This document shows positions 1-44,894 of a stretch of DNA of 44,894 nucleotides, in pieces (position 1 is the first letter of the stretch; every line of letters starts with the position of its first letter). The translations under genes were made by a program, and so were the position numbers. Source of the stretch: a virus. Below the pieces are notes generated by a model, which saw only the letters and a list, made by a program, of their open reading frames with translations, made no database searches and had not been told where the DNA came from. The stretch spans positions 1 through 44,894 of the IMG/VR virus record IMGVR_UViG_3300043449_001385, one strand, 5' to 3'.

Positions 1-127
1 ATTAAGGTGTAACAGTAGAAACTCGACCCCTACCCCCCTACAGCAAACCAATTGAAATTCTAGCGGAATGGTTTCAAAAACAATGGGAATGATAGAACGT
101 AATAATATCAATCAGTTAGAAAAGTAT
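1..127. repeat. Terminal direct repeat, left copy
   Basis: The first 127 bases recur exactly as the last 127 bases (44768-44894). A length of 127 is a common maximum k-mer in short-read assemblers, so this most likely marks a circular or circularly permuted genome of 44,767 bp. A genuine short terminal repeat cannot be excluded from sequence alone. Confidence 0.95.
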
Positions 128-185
128 TCAGTGAAGAGAACCGAAAAGACTGTAAGTATTCAAGTGGTTAGATGAGGTCAGGTCA

Positions 186-328
186 GGATGCATCCAGGCT
201 ATTTCCCGTGAGATACGCCATAAGAAAGCGTGGGTCAGCTAATGATATCAAGTACTTGCGACACTTTCTCTACAATTCTCTACGATGACCGCGGTTAAAG
301 TGAAATCATTTATCAATTAAAATAATTG
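186..328. repeat. Cluster of perfect palindromes and a short inverted repeat
   Basis: GGATGCATCC (186-195) and CAAGTACTTG (249-258) are perfect 10-bp palindromes. ACCGCGGT (288-295) is a perfect 8-bp palindrome. CAATTA-aaa-TAATTG (314-328) is a perfect 6-bp-arm hairpin. TTCTCTAC is repeated at about 266 and 276, one helical turn apart. These are dyad sites of the kind bound by dimeric proteins, but no cognate protein can be assigned. Confidence 0.5.
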
Positions 329-386
329 GGTCTGAGTAGGAAATCTGATAGCGATGGGGTCTCCGGCTTGACGTTTCGCTGCGCAA

Positions 387-421
387 TTTCCTCTCCCTCT
401 CTCTCCCTCTCTTTCTTTTTC
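387..421 (+). repeat. Pyrimidine-only tract with tandem 10-mer
   Basis: Thirty-five consecutive C/T bases include CTCTCCCTCT repeated exactly twice (391-410). Mirror-like polypyrimidine tracts can form triplex DNA or be unwound easily. It lies just upstream of the promoter-like element at 436. Confidence 0.6.
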
Positions 422-435
422 ATCCGTCAACGGCA

Positions 436-466
436 TTGACACATATCACAAGCCCTATCCTACTTT
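436..466 (+). promoter_or_regulatory. Candidate sigma70-type promoter for the amidoligase operon
   Basis: A perfect TTGACA lies at 436-441 and TACTTT at 461-466. The spacer is 19 bp, longer than ideal. The 11-mer TACTTTAATTC at 461-471 recurs at 14850-14860, upstream of the other rightward early cassette, where the -35 is TTGTCA and the spacer 17. Transcription would start near 473-478. Confidence 0.45.
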
Positions 467-526
467 AATTCCGTTATGACGCTAGGCATTATACCTGCAA
501 TGACTCCATTCAAGGAGTACCGAAAA

Positions 527-1801
527 ATGAAACGGTTTTTCAGAATTACAATAACGGACAAAGGCAATGTACTGACCTATAAGCGCAGGGGGCTTTTTCT
601 TTCAATCCCAATCAACGGCAATTTGGTTGACGCTAAGTACGTATTAAAACGGGCAATCAATCGCGCTCGCAGTTCAATCTCTAATTATAGGGACAAACTG
701 CCAATCAATTCAGGCCGGATTCTTAATCTGTTAAGACGAAAGCAAATAGAGCGCGCCGATGAATGTTTCGAAAGCAAAAAGCCGGTCAATCGCTCTAAGC
801 ATATCGGCGTTGAAATCGAATTTCTCTCTCCCTCAAGTCAACGTGACATCTCCCTTTCGCTCGCAAAGGCCGGACTTACACAATACGTAGAACTTAAAAC
901 TGACGGGAGTGTCTCCGACAATAATGACAATAATAACTGCGACGGATCATGCCGGGACAATTGTGAATGTGCCGATTGCGGCGAAACCCATTATTGCGAC
1001 GATGAAACGGATTGTAATAGGAGAATACGCAACTATGGTTCTCACGGTAATGAAAGTTGGGAATACCGAGCCGATTGCACCGATTGCACCGACACTGAGT
1101 ACCGTGAAGATTGCGATTGCGGCGGTCGTGACGACTCTGGAAACCCTACCTGTAACGGCGAGCACGTTGTCTGTATTGGTCATTGCCCGGGACACTATTG
1201 CAATGGTTACGACGACCATACTGACTATGACTGTACTTGCGAGTGTAACTGCAATAGTGACAATGAAGGTCATGAGATTGCAATCGTAGCAACCGCCAAA
1301 AAAATACCAGAAATTATTTCGAAAGTATGTGCTGTACTCGCTCAACATGACGCTTTCGTCAATGACACTTGTGGATTGCACGTACATTTAGACATGCGCG
1401 GTCGCGACGAAAAAAGGGCTTTCGGAAATCTTGTCAAGGCCCAGAAATTGTTTTTCGCAATGCTACCACGTTCCAGATTTCGTAGTTCGTACTGCAAGCC
1501 AAATACATGTCTTGAGATGGAAAAGCATTCCGGTCGGTACTGGGCAATCAACCCGCAGTCATACGAGGAACACCATACAATTGAAGTACGTTGTCACTCA
1601 GGAACGGTCAACGCTGAGAAAATCAATAATTGGATAGCTCTACTTAGCTCTATTGCCTATGGGAAATCAGTTACTCAGATTGACTCCCTGAAAGACCTAC
1701 CGCTCGCAATCCGAAAGAAAAAGCCTTTGATGGAATACATTTCCGCTCGGGTCGAAAAATTCAAGTCAGCGCACGTTTCCGACAATCTCATTGCCGCCTA
1801 A
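527..1801 (+). CDS. Amidoligase-family protein with a cysteine-rich insertion
   Basis: The protein (about 424 aa) carries the signature blocks of the amidoligase family (glutamine-synthetase/GCS-like fold): GVEIEF at residues 94-99, CGLHVH near 282-287 followed by D289, and a late VRCHSGT block near 354-360. Family members make amide bonds at the expense of ATP. Between the first strand block and the HxH block sits an unusual insert, residues 138-242, with 19 cysteines and many Asp, suggesting several zinc-bound knuckles. ATG 527 is chosen over ATG 476 because AAGGAG lies 9 bases upstream (512-517), the same SD used by the genes at 1820 and 3001. The class II glutamine amidotransferase follows after 18 bases, a pairing known for phage amidoligases. 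The target is unknown. Confidence 0.82.
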   Translation: MKRFFRITITDKGNVLTYKRRGLFLSIPINGNLVDAKYVLKRAINRARSSISNYRDKLPINSGRILNLLRRKQIERADECFESKKPVNRSKHIGVEIEFLSPSSQRDISLSLAKAGLTQYVELKTDGSVSDNNDNNNCDGSCRDNCECADCGETHYCDDETDCNRRIRNYGSHGNESWEYRADCTDCTDTEYREDCDCGGRDDSGNPTCNGEHVVCIGHCPGHYCNGYDDHTDYDCTCECNCNSDNEGHEIAIVATAKKIPEIISKVCAVLAQHDAFVNDTCGLHVHLDMRGRDEKRAFGNLVKAQKLFFAMLPRSRFRSSYCKPNTCLEMEKHSGRYWAINPQSYEEHHTIEVRCHSGTVNAEKINNWIALLSSIAYGKSVTQIDSLKDLPLAIRKKKPLMEYISARVEKFKSAHVSDNLIAA

Positions 1802-1819
1802 AACAAGGAGTAACTAACT

Positions 1820-2737
1820 ATGTGTAAGATTTTTGCTATGACCTCGCTTGAAAAAATAACAGTCAATCCGAAATTGATTTCCGCAGTACGAGACGCAGTG
1901 ACAACAGGAGGGAATGTTGACGGTTTCGGGTATGCGGTGGGAACGAAATCAGGCTTTTTCGGGGAACGGACATTGACTCCACTACGTTTCAATCCGGCAA
2001 AAGGAAAGGGTACCCGGACACTCTCATTGCCCATTGTAGACCAAGTGGAACGGAATACTTTTGGGAAATCAGGAAAGGCATTGACTTTAATCGGACACGG
2101 TCGAATGTCCACTAATGAAGTTTGCCTTGAAAATACCCATCCGTTCATCAATTCCGAAATAGCGCTTATCCACAACGGCGTGGTGTCCGATCATTTCAGG
2201 AGAGTAACCGACAAACTTGAGACCACGTGCGACTCTGAAATACTTTTGCGGCTATGGGAAATCGGCGGCATTGACGAAATCGAAAAATCAGCATCCGGGT
2301 ATTTCGCCATTGCAGCGGTGGACAATAACGGCTTGCTACATATCGCGAAAGATGACCGCGCTCAATTGTCGATTGCATGGTGCGAAACGGTGGAGTCATT
2401 TTTGATCGGGACAACGCCTGAAGTGATTTCAAGTGTCGCAAAAGCGATGCAATGGGAAATCGAGCCGATCGAAACCGTTTCCGACAATACGTATGCAATC
2501 TTTCAAGGCAATGAGCTGATTTACTCACGTGAGATTTCGCCGCTCGGTTACATAGTCGGGATTGACTCCAAAAAGGCCGAAAAAGCCCTCGGGTACCGTT
2601 TCAATGACAGCTATGACGAAACCGATTTCATCCGTGACAATGACGCGCTCTATGACGCCGAGTACGACGACACCGACCAAATTGACGCCGATGACCTCGT
2701 GACACTCATGAATAGGGGTAAGTATGGCGTGAGATAA
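1820..2737 (+). CDS. Class II glutamine amidotransferase
   Basis: The protein begins Met-Cys, which exposes Cys2 as the N-terminal nucleophile after Met removal, as in class II (Ntn-type) glutaminases. Further matching blocks are GHGRMST near 95-101, THPF near 110-113 and IHNGVV near 121-126. It is about 305 aa, so a glutaminase domain with an acidic tail (Asp-rich over the last 50 residues) rather than a full synthase. It should release ammonia from glutamine for the amidoligase encoded just upstream. AAGGAGTA precedes ATG 1820. The acceptor (cell-wall peptide, protein or small molecule) cannot be read from the sequence. Confidence 0.85.
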   Translation: MCKIFAMTSLEKITVNPKLISAVRDAVTTGGNVDGFGYAVGTKSGFFGERTLTPLRFNPAKGKGTRTLSLPIVDQVERNTFGKSGKALTLIGHGRMSTNEVCLENTHPFINSEIALIHNGVVSDHFRRVTDKLETTCDSEILLRLWEIGGIDEIEKSASGYFAIAAVDNNGLLHIAKDDRAQLSIAWCETVESFLIGTTPEVISSVAKAMQWEIEPIETVSDNTYAIFQGNELIYSREISPLGYIVGIDSKKAEKALGYRFNDSYDETDFIRDNDALYDAEYDDTDQIDADDLVTLMNRGKYGVR

Positions 2738-3000
2738 TAAAAGCCCCTTTTTCCCCTTTTGCGGCACGTATGCGGTTTTTTTCGGAACGTATGTTGACTC
2801 CCTCTTTTGACTCCCTCCCTCGCCTGAAAAATTCCGTCAATAACGGCAAAAACAGTCAATAGTCGAGCGCGCAATCGCTTTTGAGATCCCTATACCGGGT
2901 TTCTGGACACTCCATTGCGTCAAGCTATGACTCGCCATTGCCATATACCGCCGCAAAAGCCCGACACGACACGAAACCATAACTGAAGGAGTAAACACGT

Positions 3001-3294
3001 ATGACGAAATTGACAAGCTATGACCTCAAGACCGCAATCCGGCGAAAGTATGTACGGCCGGGAGGGTACCTGATTTTCGGAATAACAACGGATGGCGCTC
3101 TATTGTGTCCCGATTGCATGAGATTGGAGTACCGATTGATTGCCTATTCCCGATTGCACCAATTGCATGACGGATGGAACGTGACCGCGCTCGACACATC
3201 AGCGAGCCTTGAAACCCTCGACTACATCGAAACCCACCCTGAAGATCTGTCCCCGGACTATTGCGCCCATTGCGATGAGGTATTAAACCCATGA
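3001..3294 (+). CDS. Small phage protein with two CxxC pairs
   Basis: This 97-aa protein has an RPGGYLIFGI segment and two CxxC pairs, CPDC near residue 37 and CAHC near residue 89, which could form one zinc site. It resembles a widespread family of small phage proteins of unknown function that share the xPGGYP and C-terminal CxxC features. AAGGAGTA lies upstream of ATG 3001, the same SD as the amidoligase pair. Its stop overlaps the next start (ATGA at 3291), and it heads a run of small coupled genes. Confidence 0.75.
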   Translation: MTKLTSYDLKTAIRRKYVRPGGYLIFGITTDGALLCPDCMRLEYRLIAYSRLHQLHDGWNVTALDTSASLETLDYIETHPEDLSPDYCAHCDEVLNP

Positions 3295-3383
3295 CCCATC
3301 AAGACCATAGCATAGACCGCTGGCAGCTATACCCCAGTCAAGGCACCTACGCGCCTAATGCGAAACCTCGAGGCCAGTCATGA
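3291..3383 (+). CDS. Tiny ORF (30 aa) coupled on both sides
   Basis: A 30-residue frame starts inside the ATGA overlap with the gene at 3001 and ends in an ATGA overlap with the gene at 3380. It has no recognisable domain. The double overlap is the main argument that it is translated, perhaps mainly to couple its neighbours. Confidence 0.4.
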   Translation: MTHQDHSIDRWQLYPSQGTYAPNAKPRGQS

Positions 3384-3556
3384 CTCCGAAAGAAACCGAG
3401 CTAATCGAGGCGCTGAAACTCCTCCTCATGGAATACATCGCTCACAACTATGGTTGCGCTGACCCTGAGTGTCCCTGCGATCGCTGGCAAGACCATAAAG
3501 AGACCGTTAAAAGAGTCATGAGCCTGATTGACCGCGCTGAAAAGGGAGACATGTAA
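3380..3556 (+). CDS. Small protein (58 aa) with Cys cluster
   Basis: The frame encodes 58 aa, with a helical N-terminus and a GCADPECPCD segment that could hold a metal with the nearby His residues. GAGG at 3370-3373 lies six bases before the ATG. It overlaps the previous frame by ATGA and the next by one base (TAATG). I recognise no family. Confidence 0.6.
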   Translation: MTPKETELIEALKLLLMEYIAHNYGCADPECPCDRWQDHKETVKRVMSLIDRAEKGDM

Positions 3557-3735
3557 TGACCCACCACAACGGCTATAGATCGCACCACAATGGCAACGGC
3601 GTACTACTGCTACTGGCCCTAATCGTCGGCGGGTTTCTCGTATTCATTGCCTACCACGCGCTCAAAAGCATAGGCCGGGAACTCATCGCGACATGGCAAG
3701 AAATGAAGGCATTGAAACGGCCCCCACCACAGTAG
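3556..3735 (+). CDS. Small single-pass membrane protein (59 aa)
   Basis: After a His/Asn-rich start, residues about 16-33 form a strongly hydrophobic helix (VLLLLALIVGG and onward), followed by a basic, proline-ending tail. The start shares a base with the preceding stop (TAATG). One membrane span in the inner membrane is likely. It could be an accessory host-interaction protein or an exclusion factor; nothing identifies it further. Confidence 0.6.
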   Translation: MTHHNGYRSHHNGNGVLLLLALIVGGFLVFIAYHALKSIGRELIATWQEMKALKRPPPQ

Positions 3736-3799
3736 TCGGCACCCTCGAGGCTGGACTTTTATAACGCAGCCAATTATAGATCGCAGGGAGAGGTATTAC

Positions 3800-4753
3800 A
3801 TGCGGTTCACTCGGGTCTTGCACCCTGAAATCATTCTAGACAAACGAGGCAGCGCAGAGGCGAGAGGCTTTTATCAGACCGTCAAGGATCTATCTATCAG
3901 GGTCGGAAACGGCTTAGGGCTTAGCAAGCGGCCTGAGAATACCTATCAGAATGGTGTATGGCGACTTCTTGAGCGCGATCCGAATCTAACCCGCCATATG
4001 CTTCACTGCCAAGTCTACCGGGAGATGGGCCAACAAGCCAAGACCTACCACCTCGGAAAAGACTTCGCCCTTGCCCTCTCGAGGATTGACCGCGAAATCC
4101 CGATTGACGTATTGCCCGAGAATTTCATCGGCTATGTTTCCTTTCCCGAGAGTACTGTTTTTGACGAGGATGGCGAGGTTCAGGGCGGCTATATTTGGCT
4201 GGGCGTGGCTGGGGAAAAGGACATTCTGGCAAGCCATGAGAAAGGATGGAAACCCGAAGGCGAGCGGTTCATTTCCATGTCCTACGTCAATTCCAAGATG
4301 ATAGGCGACCTATTTCCCATTACCACTGTAACTGCCAGCCTGACTCAAAGCTCGGTGGATGACCTAATCGCGACTGTCGAACAAAAGGATATGCTTCTCG
4401 GGCGAGCGACCACTGAACAGGACATGAGGCAGCGCAATGCGGTCTTTAGAACCATGCTGAATGCCCTGATTTACATTTACAGCCAAGACCCGCTAATTGA
4501 CCGCTCGAGACCTCAGAAAGAGACCGGACTAAGTAATAAAGAGATTCAAAGGCGCGGCATGGTCATCAACGAGTGTACGATCCCAGTCTATTTCCTTAAT
4601 CGCCAATATGTCACCGAACGGCATTACTCCATTGACTCGACCTGGGTGGATAGCTTCTTTCGCTGGCAGCGGTGTGGTCCTCAGTATTCGCAGGTTAGGC
4701 TTACACTAGTTAAAGCCCATGAACGCACCTACAAAGAAAGTACCCGGCCATGA
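3800..4753 (+). CDS. Unknown phage protein, weakly AcrVA2-like
   Basis: This 317-aa protein starts after GGGAGAGG (six bases before ATG 3800). Its order of features recalls AcrVA2-type proteins of about 320 aa: a central 'EIPIDVLPENFIGYVSFPE' stretch near residues 96-114, a helical part with 'LNALIYIYSQDP' near 222-233, and a C-terminal FRWQRCGPxxSQxRL segment ending in a basic tail. AcrVA2 (Moraxella) blocks Cas12a biogenesis and has many homologues in mobile elements. The resemblance is from memory and is short. It could equally be an unrelated accessory protein. It overlaps the next gene by ATGA. Confidence 0.55.
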   Translation: MRFTRVLHPEIILDKRGSAEARGFYQTVKDLSIRVGNGLGLSKRPENTYQNGVWRLLERDPNLTRHMLHCQVYREMGQQAKTYHLGKDFALALSRIDREIPIDVLPENFIGYVSFPESTVFDEDGEVQGGYIWLGVAGEKDILASHEKGWKPEGERFISMSYVNSKMIGDLFPITTVTASLTQSSVDDLIATVEQKDMLLGRATTEQDMRQRNAVFRTMLNALIYIYSQDPLIDRSRPQKETGLSNKEIQRRGMVINECTIPVYFLNRQYVTERHYSIDSTWVDSFFRWQRCGPQYSQVRLTLVKAHERTYKESTRP

Positions 4754-5067
4754 CCAATTACATCCTCAACGGCAAGACCCCGGTACCCGAATCTAATCCC
4801 CGGAAATGGGCAGAATGGTTTGAGACCGCTAATCGCCACGTGGCAGAAACCCTACTCCCCGATGGTACCCGTATCTCGACCGTCTTCCTGGGGATGGATC
4901 ACAACTTCATCTTATCCGGCCCTCCCGTCCTATTTGAGACCATGATCTTTGGTGGGGAGCACGATGGGTATCAGGAGAGGTATCGCACCTGGGATGAGGC
5001 AGAGGCAGGGCATCGGGTCGCGGTTGAGTTAGTAAAAAACAGTGAACAGCCCGGTTCTACCGGCTAA
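4750..5067 (+). CDS. Conserved small phage protein of unknown function
   Basis: This 105-aa protein has the pattern PxxWAxWFETANRxVAxT, TVFLGMDHNF and LFETMIFGGxxDGYQERYxTWxEAExGH. I recognise this as a common small phage protein often found among accessory genes. No enzymatic role is known to me. It starts in an ATGA overlap with the preceding gene and ends the rightward accessory operon before the attachment region. Confidence 0.75.
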   Translation: MTNYILNGKTPVPESNPRKWAEWFETANRHVAETLLPDGTRISTVFLGMDHNFILSGPPVLFETMIFGGEHDGYQERYRTWDEAEAGHRVAVELVKNSEQPGSTG

Positions 5068-5157
5068 AACCCCCTTCTCGATTGTTGATAAATTGTAGTC
5101 CTTCAAAAGCCGCATTCAAAAACCAGCCTAAAACAGCTAAAAAGTGATAACGCAAGT

Positions 5158-5207
5158 CTGCTTTCGTAAAGCGTAGGTCAGCGGTTCGATTCCGCTCATC
5201 GGCTCCA
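5158..5207 (+). other. attP core: 3' half of tRNA-Thr(CGT)
   Basis: The sequence fits tRNA positions 27-76 exactly, with no 5' half upstream: anticodon arm (5158-5174) with loop TTCGTAA and anticodon CGT, variable loop AGGTC, T-arm (5180-5196) with TTCGATT loop, acceptor strand CATCGGC, discriminator T and CCA at 5205-5207. The 3' anticodon stem AGCGT would pair with ACGCT; the phage has CTGCT. Identity to the host gene therefore probably starts at about 5160. Integration would restore the host tRNA's 3' end. The integrase gene lies 580 bp downstream. Confidence 0.85.
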
Positions 5208-5229
5208 CTTTAAAACCCCTACACCTACC

Positions 5230-5260
5230 GCAAATACGTCAAAAACCCAGCAAATACGCC
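5230..5260 (+). repeat. Candidate integrase arm-type sites (direct repeat)
   Basis: GCAAATACGTC and GCAAATACGCC occur at 5230-5240 and 5250-5260, exactly 20 bp apart, or two helical turns. They lie beside the attP core, where arm sites for the integrase N-terminal domain are expected. Protein assignment is inference. Confidence 0.45.
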
Positions 5261-5346
5261 ACTTTCACGCCTGAAACGCCCATTAACAGCCATGAACACC
5301 CAATACCCAACCTTAGCCCCCAAGAACCCCAATTTACCATTCCTCG

Positions 5347-5376
5347 TTGACATCAACGATTAGGGATTGCTAACAA
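5347..5376 (+). promoter_or_regulatory. Candidate promoter for the integration genes
   Basis: TTGACA at 5347-5352 and TAACAA at 5371-5376 are separated by 18 bp, 26 bp before ATG 5402. The -10 is a weak match. Its closeness to attP would allow integrase binding to repress it. Confidence 0.35.
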
Positions 5377-5401
5377 CAAATTTATCTGGTAGAGTGTTTT
5401 T

Positions 5402-5785
5402 ATGAGATATAAGTTCGCGTGGAAGCGAATCGGTGACAACCTGTATCAAGACCAAGCATCGGGGCTGATTTATGTTCGGAAATCGAAAAAGGGTTTCAAG
5501 TCACTGAACCGATCGACTGGCACCAAGGATCGAATTAAGGCTGAACAGGTCCGTGATCGCATGATTGCAGAGTGGTTATCTCCAAAGACTGACCCAGTGC
5601 CTACAGCCGAACCTGCCAATGCGAAAGAACGGCGCAACCTGATTCTCGACCCAGGCGTTAGACACCTCTACAAAGACCAGCGATCAGGTCTCTACTATAT
5701 CCGACTAATCAAGTCCCTTCAGACGAAGGATCGAAACGAAGCTGTCAAACTCATGGCCCAAATCACAAGAGCATTGGAGGTATAA
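5402..5785 (+). CDS. Stand-alone tandem integrase arm-binding-domain protein
   Basis: The 127-aa protein consists of two modules that resemble the N-terminal arm-binding domain of the neighbouring integrase. Module 1 (about residues 13-59) aligns without gaps to integrase residues 17-63. Shared positions include G21, Y24-V25, K27, G31, TGT at 39-41, A47, and RDxMIAxWL at 51-59. Module 2 (about 88-125) keeps HLYKDQRSGLYYIR and TKDRNEA but is shorter. There is no catalytic domain. It is one base upstream of the integrase start, so the two are co-transcribed. It may compete for or bridge arm sites and act as a directionality or regulatory factor. That role is inferred; the homology is visible. 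Confidence 0.75.
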   Translation: MRYKFAWKRIGDNLYQDQASGLIYVRKSKKGFKSLNRSTGTKDRIKAEQVRDRMIAEWLSPKTDPVPTAEPANAKERRNLILDPGVRHLYKDQRSGLYYIRLIKSLQTKDRNEAVKLMAQITRALEV

Positions 5786-5786
5786 G

Positions 5787-6971
5787 ATGCCCACACTGAA
5801 AAAAGCCAAGAACAGGTCCGGTAAAGAAATCGAAAATCTTCTTCGAGCGGAGGAGACCGGGATCTACTATGTCAAGAAAACCAAGACAGGTAAAAAGATC
5901 CTATTCAAGACCACCGGCACTGACAACCTGACCCTCGCTATTGAGATCCGCGACAATATGATTGCTGACTGGCTAAACGATAAGCCGCTCAAACGGGCAG
6001 TGCATGGAACTGATATTATCGTTGAGGATTCGGTTACCGTTGAACAACTCTGCGACAAATTCCTAGAGGACCGGCGCATCTCCGTTAACCATGACGATCC
6101 AGAGTTTAGAATCAGCTATAAGACCTTTCAAAAGGATAAGACTGAGACCAACTTCATCAAGGAAACCTTTGGAACGCTCCCAATAGCCTCGGTGACAACG
6201 AAGTGGTGGACTAATTGGTATAAAGTCGAAGCCAAGAAGCTATCCCGGGGTGTTCGCGAAACCAAGCGTTACATGAGCCTGATTTTTAAGTTCGCTGTTC
6301 AAACTGGACTGCTGGATAACGAGCCACAATTCCCTCTGCCCCCAAAAAGAAAAGAGAAAGCAAAGGGCATTTTCACGGATGAGGAGATTGGAAAACTTTA
6401 CGGGGTCTCTGATCCAAATGTCCGACTGCTAGTTCATCTTTGCATCGAAAACGGACTGCGATCATTTGAAGCGAAGCGGATGCGTTGGGACCATATCTAT
6501 TTCTCGAGTGCCCAGGTTGCCGAAGCGAGCATTGAAAACGAAAGCCCTAAGAAACCTAGTCGCCGGATTAGACTTTCAGAATCATCAACCAATGCATTAC
6601 GAGACCACAAGGCTATCCAAGAAAAAGCAGGGGTCAATTCACCTTGGGTCTTCCCGCGAGAAGATGATCCTCAACTCTATAAGGGAGACACGTTTTGGAG
6701 CAAGCATTGGAATAGCTCGATGGAAGAAGTTCAGTTGCCAGCCGAGAAAACGTCCTACTGGATGCGTCACACCTATATAACCAAGGCAATCCACGAGGAG
6801 AAGAAACACACACAAGACGTAAGCCTCAATGTAGGTGCCTCTGAAACCATCCTCAAGAACCATTATGCCCACGGTAACATCATTCACACTCAAGGGATGG
6901 AATCAGTAGGGAGTCGAATCGCAGACCTCGGTCGCAAAGCCCAAAAGAAGAATAAGGAGTCAGTAAAATGA
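5787..6971 (+). CDS. int: Tyrosine integrase
   Basis: At 394 aa this is a full-length phage tyrosine recombinase. It has an arm-binding domain (about 17-63), a core-binding domain (about 75-190) and a catalytic domain. Catalytic candidates are R225 in the GLRSFEAKR box, R327-H328 in YWMRHT, and nucleophile Y360 in NHYAHG. The usual His three residues before the second Arg is Tyr324. The segment before the nucleophile reads LNVGAS rather than LGHS, a variant seen in proteobacterial phage integrases. GGAGG precedes ATG 5787. With the adjacent tRNA-Thr half site it should integrate the phage into the host tRNA-Thr(CGT) gene. The next gene overlaps by ATGA. Confidence 0.93.
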   Translation: MPTLKKAKNRSGKEIENLLRAEETGIYYVKKTKTGKKILFKTTGTDNLTLAIEIRDNMIADWLNDKPLKRAVHGTDIIVEDSVTVEQLCDKFLEDRRISVNHDDPEFRISYKTFQKDKTETNFIKETFGTLPIASVTTKWWTNWYKVEAKKLSRGVRETKRYMSLIFKFAVQTGLLDNEPQFPLPPKRKEKAKGIFTDEEIGKLYGVSDPNVRLLVHLCIENGLRSFEAKRMRWDHIYFSSAQVAEASIENESPKKPSRRIRLSESSTNALRDHKAIQEKAGVNSPWVFPREDDPQLYKGDTFWSKHWNSSMEEVQLPAEKTSYWMRHTYITKAIHEEKKHTQDVSLNVGASETILKNHYAHGNIIHTQGMESVGSRIADLGRKAQKKNKESVK

Positions 6972-7405
6972 AGTTGCGTTATTTTATGTTAGATCAAGAA
7001 TCGAACCTTCGCCGTATCTCACAGTCACTACATCAGGCATTCTTCGGAACAGAAAACGGGGAGGATACATCCAAATACTCAGGCCAAATGGTTAAGCTTG
7101 CTATGATGAGTATAGACGATGATGGGGGTGTGCGCCGGGTAGGTGGATCAAAATTCAAACTCGATGCAAGAGGCCGTATTCCTGATAAAGACCTAAAAGC
7201 TGCTGCGCTTTCTTTCCAAGAAAAATGGGAGAGGTACTTGCTGCAATTCAGAGATGACGGTCGCACTGAGCATGATCGCCACAGGGATAGATTTCGCGCT
7301 AAACGGTGTGAAGACCTTTATTGCTGGACACCAACACCTGACATGGAAGCGAAAATGATTGAAATGGGTAAGAAGGCATTCTCGAGAAAAACAGTTAGAA
7401 TCTAG
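6968..7405 (+). CDS. Unknown protein coupled to integrase
   Basis: This 145-aa protein of mixed charge starts in an ATGA overlap with the integrase stop. AAGGAG lies about 9 bases before the ATG. It has no membrane segment or known motif, and I recognise no family. Its position suggests a role in integration or maintenance, but nothing in the sequence proves it. Confidence 0.65.
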   Translation: MKLRYFMLDQESNLRRISQSLHQAFFGTENGEDTSKYSGQMVKLAMMSIDDDGGVRRVGGSKFKLDARGRIPDKDLKAAALSFQEKWERYLLQFRDDGRTEHDRHRDRFRAKRCEDLYCWTPTPDMEAKMIEMGKKAFSRKTVRI

Positions 7406-7487
7406 CTTTTCGTACACCCACACTCGCAGCAAATATAACCTCGAGTATTCACAAACTGGCAAACTTCGCAGGTCCACGGACGGACAA

Positions 7488-7775
7488 TCATTCATCCCCC
7501 AGCTCTTCAAGCAACTTAGAAATTCTCCAGTCAATCGCAGCACCCTCAACCGCATTAGCTTTGTAACACCAGCGAGTAAAAGCCTTTGCATCCTGGGGGG
7601 AGAGCATGATGTTTCCCACTAGCTCATCAAAATCTTTGTAACTCTTTTTTCCCTGCGAATCGACACAACGACCATGCGCTAAACGACCTAAAACACAAGT
7701 TGTCACATTTGGCATCGGGTCTTTGCGGCAACTAATCAGGCTGAGTAGCAATATAATAAGTATTAGATATTTCAT
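7488..7775 (-). CDS. Putative small lipoprotein
   Basis: The 95-aa product starts MKYLILIILLLSLISC, a short lipoprotein signal with the lipobox Cys at position 16. The mature part has four more Cys-containing turns and an acidic end, with no known domain. It is the last gene of the leftward early operon and overlaps the preceding gene by ATGA. Early phage lipoproteins of this size often alter host surface receptors or exclude superinfection; that is a possibility only. Confidence 0.7.
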   Translation of the reverse strand: MKYLILIILLLSLISCRKDPMPNVTTCVLGRLAHGRCVDSQGKKSYKDFDELVGNIMLSPQDAKAFTRWCYKANAVEGAAIDWRISKLLEELGDE

Positions 7776-7969
7776 TCCCTAACCTCCAGTGCTTTGCCAG
7801 CAGTTTTAAGTATTGAAACCCAGTGTGCTTCAGAATGACCAGACTCAGCTTGCAATTCGATTGACGCCAACGCCTCGCGAAGTCTCCTATTTTCAACTTG
7901 TAAGCGCATGACCTTTTCGGCAAGCCTAGTGATCTGATCGGCAAACTCGTCAACAATATGGTCAGTCAT
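7772..7969 (-). CDS. Small coiled-coil protein
   Basis: ATG 7969 is chosen because GTGGGGA lies just before it; the upstream extension is Cys/Gly-rich and lies in the shadow of the preceding gene. The 65-aa product has heptads of Ile/Leu (FADQITRLAEKVMRLQVENR) that predict a dimeric coiled coil. Its start overlaps the stop of the zinc-ribbon gene (ATGA) and its stop overlaps the lipoprotein start. Function unknown. Confidence 0.65.
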   Translation of the reverse strand: MTDHIVDEFADQITRLAEKVMRLQVENRRLREALASIELQAESGHSEAHWVSILKTAGKALEVRE

Positions 7970-8139
7970 TCCCCACCCCCAACCGCAACACAAGCAGGAC
8001 AACGCCCATTAATAAAAAAGCGACTCCCGCAACTGCAACAGCATTGAAGTACCATGTAGTAATATTCCACTTTATCTTTGAGCTTCTTGTTCTCTTGCTC
8101 TAATTTTGAAATATACTCACTGATCTCAGGAACTTTCAT
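7966..8139 (-). CDS. Small zinc-ribbon protein with N-terminal coil
   Basis: A 57-aa frame begins MKVPEISEYISKLEQENKKL (predicted coiled coil) and ends with CCCSCG and CPAC, a likely four-cysteine zinc knuckle. GAGAGG lies six bases upstream of the ATG. It overlaps both neighbours by ATGA. Confidence 0.65.
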   Translation of the reverse strand: MKVPEISEYISKLEQENKKLKDKVEYYYMVLQCCCSCGSRFFINGRCPACVAVGGGE

Positions 8140-8351
8140 CGTTGCCTCTCAATGAACCGCTTTAAATACCAGATTGCTTTTTCGATATCTTGTTGAGCAG
8201 TGTTTCCATCCTTTCTTCCGGCCCTGCAAATGTACTTAACTGCGTTTCCAAGGTGAAAGCCAAGCTGCCAATCCTCAATCACCTGGATCGCTTCGATCTT
8301 TCCAACGTTATAATGACTCGGATGATTGACTGAGTTTCTCTCGTGTTTCAC
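8136..8351 (-). CDS. DUF3310-family protein
   Basis: The 71-aa protein contains VNHPSHYNVGKIEAIQVIEDW, GNAVKYICRAGRKDG and DIEKAIWYLKRFIE, the hallmark blocks of the small DUF3310 (SaV-like) family common in phages. Its biochemical role is unsettled; some annotations call it a nucleotide-kinase-like protein. The start codon is GTG with GAAGAG upstream. It overlaps the zinc-finger gene at 8308 by 44 bases and the next gene by ATGA. Confidence 0.85.
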   Translation of the reverse strand: MKHERNSVNHPSHYNVGKIEAIQVIEDWQLGFHLGNAVKYICRAGRKDGNTAQQDIEKAIWYLKRFIERQR

Positions 8352-8490
8352 GCCGTTTTCTCTTCTTATAGTTTGCAGTCCTAATCGCCTGACACCGCTT
8401 ACAAATCCTAGATCCAGAATGGTAGTGTATGCCTGTATTCTGTTCAGTGTACCGATGCCCTCGTCTACAGTGCGTTCGAAGTTTTCTCAT
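8308..8490 (-). CDS. Small zinc-finger protein (second of a paralogous pair)
   Basis: The 60-aa product reads HCRRGHRYTEQN, then CKRCQAIRTANYKKRKRRETR, the C-x2-GH...C-x2-C pattern of small HNH-like phage zinc proteins, with a highly basic tail. ATG 8490 is preferred over an in-frame TTG 66 bases upstream, which lies inside the preceding gene. It overlaps that gene (8465-8623) by 26 bases in another frame, and that neighbour is clearly its paralogue. It probably binds nucleic acid. Confidence 0.65.
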   Translation of the reverse strand: MRKLRTHCRRGHRYTEQNTGIHYHSGSRICKRCQAIRTANYKKRKRRETREKLSQSSESL

Positions 8491-8623
8491 TTTTCTGATT
8501 CTTTTTTTTGTCTCTGCATAGAGCAGATTGAATTGCTTTACACCTGCGGCAAACAATATGACCGCTCTTATTAATCCGAAGGTTGACCGTATTTAAGATA
8601 TGCCCGTTTTTACACTTCTTCAT
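8465..8623 (-). CDS. Small zinc-finger protein (first of a paralogous pair)
   Basis: The 52-aa frame reads MKKCKNGHILNTVN, then SGHIVCRRCKAIQSALCRD, matching the following gene block for block (C-x2-GH, G-x2-C-x2-C-x-AI). It overlaps the gene before it by 14 bases and the gene after it by 26, each in a different frame. Two paralogous zinc-finger genes in overlapping frames point to local duplication followed by compaction. Confidence 0.65.
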   Translation of the reverse strand: MKKCKNGHILNTVNLRINKSGHIVCRRCKAIQSALCRDKKKNQKNEKTSNAL

Positions 8624-8816
8624 GACCGTACCTGCGATGCTTTACACAATATTTACCGTCAGTTTTAGCCATTGAGTTTGGGATGAATTCCACATTACAG
8701 CCGGGACGCTGACACTTCTTTTTTCGATGTTCTCTGCAAAGCCCAAAGCGGTTAACGACAATCTTAGAACACCCCTCATGTCTACAAGGCTCTCCGAGAT
8801 CATTCCTGCCAGTCAT
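8610..8816 (-). CDS. Small zinc-binding protein
   Basis: The 68-aa product contains CRHEGCSKIVVNRFGLCREHR followed by CQRPGCN and YCVKH, two Cys/His clusters suggesting two zinc sites. ATG 8816 follows GGAG by six bases, better than the TTG two codons earlier. It overlaps the gene at 8623 by 14 bases. Small CxxxxC...CxxH proteins like this are common in phage early regions and are probably nucleic-acid binding. Confidence 0.7.
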   Translation of the reverse strand: MTGRNDLGEPCRHEGCSKIVVNRFGLCREHRKKKCQRPGCNVEFIPNSMAKTDGKYCVKHRRYGHEEV

Positions 8817-9030
8817 TTTCAACTCCGAGGAGATCCATCACTTCCTTAGCAGCATTCCGACGAGCGACATGAAACCCACCAGTCAATACAAGATGAGCCG
8901 AAGCTTTAATTCCAGCCTTCACACCAGCTTTATATGCGGCAAGGATATCGTGAGAGCAGTAGGTGTGCTGAGGGGGGCAAGTAAATTTCGACACGTACTC
9001 GAGTGCCTGTTCCGTTAGTTCTTTCTTCAT
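8800..9030 (-). CDS. Small hypothetical early protein
   Basis: The 76-aa product from ATG 9030 (GAGAAAG upstream) has two cysteines and an Ala-rich helix (ILAAYKAGVKAGIKASAHL). The longer frame to 9072 overlaps the upstream gene and lacks a good SD. I recognise no family. Confidence 0.55.
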   Translation of the reverse strand: MKKELTEQALEYVSKFTCPPQHTYCSHDILAAYKAGVKAGIKASAHLVLTGGFHVARRNAAKEVMDLLGVENDWQE

Positions 9031-9037
9031 ATCTTTC

Positions 9038-9259
9038 TCACATTGTATTTTTAAATTGTAAAGGCAGGTCATTCATGAGCTTGGTTGTTTTGATGATCCC
9101 AATTGAGATATCTAAGCCCTTCAAAATACTTCTAGCCTCAATCAGATTTTCTTTATTTTGTTGAATCGGAAACTCGCAGTAGATCTTATCAAGCTTAATG
9201 ACCGTTTCTCTCATTTGCCGATACCGTTGAGTGATTTGACGTTCAATATGCTCGAGCAT
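9038..9259 (-). CDS. Small helical early protein
   Basis: The 73-aa product starts MLEHIERQITQRYRQMRE at an ATG that shares its A with the preceding TAA stop (TAATG at 9259). It is predicted all-helical, with no motif. It sits between the HTH protein and a run of tiny genes. Function unknown. Confidence 0.55.
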   Translation of the reverse strand: MLEHIERQITQRYRQMRETVIKLDKIYCEFPIQQNKENLIEARSILKGLDISIGIIKTTKLMNDLPLQFKNTM

Positions 9260-9471
9260 TAGTAGCGCCTTCCCTGAATACGAGCGTGAACCCACTTCTC
9301 AAAGCGATCAGCAGGGTAGAAGGTCTTTCGCCCCAATCTCACAAACGGAGGATGATCAGCTTCTCGAGACCGTTTCACTCTCAATGATTCAATCTTGACC
9401 CCAAGGATCTGTGCTACTTTTTCTTCTGGCAGGTAGGTTCCTGCTTTACCGTCAATAGTAATTGTTTCCAT
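9259..9471 (-). CDS. Excisionase-like helix-turn-helix protein
   Basis: From ATG 9471 the 70-aa product has the layout of a MerR/Xis-type winged helix: EEKVAQILGVKIESLRVKR (helix-turn-helix) followed by PPFVRLGRKTFYPADRFEKWV, the wing and C-terminal helix typical of AlpA/excisionase proteins. GGGG lies four bases upstream; an in-frame GTG at 9483 is less likely. It may be the recombination directionality factor for the integrase or a transcription regulator. An 18-bp dyad (9521-9538) lies just upstream of its start and could be its operator. Confidence 0.7.
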   Translation of the reverse strand: METITIDGKAGTYLPEEKVAQILGVKIESLRVKRSREADHPPFVRLGRKTFYPADRFEKWVHARIQGRRY

Positions 9472-9520
9472 GTGTCCCCACACAACTGCTCGGCTGTTTG
9501 ATTTGAGGCAAACGATTTAC

Positions 9521-9538
9521 TGTACCTACCCCGGTACA
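9521..9538. promoter_or_regulatory. 18-bp operator-like dyad
   Basis: TGTACC-n6-GGTACA is a perfect 6-bp inverted repeat between the exonuclease stop (9557) and the HTH gene start (9471). It could be an autoregulatory site or a Xis-type target. It differs from the dyad next to the repressor gene. Confidence 0.5.
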
Positions 9539-9556
9539 CACCGAAATTTGAATTGA

Positions 9557-10444
9557 TTAGCTTGCTTCTGATTTGGAAAAGCGAATGTCCAGATACTTGG
9601 TGTTAGGCTTTCTGTACTGCTCGAGATCTACACCCCGGAGTTCCTTCACAAGCCTGTAGTCCACGTTCCCTTTTCGCTCGAGGATAGAAGCCCTCATATT
9701 GCCGAACCGAACCCGAGTATGTTTCATGGCGTTACGAATGCCCTCTTTCAAAGCATCTAGCTCATCGGAGAGTTGATCGAGTAAGCCCTTCTTTTCGGAG
9801 TAAGCAGTCATGAGATTTTTGAGGTCTTCGCTATCTGCTTCAATGAAATCTCGATCAGTCATTTGAGGCCTTGTTTGAGACTTCACCATCTCCATAAACT
9901 CAGAGGCCGCTTTAGCAATGCGCTCAAAGTAAACAGGATCAGGATAGACTACAACCTTTGCCCAGGACTTATCTTTATAGTCGTAAGAGACATACTCAGC
10001 TCGAGAGGCCCCAGTAACCATCAGTTGACATTGAAGCTGCCCCCTGTAGCAAAGCGGGACTTCACCCTTCAAAGCTTGCTGATGCTTCTCCTGAGATGGA
10101 ACCTTAATCTCGAGAACAATCCCACCCTCGTCATCCGAGTAGCCATCAAGCGATGCACCTAGAAAGGGGTAGTCAGTATTTTCAACGCAAATAGGAATGA
10201 ACTCCCTACCAGCATGAAGCATATACTCATCACGAACCACACCTTCTAAGGCCGTTCCCCGCTGCATAGCCAAGTTAGGAGTTGAGGGATTGTTACTGGG
10301 GTTAATGTAGCCTTCCCATAGTTGCAGGGGAGTTTGGAAATCACTCTCAAGCAAGATCACAGGAACATTAGACGCAGTAACTCTCCCTCTTCTCCAAGCA
10401 AGCCAGTCATCCGTAGCTTGAGTCAATTCTACGATCCTTCGCAT
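9557..10444 (-). CDS. YqaJ/lambda-type recombination exonuclease
   Basis: The 295-aa protein shows the YqaJ nuclease layout: DWLAWRRGRVTASN at the N-terminus, RGTALE with E67, GASLDGY with D100, LEIKVPS with E112 and K114, then GQLQCQL near 135-141. The D-ExK-Q set is the metal-binding core of PD-(D/E)XK exonucleases. It should degrade one strand of double-stranded ends to give 3' tails for annealing or strand exchange. GGAG lies six bases before the ATG. It forms a recombination operon with the SSB-like gene and the Sak4-like ATPase upstream. Confidence 0.9.
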   Translation of the reverse strand: MRRIVELTQATDDWLAWRRGRVTASNVPVILLESDFQTPLQLWEGYINPSNNPSTPNLAMQRGTALEGVVRDEYMLHAGREFIPICVENTDYPFLGASLDGYSDDEGGIVLEIKVPSQEKHQQALKGEVPLCYRGQLQCQLMVTGASRAEYVSYDYKDKSWAKVVVYPDPVYFERIAKAASEFMEMVKSQTRPQMTDRDFIEADSEDLKNLMTAYSEKKGLLDQLSDELDALKEGIRNAMKHTRVRFGNMRASILERKGNVDYRLVKELRGVDLEQYRKPNTKYLDIRFSKSEAS

Positions 10445-10466
10445 TTAAGACTCCATCACGTTATGG

Positions 10467-10943
10467 TTAAAAGAAATCTACGGATGTTGGGGAGACCTGC
10501 TGTGGGTCTTGTGCCTTGATTGCCTTAAAGCTTGCACTAGCATTGAGAGCCGATAGCATCGTTTGAGCAGTTTTAGCATCTAAGCCGTTTGTCAGTTGTT
10601 TAGTTCTACCGCCGATAGGATTGATCCACTTGACGTTATGAAAGAACTTTCCTGGTGCGTTACCGGGCTTCTTTTCCACTTCGATCTCAAACAAACGACC
10701 GTCAAAGGCATTAGCGCCAAGGGTAACAATATCGTTCGGATCACTTTTCAATCCACAAGTAGCCAGAGACTTGAGCGTATACTCCATCGCTTTCGGAGTG
10801 CCAAAGGTTCCAGTCCAGGTAATGCTGTCCGAATTGACATTGGAGTGAAACAAAAGCTTTACAGCGAGAGATCCCTTCTGAGTTTGAAAGAATTCAGCCT
10901 GAGAAACAAATACAGTGTGTTTACCTTCTGCGAAAATAGCCAT
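10467..10943 (-). CDS. Putative single-stranded-DNA-binding protein
   Basis: The 158-aa protein lies between a Sak4-like ATPase and a YqaJ exonuclease, the usual place for a phage SSB. The N-terminus is beta-rich. The tail ends SVDFF, reminiscent of the acidic-aromatic tips of SSB proteins. It is similar in feel to DUF669-type or early phage ssDNA-binding proteins. GGGGGG lies about 9 bases upstream of the ATG. Sequence alone does not prove binding. Confidence 0.6.
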   Translation of the reverse strand: MAIFAEGKHTVFVSQAEFFQTQKGSLAVKLLFHSNVNSDSITWTGTFGTPKAMEYTLKSLATCGLKSDPNDIVTLGANAFDGRLFEIEVEKKPGNAPGKFFHNVKWINPIGGRTKQLTNGLDAKTAQTMLSALNASASFKAIKAQDPQQVSPTSVDFF

Positions 10944-10948
10944 GTGTG

Positions 10949-11854
10949 TTACCCCCCGATAACAGTCATCAGTTTGTTGTAGATACGAGCGAGTTCAGCG
11001 GCATCACCCCGAGCCGATTCAATGGAGTGGAGGACTTTCTTCTTTAGCTCCTCATTTGCACCCATAAGTTTTTCTTCGATACTGGCAATGATTTCCTTTG
11101 GATCGGCAACTTGAGCATTTGACCAAGCAGAGTAAAAACTATCCCAATCCAAAGCGATTTCTTCAGGAAGGCCCATGCGATTTTTAGCATCGTAAGCAGT
11201 TGTCCAGTTAGAGAGTAAGATTCGTTTGCCCGTCGAGAAGGCTTTAGCTTTTCCGCCCTTTTGCTCTTGAGAGAAGAATTCATGAGTAGCGTAGAGCATG
11301 GCATCGACCGACTCCTTCCACAGAGCTGAAGCCTTATCGTTCAATTTCATCGTGTAACGGTTCCAGGTGTGCTGGGTCTTAGGATCGGTGTGTGCTTTGA
11401 CCTGAGCGTGCGCAATCGCCACAAAATGCATCTGACGCTGAACCTGAAGATCGTGGATCAACCCAATCATCTCACGCCAAATGTCCAAAGCCCGGACGTA
11501 ACCCTTACCGAAGCCCCCATAAGCGTCCTCAATGAGACTGACCTTGGCTTCCTGACAAACGGATTGAAAGATCAGTGGCTCAGTAGTGTCGAGCGAGTCG
11601 AATACCAAAGTTTTGAAGTCATGCTTTTCGTTCAACAGCTCGACTAAAGAATTCTTAATTTCAGCGAAGGTCTTGGGAACCGGAAAACGAGATACATCCA
11701 GCCAAGCAGTACCACCTTCAGTCTCAGGACCGAGATAAACAGGGTTAGGAGCTTTAGATGGGAATGTTGATTTGCCCACGCCTCCCTGACCGTAAAGGAT
11801 GATATTGACTGGCTTCTTGATTTTGCCTTTTGAGATTTTAGATAAAAGCGACAT
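10949..11854 (-). CDS. Sak4-like RecA-fold ATPase (recombinase)
   Basis: This 301-aa protein has a clear P-loop, GQGGVGKST at residues 22-30, and a Walker B strand LVFDSLD near 83-89. A histidine-rich switch segment (FVAIAHAQVKAH) and a late RILLSNW segment follow. This is the pattern of phage AAA_24/Sak4 proteins, single-domain RecA-like annealing or recombination ATPases. GGGGGGA lies three bases upstream of ATG 11854. It is the first gene of the leftward early operon, divergent from the repressor, so it is probably repressed in the lysogen. Confidence 0.85.
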   Translation of the reverse strand: MSLLSKISKGKIKKPVNIILYGQGGVGKSTFPSKAPNPVYLGPETEGGTAWLDVSRFPVPKTFAEIKNSLVELLNEKHDFKTLVFDSLDTTEPLIFQSVCQEAKVSLIEDAYGGFGKGYVRALDIWREMIGLIHDLQVQRQMHFVAIAHAQVKAHTDPKTQHTWNRYTMKLNDKASALWKESVDAMLYATHEFFSQEQKGGKAKAFSTGKRILLSNWTTAYDAKNRMGLPEEIALDWDSFYSAWSNAQVADPKEIIASIEEKLMGANEELKKKVLHSIESARGDAAELARIYNKLMTVIGG

Positions 11855-11994
11855 AATCCCCCCATAGGACTGTAAACACCCTGTTATGCCGATTAGAATT
11901 CTGGTATAACTTCGTTACGGCATCAGAGTGGTTACTTAAAGTATGTTTATACTTGTGAGGTTATACTTAAACTCCACAGGGTCAAGGATATTTT
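11855..11994. promoter_or_regulatory. Divergent switch region with operators
   Basis: This 140-bp gap lies between the first leftward early gene and the rightward repressor gene. It holds the AAGTAT-gttt-ATACTT dyad (11939-11954), another ATACTT half-site (11963-11968) and several TTATAC/GGTATAAC words that could be -10 boxes. It is where repressor control of the early operon would occur. I cannot assign promoters with confidence. Confidence 0.6.
11939..11954. promoter_or_regulatory. Candidate repressor operator
   Basis: A perfect inverted repeat AAGTAT-gttt-ATACTT (16 bp), with a direct half-site repeat ATACTT nine bases further at 11963-11968. Size and position suit an XRE-type repressor dimer bound between the divergent genes. 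Confidence 0.55.
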
Positions 11995-12558
11995 ATGGCT
12001 AATGATGATTTTTTATTTGTGAAGGAAATTGGAGCAAACATCGCTCGATACCGGGAAATGCGTAACTTGTCGCAGCAGGAGTTGGCTGACCGGATTGATC
12101 TCTCAAAGTCGATGATCGTTAAAACTGAAGCAGGAGGTTCTCTCCCGAGTAGTGTGACTCTCAGTAAGCTTTCGAAGGCTTTAGGAGTGCCTGTGAGTTA
12201 CCTGCTTCACTTAAGCGGCGGTAAGAATGAAGTCAAAGAGATCGACGAAAGAGAACTTCTCAAAAACCTGCTTGCAGTATTTCAATACAGCCTTGAGTCC
12301 AATAACTTCCTGCGAAAGTCGCCAGAGTCAATAACATCGTTTGCGCAGACCCGGAATGAAGATGAAGCAAGGGCATATATCGCTGCAATGGCTCTACGGC
12401 TTGCTCAGATTCAAGGTTATGAGTTTGTGATTGATCCAAATTATCGAGCTGCGCTTGGTGTAAAACTTCAGTCTGAGATGAACGAACTGCTCGCTCAGGT
12501 TGAAAAGTCATACAAGTCTTCACCGAAATCGAAAAAGAAGCATCCAGTTCGCGACTAG
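11995..12558 (+). CDS. XRE-family phage repressor
   Basis: The 187-aa protein has a typical HTH_3 domain at about residues 9-68: IGANIARYREMRNLSQQELA, DLSKSMIVKTEAG, LSKALGVPVSYLL. The rest is helical and lacks the Ser-Lys dyad of S24/LexA-type repressors, so RecA-stimulated self-cleavage is not expected. AAGGA lies six to seven bases before ATG 11995. It is divergent from the recombination operon, the usual position for a CI-type master repressor. It might instead be an early regulator; the lack of a second HTH gene nearby favours repressor. Confidence 0.8.
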   Translation: MANDDFLFVKEIGANIARYREMRNLSQQELADRIDLSKSMIVKTEAGGSLPSSVTLSKLSKALGVPVSYLLHLSGGKNEVKEIDERELLKNLLAVFQYSLESNNFLRKSPESITSFAQTRNEDEARAYIAAMALRLAQIQGYEFVIDPNYRAALGVKLQSEMNELLAQVEKSYKSSPKSKKKHPVRD

Positions 12559-12739
12559 CAAATTTGGCCGCAAGCTCAGAAATACTCAGAGAACCCAGGT
12601 CAAGTTTCATTTTTAAATCCCCTACACGATGCTGAATGCAATTGTGAATAGTGCGTATGTCATAGTTTCGCAAGAATAAAGTCCGGTATACCGCCAGAAA
12701 TACGCAAAATCTTTTTTCAAGATAAGAAATCTTAACCAC

Positions 12740-13024
12740 TTAATTTTTATTAACCAGATTCATACCGATTAGTATTTTCTCAATATTCCGATTAAAGCGG
12801 TACCGCCCAAACTCTTTCACAAGCTCAATTACACAATCACGATATAGTTCAGGAGAAATCTCTTCATTTTCAAATTGAGCGGTTAAGACATCCCAAGTCG
12901 CTCCATGAAATTTAGCGGCAATCCAAAGCTTCTCTACGGGTAAAAATTCTTCCGAGAGGAGAGGGTCTTGAATGCTAATTTCTGCTGCGGCCTTTTCAAT
13001 TGCCTCAAAGACTTCAGAAATCAA
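12740..13024 (-). CDS. Small protein downstream of helicase
   Basis: This 94-aa acidic, helical protein overlaps the helicase stop by ATGA. It has no motif I can name. Its place at the end of the replication operon suggests a replisome accessory role such as a loader or modulator, but this is only context. Confidence 0.65.
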   Translation of the reverse strand: MISEVFEAIEKAAAEISIQDPLLSEEFLPVEKLWIAAKFHGATWDVLTAQFENEEISPELYRDCVIELVKEFGRYRFNRNIEKILIGMNLVNKN

Positions 13025-13911
13025 AATATCCCGCCCTCTAAATACTGAGAACTTGAGTTGCGATACACGATTGATTTTCCGACATTAACCCCGCGCCTTC
13101 TCATTTTGGCGATCTTAATCTCTCTATCTTGAACATCCCTGAAGCCTTTCATTACGTCATCTGGACGAGGGCGATTGAATAAAAAAACGTTATGGGCTTC
13201 TTGAACAGCCGTTGAACTGCCCTTGATATCAAATTCGTTTTCGATTCTAGCCCCATCCGTTTTTTTGGGATGCATAACCATGATGATATGAACATCGACC
13301 TTCTTGCAGAAAATGATCAGGTTGTGAATCACTCGGTCCATCTCGATCACTGCATTATTCGCGCTTGTGACTTCCATGAAGAAATTCAAGTTATCGACAA
13401 TGGCAATCTTACAGCCCTTCTCAAAGACCATGTGCGCGATATCTGCCATGAGCTGTTCCACTGGGAGTCGATCCTCGTACAAGCTAAATTCAATAGCGTT
13501 TGTTTCAAGATACCGCCCATGTTCCACTTGAAAGCGAGCAATGTCCTGAGTTGAGATAGCCTCACCAGTGTTGAAATCCTTGCCAGCAAGAGCAGACATA
13601 ATTCGCTTCATAAAGTCAGTGTGCCCAGTCTCCACACTCATGACGAAGTGCTTAGTATTGGCCTTGAGAAGTTGCGCTGAGAGATTAGCAAGCCATGTGG
13701 TTTTACCTGATCCAGTGGGGCCACAAAAGATTGAGAACTCACGAGGCCTAAAGCCGCCTGTCATGCGATTAAAGCAGTCCCACTCAGGAAGTTGAACAGC
13801 AGGGAAGGGTTTAGCGAGTTCTTGTATCGCTTGCATGTAAACACTCTGCATATCGAGCGCATGGGGGGGTGAAGCGCAATCTTGGGGGGGGTTAGGCAGC
13901 AAGGGAGTCAT
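13021..13911 (-). CDS. DnaB-like replicative helicase (core domain)
   Basis: The 296-aa protein carries the RecA-like DnaB C-domain: a GGFRPREFSIFCGPTGSGKT start with the P-loop at 64-71, SVETGH near 92-97, IAIVDNLNFF (Walker B) near 169-178, and an HPKK segment near 218-221 as sensor. The DnaB N-terminal domain is absent, so it is shorter than cellular DnaB (about 450-470 aa). It should unwind the fork as a hexamer. GGAGGT precedes ATG 13911, which overlaps the organiser's stop by ATGA. Confidence 0.85.
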   Translation of the reverse strand: MTPLLPNPPQDCASPPHALDMQSVYMQAIQELAKPFPAVQLPEWDCFNRMTGGFRPREFSIFCGPTGSGKTTWLANLSAQLLKANTKHFVMSVETGHTDFMKRIMSALAGKDFNTGEAISTQDIARFQVEHGRYLETNAIEFSLYEDRLPVEQLMADIAHMVFEKGCKIAIVDNLNFFMEVTSANNAVIEMDRVIHNLIIFCKKVDVHIIMVMHPKKTDGARIENEFDIKGSSTAVQEAHNVFLFNRPRPDDVMKGFRDVQDREIKIAKMRRRGVNVGKSIVYRNSSSQYLEGGIF

Positions 13912-14723
13912 GTCGCACCTCCAGTTGAACCAGTACGGCCTCTGAAGCGGTAAAACTCCTCGAGCGTCATGCGATTGTAAGCAGCTTCAGCTTTGTCTAG
14001 TTCCAAGAGTGATTCTTCGACGCTGAGTTTTTTTGGTGCAGGATTAATCAGGGTAGTCTCTGCGTATTCTTCCCACACCCCATTCGCGAAAGTTGCGAAT
14101 TGCATAACGAACTCGGTCCCTGTTTTCTTGCTGGCTTCACACTCTGCTGCGTAGTTTTTAATTGCCCTGAGCATGGAGTCGTATTGCTCTTGGGTTTTGA
14201 TTTTCTTGGCGAGATATTCGAGACCCTTGGTTTTTCGGTTTGAGCCTTTGCGCTTCGGATAGGCTTGATACAGCGCATTGAGATCAGGCGACAGCCCTAT
14301 GTATTTATTCTTTTCTTCTTCTCTTTCTCCAATATGTTGCGCTTTGCTTGCGCCTTGTGTGCTCTGATCTGTGCGCTCAACTTCTTTCGATCCTGTTAAA
14401 TCATCGTAATTCAAGACTGTTATGAGAGTTCCACCATTGCGCCTATCATTGCTCTTTGCTTGCTGTATGTACTCCGCGTCAACTAAGCGTGTCAGAGATG
14501 ATCTAATGCGGTGCAGGTACGGATCAATCGCCTCGTCACTGAGTTCAGAAAGGCTCGTTAAAAGCTGTCCACGTTTCACTGTAATAGTCTGACCGCCGAA
14601 GCTTGCAGTAGTGTCCTCCCGATTAGCCCAGGAGATGATTGTCATGTAAACCGCGTAGTCAAACAGGCCCAATTTCTCGCGTAAATCACGATGAGCCTTC
14701 ACCCATCCGTTCACAAATCTCAT
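13908..14723 (-). CDS. Phage replisome organiser (winged-helix initiator)
   Basis: The 271-aa protein begins with a winged-helix-type N-domain: GWVKAHRDLREKLGLFDYAVY, then VKRGQLLTSLSELSDEAI and IRSSLTRLVDAEYI. A linker and the conserved YPKRKG...Y.SMLRAIKNYAAE...TEFVMQFATFANGVW region follow, as in many phage replication-initiation proteins. It would bind the origin and bring the helicase. ATG 14723 is chosen because GGGGGG lies just ahead of it; the frame extends four codons to a GTG. It overlaps the helicase start by ATGA. Confidence 0.8.
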   Translation of the reverse strand: MRFVNGWVKAHRDLREKLGLFDYAVYMTIISWANREDTTASFGGQTITVKRGQLLTSLSELSDEAIDPYLHRIRSSLTRLVDAEYIQQAKSNDRRNGGTLITVLNYDDLTGSKEVERTDQSTQGASKAQHIGEREEEKNKYIGLSPDLNALYQAYPKRKGSNRKTKGLEYLAKKIKTQEQYDSMLRAIKNYAAECEASKKTGTEFVMQFATFANGVWEEYAETTLINPAPKKLSVEESLLELDKAEAAYNRMTLEEFYRFRGRTGSTGGAT

Positions 14724-14826
14724 ATTTCCCCCCACTGTTTACGCATCTCCCCGATTAAGTCCCCACTTCCAGAAAGTTGCGCTGTCTATTTTTTGAATAA
14801 AAAAACAATGATCTGAAAGTTTCCTA

Positions 14827-14860
14827 TTGTCAAATAGCAAGCAGACTTTTACTTTAATTC
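14827..14860 (+). promoter_or_regulatory. Candidate promoter of the rightward nuclease cassette
   Basis: TTGTCA (14827-14832) and TACTTT (14850-14855) are 17 bp apart. The 11-mer TACTTTAATTC is shared with the promoter-like element at 461. The start would fall near 14862-14866, leaving only about ten bases before ATG 14874 and no Shine-Dalgarno. Confidence 0.5.
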
Positions 14861-14873
14861 TATAGACAAACTT

Positions 14874-15086
14874 ATGAGAGCACCGAAGGAAGAAGTCCTC
14901 GAATGTATCAAGTGCGGGAAGCCTGATCTTAACGGCCTGTGTAAAGCGTGCCAGCAAGTGAAGTGTCGTATCTGCGGGAAGATATTTCGTCCGAACATTC
15001 ACAAGTGCCATGCAGGTAGAACGAAGTGCCCAAATTGTAGGAAAGCGAAAGGAAGCCATCACATTGGAAGCCCAGTTGAAGACTAA
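14874..15086 (+). CDS. Small zinc-ribbon protein
   Basis: The 70-aa product has CIKCG, CKAC, CRICG and CPNC pairs, enough for two zinc ribbons. No SD is visible before ATG 14874, and the predicted transcript start is about ten bases upstream. It is the first gene of an inverted three-gene cassette, with a nuclease four bases downstream. It probably binds nucleic acid or scaffolds a complex. Confidence 0.7.
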   Translation: MRAPKEEVLECIKCGKPDLNGLCKACQQVKCRICGKIFRPNIHKCHAGRTKCPNCRKAKGSHHIGSPVED

Positions 15087-15090
15087 GCGG

Positions 15091-15462
15091 ATGGGAACGA
15101 GGTCTTGTAAGGCGAAGGGGAGAAGGCTCTGTGCTGAAGTACGAAACGCCTTGATTGAAGCCTTTCCAGATAAACTCCAACCAGTAGATATCCTCGTTCC
15201 TGCGACAAGCGTTCCTGGACCTGATCTTTACCTTTCGCCGCGTGCTCGAGAATTACTTAATATGCAGTTTGAGTGTAAAAACCAGGAGAGGCTCAATATC
15301 CACGCTGCAACAGACCAAGCACAAGTTCATTGCAAGGGTGGGGAGATCCCTATTCTCTGCTACAGGCGCAACAGGGAAGAAGCCAAGATCGTCATTCCAT
15401 TGACAGCATTTATTTCACTTTTGAAAGACGCAAAGAGGAGCAAACATGAAACTGACTTATAA
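15091..15462 (+). CDS. PD-(D/E)XK nuclease, Holliday-junction-resolvase-like
   Basis: From ATG 15091 the 123-aa protein reads KAKGRRLCAEVRNALIEAF, GPDLYLSPRARELL, QFECKNQERLNIH and ATDQAQ. GPD followed by ECK is the metal-binding PD-(D/E)XK core, and this arrangement is common in small phage endonucleases resembling archaeal-type resolvases. A longer frame from 15010 overlaps the zinc gene by 76 bases and is rejected. It should cut branched or double-stranded DNA during recombination or packaging clean-up. Confidence 0.8.
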   Translation: MGTRSCKAKGRRLCAEVRNALIEAFPDKLQPVDILVPATSVPGPDLYLSPRARELLNMQFECKNQERLNIHAATDQAQVHCKGGEIPILCYRRNREEAKIVIPLTAFISLLKDAKRSKHETDL

Positions 15463-15835
15463 GCAGGTACTCACTACTCAGCTCGTGCAATTCATCGCAA
15501 GGCTTCAAAACACCAAGATGCCGATCAGGACCGCTTACTGGCTTCTTAAGCTTGCAAAGAAAATTGATACAGAAGTGTCCGAAGCGATGTTACTCTTTCA
15601 AAAACTCGGAGACAATTACGGCATCAAAGACGGTGAAGTGTATAAAATGCGCCCTGACGGAAAGCACGTAGTTCCTGAGGAGAAGGCAGAAGAGTACAAC
15701 CAGGAATTAGAAAAGTTTTTGAATATCGAGTTTGAAACAGGGATTGAAAAGCTCAAAGCCAGTGACTTGGAAGCCGCTCAAGTGTCTCCTGCGGAAATAA
15801 CATTACTTGAGATGATTGCAGAGCCACTGGCTTGA
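15446..15835 (+). CDS. Small conserved phage protein (DUF1617-like)
   Basis: The 129-aa protein starts MKLTYKQVLTTQLVQFIARL after AGAGGAG. It continues with a Leu/Lys-rich helix, a basic KMRPDGKHV stretch and NQELEKFLNIEFE. The pattern matches the small phage family often labelled DUF1617; its function is not known to me. It overlaps the nuclease end by 17 bases and ends 31 bases from the convergent late block. Confidence 0.65.
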   Translation: MKLTYKQVLTTQLVQFIARLQNTKMPIRTAYWLLKLAKKIDTEVSEAMLLFQKLGDNYGIKDGEVYKMRPDGKHVVPEEKAEEYNQELEKFLNIEFETGIEKLKASDLEAAQVSPAEITLLEMIAEPLA

Positions 15836-15866
15836 ACTAGGAAGGTTTGAGAGGCCAAGGAAGGCT

Positions 15867-16094
15867 TTATTCATCTCCCTCAGTATCATCCTTCATTGCT
15901 TCATCACGGGCTTTCTTAAGATCATCAATGGACTTAATCTTTTTATGACCGATGACCTTGCCCATCTTCGAGTGATGCTTTTGAATCTGAGCCATGAGCT
16001 TCTTGTTGGATTTAATCTCTTCTGCCTTCTCGAGATGATGCATCGCTTGTGATACGTCCATTTCAGGCATTTCCATCTTCATTTCTTTTTTCAT
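15867..16094 (-). CDS. Small charged late protein
   Basis: The 75-aa product is rich in Met, His, Lys and Glu, with an acidic end, and is predicted helical. It starts in an ATGA overlap with the large ejection-type protein. It is the last gene of the 29-kb late block and may be a small virion or assembly factor. No family recognised. Confidence 0.6.
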   Translation of the reverse strand: MKKEMKMEMPEMDVSQAMHHLEKAEEIKSNKKLMAQIQKHHSKMGKVIGHKKIKSIDDLKKARDEAMKDDTEGDE

Positions 16095-17884
16095 CTAAAG
16101 TTCTCCCAAGGTGATTTACCCACTTCCTGCGTACCGCCATAGATCAGTGCTTTAGCGAATTCAGGATCTTGCTTAATGAGATTTTCGAACCAGCGTGATG
16201 CTTTAATCGTGTTCTTAACCGTTGCTGGAGAGCCGAGAGTTGAGCCAATAAAGCCACCAGCGGTCCCTAAAGCATCTGCTGCAACTGAACTGCCCATCGC
16301 GCTACCCATAGTCTGACCGAGATCCCGACCAGCCAAAGTCAGAGGAAGCGTGCGGCTAGTAGAGGTAGATCCCCCGATGCTGATTGCCTGATTTGCAGGT
16401 TCTCCGAAGTAGTAGTGGAGTTGTGCGTCCTCGATAGCGTTTTTAATTCCTGCTTCGGGATAGGCTTTATCTAGGCGCATAGCTTGCTCGTACTGACCTG
16501 CATTCGTCTTACGGCCTAAGCCCAGGAGCTTCTTATAAACATCGCGATCGTTGCCAAATATATCATCCGCTATTTCTTTTTGATCCTGGAGATTAGTCCA
16601 AGTGGAGCGAGCTTTTTGAAATTCTGGATTGGCTTTATCCATCGCGACATTGATCTTCGTTCTAGCTTCAGCAAGTGGTCGATCGTAAGGCAATTCACCA
16701 GTACGAAAAGGACCAACATCAGCCATCTTTCGAAGATTACCCTCATCACGTAGGCGCTTAGTTACCTCAAGGGCATCTCTAGGCCTTAGTTTAGTATCAA
16801 GTGTTGCAGGGGCTTCTGACTTAGTGATAATGCCATCATCGCCAAGGGATAGTTTAGTCTCAGTCTTTCCGCTTGAATCTTTGAAGAATTTATCCCGAAT
16901 TGCTATTGCATCATTTAGTGCTTTTTTATTATCGGCATTGGGAACTCGCTCATACGCCGCTGCTGCCTCATCCACATAGTCATCCAAGACCTTCATCCCG
17001 CCTTTTACATCAACCGTACCGGGCATTCTATCAAGCACCTGATCGTACAGATTCATAGCCTTGGTTTGTGCGCGGTTCACAGCGTGAGCAACTTTCTTAG
17101 CCGTTTTTTCTCCAAACGAGAGGATGCCTTCGCCGGTCATTTTTTCGATTTTATCAAGTTTGTCTGGCAAGGCCTTAATGATATCGCTTCGAATCCCAGT
17201 AACGTGAGAGCCTACCCACGGGGCTAGATCCGACTTAACAACATTCCAACCAGCACTAGCGCCCTTTCCTATTACCGGGAGAGCTGTATTTAATCCCCCC
17301 TGAAGGGCAACTTCCTTCATATTTACGTCTTGAGGGATGCCAAAGTATTGACCTAGCTTTTGTCTCAATGCCTCCGTAGCAGCAGCGGCACCACCAGCGG
17401 CAATAGGACCAGCCTTCATAGCAGCACCAGTTACAGCACCACCGACTACATCCGAGGCAAGATCACCGGCATCAGCTAGAGTCTCCTTACCTTGAGGATT
17501 GACCCATTCCCCATTCACTAACTTATTGAGCAACATTCCTTGGGGAGTGAGGGAGGCTACCCCTTTAAGTGTGTCAAAATAACCATTATTAGCGTCGAGC
17601 TTGCGCCATTCTGAGTCACCCTTTTTACGGACTTGGATTTCTCCTCCGTAGTTTCTTGACTCAAGATCAGGGTGGTTCTCACCGAAGTAACCCATAACGG
17701 CTTCAGGGCTATTGGCGAGGTTCTTGGTGATTAGGCGATCTGCTACCGATACGTCCGGGCTTGATTCATTGGAGATAGGTTCTTCCTTTGTATTAAACTT
17801 GGAGTACTTTCTTTCCAGTTCATCAAGCCTTCTCAGTTCTTGCAGTTCAATACGTTCTTGCGGGGTAAGGCTACCGTTTGCCAT
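16091..17884 (-). CDS. Putative internal virion/ejection protein
   Basis: The 597-aa protein has an acidic coiled N-terminus and an Ala/Gly-rich hydrophobic stretch around residues 140-175 (DLASDVVGGAVTGAAMKAG). A long helical region and a second Gly/Ala-rich stretch follow near the C-terminus. Large helical proteins with such segments at the end of podovirus structural operons (P22 gp16/gp20, T7 gp15/gp16 positions) are ejected with the DNA to build a channel. The start overlaps the preceding gene by 14 bases. Assignment rests on position and composition. Confidence 0.65.
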   Translation of the reverse strand: MANGSLTPQERIELQELRRLDELERKYSKFNTKEEPISNESSPDVSVADRLITKNLANSPEAVMGYFGENHPDLESRNYGGEIQVRKKGDSEWRKLDANNGYFDTLKGVASLTPQGMLLNKLVNGEWVNPQGKETLADAGDLASDVVGGAVTGAAMKAGPIAAGGAAAATEALRQKLGQYFGIPQDVNMKEVALQGGLNTALPVIGKGASAGWNVVKSDLAPWVGSHVTGIRSDIIKALPDKLDKIEKMTGEGILSFGEKTAKKVAHAVNRAQTKAMNLYDQVLDRMPGTVDVKGGMKVLDDYVDEAAAAYERVPNADNKKALNDAIAIRDKFFKDSSGKTETKLSLGDDGIITKSEAPATLDTKLRPRDALEVTKRLRDEGNLRKMADVGPFRTGELPYDRPLAEARTKINVAMDKANPEFQKARSTWTNLQDQKEIADDIFGNDRDVYKKLLGLGRKTNAGQYEQAMRLDKAYPEAGIKNAIEDAQLHYYFGEPANQAISIGGSTSTSRTLPLTLAGRDLGQTMGSAMGSSVAADALGTAGGFIGSTLGSPATVKNTIKASRWFENLIKQDPEFAKALIYGGTQEVGKSPWENFR

Positions 17885-19130
17885 GTTTTGCCCTCAGTCT
17901 TTCGAGTTCAGACCTTTCATCAGAGGTTATGCCTTGTCCGTCTTCAGAAGATTGTGCAGATTGCCCTTGAGGTGTTTGGAGAGCGTTGACTTTACTGCTC
18001 ATTGTTTTTTTAAGAATCGGATTGCTGTACTCTCTTCCATACTCAATCTCTTTTGCTCGCCTAGCCATTGTTTGCGTGAAACCTTCTTCAAGTCGTCGCA
18101 AAGTATTGATGAGATATTCACGTTGTTTGGGTGACAGATATTCGCCTACATCACCATCAGTATAGTTCATAATTGCGACAAGATCGCCTCGCATACTCTT
18201 AGGGATTTGCATCTCAACTTCATGCCAACCAGCCGCGCCAGCACCGGAGAGAGCATTTGCAACACCGCGAGCCAATTCACCCGCAACTGCTTTATTAATG
18301 ACCGGCTGGGTTTCAAGTGTATGACGATCAATCTCAATCTGACCAAGCCGTTTATTCAAATTTAAAACTATCGGGTCTTTATCAATCTTATCGGCAACAC
18401 GTCCTGCTGCTTCATCCATTCGAATTCCAAGTCTTCTATTTGCGGCATCCAATTGCCCAGTCCTATAGGCATTGAGGTACTCAGCACTCGTTTCCTTGGA
18501 CTTTGCAGTGATCAGCGATTTTAACAGTTCCTCGTCGCTCTTAGAGATCCCACTTTCTGCTTTGGTGATTGCGTTCTTTGCGTCTACAACTGCCTTCTTT
18601 TGATTGAGGTGATCGTTATAGGCACCACGGTAGTTAGATCCAGTCGTCGTATCGACGTAAGCCAGCAAAGCCGTGAGAGGGTTATTCTGAGACTGCGCGT
18701 ACTGTTCTAATGCGTCTTTCTGCTCTTGAAGTGAGGCTCTTTCGGCAAGTTGGGATTTCTCGTGTTCGGATCTGAGCTGCTGATAGAGACTGGATAAAGA
18801 GAATGGATCTGCTGAGCCGCCTGATTGCTTTGCTGGTTGAGCTGATGCCAATTTCCTGTTTCCGCTTGGAGCAGGTTGAACCTTCTGGCCAGATAACCAA
18901 TTTACGAAGTCTGAACCTTGAGCAGTTTCACCTGAAGGCGTTTGAGGCGCTTGAGAGCTGTTATCGGTGACTAGGCTCATGGCATCGTTGGTTGTGTCAG
19001 GCTGAGACTGTTTGCCCTGTTGAGCGAGCAAGGCCATTAGCTTTTCTTCTTCAGAAGGTTCCCGAGAGCTAGGGTCATCAGCTAGGTTAAAGATCCCTTG
19101 TTGCTTCATCAGAGTGTAGGCATTAGGCAT
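17871..19130 (-). CDS. Putative ejection protein
   Basis: The 419-aa protein is Gln/Ser/Ala-rich. It has a low-complexity N-terminal third, a long helical middle (EQKDALEQYAQSQNN onward) and a more globular end containing GAAGWHEVEMQIP. It lies in the four-gene set after the adaptor, the place of ejection or internal proteins in P22-like phages. No lytic transglycosylase motif is visible. The next gene overlaps its end. Confidence 0.6.
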   Translation of the reverse strand: MPNAYTLMKQQGIFNLADDPSSREPSEEEKLMALLAQQGKQSQPDTTNDAMSLVTDNSSQAPQTPSGETAQGSDFVNWLSGQKVQPAPSGNRKLASAQPAKQSGGSADPFSLSSLYQQLRSEHEKSQLAERASLQEQKDALEQYAQSQNNPLTALLAYVDTTTGSNYRGAYNDHLNQKKAVVDAKNAITKAESGISKSDEELLKSLITAKSKETSAEYLNAYRTGQLDAANRRLGIRMDEAAGRVADKIDKDPIVLNLNKRLGQIEIDRHTLETQPVINKAVAGELARGVANALSGAGAAGWHEVEMQIPKSMRGDLVAIMNYTDGDVGEYLSPKQREYLINTLRRLEEGFTQTMARRAKEIEYGREYSNPILKKTMSSKVNALQTPQGQSAQSSEDGQGITSDERSELERLRAKHGKR

Positions 19131-19139
19131 AAGTCACCT

Positions 19140-19643
19140 TTAGAAGTTGTATCGACCCATCGTAAAGCGTGCCTGAGAGGTGTTCGGCATAATGGTTGAC
19201 CAAGGGCTATATCCGCTTGCTGCAAGTTTCATCGCTTCAGCAGAAGTATCGTTGCCAATACCCATTAACTCTTTGCCCATATCCTGCGAACCCAAGGAGT
19301 AGCTTTTGGCATTTTTAGCAGCTTCAACCGCACCATCAGCACCACCTTTTGCGCTCATCATTCCATAAGTGAGACCTGCACCACCGCCTTGAAGCATATT
19401 ATTTCCTAAAGAAGGCATGTTAGGCATTTGGTGTTGAATTCCAGACCAGCGGGAATACTTGTTAGCTTCATTGGCGCGTTCCGCTTGTGCAAGGGCTTGA
19501 GGTCGATCTAGGAATTGGTCTTTCGCACCACCGATGCCAGCACCAATCAATGCAGCGCCAAGAGGTCCACCAACCCCAGTTGCCATCAATGCACCACCAC
19601 CAGCCATTGCTCCAAGAGATGCAAGTTTGCTCCAGAGTCCCAT
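19140..19643 (-). CDS. Putative membrane-active ejection protein
   Basis: The 167-aa protein has a Gly/Ala-rich hydrophobic N-terminus, about residues 9-38 (LGAMAGGGALMATGVGGPLG), then a more polar Met/Ala-rich part. Short proteins with one glycine-rich hydrophobic hairpin at this place resemble the smallest ejection protein (T7 gp14/P22 gp7 role). GGGGGG lies close before the ATG. Confidence 0.6.
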   Translation of the reverse strand: MGLWSKLASLGAMAGGGALMATGVGGPLGAALIGAGIGGAKDQFLDRPQALAQAERANEANKYSRWSGIQHQMPNMPSLGNNMLQGGGAGLTYGMMSAKGGADGAVEAAKNAKSYSLGSQDMGKELMGIGNDTSAEAMKLAASGYSPWSTIMPNTSQARFTMGRYNF

Positions 19644-19644
19644 G

Positions 19645-20817
19645 TTACGCCCCCCTTACAGCCAAGTAATCTTCGTTGCTACACTCAGGCCAATACTTTT
19701 TAATGAGTTCAACCGTGGTTTTCACGTAGAGTTCATAGGCTTCTGGAATTTTCTCTTCCTTCGTAAGCTTGATGATCTCACGTACAAAATCGTAATTCTT
19801 TTCCCAGTCAGAGCCTTCCTTCTTCATTCGAGTTACAAGCTCATCGCAGTCATGGTGATAAAAGTAGGAAAGATCGTGATTGACCTTGTAGGAATACTTT
19901 CTCAGTTTCATGAGGGCTTTAAGGTCTGAGAAGCTGAGTTTTTCTTTCTTATCTGCCTCTGTACACAACCAGGAGCTATCATCTTTAGGCTTTGAGGCTT
20001 CGGCGGCTTTAACTGAACCCCATGCTTGAGTCTGCTGATTCCACATGTTCTGATCGTAATTGCGCTTGTTAGTGATCTCAGAAAGAGTGTTTCCGACATT
20101 AAACTGATCAGCACTCATCCTAGATGCTCTGTCACCTGATAATGCCTCATACCAAGCTTGAGCTTTTTTAAATTCTGGATTTAATGCGTTTACTTCCATG
20201 TCTGGGAGTTTGGAAAGAGCCTGAACACGTTGATTAGCATCATTGGCTTGAATCTGAAGCCTGTCAGTAAGTCCCTGTCTATTGATACCCTGTTTTTGAG
20301 CGTATCCCGAAAGCATGTTGGCTCGAGCAAGCCGTTCAGAAGCGCCAGAGTTAATCCCACCACGCATTGCCATCTGAGAACGTGCTTGAGCGGCTTGACC
20401 GGCTTGTGATGCTGCTGCGTCTTGAAGGGCTGTCTGCTGCTCTAATCCCTGCTTCTCAAGGAGCTTCTTAGCAAACTCACTATCGCCAGTAGAAAGCGCA
20501 TACTCTCTAAACTTTTCCAACCCCCGCTTATCGAGGTTAATCCCATCAAGTTTTTGAGTCAGCTCGGGAGTGAGGTTGTTTGAGGAGATTTGATACTGGC
20601 TTTTAATCTGACCTGTGGCCGGATCAATGAGTGACTCCCATTTTTTAGCGCGTGGAGCGCCCGGCATGATCTCAGGTTCATAGTTTGGATCTAAGGATTG
20701 GTTCAATTGGGTTTGAGCTGCTTTGGTTTGTGCCTCTTGTTCTGCCCTAGCTGCTTCATCTTCTCGCGCTCTTCTACGATCATTTTCATCGCCAAATCCA
20801 GCGTATCTATATGCCAT
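19645..20817 (-). CDS. Putative ejection/internal protein with C-terminal Cys domain
   Basis: The 390-aa protein has an N-terminal charged coil (DENDRRRAREDEAARAEQEA). A Gln/Ala-rich middle contains ARSQMAMRGGINSGASERLA, a segment I know from phage injection proteins. A compact C-terminal domain starts at SSWLCTEADKKEKLS, with FYHHDCDELV further on. AAGGGGT precedes the ATG. It follows the adaptor gene, consistent with an ejection protein. Confidence 0.6.
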   Translation of the reverse strand: MAYRYAGFGDENDRRRAREDEAARAEQEAQTKAAQTQLNQSLDPNYEPEIMPGAPRAKKWESLIDPATGQIKSQYQISSNNLTPELTQKLDGINLDKRGLEKFREYALSTGDSEFAKKLLEKQGLEQQTALQDAAASQAGQAAQARSQMAMRGGINSGASERLARANMLSGYAQKQGINRQGLTDRLQIQANDANQRVQALSKLPDMEVNALNPEFKKAQAWYEALSGDRASRMSADQFNVGNTLSEITNKRNYDQNMWNQQTQAWGSVKAAEASKPKDDSSWLCTEADKKEKLSFSDLKALMKLRKYSYKVNHDLSYFYHHDCDELVTRMKKEGSDWEKNYDFVREIIKLTKEEKIPEAYELYVKTTVELIKKYWPECSNEDYLAVRGA

Positions 20818-20828
20818 GCTCTACCCCT

Positions 20829-21518
20829 TTAGGAATGGTTCACGTAGTGTTCAAAATAAGTGTCGTAGTCAGCTTCCTCAGATACCTGATTTGCAAGAGT
20901 ATCAAGCATGAGGTTACGAGCCGTTTGAATCTCAGCCATCGCGTCAGGGGGGATTGCTCCTAAATTCTCTTTAGCCCTACACTTAGCCTTCACCGATGCT
21001 TCGAGGAACATGTCAAACTCAGGTACTTCAATAATGCTCGAGTCGTCAGTTACGCGCTTAACCTGCCTGATGTACCAGATTGTGAATTGCGGAGAGCCGG
21101 ATCTAGCAGCAGGTGCAATCAGCATTTTTGGAGTGGTCTGATTTAAGACGATGAACTGATATTCGTCAGCAGGATGAGCATTCAATATTCTTTCGAACCG
21201 ATCTTTCCTGTGAGTGTGATGATACTGCTTCACTTTGTAGGTCAATCCATCAGGCTCTTTGCAGATAATGGAGACTACTTTATTAGCGTAGATATCACTG
21301 GGGAAGTCGATCGTCGTTTGCCCTTCAATGAGAGTCAGAGTCGTCGAGGAGAGAAAATACTGATCTTCAATCTGAAGCCTATGTAATTCTGCCTCTGCTT
21401 CACTGATTGCATCGTTGCAATAGGCTAATAACTCTTCGTAGGTGATGAAATTCTCACCCCGTAAATCCAGTTGCGCTTCAATCTTATTTCTCAAGTCACC
21501 GAAGGTATAAGTTTTCAT
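20829..21518 (-). CDS. Head-tail adaptor protein
   Basis: The 229-aa protein starts TFGDLRNKIEAQLDLRGENFITYEELLAYCNDAISEAEAEL. It continues with a beta hairpin (TTIDFPSD) and a C-terminal helix rich in Ala/Glu. That is the layout of podovirus adaptor/gatekeeper proteins (P22 gp4/T7 gp11-like), which dock under the portal. Its start overlaps the preceding gene by ATGA, and the nozzle-like gene lies just upstream. Confidence 0.7.
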   Translation of the reverse strand: MKTYTFGDLRNKIEAQLDLRGENFITYEELLAYCNDAISEAEAELHRLQIEDQYFLSSTTLTLIEGQTTIDFPSDIYANKVVSIICKEPDGLTYKVKQYHHTHRKDRFERILNAHPADEYQFIVLNQTTPKMLIAPAARSGSPQFTIWYIRQVKRVTDDSSIIEVPEFDMFLEASVKAKCRAKENLGAIPPDAMAEIQTARNLMLDTLANQVSEEADYDTYFEHYVNHS

Positions 21519-21826
21519 GCGTATGCTCCAATAAAACCTCTAACTACGCATGGCCCCGTAGCCGTTAGGTCGAGAAATTGCCTGTCACTATTATACCAGT
21601 TGATAAAGATTGATCCAGTGCCAGATAAATAACTCATGATGAAGTCCTTCGGAACGAAACCTAAATTGTGATTGTAGCGAAATGACTCAACAGGTTTGTC
21701 GAATGTAAATTCAATGTACTTCCAGTTTCCTTTGAGAATGCTTTGGTCGTTAACGAAGTTGAGCAGTGTCTTGAGTGCTTCTCGAGTGGGCTTATCGGTA
21801 ATGAGGTGAAGCTTAAGGTCGATCAC
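21515..21826 (-). CDS. Small conserved tail-assembly protein
   Basis: The 103-aa beta-rich protein has GNWKYIEFTFDKPVESFRYNHNLGFVPKDFI and ends GPCVVRGFIGAY. I recognise this small protein from podophage tail modules, where its role is undefined. It overlaps both neighbours by four bases. Confidence 0.65.
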   Translation of the reverse strand: MIDLKLHLITDKPTREALKTLLNFVNDQSILKGNWKYIEFTFDKPVESFRYNHNLGFVPKDFIMSYLSGTGSIFINWYNSDRQFLDLTATGPCVVRGFIGAYA

Positions 21827-24066
21827 TTGTTAGCCCCTGTATATCCATCAAATGCTTTGTGTGTCGGGCTGATCAACCCGTATTGCATGACGTAGCTGAC
21901 TAGGTGAAGTCTTTCATTCCTTGGAATACCCTTGATGATCCATTCTTTATTTGTTCCAGGCAGTAGGTCTGATTGCTTGTTTGTGAGAATGGTGTCGTCG
22001 GTGCGGCTCGTGATCGTAAAAGCCTTCTGATAGTTGTCATCATTGAAGTAAATCTGCATCCCAACGCAGTCTAAAGGCCACATGGAATTAGGGTTATTTA
22101 AATGGATCGCATTGCCAATGAGACTAGCCTTACCACCAGCATCAGAGTTGGAGATCGTCACTTCGGCATTCGTCAGCTCAATCTGCTTGTAGTTTAGTCT
22201 GAGGTTAAAGGCTGGAAACCTACGCTTCTCTTCAATGATCCCGTCGAAGTCCCAAATGAGCCTGTTATCTCCCCAGATGGAACTCACATCGAAACCCCAA
22301 ATCATGTTGCCTTTGAAGTTGATCGGAATGAGTATCTTGCTCTCGAGGTTCTGATCGTTAATGGAGCGTAAGCCAAGTGAGATATTAGTTAGGTTTTTAC
22401 ACGTGACGAGAATCCTACTTACAAACTTTTTGGTCGCAGATGTTCCGAAGTTGTGGTGGATGGATCTGAATGTCCAGGGAATAGCTTGAGTCGTCCAATT
22501 AGCTACAGGGATAGTGAGGTCAATAGTGGGATCGTTAAGCAGGTTATCCTTATGGATCAGAACAAAGCCGTTTCGATCGCCACGGTAAAAATCATTATTG
22601 AAGAATGTGATCGCAGTAGGAGAGAAGGAGTTGCCGCCAGAGAGAGTAGTAAAGCTTGAAGTCGAACTCAACCCCCAGCGCAAATCGAGAACCAGGCAGC
22701 TATCGCAGTCAGTGGATGAAGTAGATTCTTTTTGAACGGACCAGTAAACGCGATTTCCGACCTTATCATATGCACCGTGAATCACTTCTTTTTGGCGCGT
22801 GGTCTCAATCATGGCTGAGTAGCGTTCTTGAAGGTCGTCGTTAATTCTGAGAACCCTGTAACCGTCAGTCGTGTAAATCCCATCTACCCCAAACCAGACT
22901 AAACCAGCATTGATTTGAACGATGGAGTTATTAGATACGCATCCGGCGCTGTCAGAGATCTTGATAACAGCAATGTCACCGCTTCCAATCTCATCAATGA
23001 TCCCGTCCACTCGCCATACCTTCGATTTACCGAAGATAATAGGAATACCATTGACCGAGTTGATACCTGTGATCTTTTCATCGAATTGTCGATAGCTACT
23101 CGCAGGAACCGAGTCAAAGTCTCCTGGAACGGATTGATATACTTTATTATCTACGGCGTAATAGGCGATACCGTTAGTGATATGGCAGATAGTCGCATTC
23201 GCAGGTGGTGGATCATTATCGAATACATCGCCAGTAGTGTAGATGACTGGGTTATTGAGGATTTGGCTATCGGTTTTATTGTCTGAGAAATTAGTCTGGT
23301 TGTAGGACTTCTCGCCAATCTCAAAAAGCGTAGTTCCACCGTTAATCGTTCTAAAGATCACTAGCTTGATGTTGGCGTTATCGTAGTTGTTAGTATCGTT
23401 TTCAGGGATGAACGGGATATTGGTGATCTGAACCGCATTAACACTTGGATCTGCGATATTTTCTTTAATGACAACAGTGGTCGGTCCCCAATCCTCATAC
23501 GTAACATCGTCAATGTGGTAGGTGCGCTTATAGGCAAAGGCGTAGATGTAGTTATTAGCTCCCGCTGTTCCTGTAATGGTCGGAGTCGAAGATAGTCCAG
23601 GTAATCCAGCAGTGAGGCATCTCCATTGACCTTGGTGTTTGAAGATCTTTACAGGCTTGTTATTTGAGTTTGAGCAGACAAGGATATGCCTATTCCACTG
23701 GCTAAAGCTAATGACAGTAGTTGCTAGAGCATCCTTAAAGGCGTGGTTATCAGTTGGAGTTGTTGCCGTTTGATAATTGCCTGAAACATCCCTCGAGTAG
23801 AAGTTCTTACCGGCAAAGACCACAAGAGAGTCATCAGAGTCGTAATTGATTAGAGCGCCAATGCGGTAGTAGCTCAAAGAAGGGATCAAGGCCTTTGTCG
23901 GGTCATTAGTATCAAGCTTTGAGCCTGGGCGACCTTCTAACTGCCTGGATGGAGTAATGAGCAGGTTATCACACTCGGAGAACTTATTGCTTGTGCTTCC
24001 GATATCGTTATCAGTGATACCACCAGAGAAGTCTGTCTGCTCGAGTACCTGCTGATCAATGGACAT
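21823..24066 (-). CDS. Tail nozzle/stabilisation-type protein
   Basis: The 747-aa protein opens with DFSGGITDNDIGSTSNKFSECDNLLITPSRQLEGRPGS, typical of podophage tail-tube proteins that form the nozzle under the adaptor (P22 gp10/T7 gp12 type). The rest is beta-rich with many short repeats such as SYYRIGALINYDSDDSLVVF and VDGIYTTDG, compatible with a propeller-like platform. Its neighbours are the adaptor and a small tail protein. Exact family assignment needs a profile search. Confidence 0.7.
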   Translation of the reverse strand: MSIDQQVLEQTDFSGGITDNDIGSTSNKFSECDNLLITPSRQLEGRPGSKLDTNDPTKALIPSLSYYRIGALINYDSDDSLVVFAGKNFYSRDVSGNYQTATTPTDNHAFKDALATTVISFSQWNRHILVCSNSNNKPVKIFKHQGQWRCLTAGLPGLSSTPTITGTAGANNYIYAFAYKRTYHIDDVTYEDWGPTTVVIKENIADPSVNAVQITNIPFIPENDTNNYDNANIKLVIFRTINGGTTLFEIGEKSYNQTNFSDNKTDSQILNNPVIYTTGDVFDNDPPPANATICHITNGIAYYAVDNKVYQSVPGDFDSVPASSYRQFDEKITGINSVNGIPIIFGKSKVWRVDGIIDEIGSGDIAVIKISDSAGCVSNNSIVQINAGLVWFGVDGIYTTDGYRVLRINDDLQERYSAMIETTRQKEVIHGAYDKVGNRVYWSVQKESTSSTDCDSCLVLDLRWGLSSTSSFTTLSGGNSFSPTAITFFNNDFYRGDRNGFVLIHKDNLLNDPTIDLTIPVANWTTQAIPWTFRSIHHNFGTSATKKFVSRILVTCKNLTNISLGLRSINDQNLESKILIPINFKGNMIWGFDVSSIWGDNRLIWDFDGIIEEKRRFPAFNLRLNYKQIELTNAEVTISNSDAGGKASLIGNAIHLNNPNSMWPLDCVGMQIYFNDDNYQKAFTITSRTDDTILTNKQSDLLPGTNKEWIIKGIPRNERLHLVSYVMQYGLISPTHKAFDGYTGANK

Positions 24067-24461
24067 TAGTAATACACCGTCAGGTTCAGTGTCGGGTCAT
24101 TTACGTAAACATTGAAACGAGTTTCACTCACCACTTCAACGGAAGGATAAATGATTGAGCCGTAGTTTGAACCGTTGACGGGGATTTGAAATTGAAGTGC
24201 TGAGTTCTGCATCGTCATGCCAGCAGGAAGGTCAATTGTTTGCTTGTAGGTGGATGGAGCTACTTCTGTCCAAGCGTTACTTGCGATTGTTGCCGACTGC
24301 CTCCGAATGGCTTTAGTCGTGATGAACTCGGAGTTATTGCCATCATGGTTATGTGAAGATACGCGCTCGATATCGTATTCTAAGGCTTGGAAGAAACCAT
24401 TAGCTCCACCACCGCGATCACCTGATTCTGGAACCTTATAGCCGTTAGTTGTTAATCTCAT
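24066..24461 (-). CDS. Small structural protein with HNHDG motif
   Basis: The 131-aa protein has GDRGGGANGFFQALEYDIERVSSHNHDGNNS, then an AW...YKQTIDLPAGM beta-rich half. I have seen this pattern next to tail nozzle genes in podophages. It may be a fibre base or a tail-hub component. It overlaps the nozzle gene by one base (TAATG). Confidence 0.65.
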   Translation of the reverse strand: MRLTTNGYKVPESGDRGGGANGFFQALEYDIERVSSHNHDGNNSEFITTKAIRRQSATIASNAWTEVAPSTYKQTIDLPAGMTMQNSALQFQIPVNGSNYGSIIYPSVEVVSETRFNVYVNDPTLNLTVYY

Positions 24462-24777
24462 TTTTACGCCCCGGAATGGTTTGATCTAAGATAGCGTTGA
24501 AGTCCTTGTCTAAAACAGAGAGCCAATGAGTGATCTCAGGACTGCAAATGCTGATAAATTCGAGCTTCCCGTCATTCAGTTTTCGATAAAAGCCGTAGTC
24601 ATTCAACTCGGGTATGCGTGCGCAAAGTTCAGTAGGAGGAAAGTTATTCATCCAGATTGCGGCTTTAATTTCCGATCTTGTTACGCATGACGTTAGGCAG
24701 AGAGTCGCGAACAGTAGTACCGGCAATATCAGACTTCTTCCCTGCCAACGGGCTATTAATCGCATTTTCAAGGTCAC
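24445..24777 (-). CDS. Putative lipoprotein (spanin-like or surface)
   Basis: From GTG 24777 (AGGA five bases upstream) the product has a signal peptide, RSLILPVLLFATLCLTSC, with lipobox LTSC. An ATG at 24765 is an alternative start. The mature part has no obvious repeat or proline-rich stretch. The gene begins inside the gene at 24665-24928 in another frame, as outer-membrane spanin genes often do. It lies at the end of the lysis cassette. Confidence 0.6.
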   Translation of the reverse strand: MTLKMRLIARWQGRSLILPVLLFATLCLTSCVTRSEIKAAIWMNNFPPTELCARIPELNDYGFYRKLNDGKLEFISICSPEITHWLSVLDKDFNAILDQTIPGRKNEINN

Positions 24778-24928
24778 GTTGATCCTGTTCCTCAATTGCT
24801 TTTCTAATTCCCGAGCGATGCTCAGCCTTCATGAAACTAAGTCGAAGTTGAACGTAGAGAGATACAAACTCATCGGCTAGGATCTTGACGGCTGGGATCG
24901 CTTGGAGAATCGCAATGAATGTGCCCAT
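24665..24928 (-). CDS. Small protein of the lysis cassette
   Basis: The 87-aa product begins with an amphipathic helix (FIAILQAIPAVKILADEFVSLYVQL) followed by charged helix. It begins in a TAATG overlap with the holin-like gene and overlaps the lipoprotein gene by 113 bases. It could be an inner-membrane partner for that lipoprotein or a small regulatory protein. Confidence 0.55.
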   Translation of the reverse strand: MGTFIAILQAIPAVKILADEFVSLYVQLRLSFMKAEHRSGIRKAIEEQDQRDLENAINSPLAGKKSDIAGTTVRDSLPNVMRNKIGN

Positions 24929-25119
24929 TAGACTTCTTTTTTAAACATCGTAACCAAGACGAACTTAATCCCATTCTGAATGGCCTGGAAAACAGAGTTA
25001 GCCTTTACTGCTGGGATTTGTGCCAATGCCTCAGAGAGCGCCCAGAGAGCCGCAAAGACTCCAGCCAGAATAGGGGCATACTGAACCCAAAACGCCACAA
25101 TACTTTCAATCATAGCCAT
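24928..25119 (-). CDS. Putative holin
   Basis: ATG 25119 follows GGAGGT by seven bases. The 63-aa product has one strong hydrophobic helix (about 5-35, VAFWVQYAPILAGVFAALWAL), a second amphipathic helix, and a basic end KKEV. Size and location next to the M15 endolysin support a holin. Other small membrane proteins cannot be ruled out. Confidence 0.6.
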   Translation of the reverse strand: MAMIESIVAFWVQYAPILAGVFAALWALSEALAQIPAVKANSVFQAIQNGIKFVLVTMFKKEV

Positions 25120-25186
25120 AGAAGAGACCTCCAATTGTTAGAGTAAAAGGTCTTGGGGATTAGTTCGCTATGTCGAAAGGATACAA

Positions 25187-25675
25187 CTAGGGCGAAAAGT
25201 AACGCATACCACCTTTGGGCACTGGACGAGAATCTGTGTGTATCCATGAGCCTCTTGAACGCTCCATCCGAAGCTTAAATTCATCCAAGCGGGGTACCAG
25301 TAGAGATTCGGCCTTCTGCACTGATTCGGGTACGGTTAAATCAGGATATCTAGGATGCCAATCACTTGCGGCAATAAGGATAGGTCTTGCTCCAGGTCGT
25401 GCGAGGTTTCTAGCCATGTGTGCTGAGTCGGGAGATGCTCCAGAGATGAGAGAGTTATAGACGGGTGGCCTGTAGGCGCAGTGAATGATGATCGGAACCT
25501 CCAAAAACTCCCGAACGAGATCAAGCTTCTTAAAATAGTCTATAAGGGCATTCTGTTGATCAGTGCCAAAGCCATCAGAGGGGTCAGCAAGCCGTTTCCA
25601 GCCAGGGATGTAGATTGCCTCTTTGACCGTGAAATATTTACTAACTTTGCAGGTTGGATCATTCCAGTCGATCAT
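25187..25675 (-). CDS. Endolysin, M15-type peptidase
   Basis: The 162-aa protein shows the M15 D,D-carboxypeptidase/L-Ala-D-Glu endopeptidase layout. It has a SKYFTVKEAIY N-terminus, HCAYRPPVYNSLISG, SAH near residue 85 as first zinc ligand with SDWH further along, and WIHTDSR near 145 as last ligand. Such enzymes cut peptide cross-links of peptidoglycan. The usual SxHxxxxAxD spacing is lengthened here by about 14 residues (ARNLARPGARPILIA). It lacks a cell-wall-binding domain, as in many Gram-negative phages. Confidence 0.8.
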   Translation of the reverse strand: MIDWNDPTCKVSKYFTVKEAIYIPGWKRLADPSDGFGTDQQNALIDYFKKLDLVREFLEVPIIIHCAYRPPVYNSLISGASPDSAHMARNLARPGARPILIAASDWHPRYPDLTVPESVQKAESLLVPRLDEFKLRMERSRGSWIHTDSRPVPKGGMRYFSP

Positions 25676-25678
25676 AGA

Positions 25679-25879
25679 CTATGAGTTTGGCCTACTCTCA
25701 AGCTTCTCAATTCTCTTGTCATGCGACTCAACCCGATCACACACTACTGCAATCTTCACGTTTAAGCTCTCAACGCTCTCTGTCATCTTTCGTAACTGAG
25801 TCACTATCTGATTAAAGAGAATCAACCCTAGTGTGCCTGTGCAGGTGAGTACAGTGCTGAGAACGTATTCGAGTTTCAT
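25679..25879 (-). CDS. Small membrane protein with coiled coil (inner spanin or holin partner)
   Basis: The 66-aa product has one N-terminal membrane helix (about 5-24) followed by a heptad-rich coil (RKMTESVESLNVKIAVVCDRVESH). AAGGGATC precedes the ATG. This is the shape of an inner-membrane spanin or of XhlA-type hemolysin proteins. The tiny lipoprotein gene just upstream (25889-26002) is a plausible partner. Confidence 0.6.
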   Translation of the reverse strand: MKLEYVLSTVLTCTGTLGLILFNQIVTQLRKMTESVESLNVKIAVVCDRVESHDKRIEKLESRPNS

Positions 25880-25888
25880 ACTGATCCC

Positions 25889-26002
25889 TTAAGGCTGTTC
25901 ACACTCGTAGTAGTTTTGACCTAAATGAGTGCAGTTTTTCATGACGTAGGTAGTGCTACATCCAGACAGAAGAAGTGCTGCAAGGAGGATAAGGTATTTC
26001 AT
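25889..26002 (-). CDS. Tiny lipoprotein (37 aa), candidate outer-membrane spanin
   Basis: The frame encodes MKYLILLAALLLSGC and then about 22 residues with two Cys. The lipobox LSGC at residues 12-15 predicts lipidation and a very short mature peptide. It begins in an ATGA overlap with the gene at 26002-26736 and sits 9 bases before the coiled-coil membrane protein gene. Size and location suit an Rz1-type spanin. Confidence 0.65.
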   Translation of the reverse strand: MKYLILLAALLLSGCSTTYVMKNCTHLGQNYYECEQP

Positions 26003-26736
26003 CAGGTCACCCAATGTCTCGAGTAAGGATTAGCGCCTTGTGGTTGATAATAGATCGCTGCTACTGCATTCATTCCACTTGAGCCATAGTCTTTGAAAAG
26101 GCGTTTTAACCACAACTTTGAAGCGAGATTGCAGAGTAGGCTTACGTCCTTGGTGATTTGAACTAGGTGCCAACTTAAGCGTCTTGCGTCTGTGTCGGAT
26201 TGAGGTGCGTTGATACAGGAGATCGCAATCACTAACGCAGTCCAAGCGAAGAAGGGAAAGAAGATAAGACGCAACAGGAGGTGGGGAAAAGTATAGAGCG
26301 GGAAACTTGCTGCTACCATCGCCGCGACCAATTGAGGCTGTCTGAGAAAGAAACTCTCTTTAGAACACTTCCCCATTTCGACGTTATTTAAGAAGCCAAA
26401 GTAGCGAATGAAAGCAAAGAGAATCATCCTGGGAATGTCTGTGATACCTAGCTGCTTGCATCCGTTTAAAACACCGAGATAGTCGTCCGGTCCCTCTTGG
26501 CTTGCCTTGTGCGGGTACATCACTCGGTTCAAAGTCCAGTTAGCATTAAGGCAGTAGGAGATTTTAGAGTGATAGTCCTTCTTATCCTGCTCCGTGAGTT
26601 CACCAAGCCTTTTAAGCATGATGTAATACTCAGACAGAAACATTGGCCCATTGTCGCTACCGATTAGCCCCGGATTAGGTTGAGGAGCAAGTAGGCCCGT
26701 TCCGTCGAAGTAAGGTTTGAAGTCGTCACGGATCAT
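26002..26736 (-). CDS. Unknown conserved late protein
   Basis: The 244-aa protein contains FDGTGLLAPQPNPGLIGSDNGPMFLSEYYI, NANWTLNRVMYPHK and DDYLGVLNGCK, then a hydrophobic stretch around 148-175. The DNGPMF/DDYLGV segments recall helical (alpha/alpha) proteins found near phage tail genes, possibly a glycoside-hydrolase-like toroid, but no catalytic residues can be assigned. It overlaps the fibre gene by one base. Confidence 0.6.
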   Translation of the reverse strand: MIRDDFKPYFDGTGLLAPQPNPGLIGSDNGPMFLSEYYIMLKRLGELTEQDKKDYHSKISYCLNANWTLNRVMYPHKASQEGPDDYLGVLNGCKQLGITDIPRMILFAFIRYFGFLNNVEMGKCSKESFFLRQPQLVAAMVAASFPLYTFPHLLLRLIFFPFFAWTALVIAISCINAPQSDTDARRLSWHLVQITKDVSLLCNLASKLWLKRLFKDYGSSGMNAVAAIYYQPQGANPYSRHWVT

Positions 26737-28766
26737 TAGTTGCCAATTCTTTCAATTTCAAAAAACATGGGAAATATAGCTGGTCCGATAGTTATACCGG
26801 CAGAAACCATGTTGTTATTGTTGAAATATGGCATTACTGCTTGGCCCGCTAACAAATTAAAAGTATCAGTTAAAAGAACGCTATAAGTTACTGCTGTAGT
26901 AGTTTGGCATACAGTCTGAGTAGATGAATGCAGTGTGCCAGCAACGTATAGCATTGCTTGAAAGTTACCACTAATAACACCAGCGGTTGTTGAGTTAGAA
27001 CAGACTATAAAAGTTGCTCTATATTTCCCTGAGACTGGGGCTATGTATCCAATGGACGGTGTAAAAGCATTATGTGAATCGAAGGTTTTGTTGGAGAATA
27101 AAGTTATTGGGACTGGATTATTTAAAGCACAACTTAGTGTTCCAGATGCAGTATACCTAGCCGCCACCGTTTCCGTCGCCTGAACTACTGCTGGGCCGGA
27201 GACACGTTCTATAGATAAATAAGAGAGTCTGTTGTTGCCGTCTAATATGATCCCATTGGCAGAATAATCTGACGGAGTGAAAACGCCTACAGCAACTACA
27301 CTACCAGCATTTAGATAAAGAGTAGTATTCAATGATAACGTAAAGTAACTGCCAGTAGCATGTGTGGTATAGTCTTGCCCTCTGGCTATTTCGCTAGAGT
27401 TATCATCAATAAGAGATAGAATAAATCGAGAGTTGGCTTGGACGTTTGTATTGAGGAATGACGCTTGAGTAACAATTCTATAATAACCAGATACGGGAAT
27501 CTTATATTGATATTGTGTGGAAGAAAAGCAGCCATGAGTATCGAACGTTCCTGACGAAGTTGTGCTGAAAAACTCGATCTTTACCCTAGAGTTGTACGGA
27601 TTAAGAGTTTGATTGCTAGAAGCGCGACCAGCCCTTACAGCCACCACCCTCGCATCAGTATCCGCGCTTTGGACGGTGTTAGAACTCCAGCCGACAATGG
27701 GCAAAATGATATCTTCTATTGTTATCGCATCTCCGTTTGCAAATGATCCAGGCCAGTTGTTTGCAATTGCTGTAGATGACAGTGTGCCTAGAGGATCGCT
27801 TGTAGACCCAGCATCCGAAGTGTTTGTAAAAAAAGCACCAATTCTAATCTTATTGCCAACAGTTTCCGAGATAACAGCTTTACCCGCAACATTAGTCGTA
27901 GAAACTGAAATTCTTGCCGATCCAGTTCGATATACAGTTGGTGTTAAAGCTCCATCAATATTTACCAGTTTTGTAAAATCAACTGCAAGACCCGGAGGCA
28001 ATGAAATTTCTGGACCTGTCCACGTTCCAACTGCTCCAGTAAAATATAACCGAGCATGAATGACAATTGAGTCGCCTATTCTTCTCCATGAACCTGATGC
28101 TGTATAGTTTGTAATGGTTCCGGTAGCACTTGTAATGGTCGGGGTATAACTCTGCCAATCACTTATAGCAGGGCCAATAGAAGTAGCCTGTCTGCCCACA
28201 TAAACATTATCGAACTTAAACGTCCAACCGGCTGTATTGGCAGTAGCTACCATTAGGATCAGTCGGTAATTATTCGAGTCGATTGCAGTCTGAAAAGTGC
28301 CCGTGAAAGTAAAGTTAGTTGAGCCTTTTCCTACGATCACAGTTCCAGCGGGGATAATGAGCTTAGCGTTGGTGATATCGTAGATGAAAACTTCAAGGTC
28401 ACTGTTGCCAGCATTAGTCGTCGTAGTTCCATCATATTTTCCAGTTGTGCCATTGGATGTAGTGAACGTGGAACTAGCGTTGTAGTCGAATTTGATGCTG
28501 AGAACCTGTGCTTTATCGGAGTCAGAGATCGTAAAATCGTAGCTAACCCCTTTACCCTGACAATTGACAGCACTCTGAATCAGCTCAAAAGTTGCGTCCC
28601 CATCAAGAGGAGAAGCAGTAGAAGCATTGAGGGTCAACCCAGTTGCAGTTCCACCAGTTCCGTCAGTGGGGATGTTGCTTGCGGTATCGCTAAAGAGTTT
28701 CCATCCGTATTTGCCGTTCTCTGCTGAGCCGTTATCAATATAATTTTTAAGATCCATTTTCTTCAT
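26736..28766 (-). CDS. Tail fibre protein with C1q-like domains
   Basis: The 676-aa protein starts with a carbohydrate-binding-like jelly roll (NYIDNGSAENGKYGWKLFSD onward). It has a middle beta region (SDWQSYTPTITSATGTI, with SWRRIGDSIVIH). Two C1q-like repeats follow: FDTHGCFSSTQYQYKIPVSGYYRI and FDSHNAFTPSIGYIAPVSGKYRA. These trimerise in C1q-type folds. It is likely a receptor-binding fibre. Its start overlaps the preceding gene by ATGA. Confidence 0.75.
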   Translation of the reverse strand: MKKMDLKNYIDNGSAENGKYGWKLFSDTASNIPTDGTGGTATGLTLNASTASPLDGDATFELIQSAVNCQGKGVSYDFTISDSDKAQVLSIKFDYNASSTFTTSNGTTGKYDGTTTTNAGNSDLEVFIYDITNAKLIIPAGTVIVGKGSTNFTFTGTFQTAIDSNNYRLILMVATANTAGWTFKFDNVYVGRQATSIGPAISDWQSYTPTITSATGTITNYTASGSWRRIGDSIVIHARLYFTGAVGTWTGPEISLPPGLAVDFTKLVNIDGALTPTVYRTGSARISVSTTNVAGKAVISETVGNKIRIGAFFTNTSDAGSTSDPLGTLSSTAIANNWPGSFANGDAITIEDIILPIVGWSSNTVQSADTDARVVAVRAGRASSNQTLNPYNSRVKIEFFSTTSSGTFDTHGCFSSTQYQYKIPVSGYYRIVTQASFLNTNVQANSRFILSLIDDNSSEIARGQDYTTHATGSYFTLSLNTTLYLNAGSVVAVGVFTPSDYSANGIILDGNNRLSYLSIERVSGPAVVQATETVAARYTASGTLSCALNNPVPITLFSNKTFDSHNAFTPSIGYIAPVSGKYRATFIVCSNSTTAGVISGNFQAMLYVAGTLHSSTQTVCQTTTAVTYSVLLTDTFNLLAGQAVMPYFNNNNMVSAGITIGPAIFPMFFEIERIGN

Positions 28767-29668
28767 ACGAATGTAGCCTCCGCGCCGTAAACAGGCACAA
28801 ATACATTTCCAGTAGCGGTATCAGTTCCGCGAGTCAGTTTAATCTTGATGAAATCACCGGCTGTGACTGCAACAGCGTTAATCTGTCCACTCGAGTCAGT
28901 AAGATCAAAGACCACTTCTTGCGGGATGTTCACAGTGGACCCAGAAAGAGTGATTGCTGAATTGGTGGACGTTCTCTGATTGGTGGTTGAGGTCATGGCA
29001 TCAGTGCCGGTTCTGATCAGAGTAGTTTGAGTTTGGATGAGCATGGTACCAGTCGTGTCAGCACTATAAGCAGAGAGCTTGATCTTGATCTGAGTACCAC
29101 TCACGTAGTTGCTAGGAACACGGATTAGCGTATAGAGATTCTGAGCATCGCCAGCAGAGAAGGCATAGACTTGAGTGTTATTTGCGACCATCGAAAACGG
29201 CGAGATACCGTCCTCAACCCAAAACAACGATCCCCCACCACCACCAGATCCTACCTGTAGCCAAGCTGTACCACTATCGACCTGGATATTGTTTTTATCG
29301 CTAACCCAAATTGCGCGTCCGGCGTTTCCTACCGTTGGCTTAGATGCATTCGTGTAGCTTTCAAAGCAGAAAGAGATCTTAGCTAGGTTAGTGGAGAGAG
29401 TTCCTTCGGCTGTAGCATCATTGCCTTTGACGACTTGAAGGATGTTTGTTCCTGCTCGGTGGAACCGGATGTTATTTGCAGCAGTGGCATCATTGCCGAG
29501 TACGCAGTTTTGATCGTTTCGGAGGAGTGCTCTAACGAGAGTTCCATCATCAAGAATTGCTTTCTTTGAGACCGTATTGAACCAAATCAGGCCTATCGTT
29601 CCAGCGGTACCGTCTGTGCTTCTATTTTCAAGCTGCGCTTTTTCAAGCTGAGAGTATATCTTCGCCAT
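28763..29668 (-). CDS. Tail fibre/appendage protein
   Basis: The 301-aa beta-rich protein has an N-terminal QLEKAQLENRSTDGTAGTIG module. A segment VGNAGRAIWVSDKNNIQVDSG is shared with the neighbouring fibre gene (29673-31781), and a C-terminal beta domain ends TGNVFVPVYGAEAT. It is probably part of a branched fibre. Function beyond this is unknown. Confidence 0.65.
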   Translation of the reverse strand: MAKIYSQLEKAQLENRSTDGTAGTIGLIWFNTVSKKAILDDGTLVRALLRNDQNCVLGNDATAANNIRFHRAGTNILQVVKGNDATAEGTLSTNLAKISFCFESYTNASKPTVGNAGRAIWVSDKNNIQVDSGTAWLQVGSGGGGGSLFWVEDGISPFSMVANNTQVYAFSAGDAQNLYTLIRVPSNYVSGTQIKIKLSAYSADTTGTMLIQTQTTLIRTGTDAMTSTTNQRTSTNSAITLSGSTVNIPQEVVFDLTDSSGQINAVAVTAGDFIKIKLTRGTDTATGNVFVPVYGAEATFV

Positions 29669-29672
29669 TTTT

Positions 29673-31781
29673 TTACTCCATACCTATGAGTCGGTACGTT
29701 CCTGCTGGTAGTGCAGTGGTTGTGAGAATTCGGACATTCGTAGAGCTTGTGGTTAGGATTGGAACAAACATCCGCTCAAAGTTATTTGCATTGTCTAAGA
29801 GCTGCCAAACGGACTTCTGTGCATCGGAGACATAGGTAGATACGTCGATATCTTTGGTCTTTACGATCCCGTCGAAGCTAACGTCGATTGAAGCCTTACT
29901 CGATCCAGCAGTGATCCAAGAACCACCAGTATCAATCTGAATTTTCTTCGTATCAGTCGTGTAAATGGCTCGACCAGCGTTAGTTGCTGAGGCCGATGGG
30001 ACGGATGCAGAAGAGTAGTTTTCAAACCTAAAGCCCTTGAACTCGCCTCGAGTGTATACGTCCCTGAAGCGAATCAAATTGAAACCAAGGTCCACACCGC
30101 TCCAACCAGCAGAGTACGTGGCATCAGAGAGCGGCCTTAAGGTGTCGTAAAGAGCAATTGCTCCCTTCGTTGCATGAGTGGTGGATTGAAGGACTAGAGC
30201 TTCACCTGATCCCGTACCACCTGAAATCGTTTGACCGCCTGAGCGCCCTGCAAGCATCACAAACTGAGTATGACCGGCATCTCCAGTCGTTAGCCCAGTG
30301 ACCTCAGAATGCAGGATTTCGTTGTCAGGATGGGATGCAAGCCATACTCCATTAGCCTGATCCCAAAAGAGGGTATCTCCACTTTGAGCGGGAGTTGTAC
30401 GAGCGAGATCCCGGTAGGGTGTGTTCCTCAGGCTTAATAAATCGGTCAGAGTGATAGCTGTACCCGCGCCAATTGATCCAGTTATCCAGAGTTTATTGAA
30501 CGTGTTCCCTGACTTCCCGATGTCATAGCCTGACGTGGCGGGGTAGATAGTAGAGTTGAATTCGATTTGACCTGTTCCATTCGCTTGGAGGTAGAGGCTC
30601 GAATTAGTGGTAGTCGTTTTGATCGTAGTCCCAGCGATATTGATCCCGCTAATCTGAATTGAAGTAGCTGAGATAGTGGTAGCACTAATGGCTTGAGCTG
30701 AGATGGGACTTGAGAAAATAATGCTGTAGCCAGAGTTAGCAGAGATAGTGAGATTGCTCGCCCCGGAGCTAAGAGTTGTAGCAGTCAGATTAGTGGTTGA
30801 GAGGCTACCACCTGTGAGCGAGATATTAGCAGCAGTAACGGTACCAGTAGTTATAAGGTTGTTTGATCCAAAGCTGATAGTGCTTGCAGTGGATGTAATA
30901 GAACCGTTAGCGATTGTGATGTTGCCGAATTTAGAGCCTGTCGCGCCTGTAATGGTTCCAGTCGTTGTTAGATTGCAGCTTCCGAAGCTGATTGACCCTG
31001 TTGGATCGGTGATAGAACCACTCGTAAGTATTAGAGATCCTGCGCTGATCGAGCTATTTGATACCAATGTGCCAACGGTGACATATCCGGTAGTGATTAG
31101 ATTATTTGTTCCAAATCCTATAGCGTTACCGCTGCTAATAATGTTAGACGCTGAAATGGTGATGCTTCCTACAGCTAAGGAATTAGTGTAGATTTTATTG
31201 AAGGGAATAGCTGCGGTTCCGGCGTCAAAGGTGTTCGATGTTGGCCTGATTGAGCCGCCGAATTGAATATATCCACCTGGGCTAGAAATATTAGGAACGA
31301 GTGTGAGATTCTGTCCAGCTTGATCGCCTCCATAAAAGGTCTGACCAGCATAGGTTCCTGTAATATCGTTGCCGTTTTCATCTTTATCAGTGCTTCCGTA
31401 CTTCGAAGGATAAAGATATTGAGTGCGATTGATCGTTTCAGACAGTACGTGATCTAAGTTCCAGTCTACGTCATATCGCTTGTACCACTTACCGACCCCA
31501 TTGATGATCTGATAAACGTAGCCAGCACCATGACCATCGCCATCATCTTTAACGAAATAGTAGGTATTGGCAGGAGCGGTTAGTGGGAGATCGTTCTTAG
31601 TCGCTACTGTTCCACCAGAATGGGGATAGATGACGTTAACGATGTAGTCCAGAACATCAGAGATGCGGATAATGTCGTCTGGAAGTTTTGGGTTAGTATA
31701 GGAGAATTCGGAAATGTCGTGAGTGTAAGGATGTTGAGAAGCGTTAAATATCTTGAGCCTTGCGTGTTCCCAAACAGACAT
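29673..31781 (-). CDS. Tail fibre protein with beta repeats
   Basis: The 702-aa protein has an N-terminal domain (SVWEHARLKIFNASQHPYTHD), then about a dozen degenerate repeats of the type SGSITDPTGSISFGSCNL / SNNLITTGTVT between residues about 190 and 430, suggesting a beta-helical shaft. A C-terminal part includes TNAGRAIYTTDTKKIQIDTGG. The repeats are visible at DNA level around 30700-31190. GGGGG lies before the ATG. Confidence 0.7.
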   Translation of the reverse strand: MSVWEHARLKIFNASQHPYTHDISEFSYTNPKLPDDIIRISDVLDYIVNVIYPHSGGTVATKNDLPLTAPANTYYFVKDDGDGHGAGYVYQIINGVGKWYKRYDVDWNLDHVLSETINRTQYLYPSKYGSTDKDENGNDITGTYAGQTFYGGDQAGQNLTLVPNISSPGGYIQFGGSIRPTSNTFDAGTAAIPFNKIYTNSLAVGSITISASNIISSGNAIGFGTNNLITTGYVTVGTLVSNSSISAGSLILTSGSITDPTGSISFGSCNLTTTGTITGATGSKFGNITIANGSITSTASTISFGSNNLITTGTVTAANISLTGGSLSTTNLTATTLSSGASNLTISANSGYSIIFSSPISAQAISATTISATSIQISGINIAGTTIKTTTTNSSLYLQANGTGQIEFNSTIYPATSGYDIGKSGNTFNKLWITGSIGAGTAITLTDLLSLRNTPYRDLARTTPAQSGDTLFWDQANGVWLASHPDNEILHSEVTGLTTGDAGHTQFVMLAGRSGGQTISGGTGSGEALVLQSTTHATKGAIALYDTLRPLSDATYSAGWSGVDLGFNLIRFRDVYTRGEFKGFRFENYSSASVPSASATNAGRAIYTTDTKKIQIDTGGSWITAGSSKASIDVSFDGIVKTKDIDVSTYVSDAQKSVWQLLDNANNFERMFVPILTTSSTNVRILTTTALPAGTYRLIGME

Positions 31782-31807
31782 TTAACTACCCCCAAAGCCG
31801 AGACAGG

Positions 31808-32044
31808 TTAGAAGTCCCATGCTGCATCCCAAGTGGAGAGTTCCTCTTTCATTCCTGCTGGCTTTGATCCATTGCCTACGAATTGATAGGAGGTTTTGAG
31901 GGCGCGAGCGCCGTGACTTGCATCCGATGCAGCAGTGTATGACTCAATCAGCCTGTTGTACTGATCATAAACAAAATGACTTTTAATCGCCTCTAACTGA
32001 TGCGGTACAACTAGGTCAGAAGGACGAACGGCCTGAAATTTCAT
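31808..32044 (-). CDS. Small structural protein
   Basis: ATG 32044 follows GAGGGGT; the longer frame starts at a TTG four codons earlier. The 78-aa product has FQAVRPSDLVVPHQLEAIK and ends with GMKEELSTWDAAWDF. It lies between two fibre genes and may be a connecting or chaperone protein. Confidence 0.6.
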   Translation of the reverse strand: MKFQAVRPSDLVVPHQLEAIKSHFVYDQYNRLIESYTAASDASHGARALKTSYQFVGNGSKPAGMKEELSTWDAAWDF

Positions 32045-32130
32045 ATTACCCCTCAAAGGAAGTATGTTTGACCATAGTCCGAGGGTAAATGAGCCGAACC
32101 GATACAGGTGGTTTCTATCGCAGCAGTAGG

Positions 32131-34101
32131 TTAGCCGATTTTAATCAGGTTGAATGCGCGATCTATCGCTGTATTAGTACCAGCCGCAGCTCTCCACCGA
32201 ACTTCAATCGCCTGACTTCCTGTGACCGTCACAATGGCCTGAGTCGATGCATTGGCATAAGCACCACCACCGATACCGATTGATCTTCCTGATCCATTAG
32301 CCTGGACCCCTGCTGCATAGATGGAGACAAATAATCTTTGAGCGCCGTTCATACTGTTGACCATCGAACCTGAGAAGATAGCTAGATAAGTTCCAGCAGG
32401 AGGAGTCAGGGTCATGTCATTAAGCAAGGTGTCAGTGGTACTTGTCGTTGTAACAGTTGTAATTGCTATCGCTGAGTTATTAGAAATACTAATTCCAGTT
32501 GTAGTTACATTGGATACCCTGCCTTGAGCATCGGTTGTAATAACAGGGATCTGAGTCGATGACCCATGAGTTCCAGAAGTTCCTACATTAGGCATCGAAA
32601 TAGTGCGAGAAGCTGTAAGATCCCCACCACCGCTTAGGCCTGTTCCTGCATTAACGGATATGCTCGAGTGATCCACATGCCGGTTAGCCACATAATTCTG
32701 CAATGAGTTGTGATCGACTCCCGCTGGAATAACTGCTGCTGAAATCGTGTTGGCTGAATCGTTGTAAGTAAAGTCTACAGAGGCTGTATCAGTTAAAGCT
32801 AAGCCAATAGCATCTTGAGCCGCCTCAGTGAAATCGCTAATGGTGGAGCTGGCTTGTGTTCCTGTGTGGTTGGATCGAAGAGTTGCATCGGTATTCGGAA
32901 CATTTCCAAGACCAACATCGCCTTTTGACAGCGATACATCAGAACTTAGAGGATAGCCATTTACCGTCCTGCTTGTAGGAACGTAAGCATTAAGAGCCGT
33001 TGCCCTGACGAATGTACCTGTCCCTGTGCCTGTGTATTCTGAACTCGTGAGATGGAAGTATTGATTAGCCGTTCCACCTTGGAGACCGTTCAAGTCATTG
33101 TGTGATGGGGACAGCGGGGTGTGCAAATGACTATAGTGGTCAGTCCCAGAATGTATGAAATGCAGCGACAAAGAATCAGTAGAAATACCGTACTGTCTAA
33201 ACACCAACTTATCGGTCGGATCACAAGTAAACGCGGGTTGAACGGTCGAAATCGTAAGCAATTCAACGCTAGTATTTGAGAACGATTGGCTAGTGGTAGT
33301 AAATAGTTCGGTTTCGTTGCCGCTAGTATTGCGCTTTAAAATCTTAAACTGCCAACGAGCACTACCGTTGCTGACATAGGTGTAGATATTAAACTCCCAG
33401 ATACCAGCGTCAATCGTGCTCTTTCCAATAGCTGTGTCGGCAATGTAAGCGTGATGCTGGACAGTATTGTTATTGATACTGATAACTTCGTCTTCTTCAG
33501 TGCCAGAATCGGGAGTAAAACTCATCAACTGCGCATATGGGGAAGTCCCTGCACTAGCTTTTGTGAGATAATAAGTCAAAGCTGCGCCTGGGCTGACTGT
33601 TGCTCCCGAGCCATTGACCCAATTGGTCCCGTTGAATTTGAGAATTTGATTTAAAGAAGGGCTGGAAATAACAACATCGCCTAGATCGTCAAGAATCGCA
33701 TCTGATCCAGCCGTAACAAGACCGTGAGAGTCATAAGTGATCTTGGTTTTCGTTCCTGAGCTGATTGATGAGTTAGCGTTTAATTTGAGATCTAAGGCCG
33801 CTTGAGTGGAAGTTGAGATGGGCTTATCTAGGTCGCTTGTATTATCAACATTACCTAACCCAATTTGACTAGCATTAACACTATGGGGGTTATCACTGCG
33901 ATCAGCATGGACTGCAACTAGGGCTTCAACATCATCTTGGTTGAGAGTGCAGTAAGGAAGGTCATTCCAATGATCAAAGCCGTTGCCAATTTTAACTTTA
34001 AATGTATCTATTTCTACCCCAGCTTCACCGCCTGAGAGAATCGGATTGATTAGTACCCATTGAGCAGCGTTACCCCGACGAAGTTGAATTTTATTAGCCA
34101 T
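32131..34101 (-). CDS. Tail fibre protein with MTD-type N-terminus
   Basis: The 656-aa protein starts MANKIQLRRGNAAQWVLINP, then LSGGEAGVEIDTFKVKIGNG, the N-terminal domain of many phage fibres (major tropism determinant type). Fibre repeats follow: IGLGNVDNTSDLDKPIS, VGLGNVPNTDATLRSNHTG, AGTGLSGGGDLTASRTISM. The C-terminal region is beta-rich, with no S74 chaperone. It likely binds the host surface. Its end is followed by about 75 bases before the next small gene. Confidence 0.75.
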   Translation of the reverse strand: MANKIQLRRGNAAQWVLINPILSGGEAGVEIDTFKVKIGNGFDHWNDLPYCTLNQDDVEALVAVHADRSDNPHSVNASQIGLGNVDNTSDLDKPISTSTQAALDLKLNANSSISSGTKTKITYDSHGLVTAGSDAILDDLGDVVISSPSLNQILKFNGTNWVNGSGATVSPGAALTYYLTKASAGTSPYAQLMSFTPDSGTEEDEVISINNNTVQHHAYIADTAIGKSTIDAGIWEFNIYTYVSNGSARWQFKILKRNTSGNETELFTTTSQSFSNTSVELLTISTVQPAFTCDPTDKLVFRQYGISTDSLSLHFIHSGTDHYSHLHTPLSPSHNDLNGLQGGTANQYFHLTSSEYTGTGTGTFVRATALNAYVPTSRTVNGYPLSSDVSLSKGDVGLGNVPNTDATLRSNHTGTQASSTISDFTEAAQDAIGLALTDTASVDFTYNDSANTISAAVIPAGVDHNSLQNYVANRHVDHSSISVNAGTGLSGGGDLTASRTISMPNVGTSGTHGSSTQIPVITTDAQGRVSNVTTTGISISNNSAIAITTVTTTSTTDTLLNDMTLTPPAGTYLAIFSGSMVNSMNGAQRLFVSIYAAGVQANGSGRSIGIGGGAYANASTQAIVTVTGSQAIEVRWRAAAGTNTAIDRAFNLIKIG

Positions 34102-34310
34102 TAGATACCGCCTCCATCAATAGATCCCATCAGGTTGTAAATGCTATCAGGTGTGCCGCCATCTAAATCTCCTAAGGAAAGGAGTGCAGTAGCGATCATA
34201 GTGTCAATGTAAGACTTAGTGCCGGGTTCCTGCGGCGAAGTGGGATCGGGGAGATTTAAAAGTTTTGAAACACCTTCAAAGTCCAAATCGCCTAGCTGTT
34301 TCTTCGCCAC
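34101..34310 (-). CDS. Small protein with fibre docking motif
   Basis: The 69-aa protein starts GDLDFEGVSKLLNLPDPTSPQEPGTKSYIDT, a module almost the same as the start of the next fibre protein (34329-35858). The rest is short and Gly-rich. It may be a truncated fibre, a competitor of the fibre docking domain, or a separately encoded N-terminal module. Confidence 0.6.
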   Translation of the reverse strand: MAKKQLGDLDFEGVSKLLNLPDPTSPQEPGTKSYIDTMIATALLSLGDLDGGTPDSIYNLMGSIDGGGI

Positions 34311-34328
34311 AGGACACCTCTATTTCAA

Positions 34329-35858
34329 TTATCCAGTCACAACGACTCTGAAGCTATTAGTAGCAGGAGCCGAGGCAAATCTCAAAACTACCGAATCAAC
34401 ACTCGCACGCTCAACATCACATTCAATCGTGTCGTAAGGAGATACTGCGCGGAAAACCTGTACCTGAACATCAAAGCTGTTGAGAGAGTGGGTCACTGTA
34501 ATTTCAGAGTTAACTCCATCTCCAATGGTCTCAGCAACTTTCTTAATCCGGTATGCCCAGTTAGCCAGAGTCTCAGGAGTGACAAACTTAGTTCCAACCG
34601 TTCCTGCATTGACTTCACCCTGAGTTGCAATCTCAGCCGTACCAGCAAAGGTAGTCGTTGCATGAGCAGTTGCAGCATCCACGTAGGCTTTATTGGTCGC
34701 ATCAGTCGAAGCAGTCGGAGTAATGACGTTAATGACCTTATGAGATCCAACATCCAAATCAGCACTCATTGCTCTTGAGCCATTAAGCTTCAAGAAGGTC
34801 AAATCCTCTGCTGACCGGGCCGTTGCTTCTGCTGCATCCTGAGTATCTACATAGGACTTCGTAACAGGATCGGCTTCCAAGATATCTAAGCGAGCATCAA
34901 GTGCATTATCCGCTGTTACTCGTGAGGAAGCCTCTGCTGCAACCTGGGTATCCGTATAGGACTTAGCTTCAGTGAGGTTAGCTGCTACAGTCGTAGTCAA
35001 AGCAACAATGGCAGATTCTTCATTCTGAAGGGCAGTTGCAAGCTCGGAGAGAGTATTGAGCATCTCAGGAGCGTTATTGACGAGATCAGCAATCTTCTGA
35101 TCGGTATAAGACTCAGCAGCAGTGAACTTTGTATCCACATAGGTCTTAGTCGTTGGATCAGCTTCAAGAACGCCAAGACGAGCACTCAAACCGGCTTCAG
35201 CAGTCGTAGCGCGTGAGACTTCATTGCTCAGATTGGTGGTCAGCGTGCCTTCCGCGCTAGTGGCTCTTGAGATTTCAGAGTTTAAGCTGTTGGTGATCGC
35301 AGTCTCAGCGCCTTGTGCTCTACTGACTTCAGCACTTAAATCAGCGGTCAGGGTCGATTCAGCCGCCATTGCTCGAGTGGCTTCGGCATCAAGCTGAGAT
35401 TTATTCACTGCATCGGCGGCATCAACACCGTTAGAGAGATTGACTACTTTATGAGAGCCAAGGTCTAAGCTTCCTTCCATTGCCCGAAGGCCGTTGAGTT
35501 TCAGGAAGGTCAAATCTTCATTGGTTCTAGCAGTGGTTTCAGCAGTGAGAGCTGCATCAAGAGCGCCTTCCGCTGCCAAAGCCCGACTCACTTCATTACT
35601 TAAGCTTGTGGAAATAGCAGTGTCGGAACTAGCACGTGCAGCGGATTCAGCGTCAATACTTGCCTGTAATGCAGTGTCAGCGGCCAATCTTGCAGCAGCT
35701 TCAGCGGCCAATGCAGCGGCGTTACTGGAGTTAGCATTCGAGATAGCAGTATCCGTATAGCCTTTAGTCGCCGCTTCCTGTGCAGAGGAAGGATCAGGCA
35801 GGTTGATCACTTTGGAGACATAATTAAAATCTAAGTTTGTTAATACTTGCTTCGACAT
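34329..35858 (-). CDS. Long coiled-coil tail fibre protein
   Basis: The 509-aa protein starts LTNLDFNYVSKVINLPDPSSAQEAATKGY, then runs as a repetitive Ala/Glu coil with units of about 15 residues such as SAEVSRAQGAETAITN. The coil is broken by two KVVNL/KVINV blocks (near 140 and 375) and YVDTK turns. The C-terminal domain (about 400-509) is beta-rich, ending SFRVVVTG. It is a trimeric fibre shaft with a terminal knob. The DNA is correspondingly repetitive. Confidence 0.75.
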   Translation of the reverse strand: MSKQVLTNLDFNYVSKVINLPDPSSAQEAATKGYTDTAISNANSSNAAALAAEAAARLAADTALQASIDAESAARASSDTAISTSLSNEVSRALAAEGALDAALTAETTARTNEDLTFLKLNGLRAMEGSLDLGSHKVVNLSNGVDAADAVNKSQLDAEATRAMAAESTLTADLSAEVSRAQGAETAITNSLNSEISRATSAEGTLTTNLSNEVSRATTAEAGLSARLGVLEADPTTKTYVDTKFTAAESYTDQKIADLVNNAPEMLNTLSELATALQNEESAIVALTTTVAANLTEAKSYTDTQVAAEASSRVTADNALDARLDILEADPVTKSYVDTQDAAEATARSAEDLTFLKLNGSRAMSADLDVGSHKVINVITPTASTDATNKAYVDAATAHATTTFAGTAEIATQGEVNAGTVGTKFVTPETLANWAYRIKKVAETIGDGVNSEITVTHSLNSFDVQVQVFRAVSPYDTIECDVERASVDSVVLRFASAPATNSFRVVVTG

Positions 35859-35875
35859 ATTATTTCCTTTCTAAG

Positions 35876-36214
35876 TTAAATTACGAATCTAGCCATCCCT
35901 CTGATCGGTACTAAGAAGCGGATCTCTGTCACGTTTGCATTGATATGAAAAATCTCGGCTTCAACATCATTCCCATCGTGATCAATGACCTGGACGAGTG
36001 GGTAGTCTCCGAGGTTGTGAAATACGTTCCAGATATTTGAGGGTACTGGCTGGGTGTAGGTAAAACTTGTGACTGGCAGGGTGAATAGACCCTCAACAGC
36101 TCCAAACTCATCTTTCTTTCTTGGGTTTCCATCAGGTCCGATGAAAAAAGTCACCTTACCAGTAGTAGGTGTTGGGATATCTGAGGCGTTCTTTTTCTTT
36201 AGAATGATTGCCAT
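35876..36214 (-). CDS. Fibre-related protein
   Basis: The 112-aa protein has GKVTFFIGPDGNPRKKDEFG and a C-terminal NVFHNLGDYPLVQVIDHDGNDVEAEI. I recognise the latter as a fibre-tip type motif in phage appendage proteins. It follows the capsid genes and precedes the long coiled-coil fibre. Confidence 0.6.
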   Translation of the reverse strand: MAIILKKKNASDIPTPTTGKVTFFIGPDGNPRKKDEFGAVEGLFTLPVTSFTYTQPVPSNIWNVFHNLGDYPLVQVIDHDGNDVEAEIFHINANVTEIRFLVPIRGMARFVI

Positions 36215-36215
36215 C

Positions 36216-36542
36216 TCACACCTCGACTAGAGCGCCGTTAACTTCCATTAAGCCTTCAACATCAATATCCAAGTGCTTTAGTGCCTGTTTGTTCTCGTTG
36301 ACTGTGAAAAGCACGCCATCAGGGATAAAGAAAGGAGTCGTACTATCCTGTTGCTGCACGTAGGAGTTCAGTGTGGTGTTGACGATGGAGTTGATCATCG
36401 CCGTATTACCGACTGGATGCGGGACACTAAAGGAGTCAGTTAGGTAGGTCTCAGCGTTTCCACCGCTTTGAACATAATAAAATGCATTAGGCTCTAAGCT
36501 TGGAGGGAGTGCTGATACTTTGAAGAACCTTACTGTTGCCAT
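36216..36542 (-). CDS. Fibre-related protein
   Basis: The 108-aa protein starts RFFKVSALPPSLEPNAFYYV, a pattern often at the N-terminus of small fibre or appendage proteins, and then has a beta-rich region. It lies in the row of appendage genes after the capsid gene. Confidence 0.6.
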   Translation of the reverse strand: MATVRFFKVSALPPSLEPNAFYYVQSGGNAETYLTDSFSVPHPVGNTAMINSIVNTTLNSYVQQQDSTTPFFIPDGVLFTVNENKQALKHLDIDVEGLMEVNGALVEV

Positions 36543-36552
36543 TGATCCCTAT

Positions 36553-36762
36553 TCACCACGTTACTTGTGCCCATTGAACTGCATCGGAAACTTTAAGGTC
36601 GATCTCACCAGTCTCCACATTCGGAGTGATTTCAATCGAAGAGTCACTTGAGGTCAGGCCAATTGCTTCACCGGGGGCAGAGACTTCCGTTTCCCCTACT
36701 TTAAGGCCCGTAAGAGGCTGACCTAAGATCGTTACTGACTTTTTCTTCAGATAAGTCGTCAT
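36553..36762 (-). CDS. Small protein downstream of capsid
   Basis: The 69-aa product is beta-rich (KSVTILGQPLTGLKVG, SSIEITPNVETGEIDLKVS). It could be a decoration or appendage protein. No strong SD is visible right before its start; the 52-bp gap from the capsid stop instead holds a long-loop inverted repeat. Confidence 0.55.
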   Translation of the reverse strand: MTTYLKKKSVTILGQPLTGLKVGETEVSAPGEAIGLTSSDSSIEITPNVETGEIDLKVSDAVQWAQVTW

Positions 36763-36782
36763 AGAGTTTAAATGAGGGAGAG

Positions 36783-36821
36783 AGCCTAAACCCCCTCCCC
36801 CAAAATGAGACTAATTAGGCT
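36783..36821. repeat. Inverted repeat at the end of the capsid gene
   Basis: AGCCTAA (36783-36789) and TTAGGCT (36815-36821) are perfect 7-bp arms around a 25-base loop. In the late transcript (minus strand) the loop is G-rich. It spans the capsid stop codon. It may modulate readthrough into the appendage genes or protect the capsid message. Confidence 0.4.
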
Positions 36822-38041
36822 GGAACGTTGTAGATAACGCCATTACCACCAGGGATAACAGCCAAGTCACCATACAAGCGATAGTCACAGATATGAACGT
36901 AACCACCGTTAGCACCAGCGACGCGCTCAGTGAAAAACTCCAAGCCATCTGGGTTCTTGATGCGCTCGATGAACTTGTCCGAGTAGAACTTATGCTTAGA
37001 CCAGTCCATGATGTAGATGAGGTCAGTCGGCATGTCGCGAACGCCAACAATCGAGAATTCCCCGCCTTCTGGCCCGAGCAGAGTGATCTTGCGGAAGCCG
37101 TAACCAGCCGTTTTATCCGCAACAGCAAACCGACGAGAACCTTCAAGCTGAGGAATGATTTTCGCGAAGTGCTTCAAGTTCATGACCATCTCAGTGGGAT
37201 TGCCTTCACCGACAAAGAGAGTGTCCATGTAGAACTCAAATGCTTTTTCCAGGAACTTCGTAGGAGACATGGAGCTGCCATCATAACGAGCGGCCTGGAG
37301 AACCGAAGCATCAGCCTTATTAAGAGTGAACCAAGTGTCTGATCCACCCAAAGAAGTCGGAAGAAGCTGCTTTCTGAGAGAGGTGAAGCCAGCAGTCAAA
37401 GCACCAGGGAGATAAACCTTAGCGCCTTCTTCCCATTTCATTGCTGTCAGGTTGATGTAATCCGTTCCACCGCGAGTAGCCACAATGCGAGCTTTCTTCA
37501 AGGGCTTATCAATGGACTTCACGTAGCCGGTTACAGCAGCTTGGGTCAGAGACTTGATTGCGACCTTCTCGCCCAGAGTCAGGAGAGTCGGAACGTCAAC
37601 AGTGATCGTACCATCAGCAGCACCGTCACCAGCGAAAGAGCAGATAGCTCCATCAGCCAAGAGCATCACATTCAAACGCTCCGACATACGGGTAACGAAC
37701 TTCTCCACCTTGTCGGGAATGATTTTCAAGAAGGATTTCTTCAGATCACCGTGGCGCTCGAGGTCGCGTTGGTCAAATTTCTGAGAAGCAATGAACTCAG
37801 CCTGAGTCGTCATCTTGCCTTTCAGATAAGTGGCATTGGAGATATCCGCAGAGGCTACAAGACCTTCAAAACCCATGCTCGAAGCTTCACCAGCCTCAAC
37901 AGGGAGAGGGATCTCACCGCCAACCCAGGACTTATCCATCGAGATTTTATCAACATAGTAGGAACGTTTTTTGATCTCAGCCTCAATCATGTCCACAGCG
38001 TTGTAGACTTTGAGGAGATCGTTAAAATTAGTTTTCAGCAT
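36815..38041 (-). CDS. Major capsid protein
   Basis: The 408-aa protein lies directly after the scaffold and resembles N4-gp56/HK97-fold coat proteins: an N-terminal helix (NDLLKVYNAVDMIEAEIKK), SWVGGEIPLPVEAGEASSMG, then MTTQAEFIASQKFDQRDLERHG. The C-terminal part includes EGGEFSIVGVRDMPTDLIYIMDW, typical of this family. It forms the icosahedral shell around the scaffold. The order portal, scaffold, capsid supports the call. Confidence 0.8.
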   Translation of the reverse strand: MLKTNFNDLLKVYNAVDMIEAEIKKRSYYVDKISMDKSWVGGEIPLPVEAGEASSMGFEGLVASADISNATYLKGKMTTQAEFIASQKFDQRDLERHGDLKKSFLKIIPDKVEKFVTRMSERLNVMLLADGAICSFAGDGAADGTITVDVPTLLTLGEKVAIKSLTQAAVTGYVKSIDKPLKKARIVATRGGTDYINLTAMKWEEGAKVYLPGALTAGFTSLRKQLLPTSLGGSDTWFTLNKADASVLQAARYDGSSMSPTKFLEKAFEFYMDTLFVGEGNPTEMVMNLKHFAKIIPQLEGSRRFAVADKTAGYGFRKITLLGPEGGEFSIVGVRDMPTDLIYIMDWSKHKFYSDKFIERIKNPDGLEFFTERVAGANGGYVHICDYRLYGDLAVIPGGNGVIYNVPA

Positions 38042-38066
38042 TTAACACTCCAAAAAAGTTTAAGAG

Positions 38067-38990
38067 TTAATCCATTTCCTGAGACAATTTTTTAAGATCA
38101 TCCAGGGACCGAATTTGTCTCGCTGTTGGGCTGGTTGACCTACCAGTAACATTTGGGATCACCGGAGCTTGCGATTGGCTCTGTGTTTTCGTCGGAACTG
38201 TTGTCGCTGGGCCTTGCGATGCCAAAAATGGCTTGTACCGATTCAACACTTCATTGATTGCTTCTTCAGGGGACATGTCCTTCCCCGTCGAATTGAAAAC
38301 ATATTGAGCAGTCCTGATAACCTCACCCCTGAAGCTACCCGGCTGACCAACCTTTGACTCGTAAGCCTCAACCATTGCCTTGATATCTGGCCTACTTAAA
38401 TTTTGATCTAGTTCAAACGCACGCTGCTGACTCTGAATGGCCTCGAGTTGTGCTTGAGTTTGCCGATACTGCTCGGTCATCAGAATTTCGTTGCGTCTAC
38501 GTTCAGTGAGTTCGTTGTGGGCTTGGAGCTTCATCGGATCTTCTGCAATTTGAAGCTTCTTTAATGCCCATTTGAAAATCTGATCTTCCTTCGCACCAAT
38601 TCCGTGAAAGAAGTTGTCAAAGTCCTCTTTATCTAAGAACTGACCTAAGCGATTAACGTTCTGATAGAGAGTGTCGTACTTGGATCTGAAGCCTGATAAC
38701 TCTTCTTGAGTTTTATTGTACTTAGACTTCATCGGCTCAAGCGCATAGGCCTTAGTGTAGAGGTCGCGAATCTTCTCTTCAGTGTCCTTATCCTTGATGA
38801 CCGGACGGATATACTCGTCAAACTCCGCATCTTTCAGGTCGTAGCTCTTAAACTTAAAATTAGGCTGGTAGGCTTGTGCTTCTGGAGTGGCCTGAGTCGT
38901 AGCTTGGGAAGTGATCTCAGCTTGTGGTGCCTCAGGTGAAGCAGTTTCAGTTGTCGTACTCTCAGTAGTTGTAACTTCTAACTCATCCAT
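38067..38990 (-). CDS. Scaffolding protein
   Basis: The 307-aa acidic protein has a Thr/Ser/Glu-rich unstructured N-terminus (residues 1-45), a helical middle with coils (EYIRPVIKDKDTEEKIRDLY, MTEQYRQTQAQLEAIQSQQ) and a C-terminal helix (SPTARQIRSLDDLKKLS) that could touch the coat. Its position between portal and capsid and its composition match phage scaffolds. It overlaps the portal stop by eight bases. Confidence 0.75.
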   Translation of the reverse strand: MDELEVTTTESTTTETASPEAPQAEITSQATTQATPEAQAYQPNFKFKSYDLKDAEFDEYIRPVIKDKDTEEKIRDLYTKAYALEPMKSKYNKTQEELSGFRSKYDTLYQNVNRLGQFLDKEDFDNFFHGIGAKEDQIFKWALKKLQIAEDPMKLQAHNELTERRRNEILMTEQYRQTQAQLEAIQSQQRAFELDQNLSRPDIKAMVEAYESKVGQPGSFRGEVIRTAQYVFNSTGKDMSPEEAINEVLNRYKPFLASQGPATTVPTKTQSQSQAPVIPNVTGRSTSPTARQIRSLDDLKKLSQEMD

Positions 38991-41190
38991 TTGGTGTCAC
39001 CCCTCCATAGGTGTTGCGTGCAATGCTATTTAACTGCTCATTCGTAATGTTCTGAACGTCAGGACTCATTTGCTGCTGAGATTGTTGACCACCAGTTGCA
39101 CCCATCATTCCAGCCATGTCAGCGAGAGCCTGTTGATTCATGTTTTCCAAGGTCTGAAGAGAATGGCCTTGGTTCTCAAGAGCTTTAATCAGCCAAAGAA
39201 CTGCATCGTAGGGAAGGCGTGCGCGTCTGAGTTTTCCATTGGGATCTGAGCCTGGAACGTACATGTCCACGCCAACTAAGAGACCGCCAGCAGGGATATA
39301 CTCATTTTTAGCCGCGATGATCTTTTGTTGCTGCTCGGCTTGCATTTGCTCGTGCTGTTGAATTCTCTGATCGTACATTTGCTGCACTTGGGGAGGCAGA
39401 AACTCAAAATCACTCTTTCTCTTACGTGCAATAAACGCTTGAATGAATTTCGCATGATCATCAGTCGGGTGTGCTGGTCTCCATTTGCCGCGATCAAGCG
39501 ATAGAATCTCGTTTTTGATGGAGTCGTAATTGAGTGCAAGCCCACCGAAGGATTCTTCATCGTTCAGAAAAGGCATAGACCTTAGGACGCGACCGATATC
39601 TTCCTTATCAAGCTGCTTGCCTACGTATTGAAGTACAGCCTGACTCATGAGAGCCTTACCCATCACCGATTCAACATCCTCGACCTGCTCAATGAGCTTA
39701 ATCTGAGTGGAGAGATCATCGGTGGACTTGAATTCTGCGATATTGATTCGCTCAGTGCGGCCAACAGCAGAGACCAAAGCTTCTTCAGGTAGGTAAATCT
39801 TGGCAAGCTCGAGAGCCGTTTCAGCCATGCGAACCAAAAAGCCCTCAAACTTTTCAGCATAAAGAGAGTAGCGTTTCTTGTTTCGCAAAGACTGATAAAC
39901 CATCGACCAAGGATCGGATTGCTGAGCGGCCTTTTCTTCACGGTCGATATCGAGATTTGCTGCTTCATACATCGACTTGGCAATAGCTTCGACGTAAGCA
40001 AGATATCGTGCATCGTTGTTAGTTTGAACGATCTTAGGCTCAAGCCCTGTGTACTGATAACCTCTAAAGCCTGGAAGATTGCTTCCAACCGTGAACTTCG
40101 TACCAGCCTGATAGATGATCTTATCGGAACCTAAAAGCTGATCTGTCGCAATTTGAGAAATGCAGCGGTTAAGTTCCACCTGCATGGGTCTAAGCTGCTT
40201 GATGATGGATCGTGCGCGTGCAGAGGTAGGAACAGAGTCGTAACCCACATAAACGAGCGGGAAGATCACTTTTCCTGATGCCGATTTCGGGAGTTCGCCT
40301 TCCCAGAGTTTCACGCTATCGGTGTAAATGGCCCAGTATCCATTCGGGAGATCAGCGCAAGGGCGGCAATAGATCTTTTTAAGCAGGACTTCCTTGTTAT
40401 TGCTCGAGCGATAGTTGCCAGTCTGACCGTCAAAGATGAGAAACGTGTTCTTCCCACTCTCAACAATCTTGGATTTGATCTCAGCTTTTTGACCTTCATC
40501 GAGGTTAGGATCAGTCTCCACCATGCGCTTGAGATCACTAATGGCTACCATCTCGCGAATGATGAAATGCTTACTCTCGTCTAGGCTTTTGGCTTCACTA
40601 GCTCTCAGGATGTTGAATGCGAAGTGGCGCTTAAAGAGAATGTCTCCTGTAAACCCACCATCTTCCATCATCGGTTGACCGCTTAAAGGATCAAACACCG
40701 GCTGTCCTAGCTCATTAAGTACAGGCTTAGGGGGTAACTGCGTACCGGCTGTAGGGTCAAAGAGGATCTCACTCCAAGTCTCACCGATATTGACGAAGTC
40801 CTCGCAATGCTCCCAGCGCCTAGACTTTAAGCGATGCCTATGATCAAGATCAGAATAGACTGCTTGATTAAGCTCTGCTGCTTTTTGGTCTTGAAGCTCA
40901 GCACCGTTCTTAGGGTAAACCTTTACATTCGGCGCATAGGTCATGATCCCGTTAACGATCTGCTTGGTGATGCGCTGGATGTAGTTAATGGAGATTTTGA
41001 GCTTCAGCTCTGATGATAGTTGTTTTGAATCCCTGATGCGATTGAAGTAGTTGGAGTTGGATTTGAGAAAGTGATCGCCAGAGACTAATAGAACATTACT
41101 TCGATATTCGGAATAGAGAGCCTGATCAGTTGTTTCGCCTTCGGAGTAAAGCTTGTTTAAGTCATCTAACGTGAGAGACTTACTGAGCAT
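38983..41190 (-). CDS. Portal protein
   Basis: The 735-aa protein resembles P22-type portals: ELKLKISINYIQRITKQIVNGIMTYAP near the N-terminus, a HCEDFVNIGETWSEILFDPTAG segment, then PTSARARSIIKQLRPMQVELNRCIS and YRSNNKEVLLKKIYCRPC. The C-terminus is Gln/Met-rich (QMQAEQQQK, then MAGMMGATGGQQSQQQM), perhaps an internal barrel. It forms the dodecameric DNA gate. It lies after the terminase genes. Confidence 0.85.
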   Translation of the reverse strand: MLSKSLTLDDLNKLYSEGETTDQALYSEYRSNVLLVSGDHFLKSNSNYFNRIRDSKQLSSELKLKISINYIQRITKQIVNGIMTYAPNVKVYPKNGAELQDQKAAELNQAVYSDLDHRHRLKSRRWEHCEDFVNIGETWSEILFDPTAGTQLPPKPVLNELGQPVFDPLSGQPMMEDGGFTGDILFKRHFAFNILRASEAKSLDESKHFIIREMVAISDLKRMVETDPNLDEGQKAEIKSKIVESGKNTFLIFDGQTGNYRSSNNKEVLLKKIYCRPCADLPNGYWAIYTDSVKLWEGELPKSASGKVIFPLVYVGYDSVPTSARARSIIKQLRPMQVELNRCISQIATDQLLGSDKIIYQAGTKFTVGSNLPGFRGYQYTGLEPKIVQTNNDARYLAYVEAIAKSMYEAANLDIDREEKAAQQSDPWSMVYQSLRNKKRYSLYAEKFEGFLVRMAETALELAKIYLPEEALVSAVGRTERINIAEFKSTDDLSTQIKLIEQVEDVESVMGKALMSQAVLQYVGKQLDKEDIGRVLRSMPFLNDEESFGGLALNYDSIKNEILSLDRGKWRPAHPTDDHAKFIQAFIARKRKSDFEFLPPQVQQMYDQRIQQHEQMQAEQQQKIIAAKNEYIPAGGLLVGVDMYVPGSDPNGKLRRARLPYDAVLWLIKALENQGHSLQTLENMNQQALADMAGMMGATGGQQSQQQMSPDVQNITNEQLNSIARNTYGGVTPNG

Positions 41191-41521
41191 AGCTTTCGTG
41201 CCCTTCCTTGAGGTCGCCTTCCATGATTAGACGCTCGTACTCGGCAGGGTCAGTCAAAAGCATGGTGGAGAGTTGTTCGGATTTGGATTGAATCTCCGCT
41301 GACTCAAAGGCTTTATCTTCTTCCTCTTGGATTGCATCAGCATGAGCCGGAATGGGGATAAATTTGGATGAGGGCGCGGTCATGGCTTGAGGCTCGCTAC
41401 TGAACTCGACCTTCAGGTTAGCGTATTCGAGTTTACTAACTCTTGAAGCAGTGCAAGCCTTCAAAATGTCGCAGATTTCTATGGAAGAAAGACCAACATC
41501 CCTCATGTTATTAAAGGTCAA
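41180..41521 (-). CDS. Small protein between terminase and portal
   Basis: The 113-aa product starts MTFNNMRDVGLSSIEICDILKACTASRVSKLEYANLKVEF and is acidic toward the end. It overlaps the terminase stop and the portal start by about ten bases each. It may be a packaging or portal accessory protein; I know no family. Confidence 0.6.
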   Translation of the reverse strand: MTFNNMRDVGLSSIEICDILKACTASRVSKLEYANLKVEFSSEPQAMTAPSSKFIPIPAHADAIQEEEDKAFESAEIQSKSEQLSTMLLTDPAEYERLIMEGDLKEGHESYAQ

Positions 41522-43040
41522 TCAGATCGTTCCATTCATCAATCTCAGCAGCGAGGGAGTATTCGTCGGAGATGGGTTGAATCGACTCACGTTGAGGTCT
41601 TTTGGGTGCAGGTGTTACGTTTTGAGCCTTTGATTCAAACTTAGTTACAGCCTGTTTGATGCGATCCATCTGAAACGGAAGCTTAGAAAGTCCGTACCTC
41701 ACTGAATCAACTCCATCGTCGTGTGCCTTACTTTTTCTCGTATCCTTTTTGAGTACCTTGAATTCCTTGTTGAGTTTTTCTGCTTCTACGCTGGCATCAA
41801 TCGTTAGAGCACCATACTTGAGAAGGGTATCGACGAGGGGGACACCAGTTTCTCGGCTCTTATTGGCCTTCTGAAGCGGAACTCCTTGAGCTAAGGCAAT
41901 CGTCCCAAGATCAGCACACGAGTAGTCGTAATAAGCTCCAGCAATAGGGAGAGATCCCTTCATCTCAAGATACTTCTCAAGCAAATCCCCGGCTGTAGTC
42001 CTAAACCCATCCCCACGCCAAAAATTAACTACCCTTGCTTGAGTGTATTCAGGGTTGACTGCAATGATGGAGATCGCGCTGAAATGAGAATCTGAGTCGC
42101 TTCCACCAGCACCCCAATCAAGTCCAGCAAAGTAGTTCCAATGATCAGGGATTGGCTCGGGCTTTCGGTTATAGTTTCTCTCCTCGAGGTATGAAGGAAA
42201 GAGTAGGTTTGAATGAGACATGACGTATCGGCCCATCACTCGGCGCTGAATATCGGTCTCACTTCCTGCTTGTGCCTTAATCTGATCAATGCGCTCCTTC
42301 GTATACTTTGTTGGAGTTCCATCCATGTAAAACATGCAATCAAAGAGAGAGATTTGACGCTTGAACGATTCTGGGAACGCTTCATCCGGCTGACCTCTAC
42401 GCTCAAAAGTCCGGTACCAGAGATCAATCCCGTTCACTTCAGTATTAGTCATCACCCCTGAGATATAGCCGTCATTAGCTGATCTTCTCATCGAGAGTTC
42501 GCCCCATAATTCCTCAGGCAATTCCTCGTCAAAGCTGATGTAGTCGCACGTTGCTGTTTGAAGAAGCCTTCCCCCCTGCTCGTAAGACAGAAACTCCAAG
42601 ATCACACCAGTATTGAACTTAATTCCTCTGATCTCGCTTTTGACCTTGTAGAATTCCCATCCAAACTTCGGGTGAGTCTTAAACTCGTGTTTCGGTAAAA
42701 ACTCAGGAAGCCATTTAGAATGCAGCTCATTGTGTGCCACGACGAGAGAGGGGTAGAGATACCAGAATTTATAGGGCCTTCGATGAGGCCAAAGTTCACT
42801 CCATAACTCCTGCTCAGTAGCCCACAAGATATTGCGCCTGATCTGAATCGTACTTTTTCCCACTTGGTTGGGGGCTAGTAGAAAAGCTTCCTTCTTTCGG
42901 GTCTGTAAGAAATCGTGACTCCACTGGTAGTCCTTAAACCCAAATAAGTGGGGTAGACCTTCCTTGAGTTTGATTTCCTTTTCTAACTGCTCGAGTTCTT
43001 TGAGGCGCTCTAGCTTGGATTTGGGGTCACGCATGATCAA
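41511..43040 (-). CDS. terL: Terminase large subunit
   Basis: The 509-aa protein has a Walker A motif (LAPNQVGKST, about 55-64), a Walker B with YISFDEELPEELW (about 170-182), and a RNase-H-like nuclease: AGLDWGAGG near 310, YYDYSCADLGTIA, and KAHDDGVDSVRYG near 440. The layout suits the headful-packaging P22/N4-like terminases. It would cut and translocate DNA into the capsid. It precedes the portal in the late block. Confidence 0.92.
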   Translation of the reverse strand: MIMRDPKSKLERLKELEQLEKEIKLKEGLPHLFGFKDYQWSHDFLQTRKKEAFLLAPNQVGKSTIQIRRNILWATEQELWSELWPHRRPYKFWYLYPSLVVAHNELHSKWLPEFLPKHEFKTHPKFGWEFYKVKSEIRGIKFNTGVILEFLSYEQGGRLLQTATCDYISFDEELPEELWGELSMRRSANDGYISGVMTNTEVNGIDLWYRTFERRGQPDEAFPESFKRQISLFDCMFYMDGTPTKYTKERIDQIKAQAGSETDIQRRVMGRYVMSHSNLLFPSYLEERNYNRKPEPIPDHWNYFAGLDWGAGGSDSDSHFSAISIIAVNPEYTQARVVNFWRGDGFRTTAGDLLEKYLEMKGSLPIAGAYYDYSCADLGTIALAQGVPLQKANKSRETGVPLVDTLLKYGALTIDASVEAEKLNKEFKVLKKDTRKSKAHDDGVDSVRYGLSKLPFQMDRIKQAVTKFESKAQNVTPAPKRPQRESIQPISDEYSLAAEIDEWNDLIDL

Positions 43041-43255
43041 CGCCTCTTCTTGTCGAGTGAGAAAACATCCGCTCCTGGGTGAGTATCTACGGCAATCGAA
43101 GTCCCATCAGGGTGCCAGTCGTGAAGTACAAGCGCGTGAGTGTCCGGGCATTCAATGTATCCCTCTAATCTCCACTTGCCTTGAATGGATCTGACTCTGA
43201 TGACTTGAGCCTTGTGACCACCCTTTGTCTTGTACTTGCCCTTGGTGAACGTCAT
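43037..43255 (-). CDS. Small protein between terminase genes
   Basis: The 72-aa product starts MTFTKGKYKTKGGHKAQVIR and is beta-rich and basic at both ends, perhaps an SH3- or OB-like fold. It overlaps both terminase genes by ATGA. Unknown role, possibly packaging. Confidence 0.55.
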   Translation of the reverse strand: MTFTKGKYKTKGGHKAQVIRVRSIQGKWRLEGYIECPDTHALVLHDWHPDGTSIAVDTHPGADVFSLDKKRR

Positions 43256-44001
43256 TTGACTGGGGTTAGGTCTTCAAGGTTGATCTCTGCAATTAGGGCA
43301 TGTTCTAACGGCTTGTCATGCTTCATCTCGAGAGCCTTGGGTAAGTCTGAGCCTAGCTTTGCCTGTAGCTGCTTGATCCTGCTGTCTAACTCCTCGGGGC
43401 TTAAGTTCGATTCGTGATCCACGTTCAGATTAAGATTCTTGGCTTCAACCTTCTGTTCAATTCGCTGGATCGCTTGACCGTGAAGCCTCGTATCTAAGAA
43501 CGCCACAATCTTGAGAATCGTATCTGCGACCTTAGTGTTGGGATGCCCCTTGTCGTCATATAGCGGGAACTCAAGCATGTCTCTGAGCTTTTTGATGCCG
43601 TAGTTTAAGCCCTCTTCCATGATCGCCGTATACTCGCCTGGAGGGGTAAGCATGTAGGCTACAAAGGAGCGGTCTCTTAAGAGGTACATGTAGAAGTAAC
43701 TGGGGGCACACACTCCAGAGAAGATGCGAGTTAAGATCATGGATTTCCCTGCACCACGCTCGAGCGTCTTGAAATACTCCTTCCAGAACTGAACTCGGCA
43801 AGCATTCATCACAGGGCTAGGGCGGAAGTTTCTCTTCTCGAGTTTGGGCATTAACTCCCATTCACTCAGGCCTAATAGCTCGGTAGGCACAAACTCCAAA
43901 GCCTTGTGAACCGCTTCAGGGATGATTGACATGTTGAGGCCTGTGAACTTCGCATCAGGAGAGATGAATTGACCTTCTCCATTATCCTCATACACCTTCA
44001 T
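43252..44001 (-). CDS. Putative small terminase subunit
   Basis: The 249-aa protein has NACRVQFWKEYFKTLERGAGKSM, APSYFYMYLLRDRSFVAYMLTPPGEY, and a C-terminal charged helix with LDSRIKQLQAKLGSD. It lies one small gene upstream of the large subunit, and its middle part resembles small-terminase-like proteins of N4-like and related podophages. GGAG lies seven bases before the ATG. Alternative: an uncharacterised packaging protein. Confidence 0.6.
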   Translation of the reverse strand: MKVYEDNGEGQFISPDAKFTGLNMSIIPEAVHKALEFVPTELLGLSEWELMPKLEKRNFRPSPVMNACRVQFWKEYFKTLERGAGKSMILTRIFSGVCAPSYFYMYLLRDRSFVAYMLTPPGEYTAIMEEGLNYGIKKLRDMLEFPLYDDKGHPNTKVADTILKIVAFLDTRLHGQAIQRIEQKVEAKNLNLNVDHESNLSPEELDSRIKQLQAKLGSDLPKALEMKHDKPLEHALIAEINLEDLTPVK

Positions 44002-44185
44002 TGGGTAACTCCGTGACTTGATCTTCGCAGTAGTAAGATTGGAGGTTGTCGCAGTTCTTTAGGATCACTCCACAGGCTTCAACATGCATCACTGCGCAAT
44101 TGGCTTCAGTTCCATCAGATAGGATGTAGTGCTTAGCTTCACAGGCTGGCAGAGAGAGAAGAGAGAGTAGGATTAGGCGCTTCAT
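43988..44185 (-). CDS. Small lipoprotein
   Basis: From ATG 44185 the 65-aa product starts MKRLILLSLLSLPACEAKHY, with lipobox LPAC. The remainder has five more cysteines. The longer frame to 44266 is discarded because the 81 extra bases lie inside a better small gene (44182-44328). It overlaps both neighbours by four to 14 bases. Possible surface or exclusion factor, but its late operon position leaves the role open. Confidence 0.65.
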   Translation of the reverse strand: MKRLILLSLLSLPACEAKHYILSDGTEANCAVMHVEACGVILKNCDNLQSYYCEDQVTELPNEGV

Positions 44186-44328
44186 TGCTCTTTCTCTTTC
44201 TTGGATTTGAGCTTGGCTTCGATCTCTTCGAGTTGCTCTTTTACGTGCTTCAGTTGCAACTGCCACATGTCGTTGATGAGAGTTTCGGAGAGAGTCAGGG
44301 TTTTTTCGGTGTTGTTGGTGGTGGTCAT
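44182..44328 (-). CDS. Small coiled-coil protein (48 aa)
   Basis: The frame encodes MTTTNNTEKTLTLSETLINDMWQ-type residues followed by a charged coil, QLKHVKEQLEEIEAKLKSKK. It starts in an ATGA overlap with the HTH gene stop and ends in an ATGA overlap with the lipoprotein start, so it is probably translated as part of the coupled chain. Confidence 0.6.
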   Translation of the reverse strand: MTTTNNTEKTLTLSETLINDMWQLQLKHVKEQLEEIEAKLKSKKEKEQ

Positions 44329-44573
44329 AGCTTTACTTCCGGTTCACTGCTCTTAACGTCCAAGTAGGTCGGTCCACACTTCTGAAGGTCTTTTGGTCGC
44401 CAGTGAGCAAGCCTGTCGTCTGAGTCAATAATTCTGCATAGGCGCTTACGTGAGATTTTGAGTTTACGAGCGACGAGAGATTTGTTTCCGCGAGACCACG
44501 TGAGCGCAATGTTGACTGTGAAAATTATTACATCGTGCAGCGAAAACGCTGGGTTCCAAACCATCCTGGTCAT
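44325..44573 (-). CDS. Fis-type helix-turn-helix protein, first gene of the late block
   Basis: The 82-aa protein has a WSRGNKSLVARKLKISRKRLCRIID segment (about 27-50), matching the HTH of Fis/NtrC-type C-domains (GNK..AA..L.IS...L...I). AAGGAGTA lies about six bases before the ATG, the same SD as the genes at 527, 1820 and 3001. As the first gene of the late block it may regulate late transcription or take part in DNA recognition for packaging. Confidence 0.65.
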   Translation of the reverse strand: MTRMVWNPAFSLHDVIIFTVNIALTWSRGNKSLVARKLKISRKRLCRIIDSDDRLAHWRPKDLQKCGPTYLDVKSSEPEVKL

Positions 44574-44577
44574 TTCG

Positions 44578-44676
44578 TTACTCCTTGGCGCGTATTGAGC
44601 CTATTTGCTTCGTTAAGGATGGCGGGGGAGTTGGAATTTGCGCAATGGGACTAGGCTTGTTTCTTCTCACTTTCAT
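44578..44676 (-). CDS. Possible tiny basic ORF (32 aa)
   Basis: The frame encodes a basic, proline-containing peptide (MKVRRNKPSPIAQIPTPPPS onward) whose TAA stop sits within the Shine-Dalgarno of the HTH gene. No SD of its own is visible. It may be a leader peptide or chance. Confidence 0.25.
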   Translation of the reverse strand: MKVRRNKPSPIAQIPTPPPSLTKQIGSIRAKE

Positions 44677-44704
44677 TAGCGTGCTTAATGGGAAGTAAAG
44701 TGGT

Positions 44705-44765
44705 GGGGAGGGGAGGGTTGAGAGGGGGGATAGGAGGGGATAAAAGGGGGGGGATAAGTGGGGGG
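44705..44765 (+). repeat. G-run tract with four GGGGATA units
   Basis: Seven runs of three to eight G lie within 61 bases, with short A/T-rich loops. The last four are each followed by ATA (GGGGATA units ending near 44732, 44742, 44756, 44768). The + strand could form one or more G-quadruplexes and the - strand would be C-rich. It joins directly to the non-coding region at base 1. Confidence 0.75.
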
Positions 44766-44767
44766 AT

Positions 44768-44894
44768 ATTAAGGTGTAACAGTAGAAACTCGACCCCTAC
44801 CCCCCTACAGCAAACCAATTGAAATTCTAGCGGAATGGTTTCAAAAACAATGGGAATGATAGAACGTAATAATATCAATCAGTTAGAAAAGTAT
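44768..44894. repeat. Terminal direct repeat, right copy
   Basis: Exact copy of bases 1-127. It joins the G-rich tract ending at 44765 directly to the non-coding region at the left end, so across the closed junction the gene-poor region runs from 44574 to 526 (about 720 bp). Confidence 0.95.

Follow-up and report, generated by a model that had tools for sequence, protein, structure and literature searches.

What can a small protein do that carries the arm-binding module of a tyrosine integrase, has nothing catalytic, and is encoded directly before that integrase? Such a gene pair lies in IMGVR_UViG_3300043449_001385, a single IMG/VR virus record whose 44,894 bp form the window. The record belongs to a divergent temperate phage. 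A CI-like HTH_3 repressor and a tyrosine integrase are among its genes, and it also codes for a divergent terminase, a portal, a DnaB-like helicase, a Sak4-like annealing protein and a RecE-like exonuclease. Because the terminase is 24% identical to the sole annotated phage record found and ~22-31% identical to the IMG/VR relatives found, the phage represents an isolated lineage within the collections searched. A weak RecE similarity to phage phi1422 gave a Bdellovibrio-like host as a lead that we do not claim. Two other loci deserve mention: an Amidoligase_2 gene (E 4e-14) adjoining a class-II glutamine amidotransferase-like gene near attP (476-2737, + strand), possibly cargo genes, and a small Cys-rich ORF (8610-8822, - strand) with a Pfam WRKY19 zinc-finger match above the cut-off (E 5e-7), unusual for a phage.

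The ORF lies at 5402-5785 on the + strand, encodes 127 aa and is followed by the integrase ORF, just as the earlier note on this DNA had described. Its product is basic (28 K/R, 14 D/E). Module 1 (aa 13-59; 5438-5578, + strand) is a full arm-binding-like module that aligns with aa 16-62 of the integrase, that is, with the integrase's own N-terminal module (5832-5972, + strand), at 43% identity (E 6.7e-10 in a within-window search); in the shuffle test the match had a z of ~18 and none of 2,000 shuffles scored as well. In its homology to a tyrosine-integrase N-terminal module, module 1 thus resembles an arm-binding domain. After a linker of ~28 residues comes module 2 (aa 88-126; 5663-5779, + strand), a shortened copy recognized by its similarity to module 1 (score 60; 0 of 2,000 shuffles as good, the best reaching 46-48) and lacking ~8 hairpin residues, the 8-residue gap falling at the expected position of strand 2 and the hairpin. 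Its similarity to the integrase is marginal, with 34 of 2,000 shuffles as good against the full integrase and 7 of 2,000 against its N-terminus, and its C-terminal part (aa 101-126) gives a sub-threshold Pfam match to DUF6538 (E 2.5e-4; 21.1 bits, cut-off 27), which we take to be an integrase N-terminal domain. The description of the protein as two copies of the arm-binding module therefore holds for a full first and a statistically significant second copy, but the second is truncated. That the protein is without a catalytic part is borne out by Pfam, PHROGs and NCBIfam, in which no core-binding domain and no catalytic domain with the R/K/R/Y residues was detected, nor any HTH match; the winged-helix/HTH fold of known recombination directionality factors (RDFs) was likewise not seen. 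No curated arm-binding family in Pfam exceeded the cut-off for module 1 alone or for the integrase's own module alone, and PDB sequence searches returned only spurious matches (beta-trefoils and others), with no significant match of module 1 to a known arm domain.

The downstream gene (5787-6971, + strand) encodes a tyrosine integrase of 394 aa that matches the phrog_1 integrase family over aa 4-334 (E 1.7e-31) and Pfam Phage_integrase (E 9.1e-6). R225, K255 and Y360 are invariant in comparison with four distant integrases, and R327 is kept in most of them. The active-site region (6751-6870) is without the usual HxxR histidine and LGH histidine (SYWMRHT, VGASE...HYAH). The ORF ends 1 nt before the integrase start, which agrees with its placement one gene upstream, and a GGAGG serving as the integrase ribosome-binding site lies within the end of the ORF (5776-5780, + strand), 6 nt before the ATG at 5787. 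This spacing and the GGAGG support co-expression of the two proteins, and from them we infer that the genes are probably co-transcribed. A frameshift fusion of the ORF with the integrase was also considered and rejected: upstream of the ATG the integrase frame is open for only ~26 codons and encodes no module there, and the Shine-Dalgarno sequence suits an independent integrase start.

Codon usage is positive in both halves of the ORF (0.20 and 0.21 bits per codon, compared with 0.07-0.36 in known phage genes) and negative in all its other frames; off-frame segments of phage genes never exceeded -0.10. In the comparisons of module 1 with the integrase module and of module 1 with module 2, identity at third positions is close to random (35-41%) and synonymous distance has reached saturation, yet identical residues number 22 of 51 and 16 of 27, respectively. 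Because synonymous sites are saturated while residues stay identical, the duplications are old and the amino acids conserved, and selection has therefore kept the module. The ORF is thus best regarded, on codon-level evidence, as an old, maintained gene, and this makes a frameshift of recent origin or a fragment in decay less likely; the codon statistics and saturated synonymous sites suggest neither the lost coding constraint nor the broken frame of an integrase pseudogene. Integrase fragments are generally common in prophages, and the degenerate appearance of module 2 would fit a functionless remnant of an older, longer or second integrase N-terminus. We nevertheless find such a remnant improbable, since the ORF has no stop codons, a coding signal runs through both halves, the protein is conserved despite synonymous saturation, the integrase is intact and has a module and a ribosome-binding site of its own, and the short open stretch before its ATG holds no further module. 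The same codon statistics, saturated sites and intact integrase speak against a frameshifted integrase fragment, the outcome that the earlier note had named as fatal to its proposal.

The predicted structure bears on what kind of DNA-binding protein this may be. In an AlphaFold (AF2) model built from a two-sequence input, module 1 is predicted to form strands at residues 7-11, 14-17, 23-27 and 35-38 and a helix at 44-59 (pLDDT ~72-84), while module 2 is modelled with low confidence as strand-strand-helix (pLDDT ~45-55); the integrase alone gave a pLDDT of 33. Arm-binding domains consist of three strands plus a helix and belong to a single Pfam clan (PMC8138268). The model of module 1 has this sheet-plus-helix fold, whereas that of module 2 has just two strands, and module 2 may neither fold nor bind DNA. 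Foldseek returned nothing at E <= 0.001. The best viral fold match was the 135-aa AP2/ERF protein of Mycobacterium phage Pipefish (E 5.2e-3, probability 0.91), which together with the module 1 model agrees with the arm-binding fold (PMC8138268), and the lower-ranked matches include further AP2 and HNH proteins, all weak, and one integrase. The Pipefish match and the several weak HNH matches would also suit an AP2-like regulator with no part in recombination, such as a transcription factor of the lysogeny module, that shares only common ancestry with the integrase domain, and regulators that evolved from the DNA-binding domains of phage nucleases provide a precedent (PMC10448857). We hold this to be quite improbable, however, as the neighbouring integrase is the nearest relative by sequence among those found and the gene sits between attP and int.

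That position is defined by the attachment site. Alignment with tRNA-Thr(cgt) genes from other bacteria, confirmed by ARAGORN, places the 3' half of such a tRNA-Thr(CGT) at 5164-5207 (+ strand), with its CCA end at 5207. ARAGORN finds no full tRNA at the site. The half is present once in the window, and a single incomplete copy is as expected of an attP core; this is the likely attP core, and the phage probably integrates at the host tRNA-Thr(CGT) gene. The core is followed, all in one direction, by 194 nt comprising the P' arm and promoter region (5208-5401, + strand), the ORF and the integrase, an arrangement that puts the ORF in the right place for a regulator of recombination or of int expression. 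The P' arm contains an exact TTGACA at ~5348, and no full or consensus promoter match was found in this region. Candidate arm-type repeats of the form TTCAAAA(A/G)CC lie at 5102, 5115 and 5238, the first two lying 13 nt apart to the left of the core (5102-5124, + strand), and the candidate elements to its right (5230-5258, + strand) are GTCAAAAACC (5238) and GCAAATACG (5230 and 5250). Their statistics are weak: in most settings shuffled sequence gave candidates as good, and in the best setting 1 of 60 shuffles did so.

The candidate repeats are paired to the left and right of the core (13 and 20 nt apart), the modules stand in tandem with the linker of about 28 residues between them, and co-expression with Int is supported; together these features could point to a positive cofactor or bridge, in which the two modules on neighbouring arm sites help Int to build the integrative intasome and replace part of an IHF-like or extra-Int role. 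Given the shortened module 2 with its low-confidence model and the statistical weakness of the repeats, we regard this as unlikely.

Most known directionality factors of tyrosine integrases are HTH or winged-helix proteins without kinship to the recombinase. The ORF product might be a counterpart of Xis with an AP2-like fold, binding the arms of attP and attL and turning Int towards excision; it is small, basic and DNA-binding-like and is encoded beside int and att. Yet the apparent co-transcription with int means that the ORF could not be induced separately, and in such an att-int layout the transcription of int and of the RDF is described as uncoupled (PMC2951348); because the ORF is coupled to int, this role is less likely, and we give it little probability. 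The window also offers another Xis candidate, albeit a weak one, in a small HTH_17-like ORF at 9259-9483 (- strand; Pfam E 0.047), possibly an excisionase of the conventional kind.

The reading to which we incline, tentatively, is that the ORF encodes a catalytically dead competitor of Int for arm sites that also represses its own operon. An old duplicate of the integrase's AP2-like arm-binding domain would have become a gene of its own that holds a second, degenerate copy. Because the module is shared with the integrase, shared arm sites are suggested, and the protein may bind some of the integrase's arm-type sites in attP and attL. With the core-binding and catalytic domains missing, it could neither bridge nor cut, and would fill arm sites without bridging to the core and so compete with Int. 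Repression of the ORF-int operon through the same arm binding is proposed because the promoter region sits in the P' arm, which is the attL side once the phage is integrated. Overall the protein would act as a self-limiting brake: Int would stay scarce, and the integrated (or excised) state would persist once the first reaction is over. We infer every DNA-binding step of this mechanism. Prophages inserted at tRNA genes commonly have int after the tRNA in the same orientation and its promoter within attL; the promoter of tRNA-associated integrase genes overlaps attL in 61.5% of cases, and among the E. coli examples tested Int represses its own gene, with intS repressed by the RDF as well (PMC2951348). 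The weak arm repeats, the missing consensus promoter, the lack of relatives, a second module that may neither fold nor bind, and the absence of a significant Pfam or PDB match for module 1 and of a Foldseek match at E <= 0.001 count against a competitor. More broadly, it is plausible that the ORF is a built-in brake or helper for the entry of the phage into, or its exit from, the host chromosome.

We then looked for relatives of this arrangement. IMG/VR and GTDB contigs were scanned with single-protein and alignment-pattern queries made from the ORF and the integrase (one IMG/VR pattern alignment included three hand-written generic consensus peptides, added only to loosen the pattern), and annotated phages and plasmids were searched by tblastn. 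No ORF homologue or double-module protein was found in any of the four collections, and the IMG/VR and GTDB scans yielded no relative carrying the module with either query. A generic integrase scan gave 68 distant loci, all matched in the core-binding/catalytic region and none with the module. On the Paracoccus versutus plasmid pTAV1 (891-3421 of the retrieved locus) two different tyrosine integrases form an overlapping tandem. Neither the ORF nor the integrase was found in the terminase-based sister-phage records (~22-31% identity), an empty result that carries little weight. The earlier note had suggested looking for double-module proteins beside tyrosine integrases; around 25 viral integrases, distinct and distant, 58 small neighbouring ORFs showed no arm-binding family among the 25 best-represented Pfam families listed, the sole exception in the survey being the DUF6538 match of the window's own ORF. 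A free-standing tandem arm domain beside an integrase was not found in the open-access papers searched either. Since no collection yielded relatives, conservation of the gene or of its synteny cannot be shown; the lack of relatives is weak evidence, as pattern scans have limited reach for so divergent a protein. Hence the proposal of a new type of recombination regulator stands as far as a maintained, catalytic-free arm-module protein between the attP core and the integrase is concerned, and is plausible but unproven for this ORF, but its status as a class finds no backing in the collections searched.

It is possible, if somewhat unlikely, that phages have split off the arm-binding domain as a free-standing tandem protein working in trans at the arm sites of the integrase, a regulator class built from the recombinase and not from an HTH protein. 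If true, feedback control of lysogeny could have evolved by a simple route, with the recombinase's own arm-binding domain turned into the regulator. The ORF is a testable natural case for whether arm domains act in trans, and its product could serve to switch integrase tools.

The kind of domain is already known, and its free-standing tandem version beside an integrase is the new aspect, here as a single case. With arm-binding domains of the IntTn916/IntBPP-1 type (Pfam clan CL0081; PMC8138268) the ORF shares homology to the N-terminus of the adjacent tyrosine integrase and, in the model of module 1, the strands-plus-helix fold; it differs in being stand-alone and tandem, without a core-binding or catalytic domain and with no Pfam arm-binding family above threshold. 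Autoregulated integrases at tRNA genes, IntS of KplE1/HK620 among them (PMC2951348), likewise have a tRNA 3' end before int in one orientation and a promoter region in the attL arm, whereas the window has a separate arm-module protein between att and int, and autoregulation here is only putative. Phages do have stand-alone AP2 proteins, and the predicted module fold resembles that of phage AP2/ERF proteins and AP2-HNH homing endonucleases (PMC10448857), but the ORF has no nuclease domain and is closer in sequence to the integrase. Like the RDFs Xis, TorI and RdfS it is small, basic and near int and att, yet those are winged-helix/HTH proteins and the ORF has a predicted AP2/arm-binding-like module. 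Finally, the N-terminal domain of lambda Int is also a small arm-site module, and the pattern in which it bridges arm sites sets the direction of recombination (PMC4880445); in lambda this module is covalently joined to Int, whereas here it is encoded as a separate protein.
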